Assembly: GCA_018710945.1 (NCBI GenBank)
Contig: DVIW01000007.1
Location: 1-64,000, forward strand
DNA from: Candidatus Aphodovivens avistercoris
Lineage (GTDB): Bacteria > Actinomycetota > Coriobacteriia > Coriobacteriales > Eggerthellaceae
Direction: 5' to 3'
Length of the DNA stretch: 64,000 nt
Part shown: one piece after another, positions 1-64,000 of the stretch
Position numbering within the stretch: the stretch's first letter is position 1
Layout of the letters: every line of letters starts with the position of its first letter
Notes under the pieces: generated by a model
The model's database searches: none
What the model was told of the DNA's origin: nothing
Seen by the model: only the letters and a program-made list of their open reading frames with translations
Made by a program: the position numbers and the translations under genes

Positions 1-1612
1 GCTTCTGCCCGCCGGACAGCCGCGCGCCGCGCTCGCCCACGAAGGTGCTAAAGCCCTCGGGCAGCCCCTCCACGAACGACAGGATGTTCGCCCGCCGCGC
101 CGCCTCACGCACCTCCTCGTCGGTCGCGTCCGGCCGGCCGTAGGCGATGTTGTCGCGAATGGTGCCGCCGAACAGGTACACGTCCTGCTGCACGATGCCG
201 ATGGCCGCGCGCAGCGATGCCGTCGTGACGCGCCGCACGTCCACTCCGTCGATCTCCACCGAGCCTGCGGACGGGTCGTAGAAACGCGGCAGAAGCGAGC
301 ACGTGGTGGTCTTGCCGCCACCTGAAGGACCCACCAGCGCAACCGTCGCGCCGGCCGACACGGAGAGATCCAGCCCACGCAGCACCTCTTCGCCCTCCTC
401 GTAGCCGAAACGCACGCTGCGGTAGCGCACGGCCCCGCGCACCGCGCCCCCGCACGCCTGCGCCAGCGGCAGCGCGTCGGGCGCGTCGGCGATGTCGGGG
501 CGCACGGCCAGCACCTCGCAGAAGCGGCGGAAGCCCGCGTAGCCTTTCTGGAACGTCTCCACGAAGTTGACGAGCTGCTCCACCGGCGCCAGAAAGATGC
601 CGATGTAGAGCGCGTAGATAGCCAGGTCGGTGACGGCCAGCCCGCCGGTCGCTGCGAAGTAGCCGCCGCCGACCACGGTGATTGCGTACAGCACGCCGGT
701 GAACGCCGAGTTCACCGCGTGGAACGAACCCATGAACCGGTACGAGCTCTCCTTGGTGCGCACGAAGCGACGGTTGCCGACGTCGAACTTGCCCAGCTCC
801 ACCCCCTCGTTGCCGAACGACTTCACCACGCGGATGCCGCCGAGGGAGTCCTGCAGCTGCGCGTTGATGTCGGCCATCTTGCGCCGGTTCTCGGTGAAGA
901 TGACGCGCTTGCGGTAGTTGCGCCAGGCGGCGTAGGCGGCCATGAGCGCCGTCGCTACCAGCATGGCGGCGGTCAGCGGCACGTTCACCATGAACAGCAA
1001 GGCGAACGAGCCGATGATCTTCAGCAGGCAGATGAACAGGTTCTCCGGCCCGTGGTGGGCCAGCTCCGAGATGTCGAACAGGTCGTTGACGATCTTGCTC
1101 ATCATCACGCCGGTGTTGTGCCGGTCGTAGTACGAGAAGCTCAGGCGCTGGTACTGCCGGTACAGGTCGCGCCGCATGTTGGCCTCCATGCGCGCGCCCA
1201 TGATGTGGCCCCACGCCGTGATGAAGTACTGGCAGGCGGTGCGCGCCGCGTACAGCGCGACGAACAGCAGCAGAATCCAGCCCAGCGAGGCCAGCACCGT
1301 CTCGGCCGGGCGCAGGAAGAAGTCTTCAGTGAAGAAGCTCAGAAGCTGGGGGAAGGCCAGATCGATGCAGGCCAGAACGGTCGCGCACGCAAGGTCGGCC
1401 CAGAACAGCAGCTTGAAGGGGCGGTAGTAGCCGATGAAGCGGCGCAGCACGGCGCGCCCGCCCACGCGCGGCTCCTGCGCATCGGCCGCCGGCTCGGGAT
1501 CGCCTGCGGCGGAAGCTGCCTGCGCCCCGCGCGCTCCCCCGCCGCAGCTGCCCTTCGGCGCGCGCGGACCCTCCGCGCGCCGGCGCGCGGCTCCTTCTTC
1601 GTCGTTCGCCAT
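1..1612 (-). CDS. ABC exporter (fused permease/ATPase), 3' end missing
   Basis: This is a multidrug/lipid-type (MsbA-like) half transporter, about 537 residues visible. A disordered, Ala/Arg/Pro-rich N-terminus of about 55 residues precedes a six-helix type-1 exporter domain. The nucleotide-binding domain then shows Walker A GPSGGGKTT, a Q-loop region VQQDVYLFGGTI and the signature LSGGQ, which lies at the very edge, so Walker B and the H-loop are outside the window. The ATG at 1612 starts 11 bp after the stop of the upstream yceD-like gene, suggesting cotranscription. Such proteins work as dimers. Exporters of this kind often come in adjacent pairs; a partner beyond the edge cannot be seen. 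The family is certain; the substrate is unknown. Confidence 0.93.
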   Translation of the reverse strand, partial: MANDEEGAARRRAEGPRAPKGSCGGGARGAQAASAAGDPEPAADAQEPRVGGRAVLRRFIGYYRPFKLLFWADLACATVLACIDLAFPQLLSFFTEDFFLRPAETVLASLGWILLLFVALYAARTACQYFITAWGHIMGARMEANMRRDLYRQYQRLSFSYYDRHNTGVMMSKIVNDLFDISELAHHGPENLFICLLKIIGSFALLFMVNVPLTAAMLVATALMAAYAAWRNYRKRVIFTENRRKMADINAQLQDSLGGIRVVKSFGNEGVELGKFDVGNRRFVRTKESSYRFMGSFHAVNSAFTGVLYAITVVGGGYFAATGGLAVTDLAIYALYIGIFLAPVEQLVNFVETFQKGYAGFRRFCEVLAVRPDIADAPDALPLAQACGGAVRGAVRYRSVRFGYEEGEEVLRGLDLSVSAGATVALVGPSGGGKTTTCSLLPRFYDPSAGSVEIDGVDVRRVTTASLRAAIGIVQQDVYLFGGTIRDNIAYGRPDATDEEVREAARRANILSFVEGLPEGFSTFVGERGARLSGGQK

Positions 1613-1622
1613 GGGTTGCGCG

Positions 1623-2171
1623 CTACTCGCCCAGATCGAGGCCCTTGAGCGCCGCGAAGGGGTTCTCGCGGACCGGCGCGTCGTCCTGCTCGGGCTTGGC
1701 GGGGCAGCCGCACGGCCCCTCGTTCAGGTCGGCGCCGCAGCGGGGACACAGCCCCTTGCAGCCCTCGTCGCACAGCGGGATCAGCGGCAGCTCCAGAAGC
1801 AGCGCCGCCTCGATGAGCGGGCGGAAGTCGATCTTGCGGTCGTCGGGCAGAACGTCGAACTCGTCGCCTTCCATCTCTTCGGGCGCCTCGCCCTCGCCGA
1901 TGAGGAAATAGCCCTCGATCTCGCCCACCACGGGGAACGAGAACTGCTTCAGGCAGCGCGCGCACGAGGTGCGCGCCTCACCGCGCACCGTGCCGGTGAC
2001 CAGCAGCGCGTCGCCGGTGTTGGTGACGTCGGCCTGCCAGGCAAGCGGCGCGGCGAAGTCGTACAGGTCGGGGCCGGCCTTGAGGACCGGCAGGTCCGCC
2101 TCGCCCTCGAACTGCTTGTACGCCGCCGGCGAGAACAGCTCGGGCGGCATCGCGATGCGCAGCGGCTCCAT
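1623..2171 (-). CDS. YceD/DUF177 family protein with Cys-rich tail
   Basis: This 182-residue protein belongs to the YceD (DUF177) family, which in most bacteria is encoded just upstream of rpmF (ribosomal protein L32) and is linked to 23S rRNA/large-subunit biogenesis. A CxxC pair lies at residues 70/73. A second cysteine group (C134, C138, C142, C145, C154, C156) looks like a zinc-binding tail, as seen in many actinobacterial members. The ATG is 8 bp after the stop of the coiled-coil gene, consistent with an operon. Unusually, no rpmF follows: an ABC exporter starts 11 bp downstream. Confidence 0.85.
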   Translation of the reverse strand: MEPLRIAMPPELFSPAAYKQFEGEADLPVLKAGPDLYDFAAPLAWQADVTNTGDALLVTGTVRGEARTSCARCLKQFSFPVVGEIEGYFLIGEGEAPEEMEGDEFDVLPDDRKIDFRPLIEAALLLELPLIPLCDEGCKGLCPRCGADLNEGPCGCPAKPEQDDAPVRENPFAALKGLDLGE

Positions 2172-2179
2172 GCGCGCCC

Positions 2180-2653
2180 CTAGCGCCCGGCCGCCATCGA
2201 GTTGGCGTTCAGGCGGTCGCGGCAGCGGCGCACGTTGTTCAGCAGCGTGTCCAGGCTGTTCTCCACGTGGCCGAACACCTCGTCGGCGTAGTCCTCGGCG
2301 CCGGCGCGGGTCTGGCGCTCCAGCTCGCGGGCATCGGCGAGGATCTGGTCGGCCTGCTGCTGGGAGATGCGCACGATCTCCTGCTCGCTGGCGATGGTCA
2401 TGGCCTGGCTGCGCGCGTCCTCGATCATGCGGTTGGCCTCGGCCTCCGCGTCGTCAAGCAGGCTCTGGCGCTCGCGCACGATCTGGCGCGCCTGCGAGAA
2501 CTCGCTGGGGAACGTCTCGCGGATCTCATCCATGATCTCGAAGGCGGCGTTGATGTCCACCTGGCGCATGTTGTTCTTGCCGAACACCGGCTTGGAATCC
2601 TCAAGCAGAATCGAAAGCTCCTCGAGCAGAGCAAGGACCCCGGTTTCGTCCAT
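2180..2653 (-). CDS. Coiled-coil (DivIVA/AtpF-like) protein
   Basis: This 157-residue soluble protein is dominated by a long charged alpha-helix (about residues 55-135, rich in E, A, R and Q), so a coiled coil is likely. Similar proteins, often annotated as DivIVA-like or ATP synthase subunit B-like, sit between coaD and yceD in many actinobacteria. Here it precedes yceD by 8 bp, but coaD lies over 40 kb away. There is no transmembrane segment and no recognisable catalytic motif. A structural or cell-pole role is only inference. Confidence 0.75.
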   Translation of the reverse strand: MDETGVLALLEELSILLEDSKPVFGKNNMRQVDINAAFEIMDEIRETFPSEFSQARQIVRERQSLLDDAEAEANRMIEDARSQAMTIASEQEIVRISQQQADQILADARELERQTRAGAEDYADEVFGHVENSLDTLLNNVRRCRDRLNANSMAAGR

Positions 2654-2853
2654 CGTCGTATCCTTCCCGCAAAGTTGCTGCGTTTCAGCTGCGTGTTTTC
2701 ATGCGTAATTGCCCGTAACTGGTCGCCATTCTAGCAGGTTTCCCCCGTATCCCCAAGTCAGCTCACAAAGCGCGCATACCGGCCCAGCCCGCGGCGCAGC
2801 GACGGAGGCGGGTGCGAGGGCGGTCGGCGCGGCCGGCGGGACGCGTCGGAAAC

Positions 2854-2889
2854 GAAAAACGCCCCGGAGCCGAAGGGCTTCCGAGGCGC
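2854..2889 (-). terminator. Rho-independent terminator of trxA
   Basis: On the minus strand an 11-12 bp GC-rich stem with one bulge and a short CTTC loop is followed by a run of five T. It lies about 20 bp after the thioredoxin stop codon. Confidence 0.8.
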
Positions 2890-2909
2890 TTGGCGACGCA
2901 GGGCGGACG

Positions 2910-3218
2910 CTAGGACAGCATGCCCAGGATCGTCTGCTTGGGCTGCACGCCCACGGCCTTGTTCGTGGGCTCGCCGTTCTGGAAGACGATGAGGGTGGGC
3001 ACGCCCATCACGCCGTAGCGGCGGGCGATGTCGGGGCTCTCGTCGATGTCGAGCTTGTAGACGGCGGCCTTGCCCGCCACCTCGGAGGCCACTTCCTCCA
3101 GCACGGGAGCGAGCATCTTGCACGGGCCGCACCAAGTGGCGAAGAAGTCCACCATCACGGGGCCGTCGGCCTCGAGCACTTTGGACTGGAAGTCAGAAGA
3201 GGTAACCATCTCGGCCAT
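2910..3218 (-). CDS. trxA: Thioredoxin
   Basis: This 102-residue cytoplasmic thioredoxin reduces protein disulfides using electrons from thioredoxin reductase. The redox site WCGPC is present (C30, C33), as is the cis-proline in the VPT motif (P74). Length is typical. The ATG at 3218 was chosen because AGGAGG sits 8 bp upstream; an in-frame ATG nine bases further upstream lacks this spacing. A -10-like TACAAT lies about 90 bp upstream on the minus strand (3306-3311). The gene appears monocistronic, with its own terminator at 2854-2889. Confidence 0.95.
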   Translation of the reverse strand: MAEMVTSSDFQSKVLEADGPVMVDFFATWCGPCKMLAPVLEEVASEVAGKAAVYKLDIDESPDIARRYGVMGVPTLIVFQNGEPTNKAVGVQPKQTILGMLS

Positions 3219-3454
3219 GTTTCGCATCCTCCTTCGGCGGCATGCCGCCCTCGTCGCGCCTTCGCGCGTCTTGCGCCGCCCGGCGGCGGCTTCTCTATCC
3301 GCGCTATTGTAACCGCGTCGCTCGCCTTTCCGCATCCAACGGCGGGGAGCGGCGCTTTTGGCAGGCCGCCTGGCGCTGCCCGCGAAAGGCGGAGCCGCAA
3401 AGGTAACGGTACGGCATCGTTTCGCGACCGTCCGGGCGCGCGCCGGGGCGCAGC

Positions 3455-3460
3455 TATAAT
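3455..3460 (+). promoter_or_regulatory. -10 box upstream of patatin gene
   Basis: A perfect TATAAT lies 29 bp before the patatin ATG. No convincing -35 hexamer is visible at 16-18 bp spacing, so the promoter is tentative. Confidence 0.5.
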
Positions 3461-3488
3461 AGATGGGTCGAACACGAAGGAGATCCCC

Positions 3489-4538
3489 ATGGAACACGCC
3501 ACTCCGGAAGAGGCGGAGGCCGCCCGCCGCGCCAGCCAGGCCGCAGCGGGCGACCGCCAGGAGCCGAAAGCCGCGCCCGGCGCGGACGGCGCCGCCGCAA
3601 GCGAAGCCGCGCGCCAGGCCGCAGCGGACGCGCCGCAGGGCAGCCCCCTCGACGGCAGCGCCCCCGCCTGGCAAGGCGCGCAGCTGACGGAGGCCGACCT
3701 CATCCTGGAGGGCGGGGCGATGCGCGGGCAGTTCACCGCCGGCGTGCTGGACGTGCTCATGGACCGCAGGCTGTTCTGCCGGCGCGTCATCGGCGTGTCG
3801 GCCGGCGCGCTGTGCGGCTACAACTACGTGGCCGGCGCCGTGGGGCGCTCGTGCTTCCTCAACGTGAAGTATTGCGACGACTGGCGCTACCTGTCGCTGA
3901 AGAGCTTCGCGCGCACCGGCAACGCCTACGGGCGCGAGTTCGCCTTCGACCGCATCCCCAACGAGCTGGAGCCCTTCGACGCCGCGGCGTTCGACCGCTC
4001 GCCCCTGAAGCTGGTGGCCGTCTCCAGCAACCTGGAGACGGGCGAGGCCGACTACCACGAGCTGTCGAGCACCCGCGAGGGCATGCCCTACGTCATCGCG
4101 TCCTCGTCGATGCCGCTCGTCAGCCAGATCATGGAGATCGACGGCAAGAAGCTTCTGGACGGCGGCACCTGCGACAGCGTTCCCTGCCTGTTCTCGCTGC
4201 TCACCGCGCCGGCCACGCGCAAGCGCATCGTCGTTTTGACCCAGGACGCCACCTACCGCAAGGGGCCCAACAAGCTCATGCCGCTTCTGCACCAGCGCTA
4301 CGCCGACTTCCCCTACTACCTGGAGCGGCTGCAGTCGCGCCACTTCCTGTACAACCGCACCTACCGCGCGCTCGCCCGCGCGCACAAGCGCGGCGCGGCC
4401 TTCGTCATCCGCCCGCAGCGGCCGGTGGAGGTGTCCAGCATGGAGCGCGACCCCGCCAAGCTGATGGACCTCTACGAGCAGGGCTGCCGCGAGGCCGTCC
4501 GCCAATGGGACGCCCTCCAGTGCTACCTGGAGGCGTAG
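3489..4538 (+). CDS. Patatin-like phospholipase
   Basis: This 349-residue protein is a patatin-family serine acyl hydrolase with a Ser-Asp dyad. The oxyanion-hole glycines are in EGGAMRG (about residue 74), the nucleophile elbow is GVSAG (Ser104) and the catalytic Asp is in the DGG motif (Asp224). The first 64 residues are low-complexity Ala/Glu/Pro-rich and lack hydrophobic character, so they are not a signal peptide; members in related bacteria usually start close to the EGG motif. The C-terminal region resembles the YjjU/RssA type (DUF6363-like). The start is supported by GGAGA 7 bp upstream. The substrate is unknown. It is flanked by oppositely directed genes, so it is probably transcribed alone. 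Confidence 0.9.
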   Translation: MEHATPEEAEAARRASQAAAGDRQEPKAAPGADGAAASEAARQAAADAPQGSPLDGSAPAWQGAQLTEADLILEGGAMRGQFTAGVLDVLMDRRLFCRRVIGVSAGALCGYNYVAGAVGRSCFLNVKYCDDWRYLSLKSFARTGNAYGREFAFDRIPNELEPFDAAAFDRSPLKLVAVSSNLETGEADYHELSSTREGMPYVIASSSMPLVSQIMEIDGKKLLDGGTCDSVPCLFSLLTAPATRKRIVVLTQDATYRKGPNKLMPLLHQRYADFPYYLERLQSRHFLYNRTYRALARAHKRGAAFVIRPQRPVEVSSMERDPAKLMDLYEQGCREAVRQWDALQCYLEA

Positions 4539-4611
4539 GGGCCGCCGAAGCGCCGCCGGAAAGGCCGGCGCTTCCCGGGCGCGGCGGCAGGGGCAGCCCC
4601 CTTCAAAGCAA

Positions 4612-4653
4612 CCGCCCCTTTCCGCCTGCTCGGGACGCGGCGGAAAGGGGCGG
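4612..4653. terminator. Hairpin between convergent genes
   Basis: A perfect 15-bp inverted repeat (4612-4626 and 4639-4653) with a 12-nt loop lies between the ends of the patatin and UPF0145 genes. No clear T-run follows on either strand, so it may be a weak bidirectional terminator. Confidence 0.55.
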
Positions 4654-4691
4654 CGAAACCGCGCTCGATGAGCCGGCAGACGGCGGAGGCG

Positions 4692-5015
4692 CTACGCCTG
4701 CGCCAGCGTGACGGCGGTGCCGGAAGCCGTCACCATGAGCATGTTGCCCTGGCCCAGCACCTCGTAGTCCATGTCCACGCCCACCACGGCGTGCGCGCCC
4801 AACTCGGCGGCGCGCTGCTCAAGCTCGGCCAGCGCCTCGGTGCGCGCCTGGAGCAGCTCATCCTCGTAGCCCTTGGAGCGGCCGCCCACCAGGTTGCGGA
4901 TGCCCGCGCCGAAGTCCTTCAGGAAGTTGATGCCGGTTATCACCTCGCCGAACACGATGCCGTAGTAGCCGGTGACGCGGTAGCCCTCGACGCTTTGCGT
5001 GGTGGTGACGATCAT
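4692..5015 (-). CDS. UPF0145 (YbjQ-like) protein
   Basis: This 107-residue protein belongs to the YbjQ/UPF0145 family of small putative metal-binding, pentamer-forming proteins of unknown function. The start MIVTTTQ, the Gly-rich segment around residues 28-48 and the conserved AHAVVGVD region are recognisable. Length matches the family. The ATG at 5015 has AAAGGA upstream. Its neighbours (a phospholipase and an antiporter) give no functional hint. Confidence 0.88.
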
Positions 5016-5301
5016 GGGAAGGTCCTTTCTCGGGAAAGTGCGGCGCGCGGCCCGGCGCCGGGCGCTCTGGGAGACAGTGTACCACGGCCCTGCTGCGGCG
5101 ACCGCGCCGCAGGGCGCGCCCCTCGGCGCCACGTCGCCCGCGAAGCCGCCGGCAAGGCCTCCGCTTCAACCAGCCGTTCAACCGAAGCCTCAACCCGAAA
5201 AGCGCAGCGCCCTCTTCACACGCGAAACCGCTATGATGGTAAGGTTTCGACACAGGCCCGCGCCGCGCGCCTGCGCCGCGCCGTCTCAAAGGAGCCGCCC
5301 T

Positions 5302-6537
5302 GTGGCAGAGGAATTCATCTCGCTGTTCGTCATCACCGCCATAGCGGCGCTGTGCCCCATCGCGGCGCGCCTCGTGCCCGGCAAGCTGGTGCCCGAGACG
5401 GTGTTTCTGCTCATCACCGGCGCCGTACTGGGGCCGCACCTGGCCGGCCTCATCCAGATCACCGAGCCCATCGACCTTGTTTCCGAGCTCGGCCTGGCGT
5501 TTCTGTTCCTTCTGGCCGGCTACGAGATAGATCCCGACAGCCTCACCGGGCGCCAGGGCAAGCGGGGGCTTGCCACCTGGATCGTCTCCATCGCGCTGGC
5601 GTTTGCCGCCGTGCGGCTGTCGCCTGACTTCTCCGTCAGCCACATCGACGGCATCGCCGCGGCCATCGCGCTGACCACCACGGCGCTGGGCACCCTCATG
5701 CCCATCCTGAAGGAGCGCGGGCTGTCGGGCACGCCGGTGGGCGACGCCATCCTGTCCTACGGCACCTGGGGCGAGCTGTGCCCGGTGCTGGCGATGGCGG
5801 TGCTGCTGTCCGCGCGCTCCACTTGGCAGACGCTGGCCATCCTGGCGCTGTTCGTCGCCGTGGCGGCGGCCGCGGCCATCGTGCCCGCCAAGGCGCGCCG
5901 CGCCGGGCACCGCCTGTTCGCGTTCTTCGAGAAGACCCGCCACACCACCTCGCAGACGCTCGTGCGCTGGGTGGTGGTGCTGCTGGTGGGGCTTGTGGCG
6001 CTGTCCGCCGCGTTCAACCTGGACATCGTGCTGGGCGCGTTCGCCGCGGGCTTCGTGCTGCGCTACATCATCCCCGAGGGCGACCACGCGCTCGAGCACA
6101 AGCTGGAGGGCATCGCCTACGGCTTCCTCATCCCGGTGTTCTTCGTGGTGTCGGGCGCGAAGATCGACCTTTCGGCCGTGGGACAGCAGCCGGCACTTTT
6201 GGCGGGGTTCATCCTCATGCTGCTGCTCATCCGCGCGGTCCCCATCTTCGTCTCGCTGTCGCTGGACAAGCAGGCGCGCGCCCAGCTTGACGTGAACCTG
6301 CGGCTCACCGTGGCGCTGTACTGCACCACGGCGCTGCCCATCATCGTGGCGGTGACCGCCGTGGCCGTGAAGGCGGGCGCCATGCCCGAGCAGACCGCTG
6401 GCGTGCTGGTGGCCGCCGGCGCGGTGACGGTGTTCCTCATGCCGCTTCTGGCCACCCTCGCCCACCACGCCCTCGGCCGCGCCGAGGAGGGCGACGGCGG
6501 CACCCGCCCCGCGCGCCAGCCGCGCCGCCGCCCCTAG
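5302..6537 (+). CDS. Cation:proton antiporter (CPA2 family)
   Basis: This 411-residue integral membrane protein has about eleven to twelve hydrophobic helices and belongs to the monovalent cation:proton antiporter-2 (KefB/NapA-like) family. Helix patterns such as ITGAVLGPHLAG and LAFLFLLAGYEID near residues 35-75 are typical. The long C-terminal TrkA-N/RCK domain of Kef proteins is absent. The GTG at 5302 was chosen for AAAGGAG 7 bp upstream and because it starts just before helix 1. The stop overlaps the stop of the convergent merR-like gene by 4 bp. Ion preference (K+, Na+) cannot be told. Confidence 0.9.
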   Translation: MAEEFISLFVITAIAALCPIAARLVPGKLVPETVFLLITGAVLGPHLAGLIQITEPIDLVSELGLAFLFLLAGYEIDPDSLTGRQGKRGLATWIVSIALAFAAVRLSPDFSVSHIDGIAAAIALTTTALGTLMPILKERGLSGTPVGDAILSYGTWGELCPVLAMAVLLSARSTWQTLAILALFVAVAAAAAIVPAKARRAGHRLFAFFEKTRHTTSQTLVRWVVVLLVGLVALSAAFNLDIVLGAFAAGFVLRYIIPEGDHALEHKLEGIAYGFLIPVFFVVSGAKIDLSAVGQQPALLAGFILMLLLIRAVPIFVSLSLDKQARAQLDVNLRLTVALYCTTALPIIVAVTAVAVKAGAMPEQTAGVLVAAGAVTVFLMPLLATLAHHALGRAEEGDGGTRPARQPRRRP

Positions 6538-7442
6538 CCCCGCTGCGGACGGCCCGGCTGCAGCCCGAGCGGCTCCAGGGGTATCTGCACCTCGGTGACG
6601 AAGCGCGACTCGTCGGAGGTCATGCCCGCATCGATCAGCGTCACCTCCACCGAGTCGCCGCCGATGCGCCGCCCGCTTTCCTCGATGAACGCCGCCAGCC
6701 GCCGGTAGGACGGCACCGCCTCGCGATGCGTGCCGCGGAACAGCACCGAGGCGTAGTCGCCCGCCGGCAGCACGCTTTCAGCGCCCTCCCGGCGCTCGTC
6801 GGCTTCCAACAGCACGAACACCGATGACAGCCGGCCGAACGCGCCCCGCTCCAGATCGGCGCGCGCGATGGAGACCCCCACCTTCCCCAGGAAGATGGCG
6901 CCATCCAGATTCGAGCGCCGGCTCAGGTCGCGGATGAGCGGCTCCAGGTCGTCAGAGGGCGCGAAGCTCTCGGCCAGCCGCGCCACGCGCCGTGCGGGCA
7001 GCTGCCGGATGCCCGGCTCGTCCAGGCGCGCCCCCACCGCGCGGTCGATGTCGCCGATGCGCCGCGCAATCTTTTCGCCCACCAGCGCCAGCCGGCGCTG
7101 CTTCTCCTGCACGTCGCGCAGCTGCTCTTCCAGGATCCCCCGCATCAGCCCCACGTCGCGCAGGGCGAAAAACGACGCGATCTTGGCGATGGGCACGTCC
7201 AGCATACGCAGGTACAGGATGGTGTTCAGCCGCTCGAACTGGGCCGACGAGTAATAGCGGTACCCGGTTTCCGCGTTCACCACCTCGGGTTCCAAAAGCC
7301 CGATGCTGTCGTAGTAGCGCAGCGTGCGCACGTTCACGTCGAACAGGCGCGCCATCTGCCCGATGCTGAACAGCGCGCCGTCCAGCTGCGGCCCGCGCCC
7401 GCCCGCACCGCGTCCCCGCATCGGTTTTTCGTTTTCGCGCAT
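6534..7442 (-). CDS. MerR family transcriptional regulator
   Basis: This 302-residue protein has an N-terminal MerR winged helix-turn-helix (about residues 24-90: IGQMARLF, TLRYYDSIGLLEP, GYRYYS), a linking coiled-coil helix, and a C-terminal GyrI-like effector-binding domain of about 160 residues. This is the layout of BmrR/TipA-like multidrug sensors. The ATG at 7442 shares a base with the -35 box of the divergent DUF554 promoter, where an imperfect 21-bp dyad lies in a 19-bp spacer. It most likely controls that promoter by DNA distortion. The inducer is unknown. Confidence 0.92.
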   Translation of the reverse strand: MRENEKPMRGRGAGGRGPQLDGALFSIGQMARLFDVNVRTLRYYDSIGLLEPEVVNAETGYRYYSSAQFERLNTILYLRMLDVPIAKIASFFALRDVGLMRGILEEQLRDVQEKQRRLALVGEKIARRIGDIDRAVGARLDEPGIRQLPARRVARLAESFAPSDDLEPLIRDLSRRSNLDGAIFLGKVGVSIARADLERGAFGRLSSVFVLLEADERREGAESVLPAGDYASVLFRGTHREAVPSYRRLAAFIEESGRRIGGDSVEVTLIDAGMTSDESRFVTEVQIPLEPLGLQPGRPQRG

Positions 7443-7472
7443 TGACTCTCCAGCAACTAGAGACTTTATCAT
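7442..7472 (+). promoter_or_regulatory. MerR-type promoter of the DUF554 gene with operator dyad
   Basis: TTGACT (7442-7447) and TATCAT (7467-7472) are separated by 19 bp, the over-long spacing diagnostic of MerR-activated promoters. The imperfect dyad 7445-7465 (7 of 10 positions pair, centre 7455) lies mostly inside the spacer. The promoter points to the DUF554 gene, while the regulator gene starts at its left edge. Confidence 0.8.
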
Positions 7473-7505
7473 CCCTGCGAACCATACCACAAGGAGGGGA
7501 AGCAC

Positions 7506-8210
7506 GTGATCGGAACCATCGCCAACACCGCGGCCATCCTGGCGGGCAGCCTCATCGGCGGCACCGTGCGGCATGGCCTGAAAGAGAAGTACCAGGGCAT
7601 CCTCTACGTCGCCATGGGCCTGGCCGCCACCGGGCTGGGCATCAACGCCGTCGTGCAGAACATGCCCGACAGCTCGTTTCCCGTGCTGTTCATCGGCAGC
7701 CTGGCCATCGGCGGGGTGGTCGGCACCGCCGTCGATTTGGAAGGGCGCTTCAACAAGCTGGTGGAAAGCCGCGCGAAAGACGGCTCGCAGCTGGCGCGGG
7801 GGCTGTCCACCGCCATCATGCTGTTCTGCATCGGCACGCTGTCCATCTTGGGGCCCATCAACAGCGCGCTGCACGGCGATGAGACGTTCCTGTTCACCAA
7901 CGCGATGCTGGACTTCGTCACCTCCATGGTGCTGGCGTCCACCTTCGGCTACGGCATCGCCGTTGCGGCGGCGGTGCTGTTCTGCTGGCAGGGCGGCATC
8001 TTCCTGCTGGCCAACGTGGCCGCGCCCTACCTGACCGGCGGCCTGATGACCGAGATCTCCATCGTGGGCGGCTTCCTCATCTTCGCCTCGGGCCTGTCCA
8101 TCTTGAAGATCAAGGAGATCTCCACCATGAACCTGCTGCCCGCACTGCTCGTGCCGCCCTGCTGGTTCGCCCTCATGCAGCTCACCAACAACCTCGGCGG
8201 CCTGCTGTAG
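7506..8210 (+). CDS. DUF554 family membrane protein (YdfK/YqgA-like)
   Basis: This 234-residue protein has about six hydrophobic segments and the DUF554 hallmarks: the MIGTIANTAAILAG start, the GLGxxAVVQNMP-like region and a Gly-rich second helix. The family is a predicted inner-membrane transporter or channel of unknown substrate. The GTG at 7506 follows AAGGAGGGG at 6-7 bp. A MerR-type promoter lies directly upstream, so expression is probably induced by a small molecule sensed by the adjacent regulator. It appears monocistronic. Confidence 0.9.
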   Translation: MIGTIANTAAILAGSLIGGTVRHGLKEKYQGILYVAMGLAATGLGINAVVQNMPDSSFPVLFIGSLAIGGVVGTAVDLEGRFNKLVESRAKDGSQLARGLSTAIMLFCIGTLSILGPINSALHGDETFLFTNAMLDFVTSMVLASTFGYGIAVAAAVLFCWQGGIFLLANVAAPYLTGGLMTEISIVGGFLIFASGLSILKIKEISTMNLLPALLVPPCWFALMQLTNNLGGLL

Positions 8211-8215
8211 CGGCG

Positions 8216-8358
8216 ATGCGCTTCGCCGGAAGGGGCGCTAGGGGGCACCTTGCCAGAAGGGCCGCTTCGCCAGAGGAACGCTCCGCCGGAAAGGCGCTTT
8301 TCGGAGAGGCACCTTGTTGGAAGCAGCGCTTTGCCGAAGGGGCACTCTGCCTGAAAAC
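8216..8358. repeat. Degenerate tandem repeat (15-17 nt unit)
   Basis: About eight imperfect copies of a 15-17 nt unit resembling CGCTTCGCCGGAAGGGG follow one another after the DUF554 stop codon. Unit lengths vary and no single reading frame is kept, so this is not coding. No function is evident. Confidence 0.6.
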
Positions 8359-8536
8359 GTTCCGGCGCCTTTCAGGCTCGAGCCGTGAACCAAGCCGCAG
8401 GGCCGCGCCGCCGCAGACGCCCGAGACCGCACTGCCACAAGGCCGCCGCGGTGCCGCACCGTCACGGAACCGCTGCGCGGCGACAACGGTCAAGCCGAGC
8501 CGGCGCGCCAAAACGCGCACGCCCCTCCCCCAAACG
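8359..8536. other. Intergenic remainder, nothing recognised
   Basis: GC-rich sequence between the degenerate repeat and the thrS terminator. No promoter, RNA gene or plausible ORF with a ribosome binding site was seen. Confidence 0.5.
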
Positions 8537-8570
8537 AAAAGCGGCCCGCCGGGCGTTCCGGCGGGCCGCT
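8537..8570 (-). terminator. Rho-independent terminator of thrS
   Basis: A perfect 13-bp stem (8540-8552 with 8558-8570) and 5-nt loop is followed on the minus strand by a T-rich tract. It lies about 60 bp past the thrS stop. Confidence 0.9.
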
Positions 8571-8628
8571 GGGGCGTTCGGGGTCGCGCAGCCGCACGCA
8601 GCCGCGCGAGCCCTGCAAAGCGCGCAGG

Positions 8629-10542
8629 CTACAGGGCGGCCACGCGGATGGCTTCGACCAGCTTCTCGACCGGCCAGGAGCCCTTGTCGCCTTCGTGGCG
8701 GTCGCGCACGCTGACGGTGCCTTCCTCCACTTCCTTGTCGCCGAGGACCACCATGTAGGGGATCTTCTGGCTCTGCGCCTTGGCGATCTTCACGCGCATC
8801 GGCTCGTTCTGCTCGTAGACCTCCACGCGGCCGCCGGCGGCCTTCAGCTTGCGCTCCAGCTCGTGCGCCGCCTCGATGTGGCGATCGGCGATGGGCAGCA
8901 CGGCCACCTGCACGGGCGCCAGCCACAGCGGCAGCGCGCCGGCGTAGTGCTCGATGAGGATGCCCAGGAAGCGCTCGATGGAGCCGAAGATGGCGCGGTG
9001 GAGCATCCAGGGGCGCTCTTCGGTGTTGTCCTCGGTGCGGTAGGTCAGGCCGAAACGCTCGGGCAGGTTGAAGTCCACCTGCACCGTGGAGCACTGCCAG
9101 GTGCGCCCGATGGCGTCCTTCACCTTGATGTCGATCTTCGGGCCATAGAACGCGCCGTCGCCCTCGTTGATGTCGTAGGCCAGGTCATGTCGCTCGCAGG
9201 CCGCCTTCAGCGCGTTGGTGGCGTGCTCCCACATGTCGTCGGTGCCGATGGACTTCTCGGGACGCGTGGAGATCTCGGCCGCGTACTCGAACCCGAACGT
9301 GGACATGATGTGGTCCACGAGGTCGAGGATGGCCACCACCTCGTCCACCACCTGCTCGCGCGTGCAGAACACGTGCGCATCGTCCTGGGTGAAGCCGCGG
9401 GCGCGCAGAAGCCCGTGCACCACGCCGCTCATCTCGTGGCGGTACACGGTACCGAACTCGAAGTAGCGCAGCGGCAGGTCGCGGTAGGAGTGGATCTCGT
9501 TGCGGTACAGCATCACGTGGCCCGGGCAGTTCATGGGCTTCACGCCGTACTCGGACAGGCGCGGCTCCTCCTCGGTGCCCTCATTGATGTTGAAGAAGTA
9601 CATGTTCTCTTTGTAGTAGTCGTAGTGGCCCGAGGTCTTCCACACGTCGGCCTTGTAGATGTGCGGGGTGATGACCTCCTCGTAGCCGCGCTCGTACAAA
9701 TCGCGGCGCAGCCACTCCTGCAGCGTGCGGATCACGCGCGCACCGCGGGGCAAGTAAAGCGGCAGACCCACGCCAGCGTCCTCGTCCATCATGTAGATGC
9801 CCAGCTCGCGGCCGAGCTTGCGGTGGTCGCGCTTCTCGGCCTCGGCCAGGTTATGCAGATGCTCGTCAAGCTCCTTCTGCTTGAAGAACGCGGTGCCGTA
9901 GACACGCTGCAGCTGCTCGCGCTCCGCGTCGCCCTTCCAGTACGCGCCGGCCAGCTTCATGACCTTGAACGCGCCGATCTTGCCAGCGGAGGGCAGGTGC
10001 GGGCCGCTGCACAGATCCACGAAGGAGCCGTGGCGGTAGATGGAGATGTCCTCGCCCGCCGGCAGCTCGTCGATGTGCTCCAGCTTGAAGCGCTGGTCGG
10101 CGAAGATGCGCTTCGCCTCGTCGCGCGAGACGACCTCGCGCACGAAGGGCTCGTCGGCCTTGACGATGGCGGCCATCTTCTCTTCGATGGCGGCGAAATC
10201 GTCGGGCGTGAGCGAGCGCGACAGCTCGAAGTCGTAGAAGAAGCCGTCCTCGGTGGCGGGGCCGAACGCTATCTGCGCGCCCGGGAACAGCTCCTGGACA
10301 GCCTCGGCCATCACGTGCGCGCACGAGTGGCGCATGATGCCAAGCGCCTCGGGCGACTTCGCGGTGATGATCTCGACGGTGGCGCCGTCGCGCACGGGGG
10401 CGTTCAGGTCCGCCGGAGCGCCGTCGATCTTGCCGGCCAGCGCCGCCTTCGCCAGGCCCGCGCCGATGGAGGCGGCCACGTCGGCGATGGTGGCGCCCTC
10501 GGGCAGCTCCTTGACGGATCCGTCGGGAAGCACGATGTTCAT
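8629..10542 (-). CDS. thrS: Threonyl-tRNA synthetase
   Basis: This 637-residue class II synthetase charges tRNA-Thr. An N-terminal TGS domain (1-60) precedes the editing domain with its HxxxH signature (RHSCAH, near residue 72). The catalytic core carries the zinc ligand in MNCPGH, motif 2 (FGTVYRHE) and motif 3 (IFGSIERF), and the anticodon-binding domain is C-terminal. Length is standard for bacteria. The ATG at 10542 has AAAGGA upstream. The leader carries two copies of a 24-bp hairpin-forming repeat, but no T-box motif was found. Confidence 0.97.
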   Translation of the reverse strand: MNIVLPDGSVKELPEGATIADVAASIGAGLAKAALAGKIDGAPADLNAPVRDGATVEIITAKSPEALGIMRHSCAHVMAEAVQELFPGAQIAFGPATEDGFFYDFELSRSLTPDDFAAIEEKMAAIVKADEPFVREVVSRDEAKRIFADQRFKLEHIDELPAGEDISIYRHGSFVDLCSGPHLPSAGKIGAFKVMKLAGAYWKGDAEREQLQRVYGTAFFKQKELDEHLHNLAEAEKRDHRKLGRELGIYMMDEDAGVGLPLYLPRGARVIRTLQEWLRRDLYERGYEEVITPHIYKADVWKTSGHYDYYKENMYFFNINEGTEEEPRLSEYGVKPMNCPGHVMLYRNEIHSYRDLPLRYFEFGTVYRHEMSGVVHGLLRARGFTQDDAHVFCTREQVVDEVVAILDLVDHIMSTFGFEYAAEISTRPEKSIGTDDMWEHATNALKAACERHDLAYDINEGDGAFYGPKIDIKVKDAIGRTWQCSTVQVDFNLPERFGLTYRTEDNTEERPWMLHRAIFGSIERFLGILIEHYAGALPLWLAPVQVAVLPIADRHIEAAHELERKLKAAGGRVEVYEQNEPMRVKIAKAQSQKIPYMVVLGDKEVEEGTVSVRDRHEGDKGSWPVEKLVEAIRVAAL

Positions 10543-10560
10543 GGTTCGTTCCTTTCTCGC

Positions 10561-10619
10561 GCCGGGCGCGCACAAAGCGCCTGCGCTGATCTGGTGCCGG
10601 GCGCGCACAAAGCGCCTGC
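10561..10619. repeat. 24-bp direct repeat in the thrS leader
   Basis: Two identical 24-bp copies (10561-10584 and 10596-10619; period 35 bp) lie 19 bp upstream of the thrS start. Each contains a self-complementary GGCGC...GCGCC core and could fold into a small hairpin in the thrS mRNA leader. Confidence 0.85.
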
Positions 10620-10922
10620 ACGGGGATGATCCTGCCGCCCGCGTGGCTGCGGGCAGCCGCACAAGTATGCCACGACCGGCCCGCGCGCGCCACCGCCGAT
10701 GCGCAGGAACACGCGAAATCACGCAAGGCGCGGCAGGCGGCGCAAGGACGAAGGGGGCGAAGAAGCGCCGGGGACGCACCGCTCGCGCGGAGCGGCGCAG
10801 GCGGCCGGCGCGGCAGGCGGCTCCAAGCTCCGCGTCCCGCGCGCCATCCAGCTGCCCCGCACCGGCGCGCTGCCCAACCTCAGCGCCCCCGCATCCCGCG
10901 CCCGCCCCACGCCCCTGAAACG
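10620..10922. other. Intergenic segment upstream of the thrS leader
   Basis: GC-rich, partly purine-rich sequence without recognisable promoter boxes or coding potential on either strand. The thrS promoter should lie here but could not be pinned down. Confidence 0.4.
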
Positions 10923-10948
10923 CGGAAGCCGCCCGAAGGCGGCTTCCG
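10923..10948. terminator. Terminator hairpin after zinc-ribbon gene
   Basis: A perfect 11-bp stem (10923-10933 with 10938-10948) closes a tetraloop that reads TTCG on the minus strand and is followed there by CGTTTC. It lies 35 bp past the zinc-ribbon stop codon. Confidence 0.75.
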
Positions 10949-10983
10949 TTCGCATTCCCTTGCCGACGCGCGGACGGCAGGCG

Positions 10984-11478
10984 CTACTGCTGCGGCTGCT
11001 CGGCGTGCTGCTGCGGGCGCGGACGCTGGCGCTGCGGGCGGCGATGGCCGGCGCCCTGCATCGGCGTGGCGCAGTACGGGCACACCGTCCACGACGGGTC
11101 GAGCGCGCGATGGCACGCGGGGCACATGTTCTTCAGGCGCGAATGGCAGTTCGGGCACAGGATGTAGTCGTCCTCCACCGGGTACCCGCAGGCGGCGCAC
11201 TCGCCGTACTTCATCAGCTGGCGCTGCTTCAGCGCGATCTCAAGCTCCTGCTCGTCGCGGTCGATCTGCAGAAGCGAGGGGCGCAGCAGGCAGTAGGCCA
11301 CCACGCCGAGGAACGGGATCAAGCCGATGAGGCACCAGGCCCACGACGATCCGCGCTGGTAGGCATCGCGCGCGATCCAGATGATGGACAGCACATACAA
11401 AATGACGAGCACCACGACGACCACGGTGAACGCCATCTGAAGCTCCGGCGTCCACAGCTGGGACAGCAGTTCGCTCAT
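10984..11478 (-). CDS. Membrane-anchored double zinc-ribbon protein
   Basis: This 164-residue protein has two predicted transmembrane helices (about residues 14-37 and 47-66) and then a cytoplasmic region with several CxxC pairs: CAACG, CPNC, CPAC and CPYC (residues 93-139). These should form two zinc ribbons. The last 25 residues are Gln/Arg/Pro-rich. Such zinc-ribbon plus transmembrane proteins are common in Gram-positive bacteria and have no established function. The ATG at 11478 has a GGGGAAG site. It looks monocistronic, with a terminator downstream. Confidence 0.8.
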   Translation of the reverse strand: MSELLSQLWTPELQMAFTVVVVVLVILYVLSIIWIARDAYQRGSSWAWCLIGLIPFLGVVAYCLLRPSLLQIDRDEQELEIALKQRQLMKYGECAACGYPVEDDYILCPNCHSRLKNMCPACHRALDPSWTVCPYCATPMQGAGHRRPQRQRPRPQQHAEQPQQ

Positions 11479-11743
11479 ATCTTCCCCGATCTCTCCCGGG
11501 CGTCGCGGACAAGCCGTCGCGCGATCGCCGCCGATGTGCCGTGCGCGAACCTGCCGCGCACGGCACATCATTATAGCAAAGATGCCTCACCTGCGCGTTT
11601 AAGCGCGCGAAACCCCGTTGAACGCGCAGCACGCGCCGCGTTCGCCAGGCGAAGGCGGCCCTGCGGCCCACAACAGAACCGCGCTCCCGCGCCCGTCCGC
11701 CGCGCCCCGCCGCGCTCCGCCGGCTCCCCGGCCGGAAACCCCG

Positions 11744-14425
11744 CTAGCCCAGCTCGGCCAGCTGCGCCTCCACGCGCGCCAGCTGGTCCTCGATGTCAGC
11801 CAGCTTCGCGCGGTCCTTCTCCACGATCTCGGGCGCGGCCTTGGCCAAAAAGCCCGGATTCGACAGCTTCTTCGCGAACTTCGCCTGGTCGCCGGCGAGC
11901 TTCTTCTGCTCCTTCTGCAGGCGGGCGCGCTCGGCGTCGAAGTCGATGAGGCCCGTCAGCACGCTGTACACCTCGGCGCCCTCCACCACGACGGCAGCGC
12001 TCTCGGCGGGCTTGGCGGCCCCCGCGCCGATCACGAGGCTCGCCACGTGCGCCATCGAAGCGATCTGCGGGCGCAGCGCCTCCAGCACGTCCACGGCGCC
12101 GACCTCGGCGTTCACCACGACGTCGAGCTCCTGGCGCGGCGCGATGCCGTAGCGCGCACGCGTGGAGCGCACGGCGCCCACCACGTCGCACAAAAGGCCC
12201 ACGGCGCGCTCGGCGGCCTCGTCGCGCCAGTGCGCGAGCGCCTCCGGCTCGGGCCAGGCAGCCACCATGAGCGCGGGCGCCTCATCGCCGTGCGGCACGT
12301 TCTCCCAAATGGCCTCGGTGACGAACGGCATCGCCGGGTGCAGCAGGCGCAGCGCCTGGTCGAGCACGTACACGAGGTTGCGCTGCGTCTGCAGGCGCGC
12401 CTCGGGGTCGGCCTCGCCGCGCAGGTCGGCCTTCGAGAACTCGATGTACCAGTCGCAGAACTCGCTCCAGAAGAAGGCGTTGAGCTCGCGGGCCACCTCG
12501 CCGAACTGGTACGTCTCGATGCCGCGCGTCACCTGCTCGGACAGGCGCGCCAGCCGACTGAAGATCCACGCGTCGGCCTGCGTGCGCGCCACGGGCTCAC
12601 CGGGCGTGAAGCCCTCCAGGTTGCCCAGCACGAAGCGGCTCGCGTTCCAGATCTTCGTCACGAACGCGCGCGCCTGCTCGGTGCGCGGGCTGCCGATGAG
12701 CTTATGCGTCTTCTTGTCGATGTCGGCGTCGAAGCGCACGTCCTGGTTGTTCGTCACGAGCGTCAGCAGGTTGAAGCGCATCGCGTCGGCGCCGTACATG
12801 GCGATGAGGTCCATCGGGTCCACGCCGTTGCCCTTGCTCTTCGACATGCGCGTGCCGTCCTTCGCCAGGATGGTGGCGTAGATCACCACGTCCTTGAAGG
12901 GGATCTCCCTGCAGAAGTAGGTAGACGCCATGATCATGCGCGCCACCCACAGCGCGATGATGTCGCGCGCCGTCACGAGCGCGGTCGTGGGATGGTGCCC
13001 CTCCATGCGCTCGGGATGGTCGGGCCAGCCCTGCGTGGCGAAGGTCCACAGCTGGCTGGAGAACCAGGTGTCCAGCACGTCCTCGTCCTGGCGCAGCGGC
13101 GCGCCGCAGTGCGGGCACACTTCGGCGTCCTCCATGAGGGCGTCGGTCCAGCCGCACGCGTCGCAGTAGAACACGGGGATGCGGTGGCCCCACCACAGCT
13201 GGCGCGAGATGCACCAGTCTTTGAGGTTCTCCATCCACGTGAGGTAGGTCTGCGTCCAGCGCGCGGGATGGAACGTCACATCCCCGCTCGTCACGGCTTC
13301 GGTGGCCGGACCCTTCAGCTTGTCCACGGCCACGAACCACTGCTCGGACAGCCACGGCTCCAGCGTGGAGTGGCAGCGGTAGCAGTGCATGACCGAGTGG
13401 TCGTGGTCCTCCACGTGGTCGAGCAGCCCGTGCTCTTCGAACCACGCCACCACGGCCTGCCGGCATTCCTCGCGGCTCATGCCGGAGAATTCGCCGTAAC
13501 CTTCCACCACGTGCGCGGTCTCGTCGAAGATGTTGATCTTCTCAAGCCCGTGGCGCTCGCCCATGCCGAAGTCGTTGGGGTCGTGGGCCGGCGTCACCTT
13601 CACGAAGCCGGAGCCGAAGCCCGCGTCAACGTAGAAGTCGCTGAAGATGGGGATCTCGCGGTCCACGATGGGCAGCACCACCGTGGCGCCGACGAACTTC
13701 TCCTTCTCGTGGTCCTTCGGCGAGACCGCCACGCCCGTGTCGCCGAGCATCGTCTCGGGGCGCGTGGTGGCAACGACGATGTAGTCCTGGCCGTCCACCG
13801 GCTCCTTCAGCGGGTAGCGCAGATGCCACAGGTGCCCCGCCTCGTCCTCGTACTCGGCCTCGTCGTCAGCGATGGCGGTGGTGCAGTGCGGGCACCAGTT
13901 CACGATGCGCTTGCCGCGGTAGATGAGCCCGTCATGGTACCAGTCGCAGAACACGCGGCGGACGGCCTTCGCGTAGTCGGCGTCCATCGTGAAGTGCGGG
14001 TCGGAGAAGTCGATGGAGCAGCCCATGCGCTTGATCTGCTCGACGATGTGCCCGCCGTACTCGTGCGTCCAGTCCCAGCACGCCTCGATGAACTTCTCGC
14101 GGCCGATCTCGCGGCGCGAGATGCCCTCGTCGGCCAGCTTCTTGTCCACCTTCGTCTGCGTGGCGATGCCCGCGTGGTCGGTCCCCAGCACCCAGCGCGT
14201 GGAGACGCCGCGCATGCGGGCCGTGCGGACGATGGTGTCCTGGATGGTGTCGTCGAGCGCATGGCCCATGTGCAGCACGCCCGTCACGTTCGGCGGCGGG
14301 ATGGTCACCGTGCAGTCGCCCACGCCGGGGTTGCGGCGGTAGTACTCCCCCGCCATCCACTTGTCCAGCATGCGCTGCTCGATGGCTGCAGCGTCGTAGG
14401 TCTTGGGCATATTCTCCATGGTCAT
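11744..14425 (-). CDS. valS: Valyl-tRNA synthetase
   Basis: This 893-residue class I synthetase charges tRNA-Val and edits mischarged Thr. It shows the HIGH-type motif (VLHMGHA, about residue 45), the editing domain (TTRPETMLGD), zinc-binding cysteines in CPHCTTAI and in CDACGW/CPHCG, the MSKSKGN motif, an anticodon-binding domain and the C-terminal coiled-coil arm (about residues 830-893) specific to ValRS. The ATG at 14425 is preferred for its AAAGGG spacing. It lies 97 bp after clpX with a hairpin between. Confidence 0.97.
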   Translation of the reverse strand: MTMENMPKTYDAAAIEQRMLDKWMAGEYYRRNPGVGDCTVTIPPPNVTGVLHMGHALDDTIQDTIVRTARMRGVSTRWVLGTDHAGIATQTKVDKKLADEGISRREIGREKFIEACWDWTHEYGGHIVEQIKRMGCSIDFSDPHFTMDADYAKAVRRVFCDWYHDGLIYRGKRIVNWCPHCTTAIADDEAEYEDEAGHLWHLRYPLKEPVDGQDYIVVATTRPETMLGDTGVAVSPKDHEKEKFVGATVVLPIVDREIPIFSDFYVDAGFGSGFVKVTPAHDPNDFGMGERHGLEKINIFDETAHVVEGYGEFSGMSREECRQAVVAWFEEHGLLDHVEDHDHSVMHCYRCHSTLEPWLSEQWFVAVDKLKGPATEAVTSGDVTFHPARWTQTYLTWMENLKDWCISRQLWWGHRIPVFYCDACGWTDALMEDAEVCPHCGAPLRQDEDVLDTWFSSQLWTFATQGWPDHPERMEGHHPTTALVTARDIIALWVARMIMASTYFCREIPFKDVVIYATILAKDGTRMSKSKGNGVDPMDLIAMYGADAMRFNLLTLVTNNQDVRFDADIDKKTHKLIGSPRTEQARAFVTKIWNASRFVLGNLEGFTPGEPVARTQADAWIFSRLARLSEQVTRGIETYQFGEVARELNAFFWSEFCDWYIEFSKADLRGEADPEARLQTQRNLVYVLDQALRLLHPAMPFVTEAIWENVPHGDEAPALMVAAWPEPEALAHWRDEAAERAVGLLCDVVGAVRSTRARYGIAPRQELDVVVNAEVGAVDVLEALRPQIASMAHVASLVIGAGAAKPAESAAVVVEGAEVYSVLTGLIDFDAERARLQKEQKKLAGDQAKFAKKLSNPGFLAKAAPEIVEKDRAKLADIEDQLARVEAQLAELG

Positions 14426-14466
14426 GGTCTCGTTTCCCTTTCCGAAAGCTTCTGCGGGCATCCCGC

Positions 14467-14502
14467 GGAAAACGGAGGCGGCCCCGCGAGCGCAGGGCCG
14501 CC
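14467..14502 (-). terminator. Hairpin between clpX and valS
   Basis: An 8-bp GC stem (14477-14484 with 14495-14502) is followed on the minus strand by TCCGTTTTCC. It may terminate or attenuate clpX transcription before valS. Confidence 0.5.
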
Positions 14503-14521
14503 GGCTTGCGTCGTGGATGGG

Positions 14522-15907
<1,386 letters not shown>

Positions 15908-15912
15908 GGAAT

Positions 15913-16557
15913 CTATTCGCTCTTCTCTTCGGCGGAAGCGGCGCGGGAGGTGGCGATGCGGTCCACCAGGCCATACGCCACGGCTTCCTCGGCGGTCAGC
16001 CAGTTGTCGCGCTCGCAGTCGGCGTGCAGCTGCTCAGGCTCCTTGCCGCAGTGCTTCGCCAGGATGCCCTCCAGGCGGTCGCGCGTCTTCTTGATCTCCT
16101 CGGCCATGATCTGGATGTCGGTCTGCTGGGTGTGGCCGTCGCCCGTGCCGCCCATCGGCTGGTGGATCATCACCTGGGCGTTCGGCAGGATCAAACGCTT
16201 GCCCGGTGCGCCGCCGGCCAGAAGCACCGAGCCCATGGAGGCCGCCATGCCCAGGCAGATGGTGGACACGTCGCACTTCACGAACTGCATGGTGTCGTAG
16301 ATGGCCAGACCCGCCGACACGCTGCCGCCCGGCGAGTTGATGTAGAGGGAGATGTCCTTCTCGGGGTCGGCGCTCTCCAGGTGCAAAAGCTGCGCTACCA
16401 CGGAGTTCGCCACGTGGTCGTCGATCGGCTCGCCCAGAAAGACGATGCGGTCGTTGAGCAGGCGCGAGTAGATGTCGTAGCTGCGCTCGCCGCGCGGCGA
16501 CTGCTCGATGACGTAGGGGATCAGCGCCGAGCGGGTCGGCTGGAACTGGTTGCCCAT
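15913..16557 (-). CDS. clpP: ATP-dependent Clp protease proteolytic subunit
   Basis: This 214-residue serine peptidase forms the barrel that partners ClpX. The nucleophile is in MAASMGS (Ser107), the catalytic His is in MIHQP (His132), and the Asp lies in the HADCERD region (about residue 180). The oxyanion/handle regions YINSPGGSV and the C-terminal GLVD are present. A short propeptide of about 12-15 residues is expected. Only one clpP is visible, although actinobacteria often carry two. The clpX start lies 5 bp downstream. Confidence 0.97.
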
Positions 16558-16679
16558 TGTTTGCCTCGCTTACCTCGTGCGGCGCACGGCGCCGCTGTGT
16601 CATGTTACGTCAGCTTTTATAGCACACGGGCGCGCCCCAAGGCACGCCCGCGACGGGAAAACTATGGGACGCGCTTGCG

Positions 16680-18089
16680 CTACTCGGCGTCGGCAGCGGC
16701 CTCCTCGGCGGGCTCGGCCGCCTTCTCGGCCTTCTTCGAGGACTTCTTGGCCGGCTTCTTCTCGGCCTCGTCCTTCATCTCGGTCACCTTCGCCTTGTCC
16801 ATCACGTCCTTGGCGGCGTTCGAGCGCATGATGCCCTCGCGCAGCAGGTGCAAACGGCCGCCCTCGCGCCATTCCTTCTCCAGCGCCTTGGGATCCTCGG
16901 CGCCGCTGTTGGCGAACTCCTCGGCCAGGTCCTCGTCGGTCACTTCCATGCCGAAGTGGCGCGCCCAGGCGTCAAGCGCCAGGTCCTGCTTCACGTTGTC
17001 GGCGGCCTGACGGCGCACGTCCTCCTTGAACTGGTCGGCGGTGATGCCCTCCTGCGCCAGGTAGGCGTCGAAGGTGGTGCCGCGGCTCTGCAGCTGCTGG
17101 AAGAAGTCCTGCAGAAGCTGGGTCTCGGCCTGCTCGCACAGGGCCGCGGGGATCTCGCCCTCCAGGCGGTCGGCCAGCTGGCCCAGGCAGGAGATCTCCT
17201 TCATGCGCGGGACGATCTGGTCAAGCTGCGCCTTCACCGACTCGGCGATGCGCGCGCGCATGTCCTCGACGTTCTCGAAGCCCAGCGTGCCTTTCACCCA
17301 CTCGTCGGTGACCTCGGGCAGCACCTTCTTCTTGACCACCTTCACCTCCACGTCGAAGTGGATCTTGGCGGTCTTGCCGGAAAGCGGCGAGGTCATGACC
17401 GTGGCGTCCGCCGCGGCGGGCACGTCGATGTCGAACTGCTTGGTCTGGCCCTTCTTCATGCCCAAAAGCTCGTCGTTGAACGCCTGCGGCAGAAGCGTGG
17501 AGTCCATGCCCCACAGGCGCGACTCGGAGCTGATGGACGGGATGTCCTCGCCCGCGTCGTCGGTGGCCTTGATGGCCAGCTCAACCCAGTTCTCAGGCTT
17601 CACCTTGGTGGCGGCGTTGGCGTCCACCAGCTCGTAGTAGTGCTCGCGCAGCTGGTCCACCTGGGTGTCGATGTCCTCGTCGGACACCTGGTCGGAGGGA
17701 AGCTCCACCTCCACGGGCTCATAGCTGGACAGCTCGAACTCCGGCTTCTTTTCGATCTCGAAGGAGAAGGTGAAGTCGGAGCCGGACGCGGCCAGGCCCA
17801 TGTCCTCGCCGAAAGACGGCGAGCCGGCGGGATAGATGCCCGACTCGTCGATGGCCACGGGGTAGGTCTCGTTCACCAGGTCGTCGGAGACGGTGGCGGC
17901 GATGTAGTCCTTGCCCAGCGCGTTGTCGATGACCGGGCGCGGGGCCTTGCCCTTGCGGAAGCCGGGGAAGTTGTACTTCTTCGCGGCATCGCGGTAGGCC
18001 TGCTTCATGCGGGCGTCCACCTGCTTGGCATCGATGGTGACGGTAACCTTGACGCGGTTGCCTTCCAACGCCTCTACTTTAGTTTCCAC
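16680..18089 (-). CDS. tig: Trigger factor (ribosome-associated chaperone)
   Basis: This 469-residue chaperone and peptidyl-prolyl isomerase binds ribosomal protein L23 at the exit tunnel. The ribosome-binding signature GFRKGKAP is at residues 43-50, the FKBP-type domain follows (about 150-240), and the C-terminal domain ends in a Lys/Ala/Glu-rich tail. The GTG at 18089 was preferred because GGAGG lies 8 bp upstream; ATG codons a few codons earlier overlap or abut this site and would leave it unused. It heads the tig-clpP-clpX cluster, with a 122-bp gap before clpP. Confidence 0.95.
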   Translation of the reverse strand: METKVEALEGNRVKVTVTIDAKQVDARMKQAYRDAAKKYNFPGFRKGKAPRPVIDNALGKDYIAATVSDDLVNETYPVAIDESGIYPAGSPSFGEDMGLAASGSDFTFSFEIEKKPEFELSSYEPVEVELPSDQVSDEDIDTQVDQLREHYYELVDANAATKVKPENWVELAIKATDDAGEDIPSISSESRLWGMDSTLLPQAFNDELLGMKKGQTKQFDIDVPAAADATVMTSPLSGKTAKIHFDVEVKVVKKKVLPEVTDEWVKGTLGFENVEDMRARIAESVKAQLDQIVPRMKEISCLGQLADRLEGEIPAALCEQAETQLLQDFFQQLQSRGTTFDAYLAQEGITADQFKEDVRRQAADNVKQDLALDAWARHFGMEVTDEDLAEEFANSGAEDPKALEKEWREGGRLHLLREGIMRSNAAKDVMDKAKVTEMKDEAEKKPAKKSSKKAEKAAEPAEEAAADAE

Positions 18090-18437
18090 GTAACTATCCT
18101 CCATCATTGACGTCGTACCCGGTGGCGGCGGCTTTCCTGCCGCAGCGCGCCGGACGGGCGGCGGACGCGTTTCGCCCGCGAAAAACACCGACTTGGCATT
18201 ATCGCACAGCGTCGCCCGTTGGGAAAGCGGGTTCACGAAAGATGCGCCCGCGCGCGAGGATGCGCGGCGGACGGGCGCGATCGGCAGCGGCGTGGCGGGC
18301 TGTGGCCGGCGAAGCGCAGGCTGCGGCAGGAAACGGTTTCCTTACCGGTTGAAAAACCGACCGTCGTGCTGCATTTCTCCGCCGCAAACGGGTATGATGA
18401 AGAGGTTGTACGCAAACGGGCAAGGAAGGCGATACGC
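18090..18437. other. Divergent intergenic region, tig and small membrane protein
   Basis: This 348-bp region must hold promoters for both flanking genes. On the minus strand GATAAT (18198-18203) is a possible tig -10, with a poor TTTCCC -35 at 17 bp. On the plus strand TATGAT (18393-18398) lies 40 bp before the small membrane protein start. Nothing else is recognised. Confidence 0.5.
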
Positions 18438-18794
18438 GTGAACGCAGCATTGAACATTCCCCAGGAACGCGAGCTCAAGCGCCTCATTGACTTCGAGCGC
18501 AGCACCTGCAGCGTCAACGGCGAGCTGGTGTACCGCTGCGCTTTGCCCTACCGCCCCGACGACGAGCTGCAGGCCGAGCTGATCGAGCACGGCATGCTGG
18601 CGAAACGGCAGGATCCGCGCCGCGGCGCCATCGTCGTCATCGCCACCGACGGCTACTCCTATTTCATGGAGAAGGCGCGCGCCGAGCGCGAGGCCGCCCA
18701 CGCCCACAGCCGCGAGATGCGCCTGCTGGCTTCCGGCATCGTCGGCGGCGCGCTGTGCATCGTCGTCGGCTTCCTGCTGGGGCATTTCCTGTAA
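18438..18794 (+). CDS. Small C-terminally membrane-anchored protein, unknown function
   Basis: This 118-residue protein is not recognised. The GTG at 18438 follows AAGGAAGG. Residues 1-75 form a soluble, possibly winged-helix-like region with one Cys (C24) and a Pro-rich turn. A charged helix (about 75-93) then leads into a single hydrophobic segment (about 95-117) at the extreme C-terminus, giving a tail-anchored layout. Codon usage matches the neighbours. It stands alone between the divergent tig operon and convergent tRNA genes. It may be lineage-specific. Confidence 0.7.
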   Translation: MNAALNIPQERELKRLIDFERSTCSVNGELVYRCALPYRPDDELQAELIEHGMLAKRQDPRRGAIVVIATDGYSYFMEKARAEREAAHAHSREMRLLASGIVGGALCIVVGFLLGHFL

Positions 18795-18940
18795 AGCGCC
18801 TCCCGCAAAAGCGGAATGGGGGCAGGCCGCCGCGCCAGGCGGGGGAAGGCCGCCTTCCAGGCGAAGCCGGGGGCGGGCGTCCTCCGCAGGCCAAGCCCCG
18901 GGAAAGCCGCCCGTTCCGCAAGCCCCTGCGCTCCCGGAAA

Positions 18941-18967
18941 ACGGAAAGGCCCCGGCGACGGGGCCTT
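18941..18967 (-). terminator. Second terminator-like hairpin after tRNA operon
   Basis: An 8-bp stem (18946-18953 with 18960-18967) is followed on the minus strand by a T-rich tract. It could back up the terminator at 19082-19104 or end plus-strand transcription from the small membrane protein gene. Confidence 0.55.
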
Positions 18968-19015
18968 CGACCGCGATGGCGGCCGTCGAAAACCCGTGCT
19001 TTCGCCGCGCGAGCC

Positions 19016-19053
19016 CGGCGCGGACGCCTGCCTCCGAGGAGGCGTCCGCGCCG
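19016..19053. repeat. 14-bp perfect inverted repeat
   Basis: Arms 19016-19029 and 19040-19053 are perfectly complementary with a 10-nt loop. It lies between two terminator-like hairpins and has no T-run of its own. Confidence 0.7.
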
Positions 19054-19081
19054 ATCGGACCTTGGCACGGGCCCGAAAATG

Positions 19082-19104
19082 AAAAAGCCCCGTCGCCGGG
19101 GCTT
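19082..19104 (-). terminator. Rho-independent terminator of the tRNA-His/Lys operon
   Basis: A GC-rich 7-bp stem is followed on the minus strand by five T, starting 10 bp after the encoded CCA of tRNA-Lys. Confidence 0.85.
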
Positions 19105-19113
19105 GGATTCGAA

Positions 19114-19189
19114 TGGTGGACCGTCGGGGACTCGAACCCCGGACCTTGGGATTAAGAGTCCCCTGCTCTACCAACTAAGCTAACGGTCC
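19114..19189 (-). tRNA. tRNA-Lys (CTT)
   Basis: This 76-nt gene folds as a cloverleaf, with 7-bp acceptor stem GGACCGT/ACGGTCC, T-loop GTTCGAGTCCC and anticodon loop CTCTTAA giving anticodon CTT (reads AAG). The CCA end is encoded. It is cotranscribed downstream of tRNA-His with a 22-bp spacer. Confidence 0.96.
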
Positions 19190-19211
19190 AAGAAGCATCT
19201 GTCTGGCGCGC

Positions 19212-19289
19212 TGGGGTGGGTAATCGGACTCGAACCGACGACCTCCAGAGCCACAATCTGGCGTTCTAGCCAACTGAACTATACCCACC
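19212..19289 (-). tRNA. tRNA-His (GTG)
   Basis: The cloverleaf has anticodon stem CCAGA/TCTGG with loop TTGTGGC, anticodon GTG. The extra 5' G (position -1) opposite C73, typical of tRNA-His, is encoded, as is CCA. It is the first gene of a two-tRNA operon driven by the promoter at 19305-19333. Confidence 0.96.
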
Positions 19290-19304
19290 ATGGCGCGAAG
19301 AGAG

Positions 19305-19333
19305 ATTATAGGGCGTGCCGCAAGATTGCGCAA
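19305..19333 (-). promoter_or_regulatory. Promoter of tRNA-His/Lys operon
   Basis: On the minus strand a -35 TTGCGC (19328-19333) and a perfect TATAAT (19305-19310) are separated by 17 bp. The -10 ends 15 bp before the tRNA-His 5' end. Confidence 0.85.
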
Positions 19334-19581
19334 GAGGGAAATATGTGTTGATTCTATCCGCCCGCCGACGCGGTCCCGCAAGCACCCCCGCCCGTCCACT
19401 AGAATGCGGAAAGAGCAGGTCAGCGCCTTGCCGGCCGTCCCGTGCACCCCATCGTGCGCGCCGGGACGCCGCGGCCGGCGTCCGCTGCGGCGAGAAAAAC
19501 GCCGCCCTGCCCCGTACTTTCCCCGGACGCGCCGCCCCGGCGCACCGCCTTGGCGCGCGCCCTGTCCGATAAGGAGCACGC

Positions 19582-21384
19582 ATGGAAAAGCAGGCCTCCG
19601 AGAAGCGCTTCGCGCTGCTCATCGACGCCGACAACGTGTCGGCCAAATACATCAAGCCCATCACCGACGAGCTTTCCAACTACGGCACGGTCACCATCAA
19701 GCGCATCTACGGCGACTGGACGCTCACCCTGCATGCGAAATGGAAGGACGCGCTGCTGGAGAACTCGCTCACGCCCATCCAGCAGTTCGGCTACACCCAG
19801 GGCAAGAACGCGACGGACTCCGCGATGATCATCGACGCGATGGACATCCTCTACACCGGCTCCGTGGACGGCTTCTGCATCGTCTCAAGCGACTCGGACT
19901 TCACGCGCCTGGCCAGCCGCCTGCGCGAAAGCGGGCGCATGGTCATCGGCATGGGCGAGAAGAAAACGCCCACCCCCTTCCGCCGCGCCTGCGACGTGTT
20001 CACCACGCTGGAGCTGCTGCTCGACGACGCGAACGGACGCCGCAAGGGCAAGGGCGAGGGCGGCCAGCAAAGCGGGCCCACCATCGGCGAGGTCGAGCAG
20101 GCGGTGGTGCGCATCGTCACCGACAACCAGAACAACGGGAAGTCCACCGGGCTGGGAGAGGTGGGCAGCCGCCTGCTGAAGCGCTTCCCCGACTTCGACG
20201 TGCGCAGCTACGGCACGAACCTGCTCTCGAAGCTTCTGGGCAAGTTCGCCAGCGTGGAGGTGACCAAGCGCGGCAGCGACGTGACGGTGGAGCTGGCCGA
20301 CGACCGCGAAGGCGCCAAGGAGCCGAAGGAGGCCAAGGAGGGCCGCGCGGCGAAGGAGGGCGCGTCCGCCCCGCAGGGCAAGGCGAAGGCCGAGGCCGCG
20401 CCGGACGCCTCGGCGGACGGCGGCTGCGAGCCGGACGGCGCGGACACGCCGTCCGCCGAGGCCGGCGAGACCGGCGCCGGCGCCGACGTCTCCGCCGGCG
20501 AGGGCTCCGCGGAGGCCGGCAAGGCCGACGGCGAGCCCTCCTCGCGGCGTCGCCGCCGCCGAGGCGGCGGGCGGCGCAAGCAGGCGCAGGAACCGCAGGA
20601 AGACCAGGAGCGGGAGCAGGCCGACGAAGCCGCGCCGCATGACGGCGGCGCATCGGAGGACGGCCCCGAAAAGGAGAAGGGGGCGCCCGCAGCCGGCGAG
20701 GCCGAGAACCGCCCCGGACGCGCCGGGCGCTCCACCCGCAGGAAGAGCGCGGCGAACGGCGGAAGCGAGCCGCGCCACGACGTCTCGCCAACGGGAGAAG
20801 ACGAGGGCGCCGAGCCCGCTCCGCGCGACGGCGCCTCCAGGCAGCCCTCCGCAAACGAGGCGGAGGACGACGCCGCAGAGCATCCCGACGCGCGCCGCGC
20901 GCCGCGCTCCCGCCGACGCGGGAAGAAGCCCGCGGCGGCGGACGGAGCCGCGGAAGAGACGGCCTCCGCAGCCCCGGAGCACGCCGCAGGCGCAGAGGCT
21001 TCCGCCGCTCCCCCTTCCGACAATCCCGCGCCTGCGGAACCCGCCTCCGAAGCCGACGCGGCCCCCACGGCGCCCAAGCGCCCCCGCCGCCGCGCCGCCC
21101 GCGCGTCCGCATCGACGCAGACCGCAGCCGATGGCGGCCAAGCCGGCCCGGCCGCATCGGCGGACGAACTCGCGGCCGTGGACGCGACCACGCGGCGCCT
21201 GGTCGCCGACGCCGGCGCCGACGGCATCGAAGTGTCGCGGCTTGCGCGCCTCGTGCGTGCAAGCCACCGAGGCTTCAAGGTGCGCGACCACGGACACGCC
21301 CAGTTCAAGTCGTATGTCGCCAGCCTCGGCGACATCGAGGTCGAGCGCATCGGAAAGGACTGGTTCGCGCGCATGGCCGACTAG
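19582..21384 (+). CDS. NYN-domain ribonuclease-like protein with two OST-HTH/LOTUS-like domains
   Basis: This 600-residue protein starts with a NYN (LabA/DUF88, PIN-like) domain, residues 8-148. The acidic metal-binding residues are visible: D15 and D17 in LIDADN, D79/D85/D88 in TDSAMIIDAMD and D104/D106 in SSDSDF. Residues about 165-240 form a first OST-HTH (LOTUS) domain. A very long acidic, Ala/Glu/Gly/Pro-rich linker with basic Arg clusters follows (about 241-530). A second OST-HTH-like domain ends the protein (about 536-600). NYN domains cut RNA and OST-HTH domains bind RNA, so an RNA-processing role is inferred. The ATG follows AAGGAG. Confidence 0.88.
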   Translation: MEKQASEKRFALLIDADNVSAKYIKPITDELSNYGTVTIKRIYGDWTLTLHAKWKDALLENSLTPIQQFGYTQGKNATDSAMIIDAMDILYTGSVDGFCIVSSDSDFTRLASRLRESGRMVIGMGEKKTPTPFRRACDVFTTLELLLDDANGRRKGKGEGGQQSGPTIGEVEQAVVRIVTDNQNNGKSTGLGEVGSRLLKRFPDFDVRSYGTNLLSKLLGKFASVEVTKRGSDVTVELADDREGAKEPKEAKEGRAAKEGASAPQGKAKAEAAPDASADGGCEPDGADTPSAEAGETGAGADVSAGEGSAEAGKADGEPSSRRRRRRGGGRRKQAQEPQEDQEREQADEAAPHDGGASEDGPEKEKGAPAAGEAENRPGRAGRSTRRKSAANGGSEPRHDVSPTGEDEGAEPAPRDGASRQPSANEAEDDAAEHPDARRAPRSRRRGKKPAAADGAAEETASAAPEHAAGAEASAAPPSDNPAPAEPASEADAAPTAPKRPRRRAARASASTQTAADGGQAGPAASADELAAVDATTRRLVADAGADGIEVSRLARLVRASHRGFKVRDHGHAQFKSYVASLGDIEVERIGKDWFARMAD

Positions 21385-21427
21385 CTGCGCCGCATCCGCG
21401 CGCCGGCGCCGGCGGCCGCAAACGCCC

Positions 21428-21463
21428 AGCGCCGCGCATCCCTTGCGATGCGCGGCGCTTTTT
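21428..21463 (+). terminator. Rho-independent terminator of NYN gene
   Basis: A 13-bp perfect stem (21428-21440 with 21447-21459) is followed by five T, 43 bp after the stop codon. Confidence 0.93.
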
Positions 21464-21467
21464 CTGC

Positions 21468-21509
21468 TATGATGGGCTGCGCCGCATCCCCTTTGGGACG
21501 CGGCGCTTT
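21468..21509 (+). promoter_or_regulatory. tRNA-Leu -10 box and leader hairpin
   Basis: TATGAT (21468-21473) is a plausible -10. It is followed by a second hairpin (stem 21479-21490 with 21495-21506, one mismatch, then TTT) that closely resembles the terminator just upstream. It lies between the presumed start site and the tRNA. Confidence 0.55.
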
Positions 21510-21516
21510 CCAGCGT

Positions 21517-21601
21517 GCGGGCGTGGCGGAACAGGCAGACGCGCCAGATTTAGGTTCTGGTACCGCAAGGTGTGAAGGTTCAAGTCCTTTCGCCCGCACC
21601 A
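21517..21601 (+). tRNA. tRNA-Leu (TAG)
   Basis: This 85-nt class II tRNA has a long variable arm (TACCGCAAGGTG region). The acceptor stem GCGGGCG/CGCCCGC is perfect, the anticodon stem CCAGA/TCTGG carries anticodon TAG (reads CUA), and CCA is encoded. Confidence 0.96.
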
Positions 21602-21871
21602 TCTCCCGCGCACGCCACCGTCCGCCTGCGGCCCCGTCCCTCCCTCCGCGTCGTAAGCGCGCATAACGGCTTCCGCCCCTCGCGGCGCATCCACGCGCGC
21701 GCAAACGCCGCCGCGATCGCCGCCGCGGCCAGCGCCGCAAGCGCGCCGGCCAGCGGCAGCCAAACGCCCGCGACGCCCCGCGCTGCCGCGGCCCGGCTCA
21801 CGTCCCCCGGCACGCCGCCCGACCTCCTCCGCTCAAGCGGACGCGTCGCCCGCCGCGTCCGCGCCCTTCCC

Positions 21872-23992
21872 TCATTCCCGCACCAACCGTCGCGCGGCCA
21901 GGAAGGTCACCAGGAAATACGCGCCGTAGACGACCAGAAACGCGGCAGCGCACATGACCACCATGGCCCCGATGTCCAGCCCGCCGAACACGGCCACCAC
22001 GTCGGTGACCACCTGCATGGCGCACACCGAATGCGCGACGGCCAAAAGCAGCGGGAACACGAAGTACACCGCCACCTGCACCAGCAGCGCCCCGTCGATC
22101 ATGCCCGCGGGCGCGCCCAGCTTGCGCAAAAGCCCGTAGCGGCGCGCGTTGTCCGACGCTTCGGACAGCTGTTGGATGGCCAGGATGGCCGCACAGGCGA
22201 TGGTCAGCACCAGGCCCAGGTAGATGGCCAGATACGCCACGATGGTGGACAGGCTGCCCGACTGCTCGATCACGTCCAGCCGGCTCTGCGTCATCGTGAT
22301 GGGCCAGGTGGACGGCTCGGCGGAATCCGCCACGTCCTCGCAGGCGTCGGCGAACGCGCGCTCGGCCTCGTCGCTGGGGCACTGCACGTCCAGAAGCTGC
22401 TGGGTCAGCACGGCGCCGTTGGGAATGGCGTCGTCGGGCACCACGAGCACGCCCGTGTTCGTGGGGAACGACGTGGTCTCCAGGCACACGTCCGCGCACC
22501 GAACCAGCGCAAGCTCCTGCCCGCCCACCTGCACCTCGGGCGCACGGCGCGCCACCTCCTGGAAGAACCCCAGCGTGATGTCGGAGTCGGCCACCACGGC
22601 GGCCTCGCCCTCGCCCAGCTGCAGCGGCTCGCGCCCGGCCAGCTCCAGCGCGTCGTTCACCTGCGACACGCGCACGAGCAGAAGCGGCATGGACGCGTAG
22701 CCGGGGTTCAGCGCCCCGTTGCCCGACACCTCCGCCAGCGACGTTCCCGTCGCCTGCTCCACGTCTCCGAAGCTCACCGGATCGGCGGCGTCAACGAAGA
22801 AGTCCACCTGCACAGCGCCGTCCACCACGTCGTCGTAGCGCGCCGCGCCCACCGCCTGGAAGCTCTCACGCAGGCCGGTTTCCATGTCGTAGCCGACGCT
22901 TTCCGCGTACCGCGCGAACGAGCCCAGGTCCATCGGCTCGAGCGGACCCATCTCGCCCGCCCCGCCTGAGGTTGCCATGTAGTAGGTGGTGCGCACCGAG
23001 GCGGAGTACCCGGTGCTCTGCGCCAGGTTGCCCTCCACCGCGTTGCGGATGCCGATGCCGCCGCACACGCTGGTCAGCGCCAGAAACAGCGTCATGCACA
23101 CCACGGCCAGCGTGGCGAAGGTGGTGTTCACCTTCGCATTGAGCTGCCGCAGCGCGAACATGTTCAGACCCCGGTAGTACAGAGGCTTCGCCAGCTGCAC
23201 CACGCGCAGCAGAAAGCCCGACAGCGACCAGAAGAACAGCGCCGTGCCCACGCACACCAGCACCGTGGCGGCGGCGAACTGGGGCGAGGGCTCCAGAAGC
23301 CCGTTGTCGATGAGCAGCTGGTACGACACGCCGATCAGCGCCACCGACACCACGAACACCGCCAGCGACACCGGCAGGCTCCGAAGCTTCATCTCCTGGT
23401 TCTTCGCGTCGGCGCGCATCAGGTCGATGAGGCGCGACTTGGACACCTCGCGCGCGTTCACCACCGCCGCCACCACGAAGATGGCCGCGAACACGCCCAG
23501 CGTGAAGGCGAACGCGTCAGCTGAGAACACGAAGGCGAACCCGCCTTCCGCCGCGATGTCGGCCGAGAACAGCGCCGAGGTGAGGTAGAGCAGCCCCTGC
23601 GACAGCGCGAAGCCCAGAAGCAGGCCTGCCGCCAGCGACACCGCGCCCGCGATGAGCGACTCCAGCAGCACCACCTTCACCACATCGCCCGTGGACATGC
23701 CCAGCATCAGGTACAGGCCGAACTCGCGCTTGCGCCGCCGCACCAGAAAGCGGTTCGCGTACACCACCAAAAACACCAGAACGAACGCGATGAACACCGA
23801 CACCCCGCCGATGACGTAGCCCAGAAGCCCGAAGATGCCCTCCTGCACCTCGGTCATGGCCAGCACGCTGCTCTGCTGCGACAGCGAGTTGAACGCGTAG
23901 AACACTGCCACGCCCAAAACGACGGTGAGGAAGTAGACGCCGAAGTCCCTGAGGGACTTGCGGATGTTGCCCGCCGCCAGCCTAGCAAGCAT
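21872..23992 (-). CDS. BceB-like ABC transporter permease (FtsX family)
   Basis: This 706-residue membrane protein has ten predicted transmembrane helices: one near the N-terminus, a group around residues 55-240, a pair near 285-330, and three at the C-terminus. A large extracytoplasmic domain lies between the last two groups (about 335-570). This matches the BceB/VraG permeases that remove or sense peptide antibiotics such as bacitracin. The start overlaps the ATPase gene by 11 bp. The divergent two-component system beyond the ATPase completes a Bce-type detoxification module. The specific peptide is unknown. Confidence 0.9.
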   Translation of the reverse strand: MLARLAAGNIRKSLRDFGVYFLTVVLGVAVFYAFNSLSQQSSVLAMTEVQEGIFGLLGYVIGGVSVFIAFVLVFLVVYANRFLVRRRKREFGLYLMLGMSTGDVVKVVLLESLIAGAVSLAAGLLLGFALSQGLLYLTSALFSADIAAEGGFAFVFSADAFAFTLGVFAAIFVVAAVVNAREVSKSRLIDLMRADAKNQEMKLRSLPVSLAVFVVSVALIGVSYQLLIDNGLLEPSPQFAAATVLVCVGTALFFWSLSGFLLRVVQLAKPLYYRGLNMFALRQLNAKVNTTFATLAVVCMTLFLALTSVCGGIGIRNAVEGNLAQSTGYSASVRTTYYMATSGGAGEMGPLEPMDLGSFARYAESVGYDMETGLRESFQAVGAARYDDVVDGAVQVDFFVDAADPVSFGDVEQATGTSLAEVSGNGALNPGYASMPLLLVRVSQVNDALELAGREPLQLGEGEAAVVADSDITLGFFQEVARRAPEVQVGGQELALVRCADVCLETTSFPTNTGVLVVPDDAIPNGAVLTQQLLDVQCPSDEAERAFADACEDVADSAEPSTWPITMTQSRLDVIEQSGSLSTIVAYLAIYLGLVLTIACAAILAIQQLSEASDNARRYGLLRKLGAPAGMIDGALLVQVAVYFVFPLLLAVAHSVCAMQVVTDVVAVFGGLDIGAMVVMCAAAFLVVYGAYFLVTFLAARRLVRE

Positions 23993-24785
23993 CGGCCATC
24001 CCCTCCCCCATGCCGGTGACCGCCTCCACGATGCGGCGGTAGAATTCGCCGCGCGGCGCGCCCGCCCGGCGCAGCTCGCCGGCCAGCGCGCCGTCGCGGA
24101 TGAGGATGATGCGCTCGCAGTAGCTGGCCGAGGTGGCGTCGTGCGTCACCATGAAGATGGTGGCGCCCGCCTCGTTGAGCACTTCAAGCGACCCGAGAAG
24201 CTGGCGGGCCGACTTCGAATCCAGAGCGCCAGTGGGCTCGTCGGCCAGCACCAGCTTGGGGTGCGTGATGGTGGCGCGCGCCGCCGCCACGCGCTGGCGC
24301 TGCCCGCCGGAAAGCTGGTAGGGGTACTTCCCCAGCACGTCCTCGATGCCCAGCTGGCAGGCGGCCGCCGTCACGCGCGCCTCGATCTCGCGCGCGGGGG
24401 CCTTCTGGATGGTCAGCGCCAGCGCGATGTTCTCGAAGGCGGTGAGGGTGTCCAGCAAATTGGCGTCCTGGAAGATGAAGCCCAGATCATCGCGGCGGAA
24501 GCGCGAAAGTTGCTTGCCGGCCAGCTGCGTGATGTCCACCCCGCCGATGGAGATGGAGCCGCTCGTGGGCGCATCGATGGTGGCCAGGCAGTTCAGCAGG
24601 GTCGACTTGCCCGAGCCCGACGGCCCCATGATGCCCACGAACTCGCCTTCCGCCACGGTGAAGCTCACGCGGTCGAGCGCCTGCGTGACGCAGCCGCCGG
24701 CGCGCCGCCCCGCCGTGCCGTAGCGCTTGCTCACCTGGCGCACCTCCACCATGGCGCGCCGCTGCCGAACGTGCATTCCTTCCAT
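23982..24785 (-). CDS. BceA-like ABC transporter ATP-binding protein
   Basis: This 267-residue MacB/LolD-type ATPase shows Walker [11 protein letters not shown]-loop FIFQDANLL, signature LSGGQRQR, Walker [10 protein letters not shown] and the switch His in MVTHD. It energises the permease encoded 11 bp into its 3' end. The ATG at 24785 has GAAGGGA upstream. The 416-bp divergent region upstream contains phased GTAAGG boxes over a -10 sequence, indicating control by an OmpR-type regulator, most simply the one encoded next door. Confidence 0.95.
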
Positions 24786-24870
24786 GGGATTCCCTTCCCT
24801 CGTCTGCGTTTTCGTTTCCCGGCAGGCGGCACGCGGCCTTTTGCGCCCTGCACCGCCTCCAGCGCTTCCC

Positions 24871-24924
24871 AGTGTAGGAAGAGGTCCTTACGGGACGCTG
24901 CGGTCGTCCTTACATCTTCCTTAC
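24871..24924 (-). promoter_or_regulatory. Candidate response-regulator boxes and -10 of the Bce-like operon
   Basis: Three GTAAGG hexamers on the minus strand (24919-24924, 24908-24913, 24886-24891) start 11 and 22 bp apart, so all lie on one DNA face. A -10-like TACACT (24871-24876) follows the last box by 9 bp, and no good -35 exists. This is what an OmpR/PhoB-type activated promoter looks like. Confidence 0.65.
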
Positions 24925-25201
24925 TGCAGGTGGCGGGAAGGTGACGGGCGCCCCGCAAGCATGGCGCCACCTGCGCCGATGCGCTACCATGGGGCCGAAC
25001 GGAAGGCGGCGCGCGCGGGCGCGAGACGCTTGCGGCGGCGCGCGCCCGGCGCGCGGACGTGAGGCGTTTGCGGCCCGCGGCGAGGCAGGCTGCGGGACGC
25101 AAACGCGACGGGCGGAGCCCCGGCGAACGGGCAGACAGCGGCGCGGCGGGCAGCTCGGCGAACGGGCAGGCGATCCGGCAACGGCAAGGAGGCGGAACGG
25201 G
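24925..25201. other. Intergenic region upstream of the response regulator
   Basis: Very GC-rich sequence between the phased boxes and the response regulator start. No clear plus-strand -35/-10 pair was found. Confidence 0.4.
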
Positions 25202-25975
25202 ATGGCGTACGCAAGCGGGTTCGAGCCCCTGGAGGCGCATCTGCGCGAGAAGCGCATCCTCATCGTGGACGACGAGGCCGAGCTGGCCGAGATGGTGCGC
25301 GGCATCCTGCGCGCCGCCGGCTTCTCGCGCGTGTTCACCGCCGGAAGCAGCGAGGAAGCCCTGGCCCTCGTGCAGGGCGCAACCGCCGCGCGGCGCGGCG
25401 GCGCTTCCGCCCAGAAGGCCCCCTTCGACCTGTTCGTGCTGGACGTGATGATGCCCGGCATCGACGGCTTCGAGCTTCTGTCCCGCCTGCGCGCGCTGCC
25501 GGCAACCGCCGAGGTGCCCGCGCTGTTCCTCACCGCGAAGGACGAGCCCTTCGACCGCGTGAACGGGCTGGCGCTGGGCGCCGACGACTACGTGGTGAAG
25601 CCGTTTCTGCCCCAGGAGCTGATCCTGCGCATCGCCGCGATCCTGCGCCGCTGCTACGCCGACGAGAGCCCCATGCTGGAGCTGGCGTTCTGCACGGTGG
25701 GCTTCGACACCGCCGGCGTGGCGCGCGCCGACGGCACCTCCGCCGAGCTCACGGCCAAAGAGCACGAGATCTTGAGCGTCCTGGCGCGCAACATCGGGCG
25801 CATCGTCACCATCGACGCGCTGTGCGAGGCGTGCTGGGGCACCTCGTTCGGCTACGAGAACTCGCTGATGGCGCACATCCGCCGCCTGCGCGAGAAGATC
25901 GAGGAGAACCCCTCGAAGCCGGCCTCGCTGGTCACGGTGAAGGGGCTGGGCTACAAGCTGGTGGGCCGGCAGTGA
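25202..25975 (+). CDS. OmpR-family response regulator
   Basis: This 257-residue regulator has a receiver domain with acidic pocket D23/D24, phosphoacceptor D81 (VLDVMMPG), T111 and K133. A 15-residue Ala/Arg/Gly-rich insert (about 60-75) sits before the phosphoacceptor strand. A winged-helix OmpR/PhoB DNA-binding domain (about 160-257, ending VKGLGYKLV) follows. The ATG is preceded by AAGGAGG. Its last base pairs overlap the kinase GTG. The divergent Bce-like transporter with phased direct repeats is the likely target. Confidence 0.95.
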   Translation: MAYASGFEPLEAHLREKRILIVDDEAELAEMVRGILRAAGFSRVFTAGSSEEALALVQGATAARRGGASAQKAPFDLFVLDVMMPGIDGFELLSRLRALPATAEVPALFLTAKDEPFDRVNGLALGADDYVVKPFLPQELILRIAAILRRCYADESPMLELAFCTVGFDTAGVARADGTSAELTAKEHEILSVLARNIGRIVTIDALCEACWGTSFGYENSLMAHIRRLREKIEENPSKPASLVTVKGLGYKLVGRQ

Positions 25976-27861
25976 GCGCGCAGCGGGACAACGGACGCAG
26001 CGGTGCGCCGACGCCGCCGCCGGGCTGGGACCGGGCGGCCGGCGGAACGCAGAGCGCATGGGGCGCGCAAGGGCCCGCATCTGCGCAGGCCGGCACCGGC
26101 GCGAACGGTCCTTCAGAGGATGCCGGCTGGAAGCCCGGAGCCACCTGGAAGGGACAGCCACCCACGCCGCCGGACCAGCTGCGCAAGCAGCAGCGCCGCC
26201 GACGCATGGGGCGCTCGCGCGGCGTGGGCGGCGTGGCGCGGTTCTTCACCAAGCAGGCGCTGTGGTTCGTCGTGCTGGCGTTCGCGCTGGCGGTGGTGGA
26301 CGTGGTGCTGTACACGCTGGTGGCTACGCACGAGATGGACCGCAACTACCAGTACGGCACGCCGGCCACGGTGACACGGCAGGCCAGCGAGCAGCTGGCA
26401 CAGGGCGCCGACGGCGCCTGGGTCCTGGGAGCGGAGGCCGCGGCCCTTCTGGACGAGCAGGGCGCCTGGGCCCAGCTGGTGGACGAAGAGGGCCAGGTGA
26501 TATGGTCGCGCAACGTGCCGCAAGCCGCCGAGGCGGGGACGACTGACGACAGCGCGGCAGGCAACGACACCCCAGCGAACGGCGACGCGGCGGGCAGCAC
26601 GGCGGCGGACGGCACGGCATCGGGCACCGCCGCCCAAGGCGGCGAAGCGGCAGGTGAAGCCAACCCCGAAGGAGGCGCCAGCGAACCTTCCACCGTGACG
26701 GCACGGGACCCTTCCGACGCCGCCTGGGGCACCGTGCCCTCGTCCTACCGCCTCTTCGACATCGCCCTTCTGTCCCACTACCGCTCGGTCAACGGCTTTC
26801 CCGTGTTCATCTGGGAACGCGACGACGGCCTTCTGCTGGTGGGCTTCCCGCCCGGATCCTACGAGACCGTCGCCCTCACCTGGCCCCAGGAAACCTGGCA
26901 GGCCATCCCCGGCTACGTGTTCGGCGTCCTGGCGCTGGATCTGCTCATCCTGTTCGCCGCCTACCTGGTGTACCGGCGGCGCACCCAGCGCGCGGTAGAG
27001 CCCATCGCCGACGCGCTGGACGTGCTCTCGCGCGGCGGGCGAGTGGAGCTGGACCTGAAGGGCGACCTGCAGCCCATCGCCGACCACATCAACGAGACCT
27101 CTGACGTGCTGGAGCGCAAGGACTCCGCGCGCGAGCTGTGGATACGCGGGGTGTCCCACGATATCCGCACGCCGCTTTCGCTCATCATTGCGAAGGCGGA
27201 CGGCATCGCCGCGCAGGAGGGGCTGCCCGACGCCGCGCGGGCCGACGCGCGCGCCATCCGCACCCAGGGCTTCAAGATCAAGGACCTCGTGGCCGACCTG
27301 AACGCCGCCTCTCAGCTGGCCTTCGACGAGCGCCCGCTGGACCTGCAGCGCGTGCACCTGCCCCGGCTTCTGCGCGCCGTGGCGGCAAGCTACCTGAACA
27401 GCGGGCTGGACGCCACGCACCCGCTGGAGTTCGAGCTGGCAGACGCCGCCGCGGACGCCTGCGTGCTGGGCGACGAACGCCTGCTGGCCCGCCTGGTGGA
27501 GAACCTGCTGGCCAACGCGCGGCTGCACAACGAGCAGGGCTGCCACATCAGGCTGTCGCTGGAGGGTGCGAGCAACGGCGCGGGCGCCCCTGGCGAAGCG
27601 GGCCGCGCCCTCCTTCACCCTGCAGCCGTCCTGCGCGTGGCCGACGACGGCATCGGCATGGGAGCGGCGGACATGGCGAAGCTGCAGATGCGGCTTGGCC
27701 AGGCGCGCCTGTCGCCCGAAGGCGCCGTGCCCGACGACGCCGGCCACGGCTTGGGCCTGGTGCTGGTGGACCGCATCGCCCGCGCTCACGGCGGCGAGCT
27801 GTCGGTGTCCTCCGAGAAGGGCCGCGGCTTCACCGCCGCTGTGACGCTGCCGCTCGCGTGA
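25972..27861 (+). CDS. Sensor histidine kinase
   Basis: This 629-residue kinase starts at a GTG that overlaps the response-regulator stop by 4 bp. A disordered Pro/Gly-rich N-terminus (1-88) precedes TM1 (about 96-116), an extracytoplasmic domain (117-313) and TM2 (314-334). A HAMP-like linker leads to the phosphoacceptor H396 in the box SHDIRTP and a HATPase domain with N-box NLLANARLHN, DDGIGMG and GHGLGLVLV. Residues about 188-243 of the external domain are a Thr/Ala/Gly-rich low-complexity stretch. It differs from short, sensorless BceS kinases, so it may sense its ligand directly. Confidence 0.93.
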   Translation: MSAQRDNGRSGAPTPPPGWDRAAGGTQSAWGAQGPASAQAGTGANGPSEDAGWKPGATWKGQPPTPPDQLRKQQRRRRMGRSRGVGGVARFFTKQALWFVVLAFALAVVDVVLYTLVATHEMDRNYQYGTPATVTRQASEQLAQGADGAWVLGAEAAALLDEQGAWAQLVDEEGQVIWSRNVPQAAEAGTTDDSAAGNDTPANGDAAGSTAADGTASGTAAQGGEAAGEANPEGGASEPSTVTARDPSDAAWGTVPSSYRLFDIALLSHYRSVNGFPVFIWERDDGLLLVGFPPGSYETVALTWPQETWQAIPGYVFGVLALDLLILFAAYLVYRRRTQRAVEPIADALDVLSRGGRVELDLKGDLQPIADHINETSDVLERKDSARELWIRGVSHDIRTPLSLIIAKADGIAAQEGLPDAARADARAIRTQGFKIKDLVADLNAASQLAFDERPLDLQRVHLPRLLRAVAASYLNSGLDATHPLEFELADAAADACVLGDERLLARLVENLLANARLHNEQGCHIRLSLEGASNGAGAPGEAGRALLHPAAVLRVADDGIGMGAADMAKLQMRLGQARLSPEGAVPDDAGHGLGLVLVDRIARAHGGELSVSSEKGRGFTAAVTLPLA

Positions 27862-27991
27862 GGCGGCGGATGCCGCGTCTGCGCCGAAATGTGAACACCC
27901 CGTGTCATGCTGCGCAACTGAAAGGAAAGCGCCCGAACGCCCAGTAAAATGAAAGGGAACATTCGAATTCCCTGAGCGGAGGTGCGCGCGG

Positions 27992-30016
27992 TTGGAAGCT
28001 CTTGAGGTCGCTTTGGTCCTGCTGGCGATGGTTCTGGTTTCGTCGGTGATAGCCCAGACGGTTCCCAAGGTTTCCGCCCCGCTCGTGCAGATAGCCCTCG
28101 GCGTGCTGGTGGCGCTGGTGGCACCGCATTCCATCGACATCACGCTTGATCCCGAGCTGTTCATGGTGCTGTTCGTGGCGCCGCTGCTTTACGACGAGGC
28201 GAAGAACGCCGACAAGGCCGCGCTGTGGAAGTACCGCGGCCCGGTGCTGGGGCTGGCCATCGGATTGGTGATCATCACCGTGTTCGCCCTGGGTTATGCC
28301 GTGCACGCCGCACTGCCGCTCGTGCCGCTGACCGCCGCTTTCGCCCTGGGCGCGGCGCTGTCCCCCACCGACCCCATCGCCGTGGCCTCCATATCGGAGA
28401 CCGCCAGCATCCCCAAGCGCTCAGGCGCCATCCTGAAGGCCGAGTCGCTGCTCAACGACGCCTCGGGCATCGTGTCCTTCCAGTTCGCCGTGGCTGCCGC
28501 TATGACCGGCGCGTTTTCCCTGGCGAACGCCACCGGCAACTTCGCCATCAGCTTCTTGGGCGGACTGGCGCTGGGAGCGGCGCTGGGATACCTCGGCAAC
28601 CTGCTGGTTCGCCTGGTGCGCCGCACGGGGCTGGAGAACACCACCTTCCACGTGCTGTTCGAGGTGCTGGTGCCCTTCATCATCTATCTCGTGGCCGAGA
28701 CGATCCACGTCAGCGGCATCATCGCCGTGGTGGCCGGCGGCCTGGTGAACGTCATCTCGCCGCGCGAGAGCAACCCGTCGGTGTCGCGGATGAACATCGT
28801 CTCCACCAGCGTGTGGCGCGTCGTCTCCTTCGGGCTCAACGGCGTGGTGTTCGTGCTTCTGGGCACGCAGTTGCCCCAAGCCATGGAGCACACCTGGGAG
28901 GACACCAGCATCAGCAACGAGTACCTGCTTGTAGTGGTGCTGGCGCTCACGGCGGTGCTTCTGGCCGTGCGCTTCATATGGGTGCTGGGCATGACGCGCT
29001 TCCGTGCGCGCTCTCTCTCGCGCAAAGGCGTGCCGGGCTGCCCCACCCTGCGCGAGGACCTGCGCGAGTCGCTCATCATGACACTGTCGGGCGCAAAGGG
29101 CACCATCTCGCTGGCGGTCATGTTCAACCTGCCCAGCCTGTTCCCCCAACGCAACCTGCTCATCTTCCTGGCCTGCGGCGTCATATTGGTGACGCTGCTC
29201 ATCGCCACGTTCGTGGTGCCGGTGGTGGCCCCGTCGAAAGAGCCGCGCAACGACGGCGACCGCCAGAAGGAGGCGCAGTCGGCCATCGACATCCTGCGCG
29301 GGGTCATCGAAGAGCTGGCGGCCCGCCAGACGCCCGAGAACCGCTATGCCACCCAGCAGGTCATCGCCTCGTACAACGACCGCATCGCCCGCATCAAGAC
29401 CAGCGGCGACATCCAAGACGAACTGGAGATACAGCTGCATCTGAAATGCCTCGATTGGGAGCGCGAGCGTACCAAGCAGCTCGTTGACGCCGGCGACGCT
29501 TCGCCAGCCGTGGGCTACCGCAACCTTGTGCGCCTGGATCGCGTGGAGTCGCTTTTGCGGCACCGCGCGGGCAACAAAACGTTCAGCGGCTTGCTGGCGC
29601 GCGTGCGATCGGTGGCGCGCAAGGGCATCGGCGCGCTCATCCAAGGACTGCCCGACGCCGTGGTGGCCGACAGCCTGCTGGAGCGCCGCAAGCTGCAGCT
29701 GTCATGCGCGCAGCACGTCATCTCGCGCCTGCAGAAGATGCTCGCTTCGCCCGAGATCGACGTGCCGGCCGAGGTTGCAGGCGCGCTTCTGGTGGAGTAC
29801 CAGCGCGCGGCTCGCTCGCTTGCCAGCGACAGCCCCTCCATCACGGCGCTGGCCAACGTCTCGCGCAAAACCACCGACATCGAGCGTTTGGCGCTGCAGC
29901 TGGAGCTGGAGCAGATCCAGACCAGCTACGAAAACGGCGTGGTCAGCCGCGCCTTCGCCCGGCGCATGCGCGAGAACGTCAACCTCATGCAGCTGGATCT
30001 GGGCGACAGCATCTAG
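27992..30016 (+). CDS. CPA1-type sodium/proton antiporter with long cytoplasmic tail
   Basis: This 674-residue protein has about twelve transmembrane helices (1-405) of the NhaP/NHE family, including the FALGAALSPTDPIA motif with its Asp and the ESLLND segment. A largely helical cytoplasmic region (about 415-674) follows and may regulate activity. The TTG at 27992 is supported by GGAGG 9 bp upstream. Upstream, an interrupted palindrome (27955-27972; GGGAA/TTCCC arms around ATTCGAAT) might be an operator. It is adjacent to, but 130 bp after, the histidine kinase gene. Confidence 0.92.
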   Translation: MEALEVALVLLAMVLVSSVIAQTVPKVSAPLVQIALGVLVALVAPHSIDITLDPELFMVLFVAPLLYDEAKNADKAALWKYRGPVLGLAIGLVIITVFALGYAVHAALPLVPLTAAFALGAALSPTDPIAVASISETASIPKRSGAILKAESLLNDASGIVSFQFAVAAAMTGAFSLANATGNFAISFLGGLALGAALGYLGNLLVRLVRRTGLENTTFHVLFEVLVPFIIYLVAETIHVSGIIAVVAGGLVNVISPRESNPSVSRMNIVSTSVWRVVSFGLNGVVFVLLGTQLPQAMEHTWEDTSISNEYLLVVVLALTAVLLAVRFIWVLGMTRFRARSLSRKGVPGCPTLREDLRESLIMTLSGAKGTISLAVMFNLPSLFPQRNLLIFLACGVILVTLLIATFVVPVVAPSKEPRNDGDRQKEAQSAIDILRGVIEELAARQTPENRYATQQVIASYNDRIARIKTSGDIQDELEIQLHLKCLDWERERTKQLVDAGDASPAVGYRNLVRLDRVESLLRHRAGNKTFSGLLARVRSVARKGIGALIQGLPDAVVADSLLERRKLQLSCAQHVISRLQKMLASPEIDVPAEVAGALLVEYQRAARSLASDSPSITALANVSRKTTDIERLALQLELEQIQTSYENGVVSRAFARRMRENVNLMQLDLGDSI

Positions 30017-30072
30017 GCGGGACGGCGGACGCGGGCGTGCGGGCGTTGCAGGCGTGCAGCGTTCGCGTCAAT

Positions 30073-30127
30073 CGCGCTAATCCGACGTTCCTCGCATCGT
30101 CTCCGCACATTTGCACGGATTAGCGCG
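30073..30127. repeat. 12-bp inverted repeat after antiporter gene
   Basis: Arms 30073-30084 and 30116-30127 are perfect complements (CGCGCTAATCCG) separated by 31 nt. It could be an unusual terminator for the antiporter gene or a protein-binding site. No T-run follows. Confidence 0.6.
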
Positions 30128-30233
30128 CACGCCCCCGCCGACCGCACGGACCGTACGCCCGCCGCCCCTTCCGGCGCCCACGGAGCCCGCCACCGTGCCG
30201 CACCGACACCGCACCCGCGCCTCCCCCGTGCGC

Positions 30234-30267
30234 AAAAAGGCCGCCCGGAACGGATCCCGGGCGGCCT
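30234..30267 (-). terminator. Rho-independent terminator of the SLC13-type permease operon
   Basis: A perfect 11-bp stem (30238-30248 with 30257-30267) is followed on the minus strand by five T, about 107 bp after the permease stop codon. Confidence 0.9.
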
Positions 30268-30373
30268 GGGGAGGCTCGGCGTTCAGGCGCGTTCCACCCG
30301 CGCAGGCGCGTCTCTCACGCAACCCTGCGCAAACGCGAGGCCCGCGCGATCCTCGCGAGCGCTCGCCCTGCGG

Positions 30374-31891
30374 CTAGAGCACCATCGCCAGAACCGAGAA
30401 CACGACAGTGGCGACGATGACGTAGGCGACGATCGTAAGCGGACCGCGCGTCCAGACGAACCTGCTTTCCATATCCTCGTTGCCCAGCATGATGGGAGCC
30501 GGGCCGGCTGCGGCGTAGGTAAGGAACGCGCAGTTGGCGGACACGGAGATGGCGGCCGCGATGATGGTGGCGTCAGCACCGGCTCCGCAGTACACGGCGA
30601 TGAAGGGCATCGCGACGCTGGAGACGATGATGCCGGTGGCCATGTTGGAGAAGAAGTTCGTGATGACCGTGGTCACCGCGATGATGACCAGCATGAACAG
30701 CGGGAACGGCATGTCGGCGAACACAGGCGAGAGCAGCTCGGTCAACCATGCCTGGATGCCGAGGTCCTGGTTCGACAAAGCTCCGCCGATGACCACGAAC
30801 GCGGCGACGGCGAGGATGATCCCCCAGTCCACGCCCTCCTTCATGGCAGCCCTGGTGTCAAGCAGCGGCTTTCCTTCGATGCGGATGAGCGAAACCGCCA
30901 CGATGGTGATGACAAACCACACGCCCTGCGAGATAGGGCCGAACCAGGCGTAGAAGGCGTTGTCCTGCGGAATGAACAGCGTAACGAACGAGTACGCGAT
31001 GCCGATCAAAAACGCCAGCAGGTAGATGATCTGACCAGCACTGAAATGCGAGTCGATCTTCTTCAGGGCCTCGATCTCGTTGGGATCGAACTTCTGCAAA
31101 CGGGACATGTCGCAGCCGAACACAAACTTGATCAGCAGCGCGTAGGCCAGCACGAACACCATGCCCACGATCAACGATCCCACGATGTAAAGGCCTGCGT
31201 TGAACCCGAACCCGTAGGGGGCGATGGCGGCCGTGAAAGCGCCGGTGATGGCCAGCGGCATCGCCTGGAAGGGCATCAACGCCGCGCCCATGATGCCGCA
31301 GAGGTACAGACCCATCTTCATGGCCTGGACGTAGCGGTCCTTCTTCTGAAAGCCCAGAACGTCTTTGATGCTGTCGAAGATCGTGTAGGCCAAAAGCGTG
31401 CCGGCGGTGGCGCCCAGAAGCGTGTCGGCCAGCATGAACACGGCCAGCAGCACCCAGGTGAACACGAAGGGACGGCCCTGCATGAACTTGGCGGAGACCA
31501 CCTTTTTCGCCAGCACCTCGCCCATGCCGGTCTTGCGCATGCCGAAGCAGATCATGAACAGCAGGATGCACTGGAACACCGTGGAATTGCCCAGAGACGA
31601 GGCGACCGTCGCGTTGCCGGGAGAATAGCCCAGCGCCACGATGGCGAAGATGGCCAGAAGCGACGTCCACACCAGGTTGTTCGTGACGGTGATCAGCACC
31701 AGCAGCCCGATGAACACGCCGATCATGCTCACGCCCATGGGCGTGACCGCCGACCATGCGGGAATGATGAACCCCGAGCCGAACATGATCAGCACGCCGA
31801 CGATGGTGCCGATCCATTGGCCGGTGGTGAACCCGGGCTTCTTGGCGGGCGAGGCGCCCTCTTGCTTCTGCACAGTTTTCTCAGCACTCAT
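30374..31891 (-). CDS. SLC13/DASS-type anion permease
   Basis: This 505-residue integral membrane protein has about twelve hydrophobic segments after a 25-residue charged cytoplasmic N-terminus. The two-fold repeat with helix-hairpin regions and segments such as ITNFFSNMATGII resemble the divalent anion:sodium symporter (DASS/SLC13, ArsB-NhaD) superfamily, which imports dicarboxylates, sulfate or similar anions. It lies 107 bp downstream of the FAD oxidoreductase gene on the same strand and precedes a strong terminator. It therefore probably imports the substrate of that enzyme or exports its product. The substrate is unknown. Confidence 0.82.
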   Translation of the reverse strand: MSAEKTVQKQEGASPAKKPGFTTGQWIGTIVGVLIMFGSGFIIPAWSAVTPMGVSMIGVFIGLLVLITVTNNLVWTSLLAIFAIVALGYSPGNATVASSLGNSTVFQCILLFMICFGMRKTGMGEVLAKKVVSAKFMQGRPFVFTWVLLAVFMLADTLLGATAGTLLAYTIFDSIKDVLGFQKKDRYVQAMKMGLYLCGIMGAALMPFQAMPLAITGAFTAAIAPYGFGFNAGLYIVGSLIVGMVFVLAYALLIKFVFGCDMSRLQKFDPNEIEALKKIDSHFSAGQIIYLLAFLIGIAYSFVTLFIPQDNAFYAWFGPISQGVWFVITIVAVSLIRIEGKPLLDTRAAMKEGVDWGIILAVAAFVVIGGALSNQDLGIQAWLTELLSPVFADMPFPLFMLVIIAVTTVITNFFSNMATGIIVSSVAMPFIAVYCGAGADATIIAAAISVSANCAFLTYAAAGPAPIMLGNEDMESRFVWTRGPLTIVAYVIVATVVFSVLAMVL

Positions 31892-31998
31892 GGTGCGCTC
31901 CTATCGATTCCTCCCCTGCGGCTGGAGGGCGGGCCGCAGGGGGCGTTTGTCTTGCCTGCAAGTGCTTTGCAGGTTGGCCTGCGAATGCGCCTGCCGGC

Positions 31999-33546
31999 TT
32001 ACCTGCGCGGACGGATGGAGATGAAGTCGCCGCCGTTGATGAACAGCTCGCCGTCGTTGTCGCGCAGCTCCTTCCAGTAGCCGTCGCACGGGGCGTCCAG
32101 GTCCACGCCGTCGTCCTTCAGCATCGCGCGGATGCGCTCGCCCTTGATGTCATGGGGCAGCACGCCCTCGTCCACGCAGACGCTTGCCGCCAGGCCGGCG
32201 GCATGGCCCGTGCCCATGGCAGGGCCGATGATGCGCATGGCGCCGTTGGCATGGAACTCCGACGAGCAGCAGCGTCCAGCCGTCAGCAGGTTGTCCACGT
32301 CGCGCGGCAGCAGGCAGCGATAGGGGATCTCGCAGTAATCGCGCGGGTTGGAACGCGCGGGGATGCCGGCAGGCACGCCGAAGGGATGCATCGACGCATC
32401 GCAGTTCTGGCCGAGATGCTCAGCATCCTCGCACACCGCCGTGCCGCCCGCCGCAGGGATGTGCACATGCCGCATGAAGAACCATTTGTCGCTCGTGGGA
32501 TGGTGCGTGTCGAACATCTCCGGGAAGCGCGCGATGCCATCGGAAAACTTCGTGCCGCAGGCCACGTCGGCCGCCTTCAGCATGTAGGCGCCGAAGATGC
32601 GGCGGCTGTCTCGCACGCCGGGGATGGACCCCATGCCGGTCAGGCGCAGATTCTCGAAACCGGGCACGTGGTTCTTCAAGAAACGGTGGAACTGCTTCAT
32701 CATCTGATGCTGCTCGAGGATCTGGCGCGTGAGATCCTCCGCGTCGGTGTTGTGGCAGTAGTAGCTGTGGAACGAGAACGTCACGAACTCGGCGTTGTCG
32801 TCAGGCGTGTTGGGGATGCGCACGCGGAAGAAGCCACGGTCGGGGTTGCACACGTGGCGGGTCATCTCACCGCGCTTGATGGCTTCCTCTTCCAGCGCGT
32901 AGACCAAAGGCACCGGCTTCTCGACGCCCTTTTCCCGCTGCTCGGCGCGGTAGGCGTCCTCGGCCTGCTGGTACTCCACCAGATTGGCGCCCGCCCAGCG
33001 CGAGCCCTGCGTGGTGGCCATGTTCAGTCCGGCGAAATCGGCGCCACCCACCTCGAAGGGCACGCCCGCCAGCGCCGACAGGTCCGCATCGCCCGTGGCG
33101 TCAATGTAGACGCGCGCCTTCACGCGCATGATGCCGCCCTTGGTGAAGAACAGCGCGCCCGCAATGGTGTGCTCGTCCATCTCCACGTCGATGAGCGTGG
33201 AGTCGTAGATCACGCGCGCGCCGGCCTCCAGCAGCATGTCTTCCAGCACGATCTTGCCGTACTCGGGCTCGAAGCTGGGATTGCGGTAGTAGTCCTTGCT
33301 CTCGTCGATCTTCTTCAGCTGGCCCATCTTGTCCAGCCGCTCGGTGAACTCCAGGCAGATGCCCTCGATGTTGCCCGCCACCTGGGGCACGTAGCCGTTG
33401 GTGGCCAGGCCACCCAACGTCACGCCTTTCTCTAGCAGAAGCACATGCATCCCCTTGCGCGCCGCCGCGATGGCCGCGGCGCACCCGCCAGTGCCGCCGC
33501 CGACGATGGCCACGTCGCAGTGCAGCGTCTTGCAGATGTCGGCCAT
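31999..33546 (-). CDS. FAD-dependent oxidoreductase (PF12831-like)
   Basis: This 515-residue soluble flavoprotein has an N-terminal dinucleotide fold with GGGTGG (16-21) and the ribose-binding E39, an internal DATGDAD motif, and the C-terminal FAD-contact region LTAGRCCSSEF/GPAMGTGHAAGLAAS. It lacks a Tat signal and heme motifs, unlike many flavin reductases of Eggerthellaceae, so it should act in the cytoplasm. The start is either the ATG at 33546 or the GTG at 33555; both have a plausible AGGAG-type site. The LysR gene upstream and permease downstream are on the same strand. The reaction is unknown. Confidence 0.88.
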   Translation of the reverse strand: MADICKTLHCDVAIVGGGTGGCAAAIAAARKGMHVLLLEKGVTLGGLATNGYVPQVAGNIEGICLEFTERLDKMGQLKKIDESKDYYRNPSFEPEYGKIVLEDMLLEAGARVIYDSTLIDVEMDEHTIAGALFFTKGGIMRVKARVYIDATGDADLSALAGVPFEVGGADFAGLNMATTQGSRWAGANLVEYQQAEDAYRAEQREKGVEKPVPLVYALEEEAIKRGEMTRHVCNPDRGFFRVRIPNTPDDNAEFVTFSFHSYYCHNTDAEDLTRQILEQHQMMKQFHRFLKNHVPGFENLRLTGMGSIPGVRDSRRIFGAYMLKAADVACGTKFSDGIARFPEMFDTHHPTSDKWFFMRHVHIPAAGGTAVCEDAEHLGQNCDASMHPFGVPAGIPARSNPRDYCEIPYRCLLPRDVDNLLTAGRCCSSEFHANGAMRIIGPAMGTGHAAGLAASVCVDEGVLPHDIKGERIRAMLKDDGVDLDAPCDGYWKELRDNDGELFINGGDFISIRPRR

Positions 33547-33889
33547 TGCCCTCACCCTTCCTCTCCTTGGTCGCTTGCGGAATCAGGCGCTCGCCCGAAA
33601 CCCCTTTGCTAGAGGATACGGCGGGTTGATGCCGGCTATTTATTCACGTTTTCTCCCTACTATGCCGATTGGGATTCGTTTGGATGCGGAGGGGAATGGA
33701 CGGGGCGCAGGAGCGCCGAGAAGCATGCGGAAGGGAGCGAGAGGCGGCGGTGCGCAACGGGCGGGTTGCGAAAGAGGACGGACGTGGCCGCGCGCGGCCG
33801 CGCATGAACCGTGCCTGATCACCCGCGCCTGCAGCACGGGCTGCACCCGCGCGCCACCGCAGCACGAGCCGCGCACTCCGCCCGCACCC
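33547..33889. other. Intergenic region between LysR and FAD oxidoreductase genes
   Basis: This 343-bp region contains a locally AT-richer patch (about 33630-33680) that probably carries the promoter for the oxidoreductase/permease operon and the LysR target site. No unambiguous -35/-10 pair or T-N11-A box could be fixed. The rest (33690-33870) is purine-rich, GC-rich filler. Confidence 0.4.
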
Positions 33890-34825
33890 CTATTCGTCCC
33901 GCACCGAGACGCCGAAGGGGCTGCGGTGCCGCTGCAGAAAGCGCACGAAACGGGCCAGGAGCTCGCTGTCGTTGTCGGCGTGGTAGACGAACTTCACGCT
34001 GAAGTGGTAGTAGTCCTTGTCAAGCCGCATCAGGCGCACGCCGGGCCGCACGGTCTTCGGCTTGAACATCAGCGGCGCCACGCACAGCCCCGACGACACC
34101 ATGCCGAACGCCATCGAGGGGCGCACGTCCACGTACTCGATCTCCGGCGTGAACCCCTCCGACGCGCAGGCGTCGATGAAGCAGCGCAGCTTCACGTCGT
34201 CCTCGCGCGTGCTGCGCGCTTTGCGGAACAGAAACAGGTCGTCCTTGAAGTCCACGAGCGAGGCGCACCCCCTCCCCGCAGCCGGATGGCTCTCCGAGCA
34301 GGCGATCTTCAGCCGCAGATCCCAGATGTCCTGGAAGCGGTACCCCTCGCCCAAATCAAGCCGCTCGCGCGGCTCGGCCAGCGCCACGAACAGCCCGTCC
34401 AGTCGCCGCGTCATCAGCAGATCCAGAAGGAAGGGCATCGATCCCACCACCTGCTCGATGGACGAGCCAGGGTTGCGCTCGGTGAAGCCGATGATAATCT
34501 CGTCCTCGCCGAAGGTGCTCCACCCGCTCAGGCACCCGATGCGCAGCTTCTGCTCGGCATGCTCCTTCATGTCCGCCGCATGCAGCACCAGAAGCGCGCC
34601 GTCGCGCTCAAGCGCCTCGAAGTCTGGAAGCAGGCGCCGGCCCGCCTCGGTGAGCACCACCTGGGCGCGCGCCTTGCGCTCGAACAGGCGCACACCCAGC
34701 TCGTTCTCCAACGCGCCGATGCGCTTGGACACCGTCGATTGAGAATAGGCCAGCTCCCGAGCCGCGGCGGAGAAGCTCTTGTTCCGCGCCACCGCCAGCA
34801 CCATCTTCACCTGGATCGAATCCAT
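33890..34825 (-). CDS. LysR family transcriptional regulator
   Basis: This 311-residue regulator has the N-terminal LysR winged HTH (residues 1-60; SFSAAARELAYSQSTVSKRI) and a C-terminal type 2 periplasmic-binding-like effector domain (about 90-300). The ATG at 34825 is supported by GGGGGAGGG upstream. It lies on the same strand, 343 bp upstream of the FAD oxidoreductase gene, so it is the natural candidate regulator of that oxidoreductase/permease operon. LysR genes more often diverge from their targets; here all three point the same way. Confidence 0.92.
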   Translation of the reverse strand: MDSIQVKMVLAVARNKSFSAAARELAYSQSTVSKRIGALENELGVRLFERKARAQVVLTEAGRRLLPDFEALERDGALLVLHAADMKEHAEQKLRIGCLSGWSTFGEDEIIIGFTERNPGSSIEQVVGSMPFLLDLLMTRRLDGLFVALAEPRERLDLGEGYRFQDIWDLRLKIACSESHPAAGRGCASLVDFKDDLFLFRKARSTREDDVKLRCFIDACASEGFTPEIEYVDVRPSMAFGMVSSGLCVAPLMFKPKTVRPGVRLMRLDKDYYHFSVKFVYHADNDSELLARFVRFLQRHRSPFGVSVRDE

Positions 34826-34903
34826 GGACGCCCTCCCCCTGTCGCGCAACCGTTCCTTGGCGCGTGCCGACTCGCGCGGACGAAAATGAACGTGGCTTCT
34901 TCG

Positions 34904-34933
34904 ACTATATAAGGAGCGGCCGGAGGGACGTCA
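34904..34933 (-). promoter_or_regulatory. Possible LysR gene promoter
   Basis: On the minus strand TGACGT (34928-34933) and TATAGT (34904-34909) are separated by 18 bp, about 80 bp before the LysR start and just after argS. Confidence 0.5.
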
Positions 34934-34989
34934 TTCCCAATCCGGCCGTATCATTCCGTTTTCGAAAGATATCGCTTGGCGACGGCGCG

Positions 34990-36717
34990 CTACATCTTCT
35001 CGGGCGCGCTCACGCCCAGAAGCCCCAAGGTCAGCGCCAGAAGCGTGCGCGCGGCGTCCGCCAAGGCCAGGCGCGCGGCCTGCACCTCGCGCTCGACGCC
35101 GATCACGCGGCATTCGGTGTAGAACTGGTGGAACAGCGCCGCCAGGTCCTGCGCGTAGTGCGTCAGGCGGAACGGGGCGCGGTCGCGCGCGGCCAGCTGG
35201 ACCAGCTCTTCAAAGTCGGCCATCTTGCGCATGAGAGCCAGCTCCGCCTCGCCGGAAAGCGGCGAGAGGTCGGCGTCGGCCGGCGCCAGCTTCGCCGCCA
35301 GCTCGTCAAGCGGCAGCGTCCCTGCCTCGGCCGCGGCGGCGTCCTCGGGCGAGGCGGCCTTGCGCAGAAGCGAGCAGATGCGCGCGTGGGCGTACTGCAC
35401 GTAGTAGACCGGGTTGCTGGCATCCTTCTTCTTCGCCACCTCGATGTCGAAGTCGATGGGTTGGTCGGAGGAGCGGCTCAGCATGAGGAAGCGCGTGGCG
35501 TCGGTGCCCACCTCGTCGATGAGCTCGGAGAACGTGACCATCTCGCCCGTGCGCTTCGACATGCGCACGGCCTCGCCGTCGCGGAACAGGTTCACCAGCT
35601 GGCCCAGCACCACCTCCAGCGCGCCGGGATTGCCCCAGGCAGCCAACATGGCCTCGCAGCGCTTCACGTAGCCGTGGTGGTCGGCGCCCCAGATGTCGAT
35701 GAGGTGCGAGAAGCCGCGCTCCAGCTTGCTGTGGTGGTAGGCCATGTCGCTCATGAAGTAGGTCATCTCGCCGTTTTCCTTGATGAGCACGCGATCCTTG
35801 TCGTCGCCGAAGGCCGTAGAGCGGAACCACGTGGCGCCGTCCTGCTGGAAGATGTAGCCCTTGGCGTCCATCGCCTCGAAGGCGCGCTGCACGGCCGTCT
35901 TGCCCTCGGCGTCGGGCACGTACAGGTCGCGCTCGCTGAACCACGTGTCGAAGTGCACGCCGAACCCGGAAAGCGTGTCCTTCATGAGCTGGAGCATCTG
36001 GGCGTAGCCCTCCTCGCGGAAGGCGTGCTCGCGCTCCTCGTCGGAGACGGAGAGCCACTTGTCGCCGTCGGCGTCGATGATGCGCTGGGCGATGTCGGCC
36101 ACGTAGCCGCCACCGTAGCACTTCTCGGGCAGCTCCACGTCGCGGCCGAGCAGCTGCTGGTAGCGCACCGAGATGGAGCGGCCGAACACGTCCATCTGCA
36201 CGCCGTGGTCGTTGATGTAGAACTCCTCGGCCACGTCGTAGCCCGCATGGCGCATCACGCGCGCCATCGCGTCGCCGAGCGCCGCCCAGCGGCCGTGGCC
36301 CACGTGCATGGGGCCCGTCGGGTTGGCCGAGACGTACTCCAGGTTCACGCGGCCCGCCTCGGTCTTCGGAGCGCCCTTGCCGAAGTCGGCTTTCTGCGCG
36401 CGCACCTGGCGGACGATATCCTGGAACGCGGCGGGGTTCAGGCGCAGGTTGATGAAGCCGGGGCCGGCGATCTCGGCGCTTTGCACCATGCCGTCCTCGG
36501 GCAGATGCGCCACGATGGCCGCCGCGATGTCGCGCGGGCTGCGTTTCGCCTGCTTGGCGCAGCGCAGGGCGACGGTGGACGCCCAGTCGCCGTTCGCCTC
36601 GTCGCGGGGGCGCTCCAGCGCGGCAGCGGGCGGCTGTTCAAGCGGCAGCGAGCCGTCGGCGCAGGCGGCGGCGATGGCCGAGTCGATGATCTGCTCCAGT
36701 TGTTCGCGAATCTGCAT
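34990..36717 (-). CDS. argS: Arginyl-tRNA synthetase
   Basis: This 575-residue class I synthetase charges tRNA-Arg. The N-terminal Add-1 domain (1-110) precedes the HIGH-type motif MHVGHGR (about residue 138). The KMSK-like motif is MSKRTG, and the C-terminal DALR anticodon-binding domain ends the protein. Length is typical. The ATG at 36717 follows a GGGAAAG-type site. It sits next to a 1.1-kb non-coding block, beyond which lie argF and tRNA-Arg(UCU), so three arginine-related genes flank that block. Confidence 0.97.
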   Translation of the reverse strand: MQIREQLEQIIDSAIAAACADGSLPLEQPPAAALERPRDEANGDWASTVALRCAKQAKRSPRDIAAAIVAHLPEDGMVQSAEIAGPGFINLRLNPAAFQDIVRQVRAQKADFGKGAPKTEAGRVNLEYVSANPTGPMHVGHGRWAALGDAMARVMRHAGYDVAEEFYINDHGVQMDVFGRSISVRYQQLLGRDVELPEKCYGGGYVADIAQRIIDADGDKWLSVSDEEREHAFREEGYAQMLQLMKDTLSGFGVHFDTWFSERDLYVPDAEGKTAVQRAFEAMDAKGYIFQQDGATWFRSTAFGDDKDRVLIKENGEMTYFMSDMAYHHSKLERGFSHLIDIWGADHHGYVKRCEAMLAAWGNPGALEVVLGQLVNLFRDGEAVRMSKRTGEMVTFSELIDEVGTDATRFLMLSRSSDQPIDFDIEVAKKKDASNPVYYVQYAHARICSLLRKAASPEDAAAAEAGTLPLDELAAKLAPADADLSPLSGEAELALMRKMADFEELVQLAARDRAPFRLTHYAQDLAALFHQFYTECRVIGVEREVQAARLALADAARTLLALTLGLLGVSAPEKM

Positions 36718-37118
36718 GGTGGATGTCTTTCCCTCTTCTGCGGAAGGGGCCGCGCCGCGCGCGACCCCTGTTCAATGCCGGTGAGATTCTACCATCAACG
36801 CCCCCGCCTGCCGCCACGCTTCGGGAAAAACGCTCAAAGCCCCGAAGCACGGCAACGGAGCGCGGCGCGGGGGCACTGGGGCGGCTGGGCGAAACGGGTG
36901 CGGGAACAACGGGCGCGGGCAGGTACGGGGCAGATGCGGCAGCAAGCAAGGCCGCTGCCGTCGTCTCCGACGACGCACGGGCATCCGGGTGCGCCGTGGC
37001 GAAGCCAGTGCCGTGCTGCCGATAGGTGAGAGATCGCTGCTTCCATAGCCGGATCTTAGCATCGCGACCTTGCACGTCGATTGCGCAACCACCGCCCCGA
37101 TGATGCGCGCATTCCCTT

Positions 37119-37140
37119 CGCTTGATGTACGAATCAAGCG
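37119..37140. repeat. 8-bp inverted repeat CGCTTGAT/ATCAAGCG
   Basis: Perfect arms 37119-37126 and 37133-37140 with a 6-bp spacer. Candidate protein-binding dyad immediately before the 11-bp repeat array. Confidence 0.6.
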
Positions 37141-37145
37141 CCGCC

Positions 37146-37244
37146 GTCCGCAAAACCCTGCGCCTGCGTCCGCAAATGCTTGCGCGAACCTTGCGCAAAC
37201 GCCTGCAAAACCTTGCACGGATCTTGTGCGGACCTTGCGTGCGA
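37146..37244 (+). repeat. Nine 11-bp iteron-like tandem units
   Basis: Units begin at 37146, 37157, 37168, 37179, 37190, 37201, 37212, 37223 and 37234, with approximate consensus CTTGCGCAAAC. Five of them begin CTTG, and most share the GC-GC/GCAAA pattern. The 11-bp period equals about one helical turn and is not a multiple of three, which argues for protein binding rather than coding. Confidence 0.75.
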
Positions 37245-37311
37245 TCGCTTTTGATCAAAGTAAAAGCTAATGACCTGCGCAAACGCTATGCTGAAGAAAC
37301 CGCCGCAACGC

Positions 37312-37386
37312 TGTGGAAAACCTCGCGCAGCCCCGAGTTAGCATTGTTGAAAACTCGCATGACCGGGCGCCGCACAATGTGGATAA
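37312..37386 (+). repeat. Three phased DnaA-box-like 9-mers
   Basis: TGTGGAAAA (37312-37320), TGTTGAAAA (37345-37353) and TGTGGATAA (37378-37386) lie in the same orientation with exactly 33-bp spacing. The third is the complement of the canonical DnaA box TTATCCACA, the first fits TTWTNCACA and the middle one has one mismatch. Confidence 0.7.
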
Positions 37387-37411
37387 CCCGGAGCGGACGC
37401 TTTCCGAATCC

Positions 37412-37448
37412 GACAGGACGTCGCAATTCACCGGCAGGACGCCGCAAT
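37412..37448 (+). repeat. Pair of 16-mers with 21-bp period
   Basis: 37412-37427 and 37433-37448 match at 14 of 16 positions (RRCAGGACGYCGCAAT form). The 21-bp period is two helical turns. They directly follow the DnaA-box-like array. Confidence 0.6.
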
Positions 37449-37623
37449 CAAACAATTCGGCAGGCTGCCCGCCAAAACGAACGCTTCCGGATCCAGCGGA
37501 ACGTCCCTTTGCGCCGTGCCCTCTCTTTGCAAAAGGCGATCTCGAGCATCCAGCAGGAGCGAAACGGCAAACAACCCAGCGACGTTCGAGACTGTGAAGC
37601 GGCTGGCAGCCGTCCCCCAACGC

Positions 37624-37651
37624 AAAACGAGCCGGCTCGAAAGCCGGCTCG
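37624..37651 (-). terminator. Terminator downstream of argF
   Basis: A perfect 10-bp stem (37628-37637 with 37642-37651) with a TTCG loop on the minus strand is followed by TTTT. It is about 205 bp after the argF stop. Confidence 0.8.
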
Positions 37652-37855
37652 CAGAGCAGCGCAAAGGCAATGGAGCATCGCACCGGCCCGGAGCGCAGCG
37701 GGCACGGCGTACCGCTCGAAACGCAGCGGGCACGCGCAAGCGGAAAGCAGCTTTGTAAAGTGTAGCCGGTTATGCTTCGCCGAACAGGCGCGACGACCGC
37801 ACGCAGCGGCCGCGCGTCAGCAGACGCAGCAGCCGCACGCCACCAGACGCTACCC

Positions 37856-38851
37856 CTACTTCAGCGTGGCGTACATGACGGCTTTGATGGAGTGCATGCG
37901 GTTCTCGGCCTCGTCGAACACGACGCTGCGCGGACCCTCGAACACCTCGTCGGTCACCTCCAGCTCGGTGACGCCGAACTTCTCGGCCACGCGCGCGCCC
38001 ACCTCGGTCTTCGCGTCGTGGTAGGCGGGCAGGCAGTGCATGAAGATGGCGTCGTCGGCCGCCAGGTCCATCAGCTCGCACGTCACGCGGTAGGGCGACA
38101 GCAGCTCGATGCGCTCGGCCCACAGCTCGTCGGGCTCGCCCATCGACACCCACACGTCGGTGTAGACGACATGCGCCCCCGTGCAGGCCGCGCGCGGATC
38201 CTCTTCCAGCTCCACTGAGCCGCCCGTCTCCGCGGCGATGGCGCGGCAGCGCTCCACCAGGTCGGCGGCGGGCATCTGCTTGGCCGGCCCACATGCCACG
38301 AAGTGCAGGCCCAGCTTCGCGCACACCACCATCAGCGAGTTCGCCACGTTGTTCTGCGCGTCGCCCATAAACACGAGCTTCAGCCCGCGCGTGCCCTGGG
38401 GGAAGCACTCCTCGATGGTCATCATGTCGGCGATCATCTGCGTGGGGTGGAACTCGGTGGTCAGGCCGTTCCACACGGGCACGCCCGCGTAGGCGGCCAG
38501 CTCTTCCACGATCTCCTGCCCGAAGCCGCGGTACTCGATGCCGTCGAACATGCGCCCGAGCACCCGCGCAGTGTCGGCGACGGATTCCTTCTTGCCCATC
38601 TGCGAGCCCTTCGGGTCAAGGTAGATCACGCCCATGCCCAGGTCGTGCCCGGCCACCTCGAACGAGCAGCGCGTGCGCGTGGAGGTCTTCTCGAACAGAA
38701 GCACGATGTTCTTGCCCTCCAAATAGCGATGCGGCACGCCAGCCATCTTCAGGCGCTTGAACTCGTGCCCCAGCTTGATGAGGTAGCGGATCTCGTCGGG
38801 GGTGAAATCGAGCAGCTTCAGGAAGCTGCGGCCGCTGAGGCTGACGGGCAT
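37856..38851 (-). CDS. argF: Ornithine carbamoyltransferase
   Basis: This 331-residue enzyme transfers the carbamoyl group between carbamoyl phosphate and ornithine/citrulline. It shows the carbamoyl-phosphate site STRTRCSFE (about residue 53), the HPTQ motif and the ornithine-binding HCLPA motif near the C-terminus. Length and the HSIKAVMYATL end fit both anabolic ArgF and catabolic ArcB. No arcA, arcC or other arg genes are adjacent, so the direction is undecided. The ATG at 38851 was chosen for its AAAGGA site; upstream in-frame codons lack one. Confidence 0.93.
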   Translation of the reverse strand: MPVSLSGRSFLKLLDFTPDEIRYLIKLGHEFKRLKMAGVPHRYLEGKNIVLLFEKTSTRTRCSFEVAGHDLGMGVIYLDPKGSQMGKKESVADTARVLGRMFDGIEYRGFGQEIVEELAAYAGVPVWNGLTTEFHPTQMIADMMTIEECFPQGTRGLKLVFMGDAQNNVANSLMVVCAKLGLHFVACGPAKQMPAADLVERCRAIAAETGGSVELEEDPRAACTGAHVVYTDVWVSMGEPDELWAERIELLSPYRVTCELMDLAADDAIFMHCLPAYHDAKTEVGARVAEKFGVTELEVTDEVFEGPRSVVFDEAENRMHSIKAVMYATLK

Positions 38852-39008
38852 GGCGCATCCTTTCGACAGGGCGGGCGGATCGGCGTGCTCCCGCAACGGC
38901 GGAAGGCGGCGAAACATGCGCCGCAGCCGGCCTGATCGGGCAAAACCCTCGGTGGGAAAGGTGAAAGAGCCGAAAAGCCTCGGCCCCGTCTTCCGCATCG
39001 AACGGGTA

Positions 39009-39102
<94 letters not shown>

Positions 39103-39121
39103 CGCCGCGATCGGCAGGCGT

Positions 39122-39127
39122 ATTATA
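39122..39127 (-). promoter_or_regulatory. -10 box of tRNA-Arg
   Basis: A perfect TATAAT on the minus strand, 30 bp before the tRNA 5' end. The -35 is not obvious. Confidence 0.65.
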
Positions 39128-39444
39128 GCGCAGAGCCGCCCCGCGCCGAGGCAGGCCGCAAGGAGGCGGCGAAAACAGCAGAAAGGAACGGCGAAACAGC
39201 CGGCGCGCGACGGAAACCGACAGGCGAAGCGGTTGCGACCGCAGCCGTCCCGCATGCGGAACGCGGCAAGAGCGCGCGGCGGCAGCACGCCGCAAACGGC
39301 AAGGCCGCAACCGGCGCGCGCGGAAAGCGAAGCAAGAACGCGAACGACGAACGGCCGCAGTGCGTCCAGCACGCGCAGCAGGGCGGCATCCGCACCCGAA
39401 CCGTAACCGCCCCGCGCCCGCACCCCGCCCCACGCGGCGCGCGC
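39128..39444. other. Intergenic filler downstream of ilvN
   Basis: GC-rich sequence with recurring short GCGAAACGG-like purine-rich strings. No gene, terminator with T-run, or promoter was recognised. Confidence 0.45.
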
Positions 39445-39926
39445 TCACGCCTCCTTCGAGCTGCGCGCCATGGCGATCTTGCCGGTGCGCGTCATCTCGC
39501 GGATGCCGTAGGCGCGGAACAGGTCCTCCAGCCCCTTGAGCTTCGCCTCGTCGCCGGTGGCCTCGATGGTCAGCGAGCTGGCGCCCACGTCCACGATCTT
39601 CGCGCGGAAGATGTTGGCGATCTCGATGATCTCGTTGCGGCGCTCGGGCGGCGAGTCCACCTTGAACAGCGCCAGCTCGCGCTCGATGGCCGCCCCGCCG
39701 GTGAGGTCGGTGATCTTGTGGACGCTGATCAGCTTGTACAGCTGCTTGGTTATCTGCTCGTAGGCCACGTCGTCGGCCAGCACCACCGCGGTGATGCGCG
39801 ACAGCGCAGGATCCTCGGTGGGGCCCACCGACAGCGACTCGATGTTGAAGCCGCGCCGCGAGATGAGCCCCGTCACGCGCGAGAGCACGCCGGACTTGTT
39901 CTCCACCAGCACCGAGAGGATGTGCC

Positions 39927-39930
<4 letters not shown>
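39445..39930 (-). CDS. ilvN: Acetolactate synthase small (regulatory) subunit
   Basis: This 161-residue protein has the N-terminal ACT domain (residues 2-75; start MRHILSVLVENKSGVLSRV) that binds valine for feedback inhibition, and the C-terminal regulatory half that activates the catalytic subunit. Length is typical of IlvH/IlvN of Gram-positives. Its ATG overlaps the end of the large-subunit gene by 4 bp, which indicates translational coupling. Confidence 0.95.
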
Positions 39931-41888
<1,958 letters not shown>

Positions 41889-41964
41889 CGTCCCCTCCCC
41901 TGCGCCGCGCCGCCGGGCCGGACGGCCCGCCCCGCGCGCGGCTTGATAGCGTCTTCGCAGGGCA

Positions 41965-41970
41965 ACTATA
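41965..41970 (-). promoter_or_regulatory. -10-like box upstream of ilvBN
   Basis: TATAGT on the minus strand 77 bp before the ilvB start, with no strong -35. The implied leader of about 70 nt is too short for a classical peptide attenuator. Confidence 0.4.
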
Positions 41971-42177
41971 CACCGTCCAAGCCGCGCCCGCCGCCGCAGC
42001 CCGGCAACCCCCACCGACTTTTCCGCAAAGGGGGTGCGGGAGAATTGGCGAAAGAAGCGAAGCGGCGCATTCGACCGGCATCAGATAGCCGCCCCACGCG
42101 ATTCCGTGGTATGGTCGACTTGGGGGAACCAGAAGCGGAAGGGCCGCGGAAAGCCTCCAGCCCAAAAGGGGGATGCG

Positions 42178-42405
42178 ATGAAAACCGCCAAGGAGCTTGA
42201 AGCGCTGTTCGGCGTCTCCGCCGGGCGAATCGCCGAACTGGATGCCGACGCGTGCGAAGGCAAGCTGCACGGCACGCCCGCGGCAACGACCATCGGGCCG
42301 CAAACGGCACCGCCCGGCACGGCACTCGCCCACCCTCCCCAACCCGGCGCAAAGCGCTGCGGCAATTTCCCCGCGCGCGAACCGCAAGCCGCCCTGAGGG
42401 GCTAG
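42178..42405 (+). CDS. Short unknown ORF, possible truncated antitoxin-like protein
   Basis: This 75-residue frame starts at an ATG with AAGGGGG at good spacing. Residues 1-35 (MKTAKELEALFGVS...) look like a small helical DNA-binding-type segment and resemble, from memory, the N-terminus of short antitoxin-like proteins common in this family of bacteria. The rest is Pro/Ala/Gly-rich and unlike a folded domain, as expected if the gene was truncated or frameshifted. No toxin gene is adjacent. Identification is weak. Confidence 0.4.
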   Translation: MKTAKELEALFGVSAGRIAELDADACEGKLHGTPAATTIGPQTAPPGTALAHPPQPGAKRCGNFPAREPQAALRG

Positions 42406-42473
42406 AATAAGCGCAGGCGCAATCCGCCGCCATCCGGCGCCGCCGGCGTGGACATCAGACGAAGGAGGATCCC

Positions 42474-43235
42474 GTGTACCAGGTCAACAACTTCACCAAC
42501 AACGACGATGTAAGCATCATCGGCTCGCTTGGCGCCTTCACCGTGGCGGAGTACAAGCGCGACCTGAGCGTCGATCCCGAAACGGCCATCACGGCCTACT
42601 ACGCCAGCGAGATGAAGGCCCGCCGCCGCCAGCTGATCTGCGACCTCAGCCAGTCGCCGGTGACCATCTCCGCCGGCGCGATGCAGTGGATGATCGGCGA
42701 CGTGTCGGTGTCCACCGGCGTGAAGGGCGCCGGCGACCTGATCGGCAAGGCCATCCGCGGCAAGGCGAGCGGCGAGTCGGCCATCAAGCCGGAGTACAGC
42801 GGCACCGGCATGCTGATCCTCGAGCCCACCTACCGCCACCTCCTGCTGATCGACGTGGCCGAATGGGGCAACAACATCGTGCTGGACGACGGGCTGTTCC
42901 TGGCCAGCTACTCCAGCCTGCAGCAGCACCTCGTGGCGCGCTCGAACCTGTCCTCGGCCGTGATGGGAGGCGAGGGGCTGTTCAACCTCAGCATGCAGGG
43001 CTACGGCGCCCTGTGCCTGGAGTCGCCCTGCCCGCGCGAAGAGCTCATCGAGATCACGCTGGACAACGACGTGCTGAAGGTCGACGGCAACATGGCGATG
43101 GCCTGGAGCGGCAGCCTGCAGTTCACGGTGGAGCGCTCCACGAAGTCGCTCATCGGCTCGGCCGCCTCGGGCGAGGGCCTGGTGAACGTGTACCGCGGCA
43201 CGGGCAAGGTGCTCATGTCGCCCGTGGCGTTCTAA
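42474..43235 (+). CDS. AIM24 family protein
   Basis: This 253-residue protein is a TIGR00266/AIM24-family beta-rich protein, named after a yeast mitochondrial-biogenesis factor. In bacteria its role is not established. Gly-rich turns such as SAGAMQWM, GEGLFNLSMQGYG and the C-terminal GSASGEGLVNVYRGTGKVLMSP are family hallmarks. No signal peptide or transmembrane segment is present. The GTG at 42474 follows AAGGAGG at 6 bp. It is convergent with serC. Confidence 0.88.
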   Translation: MYQVNNFTNNDDVSIIGSLGAFTVAEYKRDLSVDPETAITAYYASEMKARRRQLICDLSQSPVTISAGAMQWMIGDVSVSTGVKGAGDLIGKAIRGKASGESAIKPEYSGTGMLILEPTYRHLLLIDVAEWGNNIVLDDGLFLASYSSLQQHLVARSNLSSAVMGGEGLFNLSMQGYGALCLESPCPREELIEITLDNDVLKVDGNMAMAWSGSLQFTVERSTKSLIGSAASGEGLVNVYRGTGKVLMSPVAF

Positions 43236-43237
43236 CG

Positions 43238-43401
43238 GCGCAAAAGCGCCCGGCAACCTGCGCGGTTGCGCCTGCGGAAACGCAAGCGCAACCGCCGTCC
43301 GGTCGAACCGCAGCTGCACCGCCGGCCCAAACCGCGCAGCCGCTCCGAAACGCACAGCAGCCCCTTCGCCCCCACCGCGCGCAGCGGGAGGGCAAAGGGG
43401 C
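43238..43401. terminator. Hairpins between convergent AIM24 and serC genes
   Basis: Three inverted repeats fill this gap: 43238-43251 (GGCGC arms), 43262-43295 (10-bp arms, 14-nt loop) and 43359-43401 (12-bp arms with one mismatch). None has a real T-run, so termination is plausible but not proven. Confidence 0.4.
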
Positions 43402-43447
43402 CGCGTCATGCCCGGGGCGCCGCCCGGGGCGCCAGCCGCGCCCGCCC

Positions 43448-44548
43448 TTAGGCGTTCTCCTTCTCGAAGCGCTCCATGAAGGCCACGAGCGCCCGGACGC
43501 CCTCTTCGGGCAGGGCGTTGTAGAGGCTCGCGCGCATGCCGCCCACGCTGCGGTGCCCCTTGATGTTCACGATGCCGGCCTCCTTCGCCTCGGCGACGAA
43601 GCGCGCGTCCAGCTCGGCGTCCCCCGTGACGAAGGGCACGTTCATGATCGAGCGGTCCTCCTTCGCCACCGTCGCCTTGAACAGCGCACTCTGGTCGATG
43701 AAGTCGTAGAGCAGCGCCGCCTTGCGCTGGTTGCGCGCCTTCAGCTCGGGCAGGCCGCCCTGGGCGATGATCCACTTGAACACGAGCCCGCAGATGTAGA
43801 TGCCCCAGGTGGGCGGCGTGTTGTAGAGCGAGCCCGCATCGGCTTGCGTCTTCCACTTCAGCATGGTGGGGCACGCCGGCGCCACGTCGTCGCGGATGAG
43901 GTCCTCGCGGACGATGGCGATGACCGTGCCCGCCGGCCCGATGTTCTTCTGCGCCCCGCCGTACATCACGCCGTAGCGGCCGATGTCGAAGGGTTCGGAC
44001 AAAAAGCACGACGACACGTCGGCCGCGATGGGCACGCCGTTCGTGTCAGGCAGCTCGGGGAACTTCACGCCGTAGATGGTCTCGTTCTCGCACAGGTACA
44101 CGTAGTCCGCGTCGGGCGAGAGCGCCAGCTCATCGGCCTTCGGGATGCGCGTGTAGCCCTCGGCCTCGGTGCTGGCCGCCAGGCGGGCGTCGCCGTAGCG
44201 CTGCGCCTCCTTCCACGCCTTCTTGCTCCACGAGCCGGTGACCAGGTAGTCCGCCACGCCGGGCGCGCCGTCATCGCGCGGGCGCAGAAGGTTCAGCGGC
44301 ACGGCGGCGAACTGCGAGGACGCCCCGCCCTGCAGAAACAGCACCTTGTAGGTTTCCGGAATGTTCGCCAACGCCCGCAGATCTTCCTCGGCCTCGCCGA
44401 TGATCTGGGCGAACTCCTTCGAACGGTGGCTCATCTCCATGACGGACATGCCGCAGCCGTGCCAGTCGAGCATCTCTGAGGCGGCGCGGGACAGCACCTC
44501 CTCGGGAAGAACGGCCGGTCCTGCGGAAAAGTTCCATACCCTGCTCAT
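43448..44548 (-). CDS. serC: Phosphoserine aminotransferase
   Basis: This 366-residue PLP enzyme converts 3-phosphohydroxypyruvate and glutamate to phosphoserine in serine biosynthesis (and can serve vitamin B6 synthesis). It starts with the family pattern FSAGPAVLPEEVL and carries SHRSKEF, the phosphate-binding QGGASSQF, and the PLP lysine in GGAQKNIGPAG (about residue 200). The ATG at 44548 follows AAGGAGG. serA and serB are not in the window. Confidence 0.96.
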   Translation of the reverse strand: MSRVWNFSAGPAVLPEEVLSRAASEMLDWHGCGMSVMEMSHRSKEFAQIIGEAEEDLRALANIPETYKVLFLQGGASSQFAAVPLNLLRPRDDGAPGVADYLVTGSWSKKAWKEAQRYGDARLAASTEAEGYTRIPKADELALSPDADYVYLCENETIYGVKFPELPDTNGVPIAADVSSCFLSEPFDIGRYGVMYGGAQKNIGPAGTVIAIVREDLIRDDVAPACPTMLKWKTQADAGSLYNTPPTWGIYICGLVFKWIIAQGGLPELKARNQRKAALLYDFIDQSALFKATVAKEDRSIMNVPFVTGDAELDARFVAEAKEAGIVNIKGHRSVGGMRASLYNALPEEGVRALVAFMERFEKENA

Positions 44549-44827
44549 GAAGCCTCCTTGCGCCTCGACGCGCGCCGACCCGTGCCGGCGCCTGCGCTTT
44601 AGCATACCAGTGCGCTAAAGCGGCAGGCGCGCGATCATGGGAGCGGCCCCGAACGGCGCGCCAGCGGGGCGCGCGGCGGACGCCGGCGAAGCGGGTTGAA
44701 GCGGCGCGGGCGCGATGCGTGGGACGCCGAGCACGGCAAAGCCAGCCGCGACGGAACAACGCGACAGCGGAACCGCCGGCCGCAGCAGAATCGGACCCCG
44801 CAAGCGCCGCGCGCCCAGCTACCCGCC

Positions 44828-45310
44828 CTACCGGGCGAACTTGGCGCGCAGGGCCTCGGCCACGCAGGCGGGCACGAACTCGTCGAGCTTGGCGTCGTTC
44901 ATGCTGGCGATCTCGCGCACGATGGACGACGACAGGTACATGTACTGCGGGGGCGACATGATGAACACCGTCTCCAGCTCGGGGCTCAACTGGTAGTTCA
45001 GCGCCGTCTGCTGGAACTCGTACTCGAAGTCGGTCACCGCGCGCAGGCCCTTCACCACGATGGACGCGCCAATCTCGTGGGCGAAGTCCACCAGCAGCCC
45101 GTCGAAGGGCTCCACGCGCACGTTGGGCAGATGCGCCGTGGCCTGGCGCGCCAGCGCGGTACGCTCTTCCAGCGTGAACAGCGGGCCCTTCTTCTGGGAG
45201 GCGGCCACCGCCACCACCACCTCGTCCACCAGCTGGGCGGCGCGGGTGATGACGTCCAGGTGCCCACTGGTGATGGGATCGAACGTGCCGGGGGTGAGCG
45301 CTCGTTTCAT
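44828..45310 (-). CDS. coaD: Phosphopantetheine adenylyltransferase
   Basis: This 160-residue enzyme makes dephospho-CoA from ATP and 4'-phosphopantetheine. The nucleotidyltransferase motif TSGHLD (about residues 14-19) and the C-terminal SSSIVRE motif are present. It lies 33 bp after rsmD, in the widely conserved recG-rsmD-coaD order, so the genes are likely cotranscribed. The coiled-coil gene and yceD that usually follow coaD in actinobacteria are at 1.6-2.7 kb instead. Confidence 0.97.
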   Translation of the reverse strand: MKRALTPGTFDPITSGHLDVITRAAQLVDEVVVAVAASQKKGPLFTLEERTALARQATAHLPNVRVEPFDGLLVDFAHEIGASIVVKGLRAVTDFEYEFQQTALNYQLSPELETVFIMSPPQYMYLSSSIVREIASMNDAKLDEFVPACVAEALRAKFAR

Positions 45311-45343
45311 GGGAGGGTCCTTCTTTCTGCGTCGGAGGGGATG

Positions 45344-45946
45344 TCAGCTTCGGGCAGGCGCCGCATCGGGCGCCGCGCGCAGGATGTCCACGACAGTATC
45401 GCCGTACTTCTTGCGCGATGCAAGCGCCAGGCCGCGCGCGTCGGCCGCCGCCTGCACGGCGTCGTTGGAGGCGGCGGCGTGCTCGTAGACCACCAGGGCA
45501 TCTGCGGCCAGCGCGCCCGCGGCGGCCAGCTGCGCGACGAGCCCCAGCACGCTTGCCGGGTCGTAGGCGTAGGGCGGGTCCAAAAACACCACGTCGAAGG
45601 GGGGCCGCATGCGCAGGGGCGCGTCCTTCAGCACGTCGCGGCGGTGCACGCGCACCTGCGGCGCCGACAGCCCCAACGCAGCGACGTTGCCCGAAAGCGC
45701 CCGCAGCGCCGCGCCGTCGCGCTCGTAGAGGTGCGCGCAGGCCGCCCCGCGCGAGAGCGCCTCCAGCGCCAGCGCGCCCGAGCCCGCGAACGCGTCCAAG
45801 ACGACAGCCCCCTCCAGCCCGCCGCGCGCGCTGGAAAGCGCGCTCATCAGCGCCTCGCGCACGCGGTCGGTGGTGGGCCGGGTGCCCTCGCCCTTCGGCG
45901 CCTTCAGCGCCCTTCCGCGGAACTCGCCGGCTATGATGCGCATCAT
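45344..45946 (-). CDS. rsmD: 16S rRNA (guanine966-N2)-methyltransferase
   Basis: This 200-residue SAM-dependent methyltransferase modifies G966 of 16S rRNA. It has the family start MRIIAGEFRGR, the PTTDRVREAL segment, the SAM-binding DAFAGSGALALEALSRGA and the catalytic DPPY (about residue 125). Its ATGATG start overlaps the recG stop; the first (45946) or second ATG may be used. Confidence 0.95.
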   Translation of the reverse strand: MMRIIAGEFRGRALKAPKGEGTRPTTDRVREALMSALSSARGGLEGAVVLDAFAGSGALALEALSRGAACAHLYERDGAALRALSGNVAALGLSAPQVRVHRRDVLKDAPLRMRPPFDVVFLDPPYAYDPASVLGLVAQLAAAGALAADALVVYEHAAASNDAVQAAADARGLALASRKKYGDTVVDILRAAPDAAPARS

Positions 45947-48177
45947 CTCCCCTTCCCGCGCTTGCGCGCGCCGTCGTCCTCGCCGAACGCCAGGCGCACC
46001 TCGCGCGCCAGCGCGCGGTGCTCGGGCAGCTCCAGGCGCGGATCCTCGTCCAGAAGCGCCACCGCGTCCGCATGCGCCGCCTCGATGACCGCCGCGTCGC
46101 GCACGACGTTGACCAGCTTCAGCGACGAGGCGCCGCTTTGGCGGTTGCCCAGAATGTCACCCTCGCGGCGCAGCGACAGGTCGAACGCGGCAAGCTCCAG
46201 CCCGTCGTCGGTCTCCTCCATCGCCGCCAGGCGCGCCAGCGCCGCCTCGGTGCGCGAGGCCGACACCAAAAACACCTGCCCGCGCTTCGACCCGCGCCCC
46301 ACGCGGCCGCGCAGCTGGTGCAGCTGCGAGAGGCCGAAGCGGTCGGCGTCCTCGATGATCATGACGGTGGCGTTGGGCACGTCCACGCCCACCTCGATGA
46401 CCGTGGTGGCCACGAGCACCTGCGTGCCGCCCGAGCGGAACCGCTCCATGACCGCCTGCTTCTCCGCGCCCGACATCCGGCCGCACAGAAGCTCCACCTG
46501 CCAGTCGGCGAACACCGTGCGCTGGAGGAACTCCGCCTCGCGCTCGGCGGCCGCCACGTCGTCGCCGGCGTAGTCGCCGTCGGCCTCGATGCTGATGGCG
46601 GCGTAGACGTAGGCGTCCTCGTCACCTTCGCGGGCGGCGCGCTTGCCGGCGCGCTCGTCGCGCTCCTGGGAGCTTTGCCCCACCAGCGGGCACACCACGT
46701 ACACCTGCTCGCCGCGCGCGAGCGCCGCGCGGGCGGCGTCGTAGGCGCGGCCCTTGTCCTGCTTCGACAGCACGCTCGTGTCGCGCCCGGCTGCCGTGGC
46801 GGGGCGCGCGCGCAAATACGACAGTTCCATGCTGCCGAACAGCGCCAGCGCCAGCGAGCGCGGGATGGGCGTGGCCGTCAGCGACAGCGCATCGACCGCC
46901 TGCCCCTTGCCCAGAAGCTTCTCGCGCTGTTCCACGCCGAAGCGCTGCTGCTCGTCGATGACGGCCAGCGTGCAGCGCGCCGGGGCCACGTCGTCCTCCA
47001 GCAGGGCGTGCGTGCCGATGAGCACCGACAGCTCACCTGAAGCCAGCCGCTCCACGATCTCGGCGCGCTCGGCGGCCGGGGTGGAGCCCGTCAGCACCGC
47101 CCAAGACGCCCCCGCCTCGTCCAGCCACGGCCCCAGGCTCTTGCCGTGCTGGCGCGCCAGCACCTCGGTGGGGGCCAGAAACAGCGCCTGGGTGCCCGTG
47201 TCGCGCACGGCGGCCAAGGCGAACGCGGCCACGGCGGTCTTGCCCGTGCCCACGTCTCCCAGAAGCATGCGGTTCATCGCGTGGGGGGCGGCCATGTCGG
47301 CCAGGATGGCGTCGCACGCGGCCTGCTGGTCGGCGGTCAGCGGGAAGGGCAGCGCCTCGGACAGCGCGCGCACCGCCGGGCCGTCCGCCACGTGCGCGCA
47401 GGCGCGCTGCCCCGCCTCGCGCGCGCGGCCCTCGCCGATGAGCTTGAGCTGCAGAAGCAGCAGCTCCTCGTACACCAAGCGGCGGCGCGCCTGGCGCGCC
47501 TCGTCCATCGTACGGGGGAAGTGGATGCACGACAGAGCCGCAAACCGGCTCATCAGGCGGTGCTTCGCGCGCAGGTCGAGCGGCAGGGGGTCCAGCGCCC
47601 CCGAGGCCGCCGCCAGCGCGTTGCCCGCCAGCCGCCGCATCCACGCGGCCGACACCTTCTCGCAGGCCGGATGCACGGGGATGATCATGCCGCTGGCCGC
47701 CTTGCCGTCCTCCAGGCGCTCCAGATGGGGGTTGGTCATGCGCTTGTAGCCGTAGTTGAACTCCACCGCGCCGGCCACCGCCATGCGCATGCCCGGGGCC
47801 AGCTGCTCCGCCAGCCATGGCTGGCGGAACGCCGTCACGATAAGCACGCCCGTGTCGTCCACCAGCGTCACCTCGGTGAGCGTCAGCCCGCCGCGCCGCC
47901 CCGGCTTAGGGCGCGGGCGCTTCAGCTTCGCCTCGTGCACGACGCCCTCGATGGTGCAGCTCTCGCCGATGCGCGCTTGGGCGATGGTCTTTTTCTCGGA
48001 AAGGTCCACGTAGCGCCGCGGGAAGTGCGTCGCCAGATCGCGCACCGTGCGGATGCCCAGCCCCGCCAGCGCCTGGGCGCGCGCGGGGCTGACCAGGCGC
48101 ACGCGGTCTACCGGCTCGTCAAGCGCCAATGTGGCCGCAAGCCGGTCCGCCGGCAACCCCGCGCCCTTCTCAGCCAC
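45943..48177 (-). CDS. recG: ATP-dependent DNA helicase RecG
   Basis: This 744-residue branch-migration helicase remodels stalled forks and Holliday junctions. An N-terminal wedge/OB-fold domain (about 60-180) precedes the helicase core, with Walker A GDVGTGKT, the DEQQ variant of the DExx box (VIDEQQRFGV), and motif VI QLRGRVGRG. Length is typical for actinobacteria. The GTG at 48177 has GGGAG upstream. It overlaps rsmD by 4 bp. Confidence 0.96.
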   Translation of the reverse strand: MAEKGAGLPADRLAATLALDEPVDRVRLVSPARAQALAGLGIRTVRDLATHFPRRYVDLSEKKTIAQARIGESCTIEGVVHEAKLKRPRPKPGRRGGLTLTEVTLVDDTGVLIVTAFRQPWLAEQLAPGMRMAVAGAVEFNYGYKRMTNPHLERLEDGKAASGMIIPVHPACEKVSAAWMRRLAGNALAAASGALDPLPLDLRAKHRLMSRFAALSCIHFPRTMDEARQARRRLVYEELLLLQLKLIGEGRAREAGQRACAHVADGPAVRALSEALPFPLTADQQAACDAILADMAAPHAMNRMLLGDVGTGKTAVAAFALAAVRDTGTQALFLAPTEVLARQHGKSLGPWLDEAGASWAVLTGSTPAAERAEIVERLASGELSVLIGTHALLEDDVAPARCTLAVIDEQQRFGVEQREKLLGKGQAVDALSLTATPIPRSLALALFGSMELSYLRARPATAAGRDTSVLSKQDKGRAYDAARAALARGEQVYVVCPLVGQSSQERDERAGKRAAREGDEDAYVYAAISIEADGDYAGDDVAAAEREAEFLQRTVFADWQVELLCGRMSGAEKQAVMERFRSGGTQVLVATTVIEVGVDVPNATVMIIEDADRFGLSQLHQLRGRVGRGSKRGQVFLVSASRTEAALARLAAMEETDDGLELAAFDLSLRREGDILGNRQSGASSLKLVNVVRDAAVIEAAHADAVALLDEDPRLELPEHRALAREVRLAFGEDDGARKRGKGR

Positions 48178-48311
48178 CGCCGCGCTCCCTCCTTCCCCAA
48201 ACCAAAGCGGGGGCCGTCCCGCCCCCGCCCGATCTTTCGCAAAACCATTCCGCCAACAAGGCGGTCGGCAAAAACCGTCCCTCTCGCAGCCCGACCCCCA
48301 TTCCAGGCGCC

Positions 48312-48421
48312 TCCACCTGCTTCGAACGGGGGAGCGCCTGACGTGAGGGCGGAGCGGACGGCCGAAGACAGGGAGCGCAGCCCTCGCGGCAGGCGCTCCC
48401 CCGTTCGCCCTTCCAGGTGGA
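48312..48421. repeat. Long 110-bp inverted repeat upstream of recG
   Basis: Perfect 18-bp inner arms (48323-48340 with 48390-48407) are extended by 8-bp outer arms (48312-48319 with 48414-48421) and enclose a 49-nt loop. It begins 8 bp after the kinase-like gene stop at 48429. It may act as an extended terminator or processing structure before recG. Confidence 0.8.
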
Positions 48422-48428
48422 GCAGCCC

Positions 48429-50063
48429 CTACTCGACCGACATCACGATGGGGTACAGCGGCTGCTCGCCGCGGTGGGCGTCCACCTCAAGCTCGTCGTA
48501 GGCGTCCTCGATGCGCGCCACCAGGGCGTCGAAGGACGCGTCGTCCATATCCTCGCCCGCCAGGATGGTCAGCGTGTCGGCGTCGTCGGCCTCCATCACC
48601 TCCAGAAGGCGCATCACCGCCTCGTCGACCGCGCTGCCCACGGCCTCGATGGACCCGTCGGCGATGCCGATCACGTCGCCCTCCTTGATGGGGTTGTCGT
48701 GGGCGTCCTTGGAGTCCTTGATGGCATGGGTCACCTCGCCGGTGCGCACGTCGGCGTAGGCCTCGGTCATCGCCTCGACGTTGGCGTCCAGCCCGGCCTC
48801 CGCGTCGTAGCCGAACAGGGCCGAGAACGCCTCAGGCACGCTGGTGGTGGGCACCACCGCGCAGGGCTTCTCCGACAGGCTGGCGGCGCTTTGGGCGGCC
48901 ATGACGATGTTCTTGTTGTTCGGCAGGATGATGACCGCATCGGCGTTCACGCGGTTCACCGCGTCCAGCAGATCCTTCGTGGAGGGGTTCATGGTCTGCC
49001 CGCCGGAGACCACCTCGTCCACGCCCAGGCTGGCCAGGATCTGCGCGTTGCCCGCGCCGGCGGCCACGGCCACCACGCCCAGCGGCTTGCGCTCGGCGGC
49101 CTGCTCGGCCTCCAGCTTGTCCGTGCGCGCGGCGCTCTGCAGCTGCATGTTGTGGATGTGCACCTCGGAAACCTGCGCATCGTGGGTGAGGAACCACGCC
49201 AGCACCTGGTCGGGGCGGTTGGTGTGCACGTGCACCTTGAAGTTGGGGTGCATGCCCACCATCAGGTCGCAGTCGCCCATCGCGGGCAAAAAGTCCTTCG
49301 CGGCGTCAACGTCCACCGTCTCAGAATGGACGAGGAACTCGGTGCAGTAGCGGTAGGCCGAGCCCTCCCAATCGTTGATCTGTTCGATCTCCACCTTGGG
49401 CTCCAGGCTGCGCGCGAAGGCCAGCTCGTCGCCCAGCTTGCCCGCGCGCCCCGTGAGCGCCGCAACGAAGGCGTCGAAGAAGATGGCCAGGCCGAAGCCG
49501 CCCGCGTCCACCACGCCGTTCTCCTTCAGCACGGGAAGCAGCTCGGGCGTGCGCTGGACCGAGGCGAAGGCCTCCTCCACCACCGCGTCGAGCGCCTCTT
49601 CGCAGGTGAACTTCTTCTTGCGGGCGTGCTTGGCGGCGCCGGCGGCGTCCTTCAGCACGGTGAGGATGGTGCCCTCCACCGGCTTGCGCACCGCCTGGAA
49701 CGCCACCTCCACCGAGCGGGCGAACGCCGCGTCGATGCTGGCCGCATCCAGGCGCTCGGCCTTCGCCGAGCCCTCGCACAAACCGCGCAGGATCTGCGAG
49801 GTGATGACGCCCGAGTTGCCGCGCGCGCCCATCAGCGCGCCGGTGGTGATGGCCTTGCGCACGGCGGCGCCGTCTGCCCCGATGGGCAACGCCGCCAGGT
49901 TCTCCACCACCGAGGCCAGTGTCAGCGACATGTTCGTGCCGGTATCGCCGTCGGGCACGGGGAAGACGTTCAAACGGTTGATCTCGTCCTTGCGCTCGTC
50001 GAGCACCTTGGCCGCCGCCGCAATGGCGTTGATCAGGTCGTTTCCGGAATATGACTCAGACAT
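48429..50063 (-). CDS. fakA: DAK2-domain fatty-acid-kinase-like protein (FakA/YloV)
   Basis: This 544-residue protein has the N-terminal DhaL/DAK2 ATP-binding domain with the magnesium-binding signature NVFPVPDGDTGTNM (about residues 32-45) and GARGNSGVI, a middle domain (about 210-330) with cysteine and histidine residues, and a C-terminal DegV-like half. This is the FakA layout: the ATPase subunit that phosphorylates fatty acids held by DegV/FakB proteins. It lies between the Asp23 gene and recG, the conserved Gram-positive order. No FakB is in the window. Confidence 0.9.
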   Translation of the reverse strand: MSESYSGNDLINAIAAAAKVLDERKDEINRLNVFPVPDGDTGTNMSLTLASVVENLAALPIGADGAAVRKAITTGALMGARGNSGVITSQILRGLCEGSAKAERLDAASIDAAFARSVEVAFQAVRKPVEGTILTVLKDAAGAAKHARKKKFTCEEALDAVVEEAFASVQRTPELLPVLKENGVVDAGGFGLAIFFDAFVAALTGRAGKLGDELAFARSLEPKVEIEQINDWEGSAYRYCTEFLVHSETVDVDAAKDFLPAMGDCDLMVGMHPNFKVHVHTNRPDQVLAWFLTHDAQVSEVHIHNMQLQSAARTDKLEAEQAAERKPLGVVAVAAGAGNAQILASLGVDEVVSGGQTMNPSTKDLLDAVNRVNADAVIILPNNKNIVMAAQSAASLSEKPCAVVPTTSVPEAFSALFGYDAEAGLDANVEAMTEAYADVRTGEVTHAIKDSKDAHDNPIKEGDVIGIADGSIEAVGSAVDEAVMRLLEVMEADDADTLTILAGEDMDDASFDALVARIEDAYDELEVDAHRGEQPLYPIVMSVE

Positions 50064-50145
50064 GATGGGTTCCGATTCTCCTTCGGCCGCGCCGGCGCGA
50101 AAGCGCCCGCGGCCCTGCTTCTGGCTTGCTTGCGTGGGCAGCGCG

Positions 50146-50493
50146 CTAGCGGCGCACCTTCACGCCCTGGACGTGCACCTCCACGCCGTCCAGCGGGACG
50201 CGCGCGTACTCCTTCAGGACGAAGGACACCTGGTCGATGAGGTTCTGCGACACCGTGTTGATGTTGGTGCCGTACTCGATGACCACGTACAGCTCCACAT
50301 GCACGCCCACGTCGGTGGTGGTCACCACCACGCCGCGGCGCAAGCGCGACGCCGGCAGGATCTTCGCGATGCCGTCGGCGGCGGTGGGGGCGGTCATCCC
50401 CACGACGCCGTAGCACTCCAACGCGGCGTTGCCCACCATGTCGGCGAGCACGTCGTTGGCAACATGCAGGTTACCCGGGATCTGTGCACCCAT
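50146..50493 (-). CDS. Asp23/Gls24 family envelope stress protein (YloU-like)
   Basis: This 115-residue protein is of the Asp23/DUF322 family, found next to the FakA gene in most Gram-positives (YloU-YloV). Family members sit at the membrane and respond to alkaline or cell-wall stress. The segment LADMVGNAALECYGVVGM and the ELYVVIEYGTNI strand are typical. The ATG at 50493 has AAAGGA upstream. It precedes fakA by 82 bp. Confidence 0.92.
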   Translation of the reverse strand: MGAQIPGNLHVANDVLADMVGNAALECYGVVGMTAPTAADGIAKILPASRLRRGVVVTTTDVGVHVELYVVIEYGTNINTVSQNLIDQVSFVLKEYARVPLDGVEVHVQGVKVRR

Positions 50494-50629
50494 GACGCAT
50501 CCTTTCCCTTCTTTTCCCTCCCCGCATCATGCGGGGAGGCGGCGCCCTTTCGGCCAGCGGGCCTGCGGCGCCCGTCCTTTCCGGAACAAGCGCCGCGGCG
50601 CCCCTTCCGGATGCATTCGCATACCAGGC

Positions 50630-50635
50630 AGTATA
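50630..50635 (-). promoter_or_regulatory. -10-like box upstream of the Asp23 gene
   Basis: TATACT on the minus strand, 136 bp before the Asp23 start, with a weak -35. Between it and the gene is only GC-rich sequence. Confidence 0.4.
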
Positions 50636-50699
50636 GCGCATGGCGCACCGGGGCTTCCCATGCCCGCAAAAGCGAAGGTGGCTATTACATGAAAATTAC

Positions 50700-50729
50700 T
50701 TGTAGCACCAAGAAGCGTTGTGCTATAGT
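50700..50729 (+). promoter_or_regulatory. rpmB promoter
   Basis: TTGTAG (50700-50705) and TATAGT (50724-50729) are separated by 18 bp in an unusually AT-rich patch about 80 bp before the rpmB start. Confidence 0.7.
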
Positions 50730-50806
50730 AGATAGGCTGTTTTGCAATAGAACAGGTCCGCGGCACCGATGCGGATCCTGAACCCGAGCATGATGGAGTG
50801 AGCGAC

Positions 50807-50998
50807 ATGTCGAAGATTTGCGAAATTTGCGGTAAGGCGCCGGCGGCTGGTCGCAGCATCAGCCACTCGCATCGCGTGACCAATCGCATGTTCCGTCCGA
50901 ACGTGCAGAAGATCACCATCCGCGAGGCCAACGGCCATGTGCGCAAGGCCAACGTGTGCACCAGCTGCATGAAGGCCGGCAAGGTCACCCGCGCCTAG
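50807..50998 (+). CDS. rpmB: 50S ribosomal protein L28
   Basis: This 63-residue ribosomal protein of the large subunit is the zinc-binding (C+) form, with CxxC pairs at C5/C8 and C51/C54. The SHSHRVTNR segment is characteristic of L28. The ATG at 50807 is used rather than a GTG three codons earlier. It is transcribed alone, divergent from the Asp23 gene, and ended by a very strong hairpin. Zinc-free paralogues often exist elsewhere. Confidence 0.97.
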   Translation: MSKICEICGKAPAAGRSISHSHRVTNRMFRPNVQKITIREANGHVRKANVCTSCMKAGKVTRA

Positions 50999-51029
50999 CA
51001 CCCTTCCCGGCGGACGCGCCGGACAAGGA

Positions 51030-51086
51030 GCGCAAACGAAAAAGCGCCCGGTTCCCCTTGGGGGCCGGGCGCTTTTTCGTTTGCGC
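51030..51086. terminator. Strong bidirectional terminator between rpmB and CT398-like gene
   Basis: A perfect 22-bp stem (51030-51051 with 51065-51086) contains A5/T5 tracts in its arms and a small CCCC/GGGG inner stem. It would terminate transcription from both sides. Confidence 0.95.
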
Positions 51087-51257
51087 GGACGGTTGCGCGG
51101 CGGGTTTACGGGGTGCGGGAGCGCAGATGTGCAGGAGTGCGAACCCGCGGAAGCGCAAGTCACAGGCCGCGCACGAAGCGCCGAACAGGCCGCAAGCCGC
51201 GCGCAGCGTGGACGGCGGTTCGGACGGCCCGCGCCGCCCGAACCGCCCGATGCCCCG

Positions 51258-51977
51258 CTAGCCGATGACCAGCAGGCGCTTGCAGTGCGGGCAGGCGCCC
51301 AGCGGCGCCTGGCGCTTCAGGTCGACCAGCCGGCCCGCCTCGATGGGCATCCGGCAGGCGCCGCACTTCCCCTCGCGCAGCACGCCCACGGCCACCCCGC
51401 CGTGCGCCGCGGCGATGCGCGCGTAGGACTCTTTCAGCTCGGCGCCCAGAAGCGCCTCGGCCTGGGCGCGCTTGGCCTCAAGCTGCCCGATGACCGCCTT
51501 CAGCTCGCCGCCCGCCTGGGCGAACGAAGCCGTGGCCTCTTCCTCGCGCGCCGCCAGGGCGGAAAGCGCCTTGTCGATCTGCGCCTGCACGGCGCCGATC
51601 TTCTCCAGCTCGTCGGCCTGGGCGGAAAGCTCCTCCTCCAGCGCGGCGCGGCGCTTCGCGATGCCGTTCAGTTCCTTGGTGCGCGCCTCGACGTTGCGGT
51701 AGTCGCCCCGCGCGCCGTCGATGGCCGCCTGCACGTCGCGCTGCTTCTCGGCCAGCGACGCGTCCTCATCCTCCAGCTTCGACGCCGCCGCCTCGGCGCG
51801 CCGGCGCAGCTCGGCGGCCTGCTCCTGCTTCTTCAGCACGGCGGCGCGCTTCTCGCGCGCCTCGCGGATGACGGCGCGCTGCGGCAGCCCGTCGAACTCC
51901 TTGCGGCCCTTCAGCAGGGCCAAATCCGTCTGCTGCAGCTTCAGCAGCCCGTTGATCTCCTCCGGTGTCGCGCGCAT
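51258..51977 (-). CDS. CT398-like coiled-coil zinc-ribbon protein (DUF164)
   Basis: This 239-residue protein has a long helical hairpin (about residues 10-180, rich in E, A, R, K) and a C-terminal zinc ribbon with CGACR and CPHC pairs (about 205-233). This is the DUF164/CT398 architecture, proposed to act in RNA, secretion or division contexts but without settled function. It is typically next to the Nif3-like gene, as here (50 bp). Confidence 0.9.
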   Translation of the reverse strand: MRATPEEINGLLKLQQTDLALLKGRKEFDGLPQRAVIREAREKRAAVLKKQEQAAELRRRAEAAASKLEDEDASLAEKQRDVQAAIDGARGDYRNVEARTKELNGIAKRRAALEEELSAQADELEKIGAVQAQIDKALSALAAREEEATASFAQAGGELKAVIGQLEAKRAQAEALLGAELKESYARIAAAHGGVAVGVLREGKCGACRMPIEAGRLVDLKRQAPLGACPHCKRLLVIG

Positions 51978-52027
51978 GCGCCCCTCTCCTTTCCTTCGGC
52001 AGGCGCCCGCCCGCCATCCGTCCGTTC

Positions 52028-52912
52028 CTAGATCCGCGTCGCCTCGGGGTAGGCCCAGTTACGGCCCTGGTCCAGCACGCATACCGCGCCCTCGGGCACG
52101 CCCGCGCCGCGCACCGCCGCGGCCAGCACCGCCGCGAACGGCAGCTCGCTGGCGTCATGCCCCAGCTCCACCACGGCAAGCCCCGCCTCGGCCAGCGCCA
52201 GCGCCTCGTGGTACTTCACCTCGCCGGCCACCAGACAGTCGATCCGCTCGCGCAGGCAGGTGCGCCCAAGCGAGCCCGCCGAGCCCGTGGCGGTGGCGAT
52301 GCGCTCCAGATCGCGCCCGAAGTCGCCCCACACGCGCGGCTGGCGGCCGAACACCGAGGTGCAGCGCGCGGCCAGCTGGCCCAGCGTCAGCGATCCGTCG
52401 GAGGCCGCCACGCGGCACGCCTGCCCGTAGCCCTTCGACCCCGCCGCGTCCACCGGCTCCAGCACCCGCTCGAAGGCCAGGCCCAAAAGCCCGGGCAGCA
52501 TCTTCTGCGCGTCGGCGCTCACGTCCAGCGCCGTGTGGAAGTTCATCAGGTTCACGCCCTGCTTGATGGCCGCCCACACCAGCGCGCCGGGGTTGGCCGC
52601 CACCGAGGGCGCCGGCTGGAACGAGTCGATGGGCTCCAGAAACGCCGGATGGTGCGTCACCAGCACGTTCGCCCCCGCCTCGGCCGCCTGGGCGACGGCC
52701 TCCACAGTGGGGTCGAGCGCCACCGCCACGCCGCGCACCAGCTCGGCGGGGTCTCCCACGGTAAGGCCCGTGCGGTCCCACGCCTCCGCGTCCTGGGCGG
52801 GATAGCTTGCCAGAAGCGCCTGCTCCAGCGCGCCCACGGTCAGCGGCTTGCCCTGCTTCGACAGCGTGCCCGACCTCCTGGTGGCCAGGCCGTCCTGAAT
52901 CTTGATCGCCAT
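52028..52912 (-). CDS. Nif3-like dinuclear metal-centre protein
   Basis: This 294-residue protein is of the NIF3/YbgI family (possible GTP cyclohydrolase 1 type 2-like fold). Metal ligands appear in VTHHPAF (about residue 85), in NFHTALD (Asp/His) and in the C-terminal VELGHDASE. A 15-residue charged N-terminus precedes the domain. The function is not established. It is grouped with the CT398-like gene and the PHP phosphatase on one strand. Confidence 0.92.
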   Translation of the reverse strand: MAIKIQDGLATRRSGTLSKQGKPLTVGALEQALLASYPAQDAEAWDRTGLTVGDPAELVRGVAVALDPTVEAVAQAAEAGANVLVTHHPAFLEPIDSFQPAPSVAANPGALVWAAIKQGVNLMNFHTALDVSADAQKMLPGLLGLAFERVLEPVDAAGSKGYGQACRVAASDGSLTLGQLAARCTSVFGRQPRVWGDFGRDLERIATATGSAGSLGRTCLRERIDCLVAGEVKYHEALALAEAGLAVVELGHDASELPFAAVLAAAVRGAGVPEGAVCVLDQGRNWAYPEATRI

Positions 52913-52930
52913 AACTCATCGCCTCGCTTC

Positions 52931-53743
52931 CTAATCCAAGGGGATGCGGCGCCGGTCGCCATCGGCGGTGGGCACCGTCACCTGGCGGTAGCCCGCCGCG
53001 CGCATCAGCCGGTACGCGTCCCCTATCCCCCGCGCCACGTTCGCCGGCGCGTGCGCGTCGCTTCCCACCGAGCACTCCACGCCCGCGCGCTGAAACGCCT
53101 GCAGCAGCTCCAAGCACGGGTACATCTCGGCGCAGGCGCACCAGGCGCCCGACGTGTTCACCTCCACCATGCGCCCCGCCGCCCGGGCGGCCTCCGCGGC
53201 GCGGGCGTAGAGCGGGGCCGGGTCGAACGAGGGGCGGAACCCGAACTTCTTCACGAGGTCGGGATGCGACATCGCGTCGAAGGGGAAGCTGGAGCAGGCG
53301 GCCTCGCACCACACGTCGAAGTAGCGGCGCCAGATGGCGTCCGTCCCGCCGTGGTCGCCCCAGCGGTCGCGCTCGTCGGGCGCGTCGAACGCCCAGCCGT
53401 CCAGAAAGTGCACCGAGCCGAGGATCCACGCGTAGGGCTTCCAGTCGTCGTCGGTCAGCCCGCGGTCCTCGCCGTCGCCCAGCCAGTCCACCTCGCAGCC
53501 GCACACCACCTCGATCTCGGGATGCGCCGTTTGCGCGGCGCGCACTTCGTCCAGGTAGCGCCGCTCGGTTTCGCGCGACAGCGAGAAGCCGTGGCCGGGG
53601 TCCCATGCCTCGGTCAGGCGGAAGTGCTCGGTGACGGCCAGCGTTGAGAGGCCCGCCGCGCAGGCGGCCTGCACCAGCTCCTCCACCGAGCCCTCGCCGT
53701 GCCCGGAATAGACGGTGTGCGCATGGCAGCATGCCAGCTCCAC
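52931..53743 (-). CDS. PHP-domain phosphatase (histidinol-phosphatase type)
   Basis: This 270-residue protein contains all PHP metal-binding motifs: HAHTVYSGH (H7, H9), TEH, CEVD, GSVHF, SHPD and GSDAH. It fits the HisK-type histidinol-phosphatase branch, although PHP proteins have varied substrates and no his genes are near. The GTG at 53743 has AAAGGGAGG upstream and starts just before the first motif. It lies 18 bp before the Nif3-like gene and 77 bp after the cysteine desulfurase. Confidence 0.85.
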   Translation of the reverse strand: MELACCHAHTVYSGHGEGSVEELVQAACAAGLSTLAVTEHFRLTEAWDPGHGFSLSRETERRYLDEVRAAQTAHPEIEVVCGCEVDWLGDGEDRGLTDDDWKPYAWILGSVHFLDGWAFDAPDERDRWGDHGGTDAIWRRYFDVWCEAACSSFPFDAMSHPDLVKKFGFRPSFDPAPLYARAAEAARAAGRMVEVNTSGAWCACAEMYPCLELLQAFQRAGVECSVGSDAHAPANVARGIGDAYRLMRAAGYRQVTVPTADGDRRRIPLD

Positions 53744-53820
53744 GGATCCCGCCTCCCTTTCCGCCGCCGCGCGGGCGCGCGCCGGCCTTCCATCGCGCCC
53801 GCCCGCGGCAGGCGCGCAGC

Positions 53821-55023
53821 CTACTTCCAGTCCAGGCACTTCCCGAACGCCTCGACGAACGCCTCCACGTCGGCTTCCGACGTGTCCCGGCCCAGCGAGA
53901 CACGCAGCGCCCCCTGCGCCGCGTCGGCGGCGATACCCAGCGCCGTGAGCACGTGGCTGGGCGCCAGTGAGTGCGACGAGCACGCCGACCCGCCCGACAC
54001 GCAGAAGCCCAGCGCGTCCAGCCGCAGGATCATCGTCTGGCTTTCCATGCCCTCCACCAGCACGTTCACCACGTTGGGCAGAAAGCGCTCGCTGCCGGCG
54101 GGCACCGCGACGGCAGGCGCCACCCCGGGAAACGCGCACAGCCGCGCGTAGAGCGCATCGCGCAGCGCCCGCTGGCGCGGGGCCTCCGTCGCCAGCGCGT
54201 CGACGGCCGCGCGACAGGCGGCGGCGAACCCGGCCGCCCCGCAGGGGTTCTGGGTGCCGCTGCGGCGCGCGCCCTCCTGGCCGCCGCCCAGAAGCTGCGC
54301 CTCGAAGGGCGTGCGGGCCTTCAGGTACAGCGCGCCGACCCCCTTCGGGCCGCCCACCTTGTGGGCCGAGAACGACGCCGCGTCCGCGCCCCACGCCGTC
54401 ACATCCACCGCCGCCTTGCCGAGCGCCTGCACCGCGTCGGTATGGAACAACGCGCCGGCCGCGTGCGCCGCGCGCGCCAGCTCGGCCACCGGCTGGATGG
54501 AGCCCACCTCGCTGTTGGCCGCCTGCACCGAGGCCACGCCGGCATGCCCGTCGTCGCCGAGCGCCGCAGCCAGCGCCTCGGGCGAGACGAACCCCGCGCG
54601 GTCGGGGCGCACCTCCACCACGTCGAAGCCCTCCGCCGCCAAGCGGCGCGCCGGGGCCAGCACCGCGTCGTGCTCGATGGCCGACACCGCCACGCGCACC
54701 TCCGAGGCGTCCGCGTGCCGCCGCGCGCGCACCGCGTGCGCCAGCCCCACCAGCGCCGCGTTGTCGGCCTCGGTGGCGCCCGAGGTCAGCACCACCTCGT
54801 CGGGACGGCGCGCCCCCAGCGCGCGCGCCAGCTGAGAGCGCGCCTGCTCCAGCGCGGCGAACGCAGCGCGCCCGGGGCTGTGCAGCGAGTTGGGGTTGGC
54901 GCCCAGCGCCAGGTTGGCCGCGCCCGGCTCCAGAAACGGCTGCATGGCGCGGGCGGCCTCGGCGCACAGAGGCGCGGTGGCCGCCCAGTCCAAGTACACG
55001 AAGCGCGCCGCGTCGAGGCTCAT
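53821..55023 (-). CDS. Cysteine desulfurase (NifS/IscS family)
   Basis: This 400-residue PLP enzyme takes sulfur from cysteine for Fe-S clusters or tRNA thiolation. It shows SGATEADN, the PLP lysine in SAHKVGGPKG (about residue 203) and the sulfur-carrying Cys in GGSACSS (about residue 330). The start overlaps rpe by 4 bp. No iscU/sufU or mnmA is adjacent, so the sulfur acceptor is unknown. The protein is unusually Ala-rich. Confidence 0.93.
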   Translation of the reverse strand: MSLDAARFVYLDWAATAPLCAEAARAMQPFLEPGAANLALGANPNSLHSPGRAAFAALEQARSQLARALGARRPDEVVLTSGATEADNAALVGLAHAVRARRHADASEVRVAVSAIEHDAVLAPARRLAAEGFDVVEVRPDRAGFVSPEALAAALGDDGHAGVASVQAANSEVGSIQPVAELARAAHAAGALFHTDAVQALGKAAVDVTAWGADAASFSAHKVGGPKGVGALYLKARTPFEAQLLGGGQEGARRSGTQNPCGAAGFAAACRAAVDALATEAPRQRALRDALYARLCAFPGVAPAVAVPAGSERFLPNVVNVLVEGMESQTMILRLDALGFCVSGGSACSSHSLAPSHVLTALGIAADAAQGALRVSLGRDTSEADVEAFVEAFGKCLDWK

Positions 55024-55736
55024 CGGGCGGCCGCCCCCTCTCCCGCTTCCAGGGCGTAGGTGCGCGCGGCCTCGGCCTCGGCGCGCACGGCGGCCAGCGC
55101 CGCCGCGGGGTCGTCAGCGGCGAACACGGCGTTGCCGCACACCAGCACGTCGGCGCCGGCCGCCGCCACCCGCGCCGCGGTGGCCACGCCGATGCCGCCG
55201 TCCACCTGGATAAGCGGGCTGGCGCCGGCCGCGCGGGCCATCGACGCCGCCTGCGCCACGCGCCGCTCGCTGCCCTCGATGTAGCTCTGGCCGGAGAAGC
55301 CCGGCTCCACGCTCATGATCAGCACCATGTCCAGCTGCCCGATCACCGGCGCCAGCACCTCCACCGGCGTCTTGGGCTTCAGGCTGACCGCCGCCTTGCA
55401 GCCGGCCGCGTGGATGGCTTCCACCGCCTGCGCCAGCGCATCCCCGTAGAGCACCTCCGCGTGCACGGTCAGGGAATCGGCGCCAGCCTCGGCGAACCAG
55501 GGGATCTGGTCAAGCGGGTTCGACACCATCAGGTGCACGTCCAGCGGCAACTCCGTGGCGCGCGCGAGCTGCTTGACCAGCGGCACGCCCATCGACAGGT
55601 TCGGCACGAAATGGCCGTCCATCACGTCCACGTGCACGAAGCCCGCGCCCGCCTGCTCGATGAGCGCGATGTCGCGCCCCAGGTCCATGAAATCCGCCGA
55701 AAGGATCGACGGGGCTATCCTCACCGGTTCGTACAT
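55020..55736 (-). CDS. rpe: Ribulose-phosphate 3-epimerase
   Basis: This 238-residue TIM-barrel enzyme interconverts ribulose-5-phosphate and xylulose-5-phosphate in the pentose phosphate pathway. Family motifs are the start APSILSADF, VDVMDGHFVPN (metal-binding Asp/His) and the phosphate-binding VDGGI. It heads a coupled run with the cysteine desulfurase (ATGA overlap). The ATG at 55736 follows GGAGG. Confidence 0.96.
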   Translation of the reverse strand: MYEPVRIAPSILSADFMDLGRDIALIEQAGAGFVHVDVMDGHFVPNLSMGVPLVKQLARATELPLDVHLMVSNPLDQIPWFAEAGADSLTVHAEVLYGDALAQAVEAIHAAGCKAAVSLKPKTPVEVLAPVIGQLDMVLIMSVEPGFSGQSYIEGSERRVAQAASMARAAGASPLIQVDGGIGVATAARVAAAGADVLVCGNAVFAADDPAAALAAVRAEAEAARTYALEAGEGAAAR

Positions 55737-56054
55737 GCGCGCCTCCTCGTTCGGCCGGCCTTGGCGCGGCGCGCAGCGGACCCTCCGCCGGCGCGCGCCC
55801 TTCGACCTCCCATTCTAGCGCACGCGGGGCGCAACGCGGCGCCATCTGGGCCGGCGACGCGGAAAATGCCCCGTTGCGGGGAACGGGGCGGGACCGCCGC
55901 ATCGGAAACTGCCTCCACCGCGACCGCGCGCCCACCTCCGGAAATCGCTGCCGCGTCGGAAGCTGCCGCCGCCCAACCGCATCTGTGACGGCGTGCGTCC
56001 GCGCAGGGCGCGCGTGGCCTATAATGGGAGGCAGCCGACAGGAAGAAGGCTTCC
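55737..56054. other. Divergent intergenic region, rpe and MGMT-like gene
   Basis: TAGAAT on the minus strand (55812-55817) may be the rpe -10. TATAAT at 56020-56025 on the plus strand is the likely -10 of the MGMT-like gene. A hairpin with GCCCCGTT arms (55868-55875 with 55882-55889) and two diverged copies of a CCGCRTCGGAARCTGCC string (about 55896-55975) lie between. Confidence 0.55.
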
Positions 56055-56630
56055 ATGGAAGATCGCGCCCGTCCCGTCCCCCGCCGCGCCGCCGCCCGCG
56101 CGCACGCCCGACCCGAAACCCGCCCGCACGCCACCGCGCGCGACGCAGGGAGCTTCCATCCCTATCGCACGCCCTACGGGGTGCTGACCATCCGCGTGGA
56201 CGCCGACGGTGTGACCGACGTGGCGCTGGGCGACGTGGAGCTTTCCGGGCAGCGCCGGCCTACCGGGCTTGCGGCGCGCGCCGCCACCCAGCTGCAGGAG
56301 TACCTGGCCGGCAAGCGACGCAGCTTCGATCTGCCCCTGGCGCCGCAAGGGTCGGCCTTTCAGCGGAAGGTGTGGGAGGCGGCCCGCCAGGTGCCCTACG
56401 GAACCTCGCTGACCTGCGCGCAGTTGGCCGCGCAGCTGGGCGACGCGGAGGGCTTCCGCGCCGTGGGCGCCGCCCTGAAGAAGAACCCGCTGGCCATCCT
56501 CGTGCCCGCCCACCGCATCGTAGGCGCGAACGGGCGGCCCTTGGGGGCCGGGCGCGAGGCACGCCTGAAAGAGGCCCTGCTGAAGATGGAGCGCGCCGCC
56601 TGCGCCCGCGAGGGCGACGGCACGCAGTAG
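56055..56630 (+). CDS. MGMT/Ogt-family protein lacking the acceptor cysteine (alkyltransferase-like)
   Basis: This 191-residue protein has the Ogt/Ada-C layout: a disordered basic N-terminus (1-32), an N-terminal domain (35-95) and the DNA-binding/active-site domain (about 98-180). The DNA-intercalating Arg (R135 in RAVG) and the Tyr of VPYG are kept. The active-site motif reads PAHR (151-154): the alkyl-accepting Cys is Ala152, encoded by gcc. It cannot self-alkylate in the usual way and resembles alkyltransferase-like (ATL) proteins that flag O6-alkylguanine for nucleotide excision repair, but it retains the N-terminal domain ATLs usually lack. Confidence 0.9.
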   Translation: MEDRARPVPRRAAARAHARPETRPHATARDAGSFHPYRTPYGVLTIRVDADGVTDVALGDVELSGQRRPTGLAARAATQLQEYLAGKRRSFDLPLAPQGSAFQRKVWEAARQVPYGTSLTCAQLAAQLGDAEGFRAVGAALKKNPLAILVPAHRIVGANGRPLGAGREARLKEALLKMERAACAREGDGTQ

Positions 56631-56746
56631 CGAAGCGGCCGGCCGACAGCGCGCAAACGCAAGCGGCTGCGGTGTCCGCCGTCAAGCCGCCCCAGCGGCC
56701 CTCGATCCCGCCGCACGCGCAGGCCGGCGCGCGCCGGCGCGGCACC

Positions 56747-57748
56747 CTATATCCCGTAGAACTCCGTGGTCAGCGGGCGGTCCGTCAGAAGCTCGCCCGC
56801 GCGGCGCGGGTCGGCGCCCTCCCATACCACGCGGCGCACCATCTCGGTGATGGGCAGCTCCACCCCGTAGTGGGCCGCCAGAACGCCGATGGTCTTGCAG
56901 GCCAGCGCCCCCTCCGCCACCATGTGCGTCTCGTTCGTGAAGTCCTCCAGCGTCTTGCCCTGGGCCACCATCTTGCCGAAGCGACGGTTGCGCGAGTGCT
57001 CGGAGGTGCAGGTGGCGATGAGGTCGCCCGTGCCCGCCAGGCCCATGCAGGTGATGGCCTCGCCGCCCGCCTTCACCACCAGGCGACTCATCTCGGCCAG
57101 CCCGCGCGTCATCAGCATGGCGGCGGTGTTGTCGCCGTAGCCCAGCCCGTAGCTCACGCCCACCGCGATGGCGATGACGTTCTTGAACGCCGCGCACAGC
57201 TCCACCCCGGCCACGTCCCGGCTCACGTAGGCGCGGAACCTCGGCGCGGCGAACACGTCGCGGAAGAACGCGGCCGTCTCGTCAGAGGGGCTGGCGATGA
57301 CCGTGCCCGACGGGATGCCGCGCACCACTTCTTCGGCGTGGTTGGGGCCGGACAGCACCGCCAGGCGCTGCGCGTTGCCCATCTCGGCCTCGAACACCTC
57401 CACCGGCAAAAGCCCGCTTTCCGCCTCGACGCCCTTCGAGCAGATGATAAGGGGGAAGTCCGCGTCCACCACGTCGGCCAGAGCGCGCGCCACCCCGCGC
57501 AGAAGCTTCGAGGGCGTGACGATGACCGCCGCGCGGGCGCGCAGCAGCGCGTCGTGGTACGACGTAGTGGCCACCACGTCGGGATGCAGGTCCACATCGC
57601 TCAAGTAGCGCGGGTTGCGGTGCTTCGAGTTGATGGACGACACCACGTCCGAGCGGCGCGCCCACAGGCTGACGTTGTGCCCGTTGCCCGCCAGAAGCTG
57701 CGCGAGCGCCGTTCCCCACGACCCCGCGCCGATGACCGCTATCTTCAT
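56747..57748 (-). CDS. gpsA: Glycerol-3-phosphate dehydrogenase [NAD(P)+]
   Basis: This 333-residue enzyme reduces dihydroxyacetone phosphate to sn-glycerol-3-phosphate for phospholipid synthesis. The dinucleotide motif GAGSWGTALA (7-16), SGPNHAEEV and the catalytic Lys in AFKNVIAI (about residue 190) are clear. The ATG at 57748 follows AAAGGGG. It sits downstream of plsY, whose product uses the glycerol-3-phosphate made here. Confidence 0.96.
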   Translation of the reverse strand: MKIAVIGAGSWGTALAQLLAGNGHNVSLWARRSDVVSSINSKHRNPRYLSDVDLHPDVVATTSYHDALLRARAAVIVTPSKLLRGVARALADVVDADFPLIICSKGVEAESGLLPVEVFEAEMGNAQRLAVLSGPNHAEEVVRGIPSGTVIASPSDETAAFFRDVFAAPRFRAYVSRDVAGVELCAAFKNVIAIAVGVSYGLGYGDNTAAMLMTRGLAEMSRLVVKAGGEAITCMGLAGTGDLIATCTSEHSRNRRFGKMVAQGKTLEDFTNETHMVAEGALACKTIGVLAAHYGVELPITEMVRRVVWEGADPRRAGELLTDRPLTTEFYGI

Positions 57749-57933
57749 GGCCTTGCGCCCCTTTCGCTCGATGCCTCCACGCGGCCTGCGCCCGCGTGCG
57801 ATCCCGCCTCGCGCCGCAGCACTGCGCATACGCGGCTTGCGCCCGCACGCGTCCCGGCTCCGCCCTGCGGCCGCCGTCGCAAGCGCGCCCGGCCCGCGTC
57901 CGACGCGCCCGGCCGCCGTCCGCGCCGTCCTCC

Positions 57934-58587
57934 CTACGCTTCCTTCTTCTTCTGCCCGATGCGGCTTTCCGTGCCCGCGCGCAAACGCGCGATGTTGCTG
58001 CGGTGCGCCCAGATGACGGTGAGCGCCGCCACCGTGCAGCACGTCCAGGCCGGCCACGCGCCCCAGAAGAACCACAGCGACACGAAGGGGCAGGCCACCG
58101 CCGCCGCCAGCGAGCCGGCCGACACGTAACGGGTCAGCGCTACCACTACGATGAACACCGCCAGCTCCACCAGCGCGCCCACGGGCCCGAACGTGAAGAA
58201 CAGGCTGCCCACGGCAACCGCGATCCCCTTGCCGCCTTTGAACTTCAGCCACGGGCTGAAGATGTGGCCCCACACGCAGGCCAGAAACGCGATGCCCTGG
58301 TAGGTGGCGTAGGACAGAGGCGAGCCGTCGGTCAGCCCGCCGCCGGGCACGAACAGCCAGCACGCGACCAGCGGCAGCGCGCCGGCCAGCAGGCCCTTGC
58401 AGAAGTCCAGCACGAACACCGCCGCGCCGCCCTTCTTGCCCAGGGTGCGCATGGCGTTGGTGGTGCCGATGTTGCCGCTGCCGTGCTGGCGGATGTCGGT
58501 ATGGTAGAACGCCTTGGAGATGACCACGCCCCAGGGGATGGACCCCAGAAGGAAGCAGACGACGAACAAGCACACCGCTACAAGCAC
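57934..58587 (-). CDS. plsY: Acyl-phosphate:glycerol-3-phosphate acyltransferase
   Basis: This 217-residue membrane protein with five to seven helices acylates glycerol-3-phosphate using acyl-phosphate, the first step of phospholipid synthesis. The three PlsY motifs are visible: GSGNIGTTN (about 38-46), KFKGGKG (about 112-118) and the C-terminal AHRSNIARL. The GTG at 58587 is preferred because AGGAGG lies 5 bp upstream; an in-frame GTG 24 bp further upstream has none. It lies between der and gpsA. Confidence 0.95.
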   Translation of the reverse strand: MLVAVCLFVVCFLLGSIPWGVVISKAFYHTDIRQHGSGNIGTTNAMRTLGKKGGAAVFVLDFCKGLLAGALPLVACWLFVPGGGLTDGSPLSYATYQGIAFLACVWGHIFSPWLKFKGGKGIAVAVGSLFFTFGPVGALVELAVFIVVVALTRYVSAGSLAAAVACPFVSLWFFWGAWPAWTCCTVAALTVIWAHRSNIARLRAGTESRIGQKKKEA

Positions 58588-58704
58588 GAAAACCTCCTCG
58601 ATTCCCTTCACGCCGCGCTGCCGCGCACCCCGCGCGCAACGCGCGAGGCGCCGGCCGCGGCCCCTCTCCGATGCGCGCCGCGCCGGCGGGCCCCGCCGCG
58701 GCCG

Positions 58705-60021
58705 CTAGTCCTTCTTCTTGAAGCGCAGCTGGACCGGCGTGCCCTCCAGATCGAAGGTCTTGCGCAGGCGGTTCTCCAGGAAGCGCTCGTAGTTGTCGTC
58801 CACGATGTCGGGACGGTTTACGAAGAAGGTCAGGCGCGGCGGGCAGGTGCCGGTCTGCGTGACGTACTTCATCCGCAGCACCGCCTTGCCCTTGCGCACG
58901 GTGTGGCCCTCTTCGCGGATGGCGCCCAGCCAGGTGTTCAGGCGGTTGGTGGGCAGCATCTGCGTGTAGCCGGCATACGCCTTGTCGATGGCCGTCCACA
59001 CCTTGTCGACGCGCTTGCCGGTCAAAGCCGAGATGGCCACCACCGGTGCGTAGCCCACGAACGTCATGCGGTCGGCGATGCGCTCGCGGATCTCGGCCTT
59101 GCGGTCGGGGCCTTCGGCCAGATCCCACTTGTTCAGCACGATGATCAGCGCGCAGCCGCGCTCGGCGGCATATCCTGCCACCTTCTGGTCCTGGTCGGTC
59201 AGGCCGATGGACGAGTCGATGACCAGAAGCGCCACGTCGGCGCGGTCGATGGCGCGCATGGCGCGCACGAAGCCGTAGTACTCCACGTCCTCGTCGATCT
59301 TGCTCTTGCGGCGCAAACCGGCCGTGTCCACGATGGTATAGCGCGTGCCGTCGTGGACGATGGTGGTGTCCACCGCGTCGCGCGTGGTGCCCGCCACGTC
59401 CGACACGATGGAGCGCTCCGAGCCCACCATGCAGTTGGTCAGCGAGCTCTTGCCAGCGTTGGGCCGCCCGATGATGGCGATGTTGATGGCCGGCTCATCA
59501 TCGTCGTCCTCGGGAAGCTCCACCTTGCGCAGCTCTTCCACCACAGCGTCCAGAAGGTCGCCCGTGCCGTGCCCGTGGATGGACGAGATGGGCCACGGGT
59601 CGCCGAGCCCCAGCTGATAGAACTCCCACACCGCTTCCTCGCGGGAGGGGTTGTCCAGCTTGTTCACGGCCAGGAACACCGGCTTGTCCGAACGGCGCAG
59701 GATGCGCGCCACTTCGTCGTCGTCGGCGTTGATGCCGGTCTTGCCGTCCACCAGGAAAATGATGGCGTCGGCCTCGGCGGTGGCAGTGAACGCCTGGTTG
59801 CGGATGGCGCCCTGGAAGGCGTCGTCGTCGTTCATCTCGATGCCGCCGGTGTCCACCAGGCGGAAGCGCACGCCGTTCCAGTCGGCCTCGTGGTAGGAGC
59901 GGTCGCGCGTCACGCCGCGCATCTCGTGGACGATGGCCTCGTTGGCGCGGGCGATGCGGTTGACGAAGGTGGACTTGCCCACGTTGGGGCGCCCCACCAC
60001 CGCGACAAGCGGCAGATTCAT
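58705..60021 (-). CDS. der: Ribosome-assembly GTPase Der (EngA)
   Basis: This 438-residue double GTPase is required for 50S assembly. Both G domains have P-loops (GRPNVGKST and GRPNAGKSS), DTGG/DTAG switch motifs and NKLD/NKWD specificity motifs. A KH-like domain ends the protein. The ATG at 60021 follows AAGGAA. The DUF512 gene lies 46 bp upstream on the same strand. Confidence 0.97.
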   Translation of the reverse strand: MNLPLVAVVGRPNVGKSTFVNRIARANEAIVHEMRGVTRDRSYHEADWNGVRFRLVDTGGIEMNDDDAFQGAIRNQAFTATAEADAIIFLVDGKTGINADDDEVARILRRSDKPVFLAVNKLDNPSREEAVWEFYQLGLGDPWPISSIHGHGTGDLLDAVVEELRKVELPEDDDDEPAINIAIIGRPNAGKSSLTNCMVGSERSIVSDVAGTTRDAVDTTIVHDGTRYTIVDTAGLRRKSKIDEDVEYYGFVRAMRAIDRADVALLVIDSSIGLTDQDQKVAGYAAERGCALIIVLNKWDLAEGPDRKAEIRERIADRMTFVGYAPVVAISALTGKRVDKVWTAIDKAYAGYTQMLPTNRLNTWLGAIREEGHTVRKGKAVLRMKYVTQTGTCPPRLTFFVNRPDIVDDNYERFLENRLRKTFDLEGTPVQLRFKKKD

Positions 60022-60067
60022 AGCAGGTTCCTTCTTCTTGCTCTTGCGTTTCCGGTGCGCTCTTCGC

Positions 60068-61504
60068 CTAGGGAAGAGGGGAAAGCGCGCGGGCCAGCCG
60101 CGCGGTTTCCGCCAGGTACTCGTTCGGGTTACAGGATACCACGGACGCCGGGCAGCCGGCCGCCTCGCTCACATCCTCCAAGGTCCACCCATCCAGGGTC
60201 AGGCCGTCGTCGTTGAACATCACCTGCGGCAGCAGAAACAGCGTCCGGGCGCCCTCGGCAGCGCTTGCGTCCTCGGCCGCGGCGGCGGCACGGATGGCGC
60301 GCGCCACGTCGTCGCCGGCAAGCAGGCCGGTCACGTCCACGTTGCCGCCGAAGAAGTCGTTCTCCACGTACAGCGGCTCCATCAGGCCCGAAAGCGGGCT
60401 TTCCGCCAACAGCGCGTCGAAGTGCCCGCGCAGAGCCTCGCCGGCGACGTAGCGCGCCCGGACTCCGACTGCCTTGAGCGCGCGAGCGCACTCCCGGGCG
60501 ATGCCCGCCCCGTGCGCGGCGCGCCACTCGTCGGCCCGCGAGCGCACGATGCCGATGCCGTCCTCGAACATGCTGAAGTCGCCGTAATCGTCGGTGGACG
60601 GCAGGTTGTCCAGCAGCGCGTCGCCGAAGGCGCTGCGGTAGAACTCGTCGGCGGCGAACACCCACGGGGTCCCCCGCTCGGCCCGCGCGCGGCGCCGGAA
60701 GGGCTCGATGAGGTCCAGAACCGCGCGGGCGGCGCCCGGCTCGTTGAAGCTGCGGTCGAAGGCGCGCTGGTGGCGCGTGTAGCCCAAGGGCACGATGCCC
60801 ACGTTCAGGATGCCCGGCCGCGCCCACGCCCATGCGAGCGTCTCGCGCAGGGCCTCCCCGTCGTTGGCGCCCGGCACCAGCACGATCTGCGCATGCGCCT
60901 GGATGCCCGCCGCAAGCAGCCGTTCCAGCGCGTCCAGCCCGTGCTGGGCGTGGCGGCCCATCAGCTCCCGGCGCACCTCGGGCGCGACGGCGTGCAGCGA
61001 CACGCGCAGAGGCGAGATGCGCTGCTCGACGATGCGCCGCTCGTCGTCGGCCGAAAGGTTGGTCAGGGTGACGAAGGTGCCGGACAGAAAGCTCAGGCGG
61101 AAGTCGTCGTCGCGCAGGTACAGCGAGGGGCGCAGGCCCTTCGGCAGCTGGCGCATGAAGCAGAAGGTGCAGGCGTTGCGGCACTGCTTCACGCCGTCGA
61201 ACACCGCCCCGTCGAACTCGAAGCCCCAGCTCTCGCCCTCGTCGCGCTCAAGCTCCACTTCTCCCGCGTCTCCGTCAAGATCGACGTAGGACACCTCGAT
61301 GGCGTCGTCGGCGGAAAGCCAGCGCCAGTCGATGAGGTCGCGCAGGGGATGTCCGTCCACCGCCAGGATGCGGCAGCCGGGCACGAAGCCGGCGTCGTCG
61401 GCAGTGCTTCCCGGCTCCACCGCGGCCACCAGCGCGCCGGCACCATGCATGGCGCATCCGGCGTCAGCCGCAGCCTCGATGTCTTTGGTGGGGTATCCTG
61501 CCAC
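60068..61504 (-). CDS. DUF512 protein with PDZ and radical-SAM-like domain
   Basis: This 478-residue protein starts with a PDZ-like domain (about 24-80), then a cysteine motif CRNACTFC (about residues 107-114; CxxxCxxC as in radical SAM 4Fe-4S sites) in a TIM-barrel-like region, and ends with the DUF512 domain (about 270-470). The family is widespread in Gram-positives and commonly lies next to der, as here, but its reaction is unknown. The GTG at 61504 has AGGAAGG upstream. It starts 13 bp after the M23 peptidase gene stop. Confidence 0.88.
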   Translation of the reverse strand: MAGYPTKDIEAAADAGCAMHGAGALVAAVEPGSTADDAGFVPGCRILAVDGHPLRDLIDWRWLSADDAIEVSYVDLDGDAGEVELERDEGESWGFEFDGAVFDGVKQCRNACTFCFMRQLPKGLRPSLYLRDDDFRLSFLSGTFVTLTNLSADDERRIVEQRISPLRVSLHAVAPEVRRELMGRHAQHGLDALERLLAAGIQAHAQIVLVPGANDGEALRETLAWAWARPGILNVGIVPLGYTRHQRAFDRSFNEPGAARAVLDLIEPFRRRARAERGTPWVFAADEFYRSAFGDALLDNLPSTDDYGDFSMFEDGIGIVRSRADEWRAAHGAGIARECARALKAVGVRARYVAGEALRGHFDALLAESPLSGLMEPLYVENDFFGGNVDVTGLLAGDDVARAIRAAAAAEDASAAEGARTLFLLPQVMFNDDGLTLDGWTLEDVSEAAGCPASVVSCNPNEYLAETARLARALSPLP

Positions 61505-61517
61505 AGGGCGCGCCTTC

Positions 61518-62651
61518 CTACAGGTAGCCCATCGGGTCCACGGCCACGCCGTTCAGCTCCACCTGGAAGTGCAGGTGCGCGCCGAAGGAGTTGCCGGTGT
61601 TGCCCACCGCGCCGATGTTCTGGCCCCGCTCCACCTGCTGGCCCACCGACACGTACACGGCCGACGAGTGCATGTACTTGGTCACGAGCCCGTTGCCGTG
61701 GCTGATGACGATCCAGTTGCCGGCGCCGCCGTTGTAGCTGCCGTCGTTGGTGGCGTAGATCACCGTGCCGCTGTCGGCCGCGTAGTAAGGCGTGCCCTCG
61801 CCAGCGGCGAAGTCGACGCCTTTGTGGAAGGAGTTGTCGAAGGTGCGGTAGCCGAAGCTGCTGGAGATGCTGGCCGACGGGCAAGGATGCGCGAACTGGC
61901 CGGTGCCAGAGACGACCGAACCGCCCGGGCCGCCGCCCTGGGACTGCGCCGCCTCGGCGGCCGCGGCGGCCTGGCGCGCGGCCTCGGCCTCAAGCTCTTC
62001 CTGGGCCTGCAGCTCGGCTATCTCCTCGGTGATCTTGTCGGCTTCCGCGCGCAGCGAGGCCTGGGTGGCCTCGATCTCGGAGCGCAGCTCGTCGGCGCGC
62101 TGCATCTCCTCGGCCGCCACGCGCTCTTGCTCGGTGTGCTCCTCGTAGGCCGCCTCGGCCTCGGCGCGCACGTCCTTGGTCTGCTGGACCAGCGCGGCGT
62201 CCTGGTCGATGATGCGCTGCATGGCGTCCCACGCGGTCAGGAACTCGTCGAAGGAGCTCGTGCCCAGCACGACATCCAGCAGGCTGGACGAGCCGCCGCT
62301 TTTGTACATGGAGACGGCGCGCTCTCCCAGCTGGCCCTGCAGCACGACCAGCTGCGCCTCGGCGTCCTCCATGCGCTGCTGGGCGTCCTCGGCGGCGGCA
62401 ACCGCCGCTTCGTGGGCGGCCACGGCTTCGTCGTAGTCGTCGTTGGCGGCGTTCAGGTCGGTCTGCAGCGCGTCGATGCGCTGCATCAGCTCGTCGGCCT
62501 GGGCCTGCAGCTCTGCGGAGGTTTCCGCATAGGCGGCGCCGCCCGAAAGCGGGGGCAGCCCGGCGACGGCAAGCGAGCCGGCCAGGACGAGGGCGCACGC
62601 GCCTGCGGCGGCGCGACGGCAGACAGTGCGTGGTGTGTTTCGAGATTGCAT
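61518..62651 (-). CDS. Secreted coiled-coil M23 peptidoglycan endopeptidase
   Basis: This 377-residue protein has a signal peptide (about 1-42: basic start, hydrophobic core, AYA-type site), a long coiled coil (about 45-220) and a C-terminal LytM/M23 metallopeptidase domain (about 255-377) with zinc motifs FHKGVDF and HLHF. All ligands are present, so it is probably active. The coiled coil resembles EnvC/PcsB proteins that are activated by FtsEX. The ATG at 62651 is preferred; a GTG two codons earlier is possible. Confidence 0.92.
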   Translation of the reverse strand: MQSRNTPRTVCRRAAAGACALVLAGSLAVAGLPPLSGGAAYAETSAELQAQADELMQRIDALQTDLNAANDDYDEAVAAHEAAVAAAEDAQQRMEDAEAQLVVLQGQLGERAVSMYKSGGSSSLLDVVLGTSSFDEFLTAWDAMQRIIDQDAALVQQTKDVRAEAEAAYEEHTEQERVAAEEMQRADELRSEIEATQASLRAEADKITEEIAELQAQEELEAEAARQAAAAAEAAQSQGGGPGGSVVSGTGQFAHPCPSASISSSFGYRTFDNSFHKGVDFAAGEGTPYYAADSGTVIYATNDGSYNGGAGNWIVISHGNGLVTKYMHSSAVYVSVGQQVERGQNIGAVGNTGNSFGAHLHFQVELNGVAVDPMGYL

Positions 62652-62701
62652 ATGCACCTGCTCTTTCGTTTTCCGCTGCGCGGGGGCGCAGCATCCCCCG
62701 C

Positions 62702-62707
62702 ATCATA
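62702..62707 (-). promoter_or_regulatory. -10-like box upstream of M23 peptidase gene
   Basis: TATGAT on the minus strand about 50 bp before the start, downstream of the ispH terminator. The -35 is unclear. Confidence 0.45.
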
Positions 62708-62751
62708 GCAAAAGCGAACGGTGCGGGCGAACGCGCCCCCAAGATGCACAG

Positions 62752-62781
62752 AAAACGGCCCTGGGGAGCAGAGACGGGCCG
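62752..62781 (-). terminator. Terminator after ispH
   Basis: A 6-bp GC stem (62756-62761 with 62776-62781) with a 14-nt loop is followed on the minus strand by GTTTTC. It begins 2 bp after the ispH stop. Confidence 0.6.
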
Positions 62782-62783
62782 CC

Positions 62784-63641
62784 TTACGCGCAGGGTAGCG
62801 CGGCCAGGGCCGCTTCCACGGCAGCGATCTGGTCCTCGGGCGTGGAGGCGCCCGCCGTCACGCCCACCACGGCGCAGCCGGCAAACCATGCGGGGTCCAG
62901 CTCGGAGGCGTCCTCCACGTGGTGGGTGCGCGCACAGCGCGCGCGGCAGATGTCGGCCAGGCGCGTGGTGTTGGACGAGTTGCGCCCGCCGATCACCACG
63001 AAGGCGTCCACGTGCTCGGCCAGCGCGGCGGCGGCCTCCTGGCGCTGGCGGGTGGCGAAGCAGATGGTGTCCTTCACCACCGGCTCGATGCCGCGCGCGC
63101 GCAGCTGGGCGATCACCGCGTCCAGCGCGGCGCGGGTCTGGGTGGTCTGCACCACAACGCCCACCGGCTCGCGCAGACCCTCCGGCAGATCCTCCGGCGC
63201 GGCCACCACCGACACGCGCGCGGCGTCGCCGCAGGCCTCGCAGGCGCAGGCGTGGATGCCCTCCACCTCGGGATGGCCCGCCTCGCCCACCACCACCACG
63301 TGCATCCCCGCGCGCGCCAGCGACGCGGCCGCCTTCTGGGCGCGGGCCACGTGCGGGCAGGTGGCGTCCACCAGCGGCAGCCCCCGCTCCTCCACGCGCC
63401 GCTTCACCGCCGGGGTCACCCCGTGGCTGCGGATGATGACCGTCTCGCCCGCTTGCGCGTCCTCCGTCGACGCCACGGCGCGCACGCCCTCGGCGCTCAG
63501 GCGGTCCACCACGCGCGGGTTGTGGATGAGCGGCCCCAGCGTGCAGGCGCGCCCGCCGCTGGCGACGGCCTGAAACGCCAGGTCGAGCGCGCGCTGCACG
63601 CCGTAGCAGGCGCCGGCTTGCTCGGCGCGCACCACCTTCAT
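62784..63641 (-). CDS. ispH: 4-hydroxy-3-methylbut-2-enyl diphosphate reductase
   Basis: This 285-residue Fe-S enzyme performs the last step of the MEP isoprenoid pathway, giving IPP and DMAPP. The three cluster cysteines are in GACYGV (about 12), DATCPHV (about 94) and DTICFAT (about 190), and the conserved Glu/His motifs (IRSHG, TTQT) are present. The ATG overlaps the plsC stop by 4 bp and follows GGGGGAGG. Confidence 0.96.
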   Translation of the reverse strand: MKVVRAEQAGACYGVQRALDLAFQAVASGGRACTLGPLIHNPRVVDRLSAEGVRAVASTEDAQAGETVIIRSHGVTPAVKRRVEERGLPLVDATCPHVARAQKAAASLARAGMHVVVVGEAGHPEVEGIHACACEACGDAARVSVVAAPEDLPEGLREPVGVVVQTTQTRAALDAVIAQLRARGIEPVVKDTICFATRQRQEAAAALAEHVDAFVVIGGRNSSNTTRLADICRARCARTHHVEDASELDPAWFAGCAVVGVTAGASTPEDQIAAVEAALAALPCA

Positions 63642-64000
63642 CGGGCCTCCCCCGCCGCCGGGGCCGCCGCGTCGCCGCCGGCCAGCTCGGCGGTAGTGTG
63701 GTGCGGGATGGGATGCTCGGCGAACACCGCCGAGAAGTCGCGCCCGCCGGGGAACAGCGCCGCCATGTCCACCTGCTCGCGCGGCACCTGCTGCGACAGC
63801 GCGAAGCACTCGCGCATCGCGTACCACGCGCAGCCGTCCAGGCGGTCCTCCTTCGGCAGGAAGTCGAAATCGCTCACCAGCAGCGGGTCGCCGTACTCCA
63901 CGGTGATCTTCGGGAAGCGGAAGAACTTCCCCTTCTGCTTCACCAGCTCGGCGTTGCGCACGGTCATCGGCAGGATGGGCGCCTTGGCCATCTTGGCGAT
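63638..64000 (-). CDS. plsC: 1-acyl-sn-glycerol-3-phosphate acyltransferase, C-terminal part
   Basis: The reading frame is open through the window edge, so the N-terminal part with the HxxxxD motif is missing. The visible 120 residues begin IAKMAKAPILPMTV, which matches the region after the EG motif of PlsC-type acyltransferases, followed by a variable tail. The plsC-ispH coupling (ATGA overlap) is conserved in this group. Assignment rests on this short match and on context. Confidence 0.7.
   Translation of the reverse strand: MAKMAKAPILPMTVRNAELVKQKGKFFRFPKITVEYGDPLLVSDFDFLPKEDRLDGCAWYAMRECFALSQQVPREQVDMAALFPGGRDFSAVFAEHPIPHHTTAELAGGDAAAPAAGEAR

Follow-up and report, generated by a model that had tools for sequence, protein, structure and literature searches.

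An 11-bp repeat array upstream of argS in Candidatus Aphodovivens avistercoris and a predicted class of competence-regulon promoters in Eggerthellaceae

The 11-bp repeat array lying upstream of argS in the window (the whole stretch of DNA analyzed, 64,000 nucleotides from Candidatus Aphodovivens avistercoris) is one of nine promoters sharing a single design in this genome, and to judge from the genes standing behind these promoters, the class very probably serves a competence regulon. The whole explanation favored here, which is a likely one, is that the arrays would be competence-regulon operators at which activation of the SARP type takes place cooperatively and head-to-tail, a BTAD protein being the likely activator. 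The fact that the window copy precedes argS, which is not a transformation gene, counts against it. The features of the window on which the analysis is based are as follows.

37069..37244, minus strand: operator array of 16 units, defined by its period, by shuffles and by a leave-one-out phase test
37064..37074, minus strand: promoter-proximal repeat TGCAAGGTCGC, placed by the leave-one-out PWM, its geometry being compared with that in PMC10936776
37053..37058, minus strand: -10 element TAAGAT, its spacing to the last repeat being that of the eight other promoters
34990..36717, minus strand: argS, the first gene downstream of the array and its presumed target
37856..38851, minus strand: argF, upstream of the array on the same strand, terminating before the array
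37627..37652, minus strand: probable argF terminator (11-bp stem followed by TTTTGCG), which divides argF from the array promoter
37312..37386, plus strand: three DnaA-box-like words (37312, 37345 and 37378), 33 bp apart and in the array's 11-bp register

An earlier note based on the letters of the window described nine 11-bp units at 37146-37244; these are present as read, and form part of a longer run of 16 in-register units at 37069-37244. On the motif strand (+), the consensus is SYTGCRCGRMY (for example CTTGCGCAAAC), which becomes GCGCAAGGTYC along the direction of transcription (-). The period-11 score amounts to 8.9 with nine units and 11.9 with sixteen, and neither value was matched in any of 5000 dinucleotide shuffles, the largest shuffled value being 6.1, so that chance periodicity, the possibility raised in the note, does not account for the array. 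Among the other periods from 6 to 20, none exceeded 2.7, or 0.6 over the sixteen-unit stretch, which is the top-ranking 11-periodic stretch in the 64-kb window. The tandem-repeat tool under-reports the array because its units are only about 70% alike. When a PWM built from the eight other arrays of the genome was scored on the window array, phase 0 gave +19 for units 1-8 and +41 for units 9-16, all ten other phases giving -36 or lower; past unit 16 the score is negative. The non-coding character claimed for this block was borne out: the frames between the array and argS have codon log-odds of -0.45 to -0.81, as compared with about +0.45 to +0.79 in real genes, and a hidden gene was rejected since the scores are negative in every frame. 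An Rfam search for a leader or sRNA yielded only a sub-threshold chance match.

When the array DNA was used as the query against its own genome, a second location came up, and searching for words revealed further sites elsewhere in steps of 11 or 33 bp. With the pattern GACCTTGCACGGCGGTTGCG and up to three mismatches, nine places were found, dispersed over several contigs and each linked to a promoter, the reversed control pattern giving none. All nine follow a common plan, consisting of a -10-like TANNNT (GACAAT at tad), a constant gap, GCAAGG, and in-register 11-bp units leading away from the gene. In eight of the nine, GCAAGGT (GCAAGCT at rpsF) is followed after 8 nt by TANNNT, the tad promoter having GACAAT; the -10 hexamers at the eight promoters other than that of the window are TATCAT, TACCAT, TACCCT, TATGCT, TAGCAT and GACAAT. 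No -35 hexamer belongs to this design, nor is there one at the window promoter. The nine sites align without gaps, as do the promoter ends of all 32 sites of a larger set, and when each array was scored with a PWM built from the other eight, phase 0 alone was positive for every array. The length varies from about 5 units (rpsF) to 16 (window). The targets of the nine promoters are the following.

comEA-comEC-holA (Pfam HHH_3/SLBB for ComEA)
yraN-comM (Pfam UPF0102 for YraN, Mg_chelatase for ComM); the contig ends here, with dprA beyond view
comFC (Pfam phosphoribosyltransferase and zinc ribbon)
recA-recX (Pfam RecA)
rpsF-ssb-rpsR
topA (Pfam Topoisom_bac)
Tad/Flp pilus operon with CpaF (Pfam T2SSE for CpaF)
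secreted SpaA-fold (SpaA/T-Q-ester) protein (Pfam SpaA)
argS (the window copy, the ninth)

Since the same block stands before DNA-uptake, recombination and pilus operons, it was taken to be the promoter/operator of a competence regulon. In having one cis-element common to comEA/EC, comF, dprA-type, ssb and recA genes, the class is like the ComK boxes, the ComX cin-box and CRP-S/Sxy, whereas it shows no sequence resemblance to them and its architecture is that of an 11-bp array. Micrococcus luteus, another high-GC Gram-positive organism, has a comEA-comEC operon and requires its Flp/Tad pilus for transformation (PMC4322843, PMC8467076), and the passages of these two papers that were read describe neither a master regulator nor an operator.

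It was suggested in the earlier note that the array, together with the DnaA-box-like words just downstream, might be an iteron, an origin-like, DnaA-titrating or partition element. In favor of this are the 11-bp direct repeats and the two strict words nearby, which are otherwise rare in the sampled sequence. No GC-skew switch occurs at the site, however, and nine dispersed copies on several contigs, all linked to promoters at a fixed -10 spacing and eight of them standing before transformation, recombination, pilus or surface genes, make a replication or partition element scarcely credible. Of the array of DnaA-box-like words itself, two strict copies of TTWTNCACA (37312 and 37378) held up, and the third (37345) is degenerate. 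The 201 kb of the genome sampled contain the strict word twice, both within the window; a further copy lies next to the tad array (L116). Each of these words is about 245-315 bp away from an array promoter, shares its strand and keeps its 11-bp register, the degenerate copy at 37345 included. The possibility that the array itself extends to them was rejected since their PWM scores are negative, although the register is the same.

At the window copy, the question is whether the competence-type promoter really serves argS. It might be an orphan or decayed promoter left behind by the loss of its target gene, argS being no true target, an idea compatible with the competence-promoter class which we regard as possible and rather doubtful. 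A leader of about 330 nt without any coding gene runs from the array promoter to argS, which has a proximal -10 of its own (TAGAAT, 36786-36791), and relatives have no array at argS; these points fit an orphan. On the other hand, the rpsF, topA and recA array promoters likewise stand off from their genes, before a leader, and model R1, which was built on the nine promoters of this genome, gives the window array a score within the range of the others (60.2 bits versus 59-73). Since it scores like the other arrays, the window array is probably used, either for argS or else for a non-coding transcript. In the former case, argS would gain an additional transcript at the time of competence.

The nearest relatives of the ArgS protein are in Candidatus Aphodovivens (82%), followed by other Eggerthellaceae. 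Scanning 819 kb of argS loci with model R2, built on 32 promoters, gave a single match, that of the window, and nothing at the 80 argS loci of relatives. When the argS-argF gap was compared with the same locus in relatives, the gene order differed and no array was found there. The note had regarded absence from close relatives as speaking against its reading, and at the argS locus the array is indeed absent from them. The array therefore belongs to a promoter class present at many loci rather than to argS, and its absence here does not mean that it is random.

The geometry of these promoters can be compared with that of known operators. SARP activators recognize direct repeats with a spacing of 11 or 22 bp, the last one 8 bp from the -10 (PMC10936776). 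AfsR places one protomer on each 11-bp repeat, at -40 to -30 and at -29 to -19, and engages sigma region 4 at a poor -35 (PMC10936776); the sites bound by PimR are CGGCAAG heptamers separated by 4 bp (PMC5930380). The arrays have this spacing, with 11-bp direct repeats and the 3' repeat 8 nt from the -10, and resemble the afs box and the PimR operator in these repeats, in the position of the last repeat near the -10, in the weak or absent -35 and, as regards PimR, in the GCAAG core. With the -10 rather than a start site used as a ruler, the promoter-proximal repeat of the window falls at about -29 to -19, which is where the downstream repeat lies in the AfsR box. Known SARP operators differ in that they carry two or three repeats and serve antibiotic genes, whereas up to 16 repeats are present here, before DNA-uptake genes.

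PhoB-type regulators bind 11-bp direct repeats beside a -10 without any -35. A competence promoter of the present class might thus be bound by a response regulator of the OmpR/PhoB type, the direct-repeat geometry of which fits equally well, and direct-repeat binding by response regulators has been noted (PMC5859096). PhoB/PhoP-type promoters have shorter runs and different targets, however, the GCAAG core and the distance to the -10 match SARP operators, and the BTAD protein described below is single-copy across the family whereas no specific response regulator has been implicated, so that we consider a response regulator improbable. Coating of the repeats by a small MerR-type protein like BldC is much less probable still: BldC binds cooperatively and head-to-tail to variable numbers of direct repeats, as would be expected of the protein bound here, but its protomers cover 9 bp and need the AT-rich AATTXXXX(C) (PMC5859096), and the present units are GC-rich and 11 bp long.

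Since the promoter geometry fits SARP operators, proteins with BTAD, the SARP effector domain, were searched for. They are present in 57 of 60 genomes of the Eggerthellaceae-like family (one copy in 56, two in one); across the order, 92 of 100 genomes have such a protein. The copy in the genome of the window (G000:C48:30329-32938) has 869 amino acids, comprising a P-loop region, a middle part without any Pfam match, a winged-helix-like stretch and BTAD, in that order. BTAD matches PF03704 with 54.9 bits (cut-off 22.1), and the winged-helix-like stretch scores 18.1 bits with Trans_reg_C, below the cut-off of 26.2. The C-terminal 253 residues match the PDB entries of EmbR (E 9e-8) and AfsR (E 5e-6), and as we read the printed alignment, S and R stand here at the AfsR positions T88 and R92, which contact DNA. 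The protein has the BTAD of SARP regulators and a putative OmpR-type winged helix; the SARP module is N-terminal in AfsR, whereas it is C-terminal here, behind the P-loop region.

Based on the operator grammar and the single-copy occurrence, this protein is probably the activator of the arrays. Both members of one genus (g3; G004 and G050) have no match for BTAD, ComEA or YraN, and the whole competence system may possibly have been lost there. Several points count against the assignment: this co-loss is seen in one genus with two genomes, the BTAD protein occurs outside the family together with weak or short arrays, and the winged-helix part falls short of the Pfam cut-off. In two further genomes (G014 and G038) BTAD is present and ComEA has no match, and the reverse is true of G054, which is 84% complete. 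No array was seen upstream of the regulator gene, so that autoregulation was rejected, and the residue aligned with R92 of AfsR varies (R, M, L, Q, Y) with no clean rule linking it, by eye, to the sequence of the unit. In the mechanism proposed, monomers of one activator, probably this single-copy large SARP of about 870 amino acids with its P-loop, putative OmpR-type winged helix and BTAD, would bind head-to-tail, one per turn, on one face of the DNA, and the protomers adjoining the -10 would take over the role of a -35 in recruiting RNA polymerase. The length of the array would lend the response cooperativity and sharpness. The reading in the earlier note, that the one-turn period points to cooperative binding on one DNA face, is supported.

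The period was tested on 330 bp upstream of comEA in 30 genomes of the family, using periods from 7 to 15. It was 11 that came top in 24 of the 30, with a mean best score of 7.4 versus 1.8-3.3 for the other periods; in the control upstream of argS, this was the case in 1 of 30 genomes (mean 2.4), and a first-order Markov null gives 2.5 (sd 0.18). Upstream of yraN, 11 came top in 21 of 30 genomes (mean 6.3), and no other period reached 6. The units themselves vary, from GCGCAAGGTCC in the genome of the window to GCGTTGGATCC in Gordonibacter and GCGCTGGATTC in G005. Two genomes of the window's own genus (G001 and G002) have 11 as the top period upstream of comEA, with scores of 5.3 and 6.2, and neither gives any R1 or R2 match. 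Conservation of the period with drifting of the sequence makes this an unusual case of operator evolution. Outside the family, in 40 other genomes of the order, little of the signal is left: 11 is the top period in 8 and is clear in 3, and runs of two to four units are seen by eye, which are perhaps the ancestral form. Short 11-bp runs of this kind occur upstream of comEA in G186 (L302), G180 (L291), G194 (L292), G191 (L310) and G153 (L286), with different units (GTTAGATGCTT, CTGTCAGAAA and TTCTGTTCGGA).

According to the literature read, little is known about competence control in Actinomycetota, and we found no competence regulon described for gut Coriobacteriia. In the literature searched, no paper dealt with competence in Eggerthellaceae, with SARP proteins as competence regulators or with arrays of this kind, an absence which is no proof. 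The parts, SARP-like operator grammar and com genes, are ordinary ones; what is new is that they are combined in a competence regulon whose arrays are long and in helical phase and which has a single candidate activator, of a class known from antibiotic clusters. If this is true, a single SARP-type activator would answer the question as to what controls DNA uptake in this lineage. The array provides a readable regulon signature, names one candidate regulator gene per genome and predicts DNA uptake through the Tad pilus in common gut commensals such as Gordonibacter, and knowing the inducer would help the genetics of organisms that are hard to transform. We lean, by a little, toward a broader proposal that a SARP-family activator might be the master regulator of natural competence in Eggerthellaceae, acting via long cooperative 11-bp arrays with a conserved period and drifting units, and that in Gordonibacter toxin-antitoxin and small toxin-like genes might have come to be controlled in the same way.

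In five genomes of genus g41, taken to be Gordonibacter, model R2 finds 8-15 sites per genome. They stand on the orthologous operons comEA-comEC, recA, yraN, comFC, topA and rpsF-ssb and on that of the secreted protein, and the Gordonibacter Tad operon (CpaB, TadZ-like) also lies behind an array promoter. In Gordonibacter and G005, toxin-antitoxin pairs of the Gp49/HigB type are found directly behind array promoters, before topA and a RarA-type gene, and a gene that we read as BrnT-like, with no Pfam match, occupies the same position; the loci with such pairs or with the BrnT-like gene are L153, L154, L162, L168, L128 and L159. A toxin-antitoxin system under competence control is already known from Haemophilus influenzae (PMC6957337). 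Multi-copy hydrophobic peptides of 39-54 amino acids (MTDLVL..., MDDTLLALTG...), with no Pfam match, likewise occur behind array promoters (L160, L161, L165, L166, L232, L234, L235, L237, L240, L242, L245 and L247), and from their sequences they look like type I toxins.
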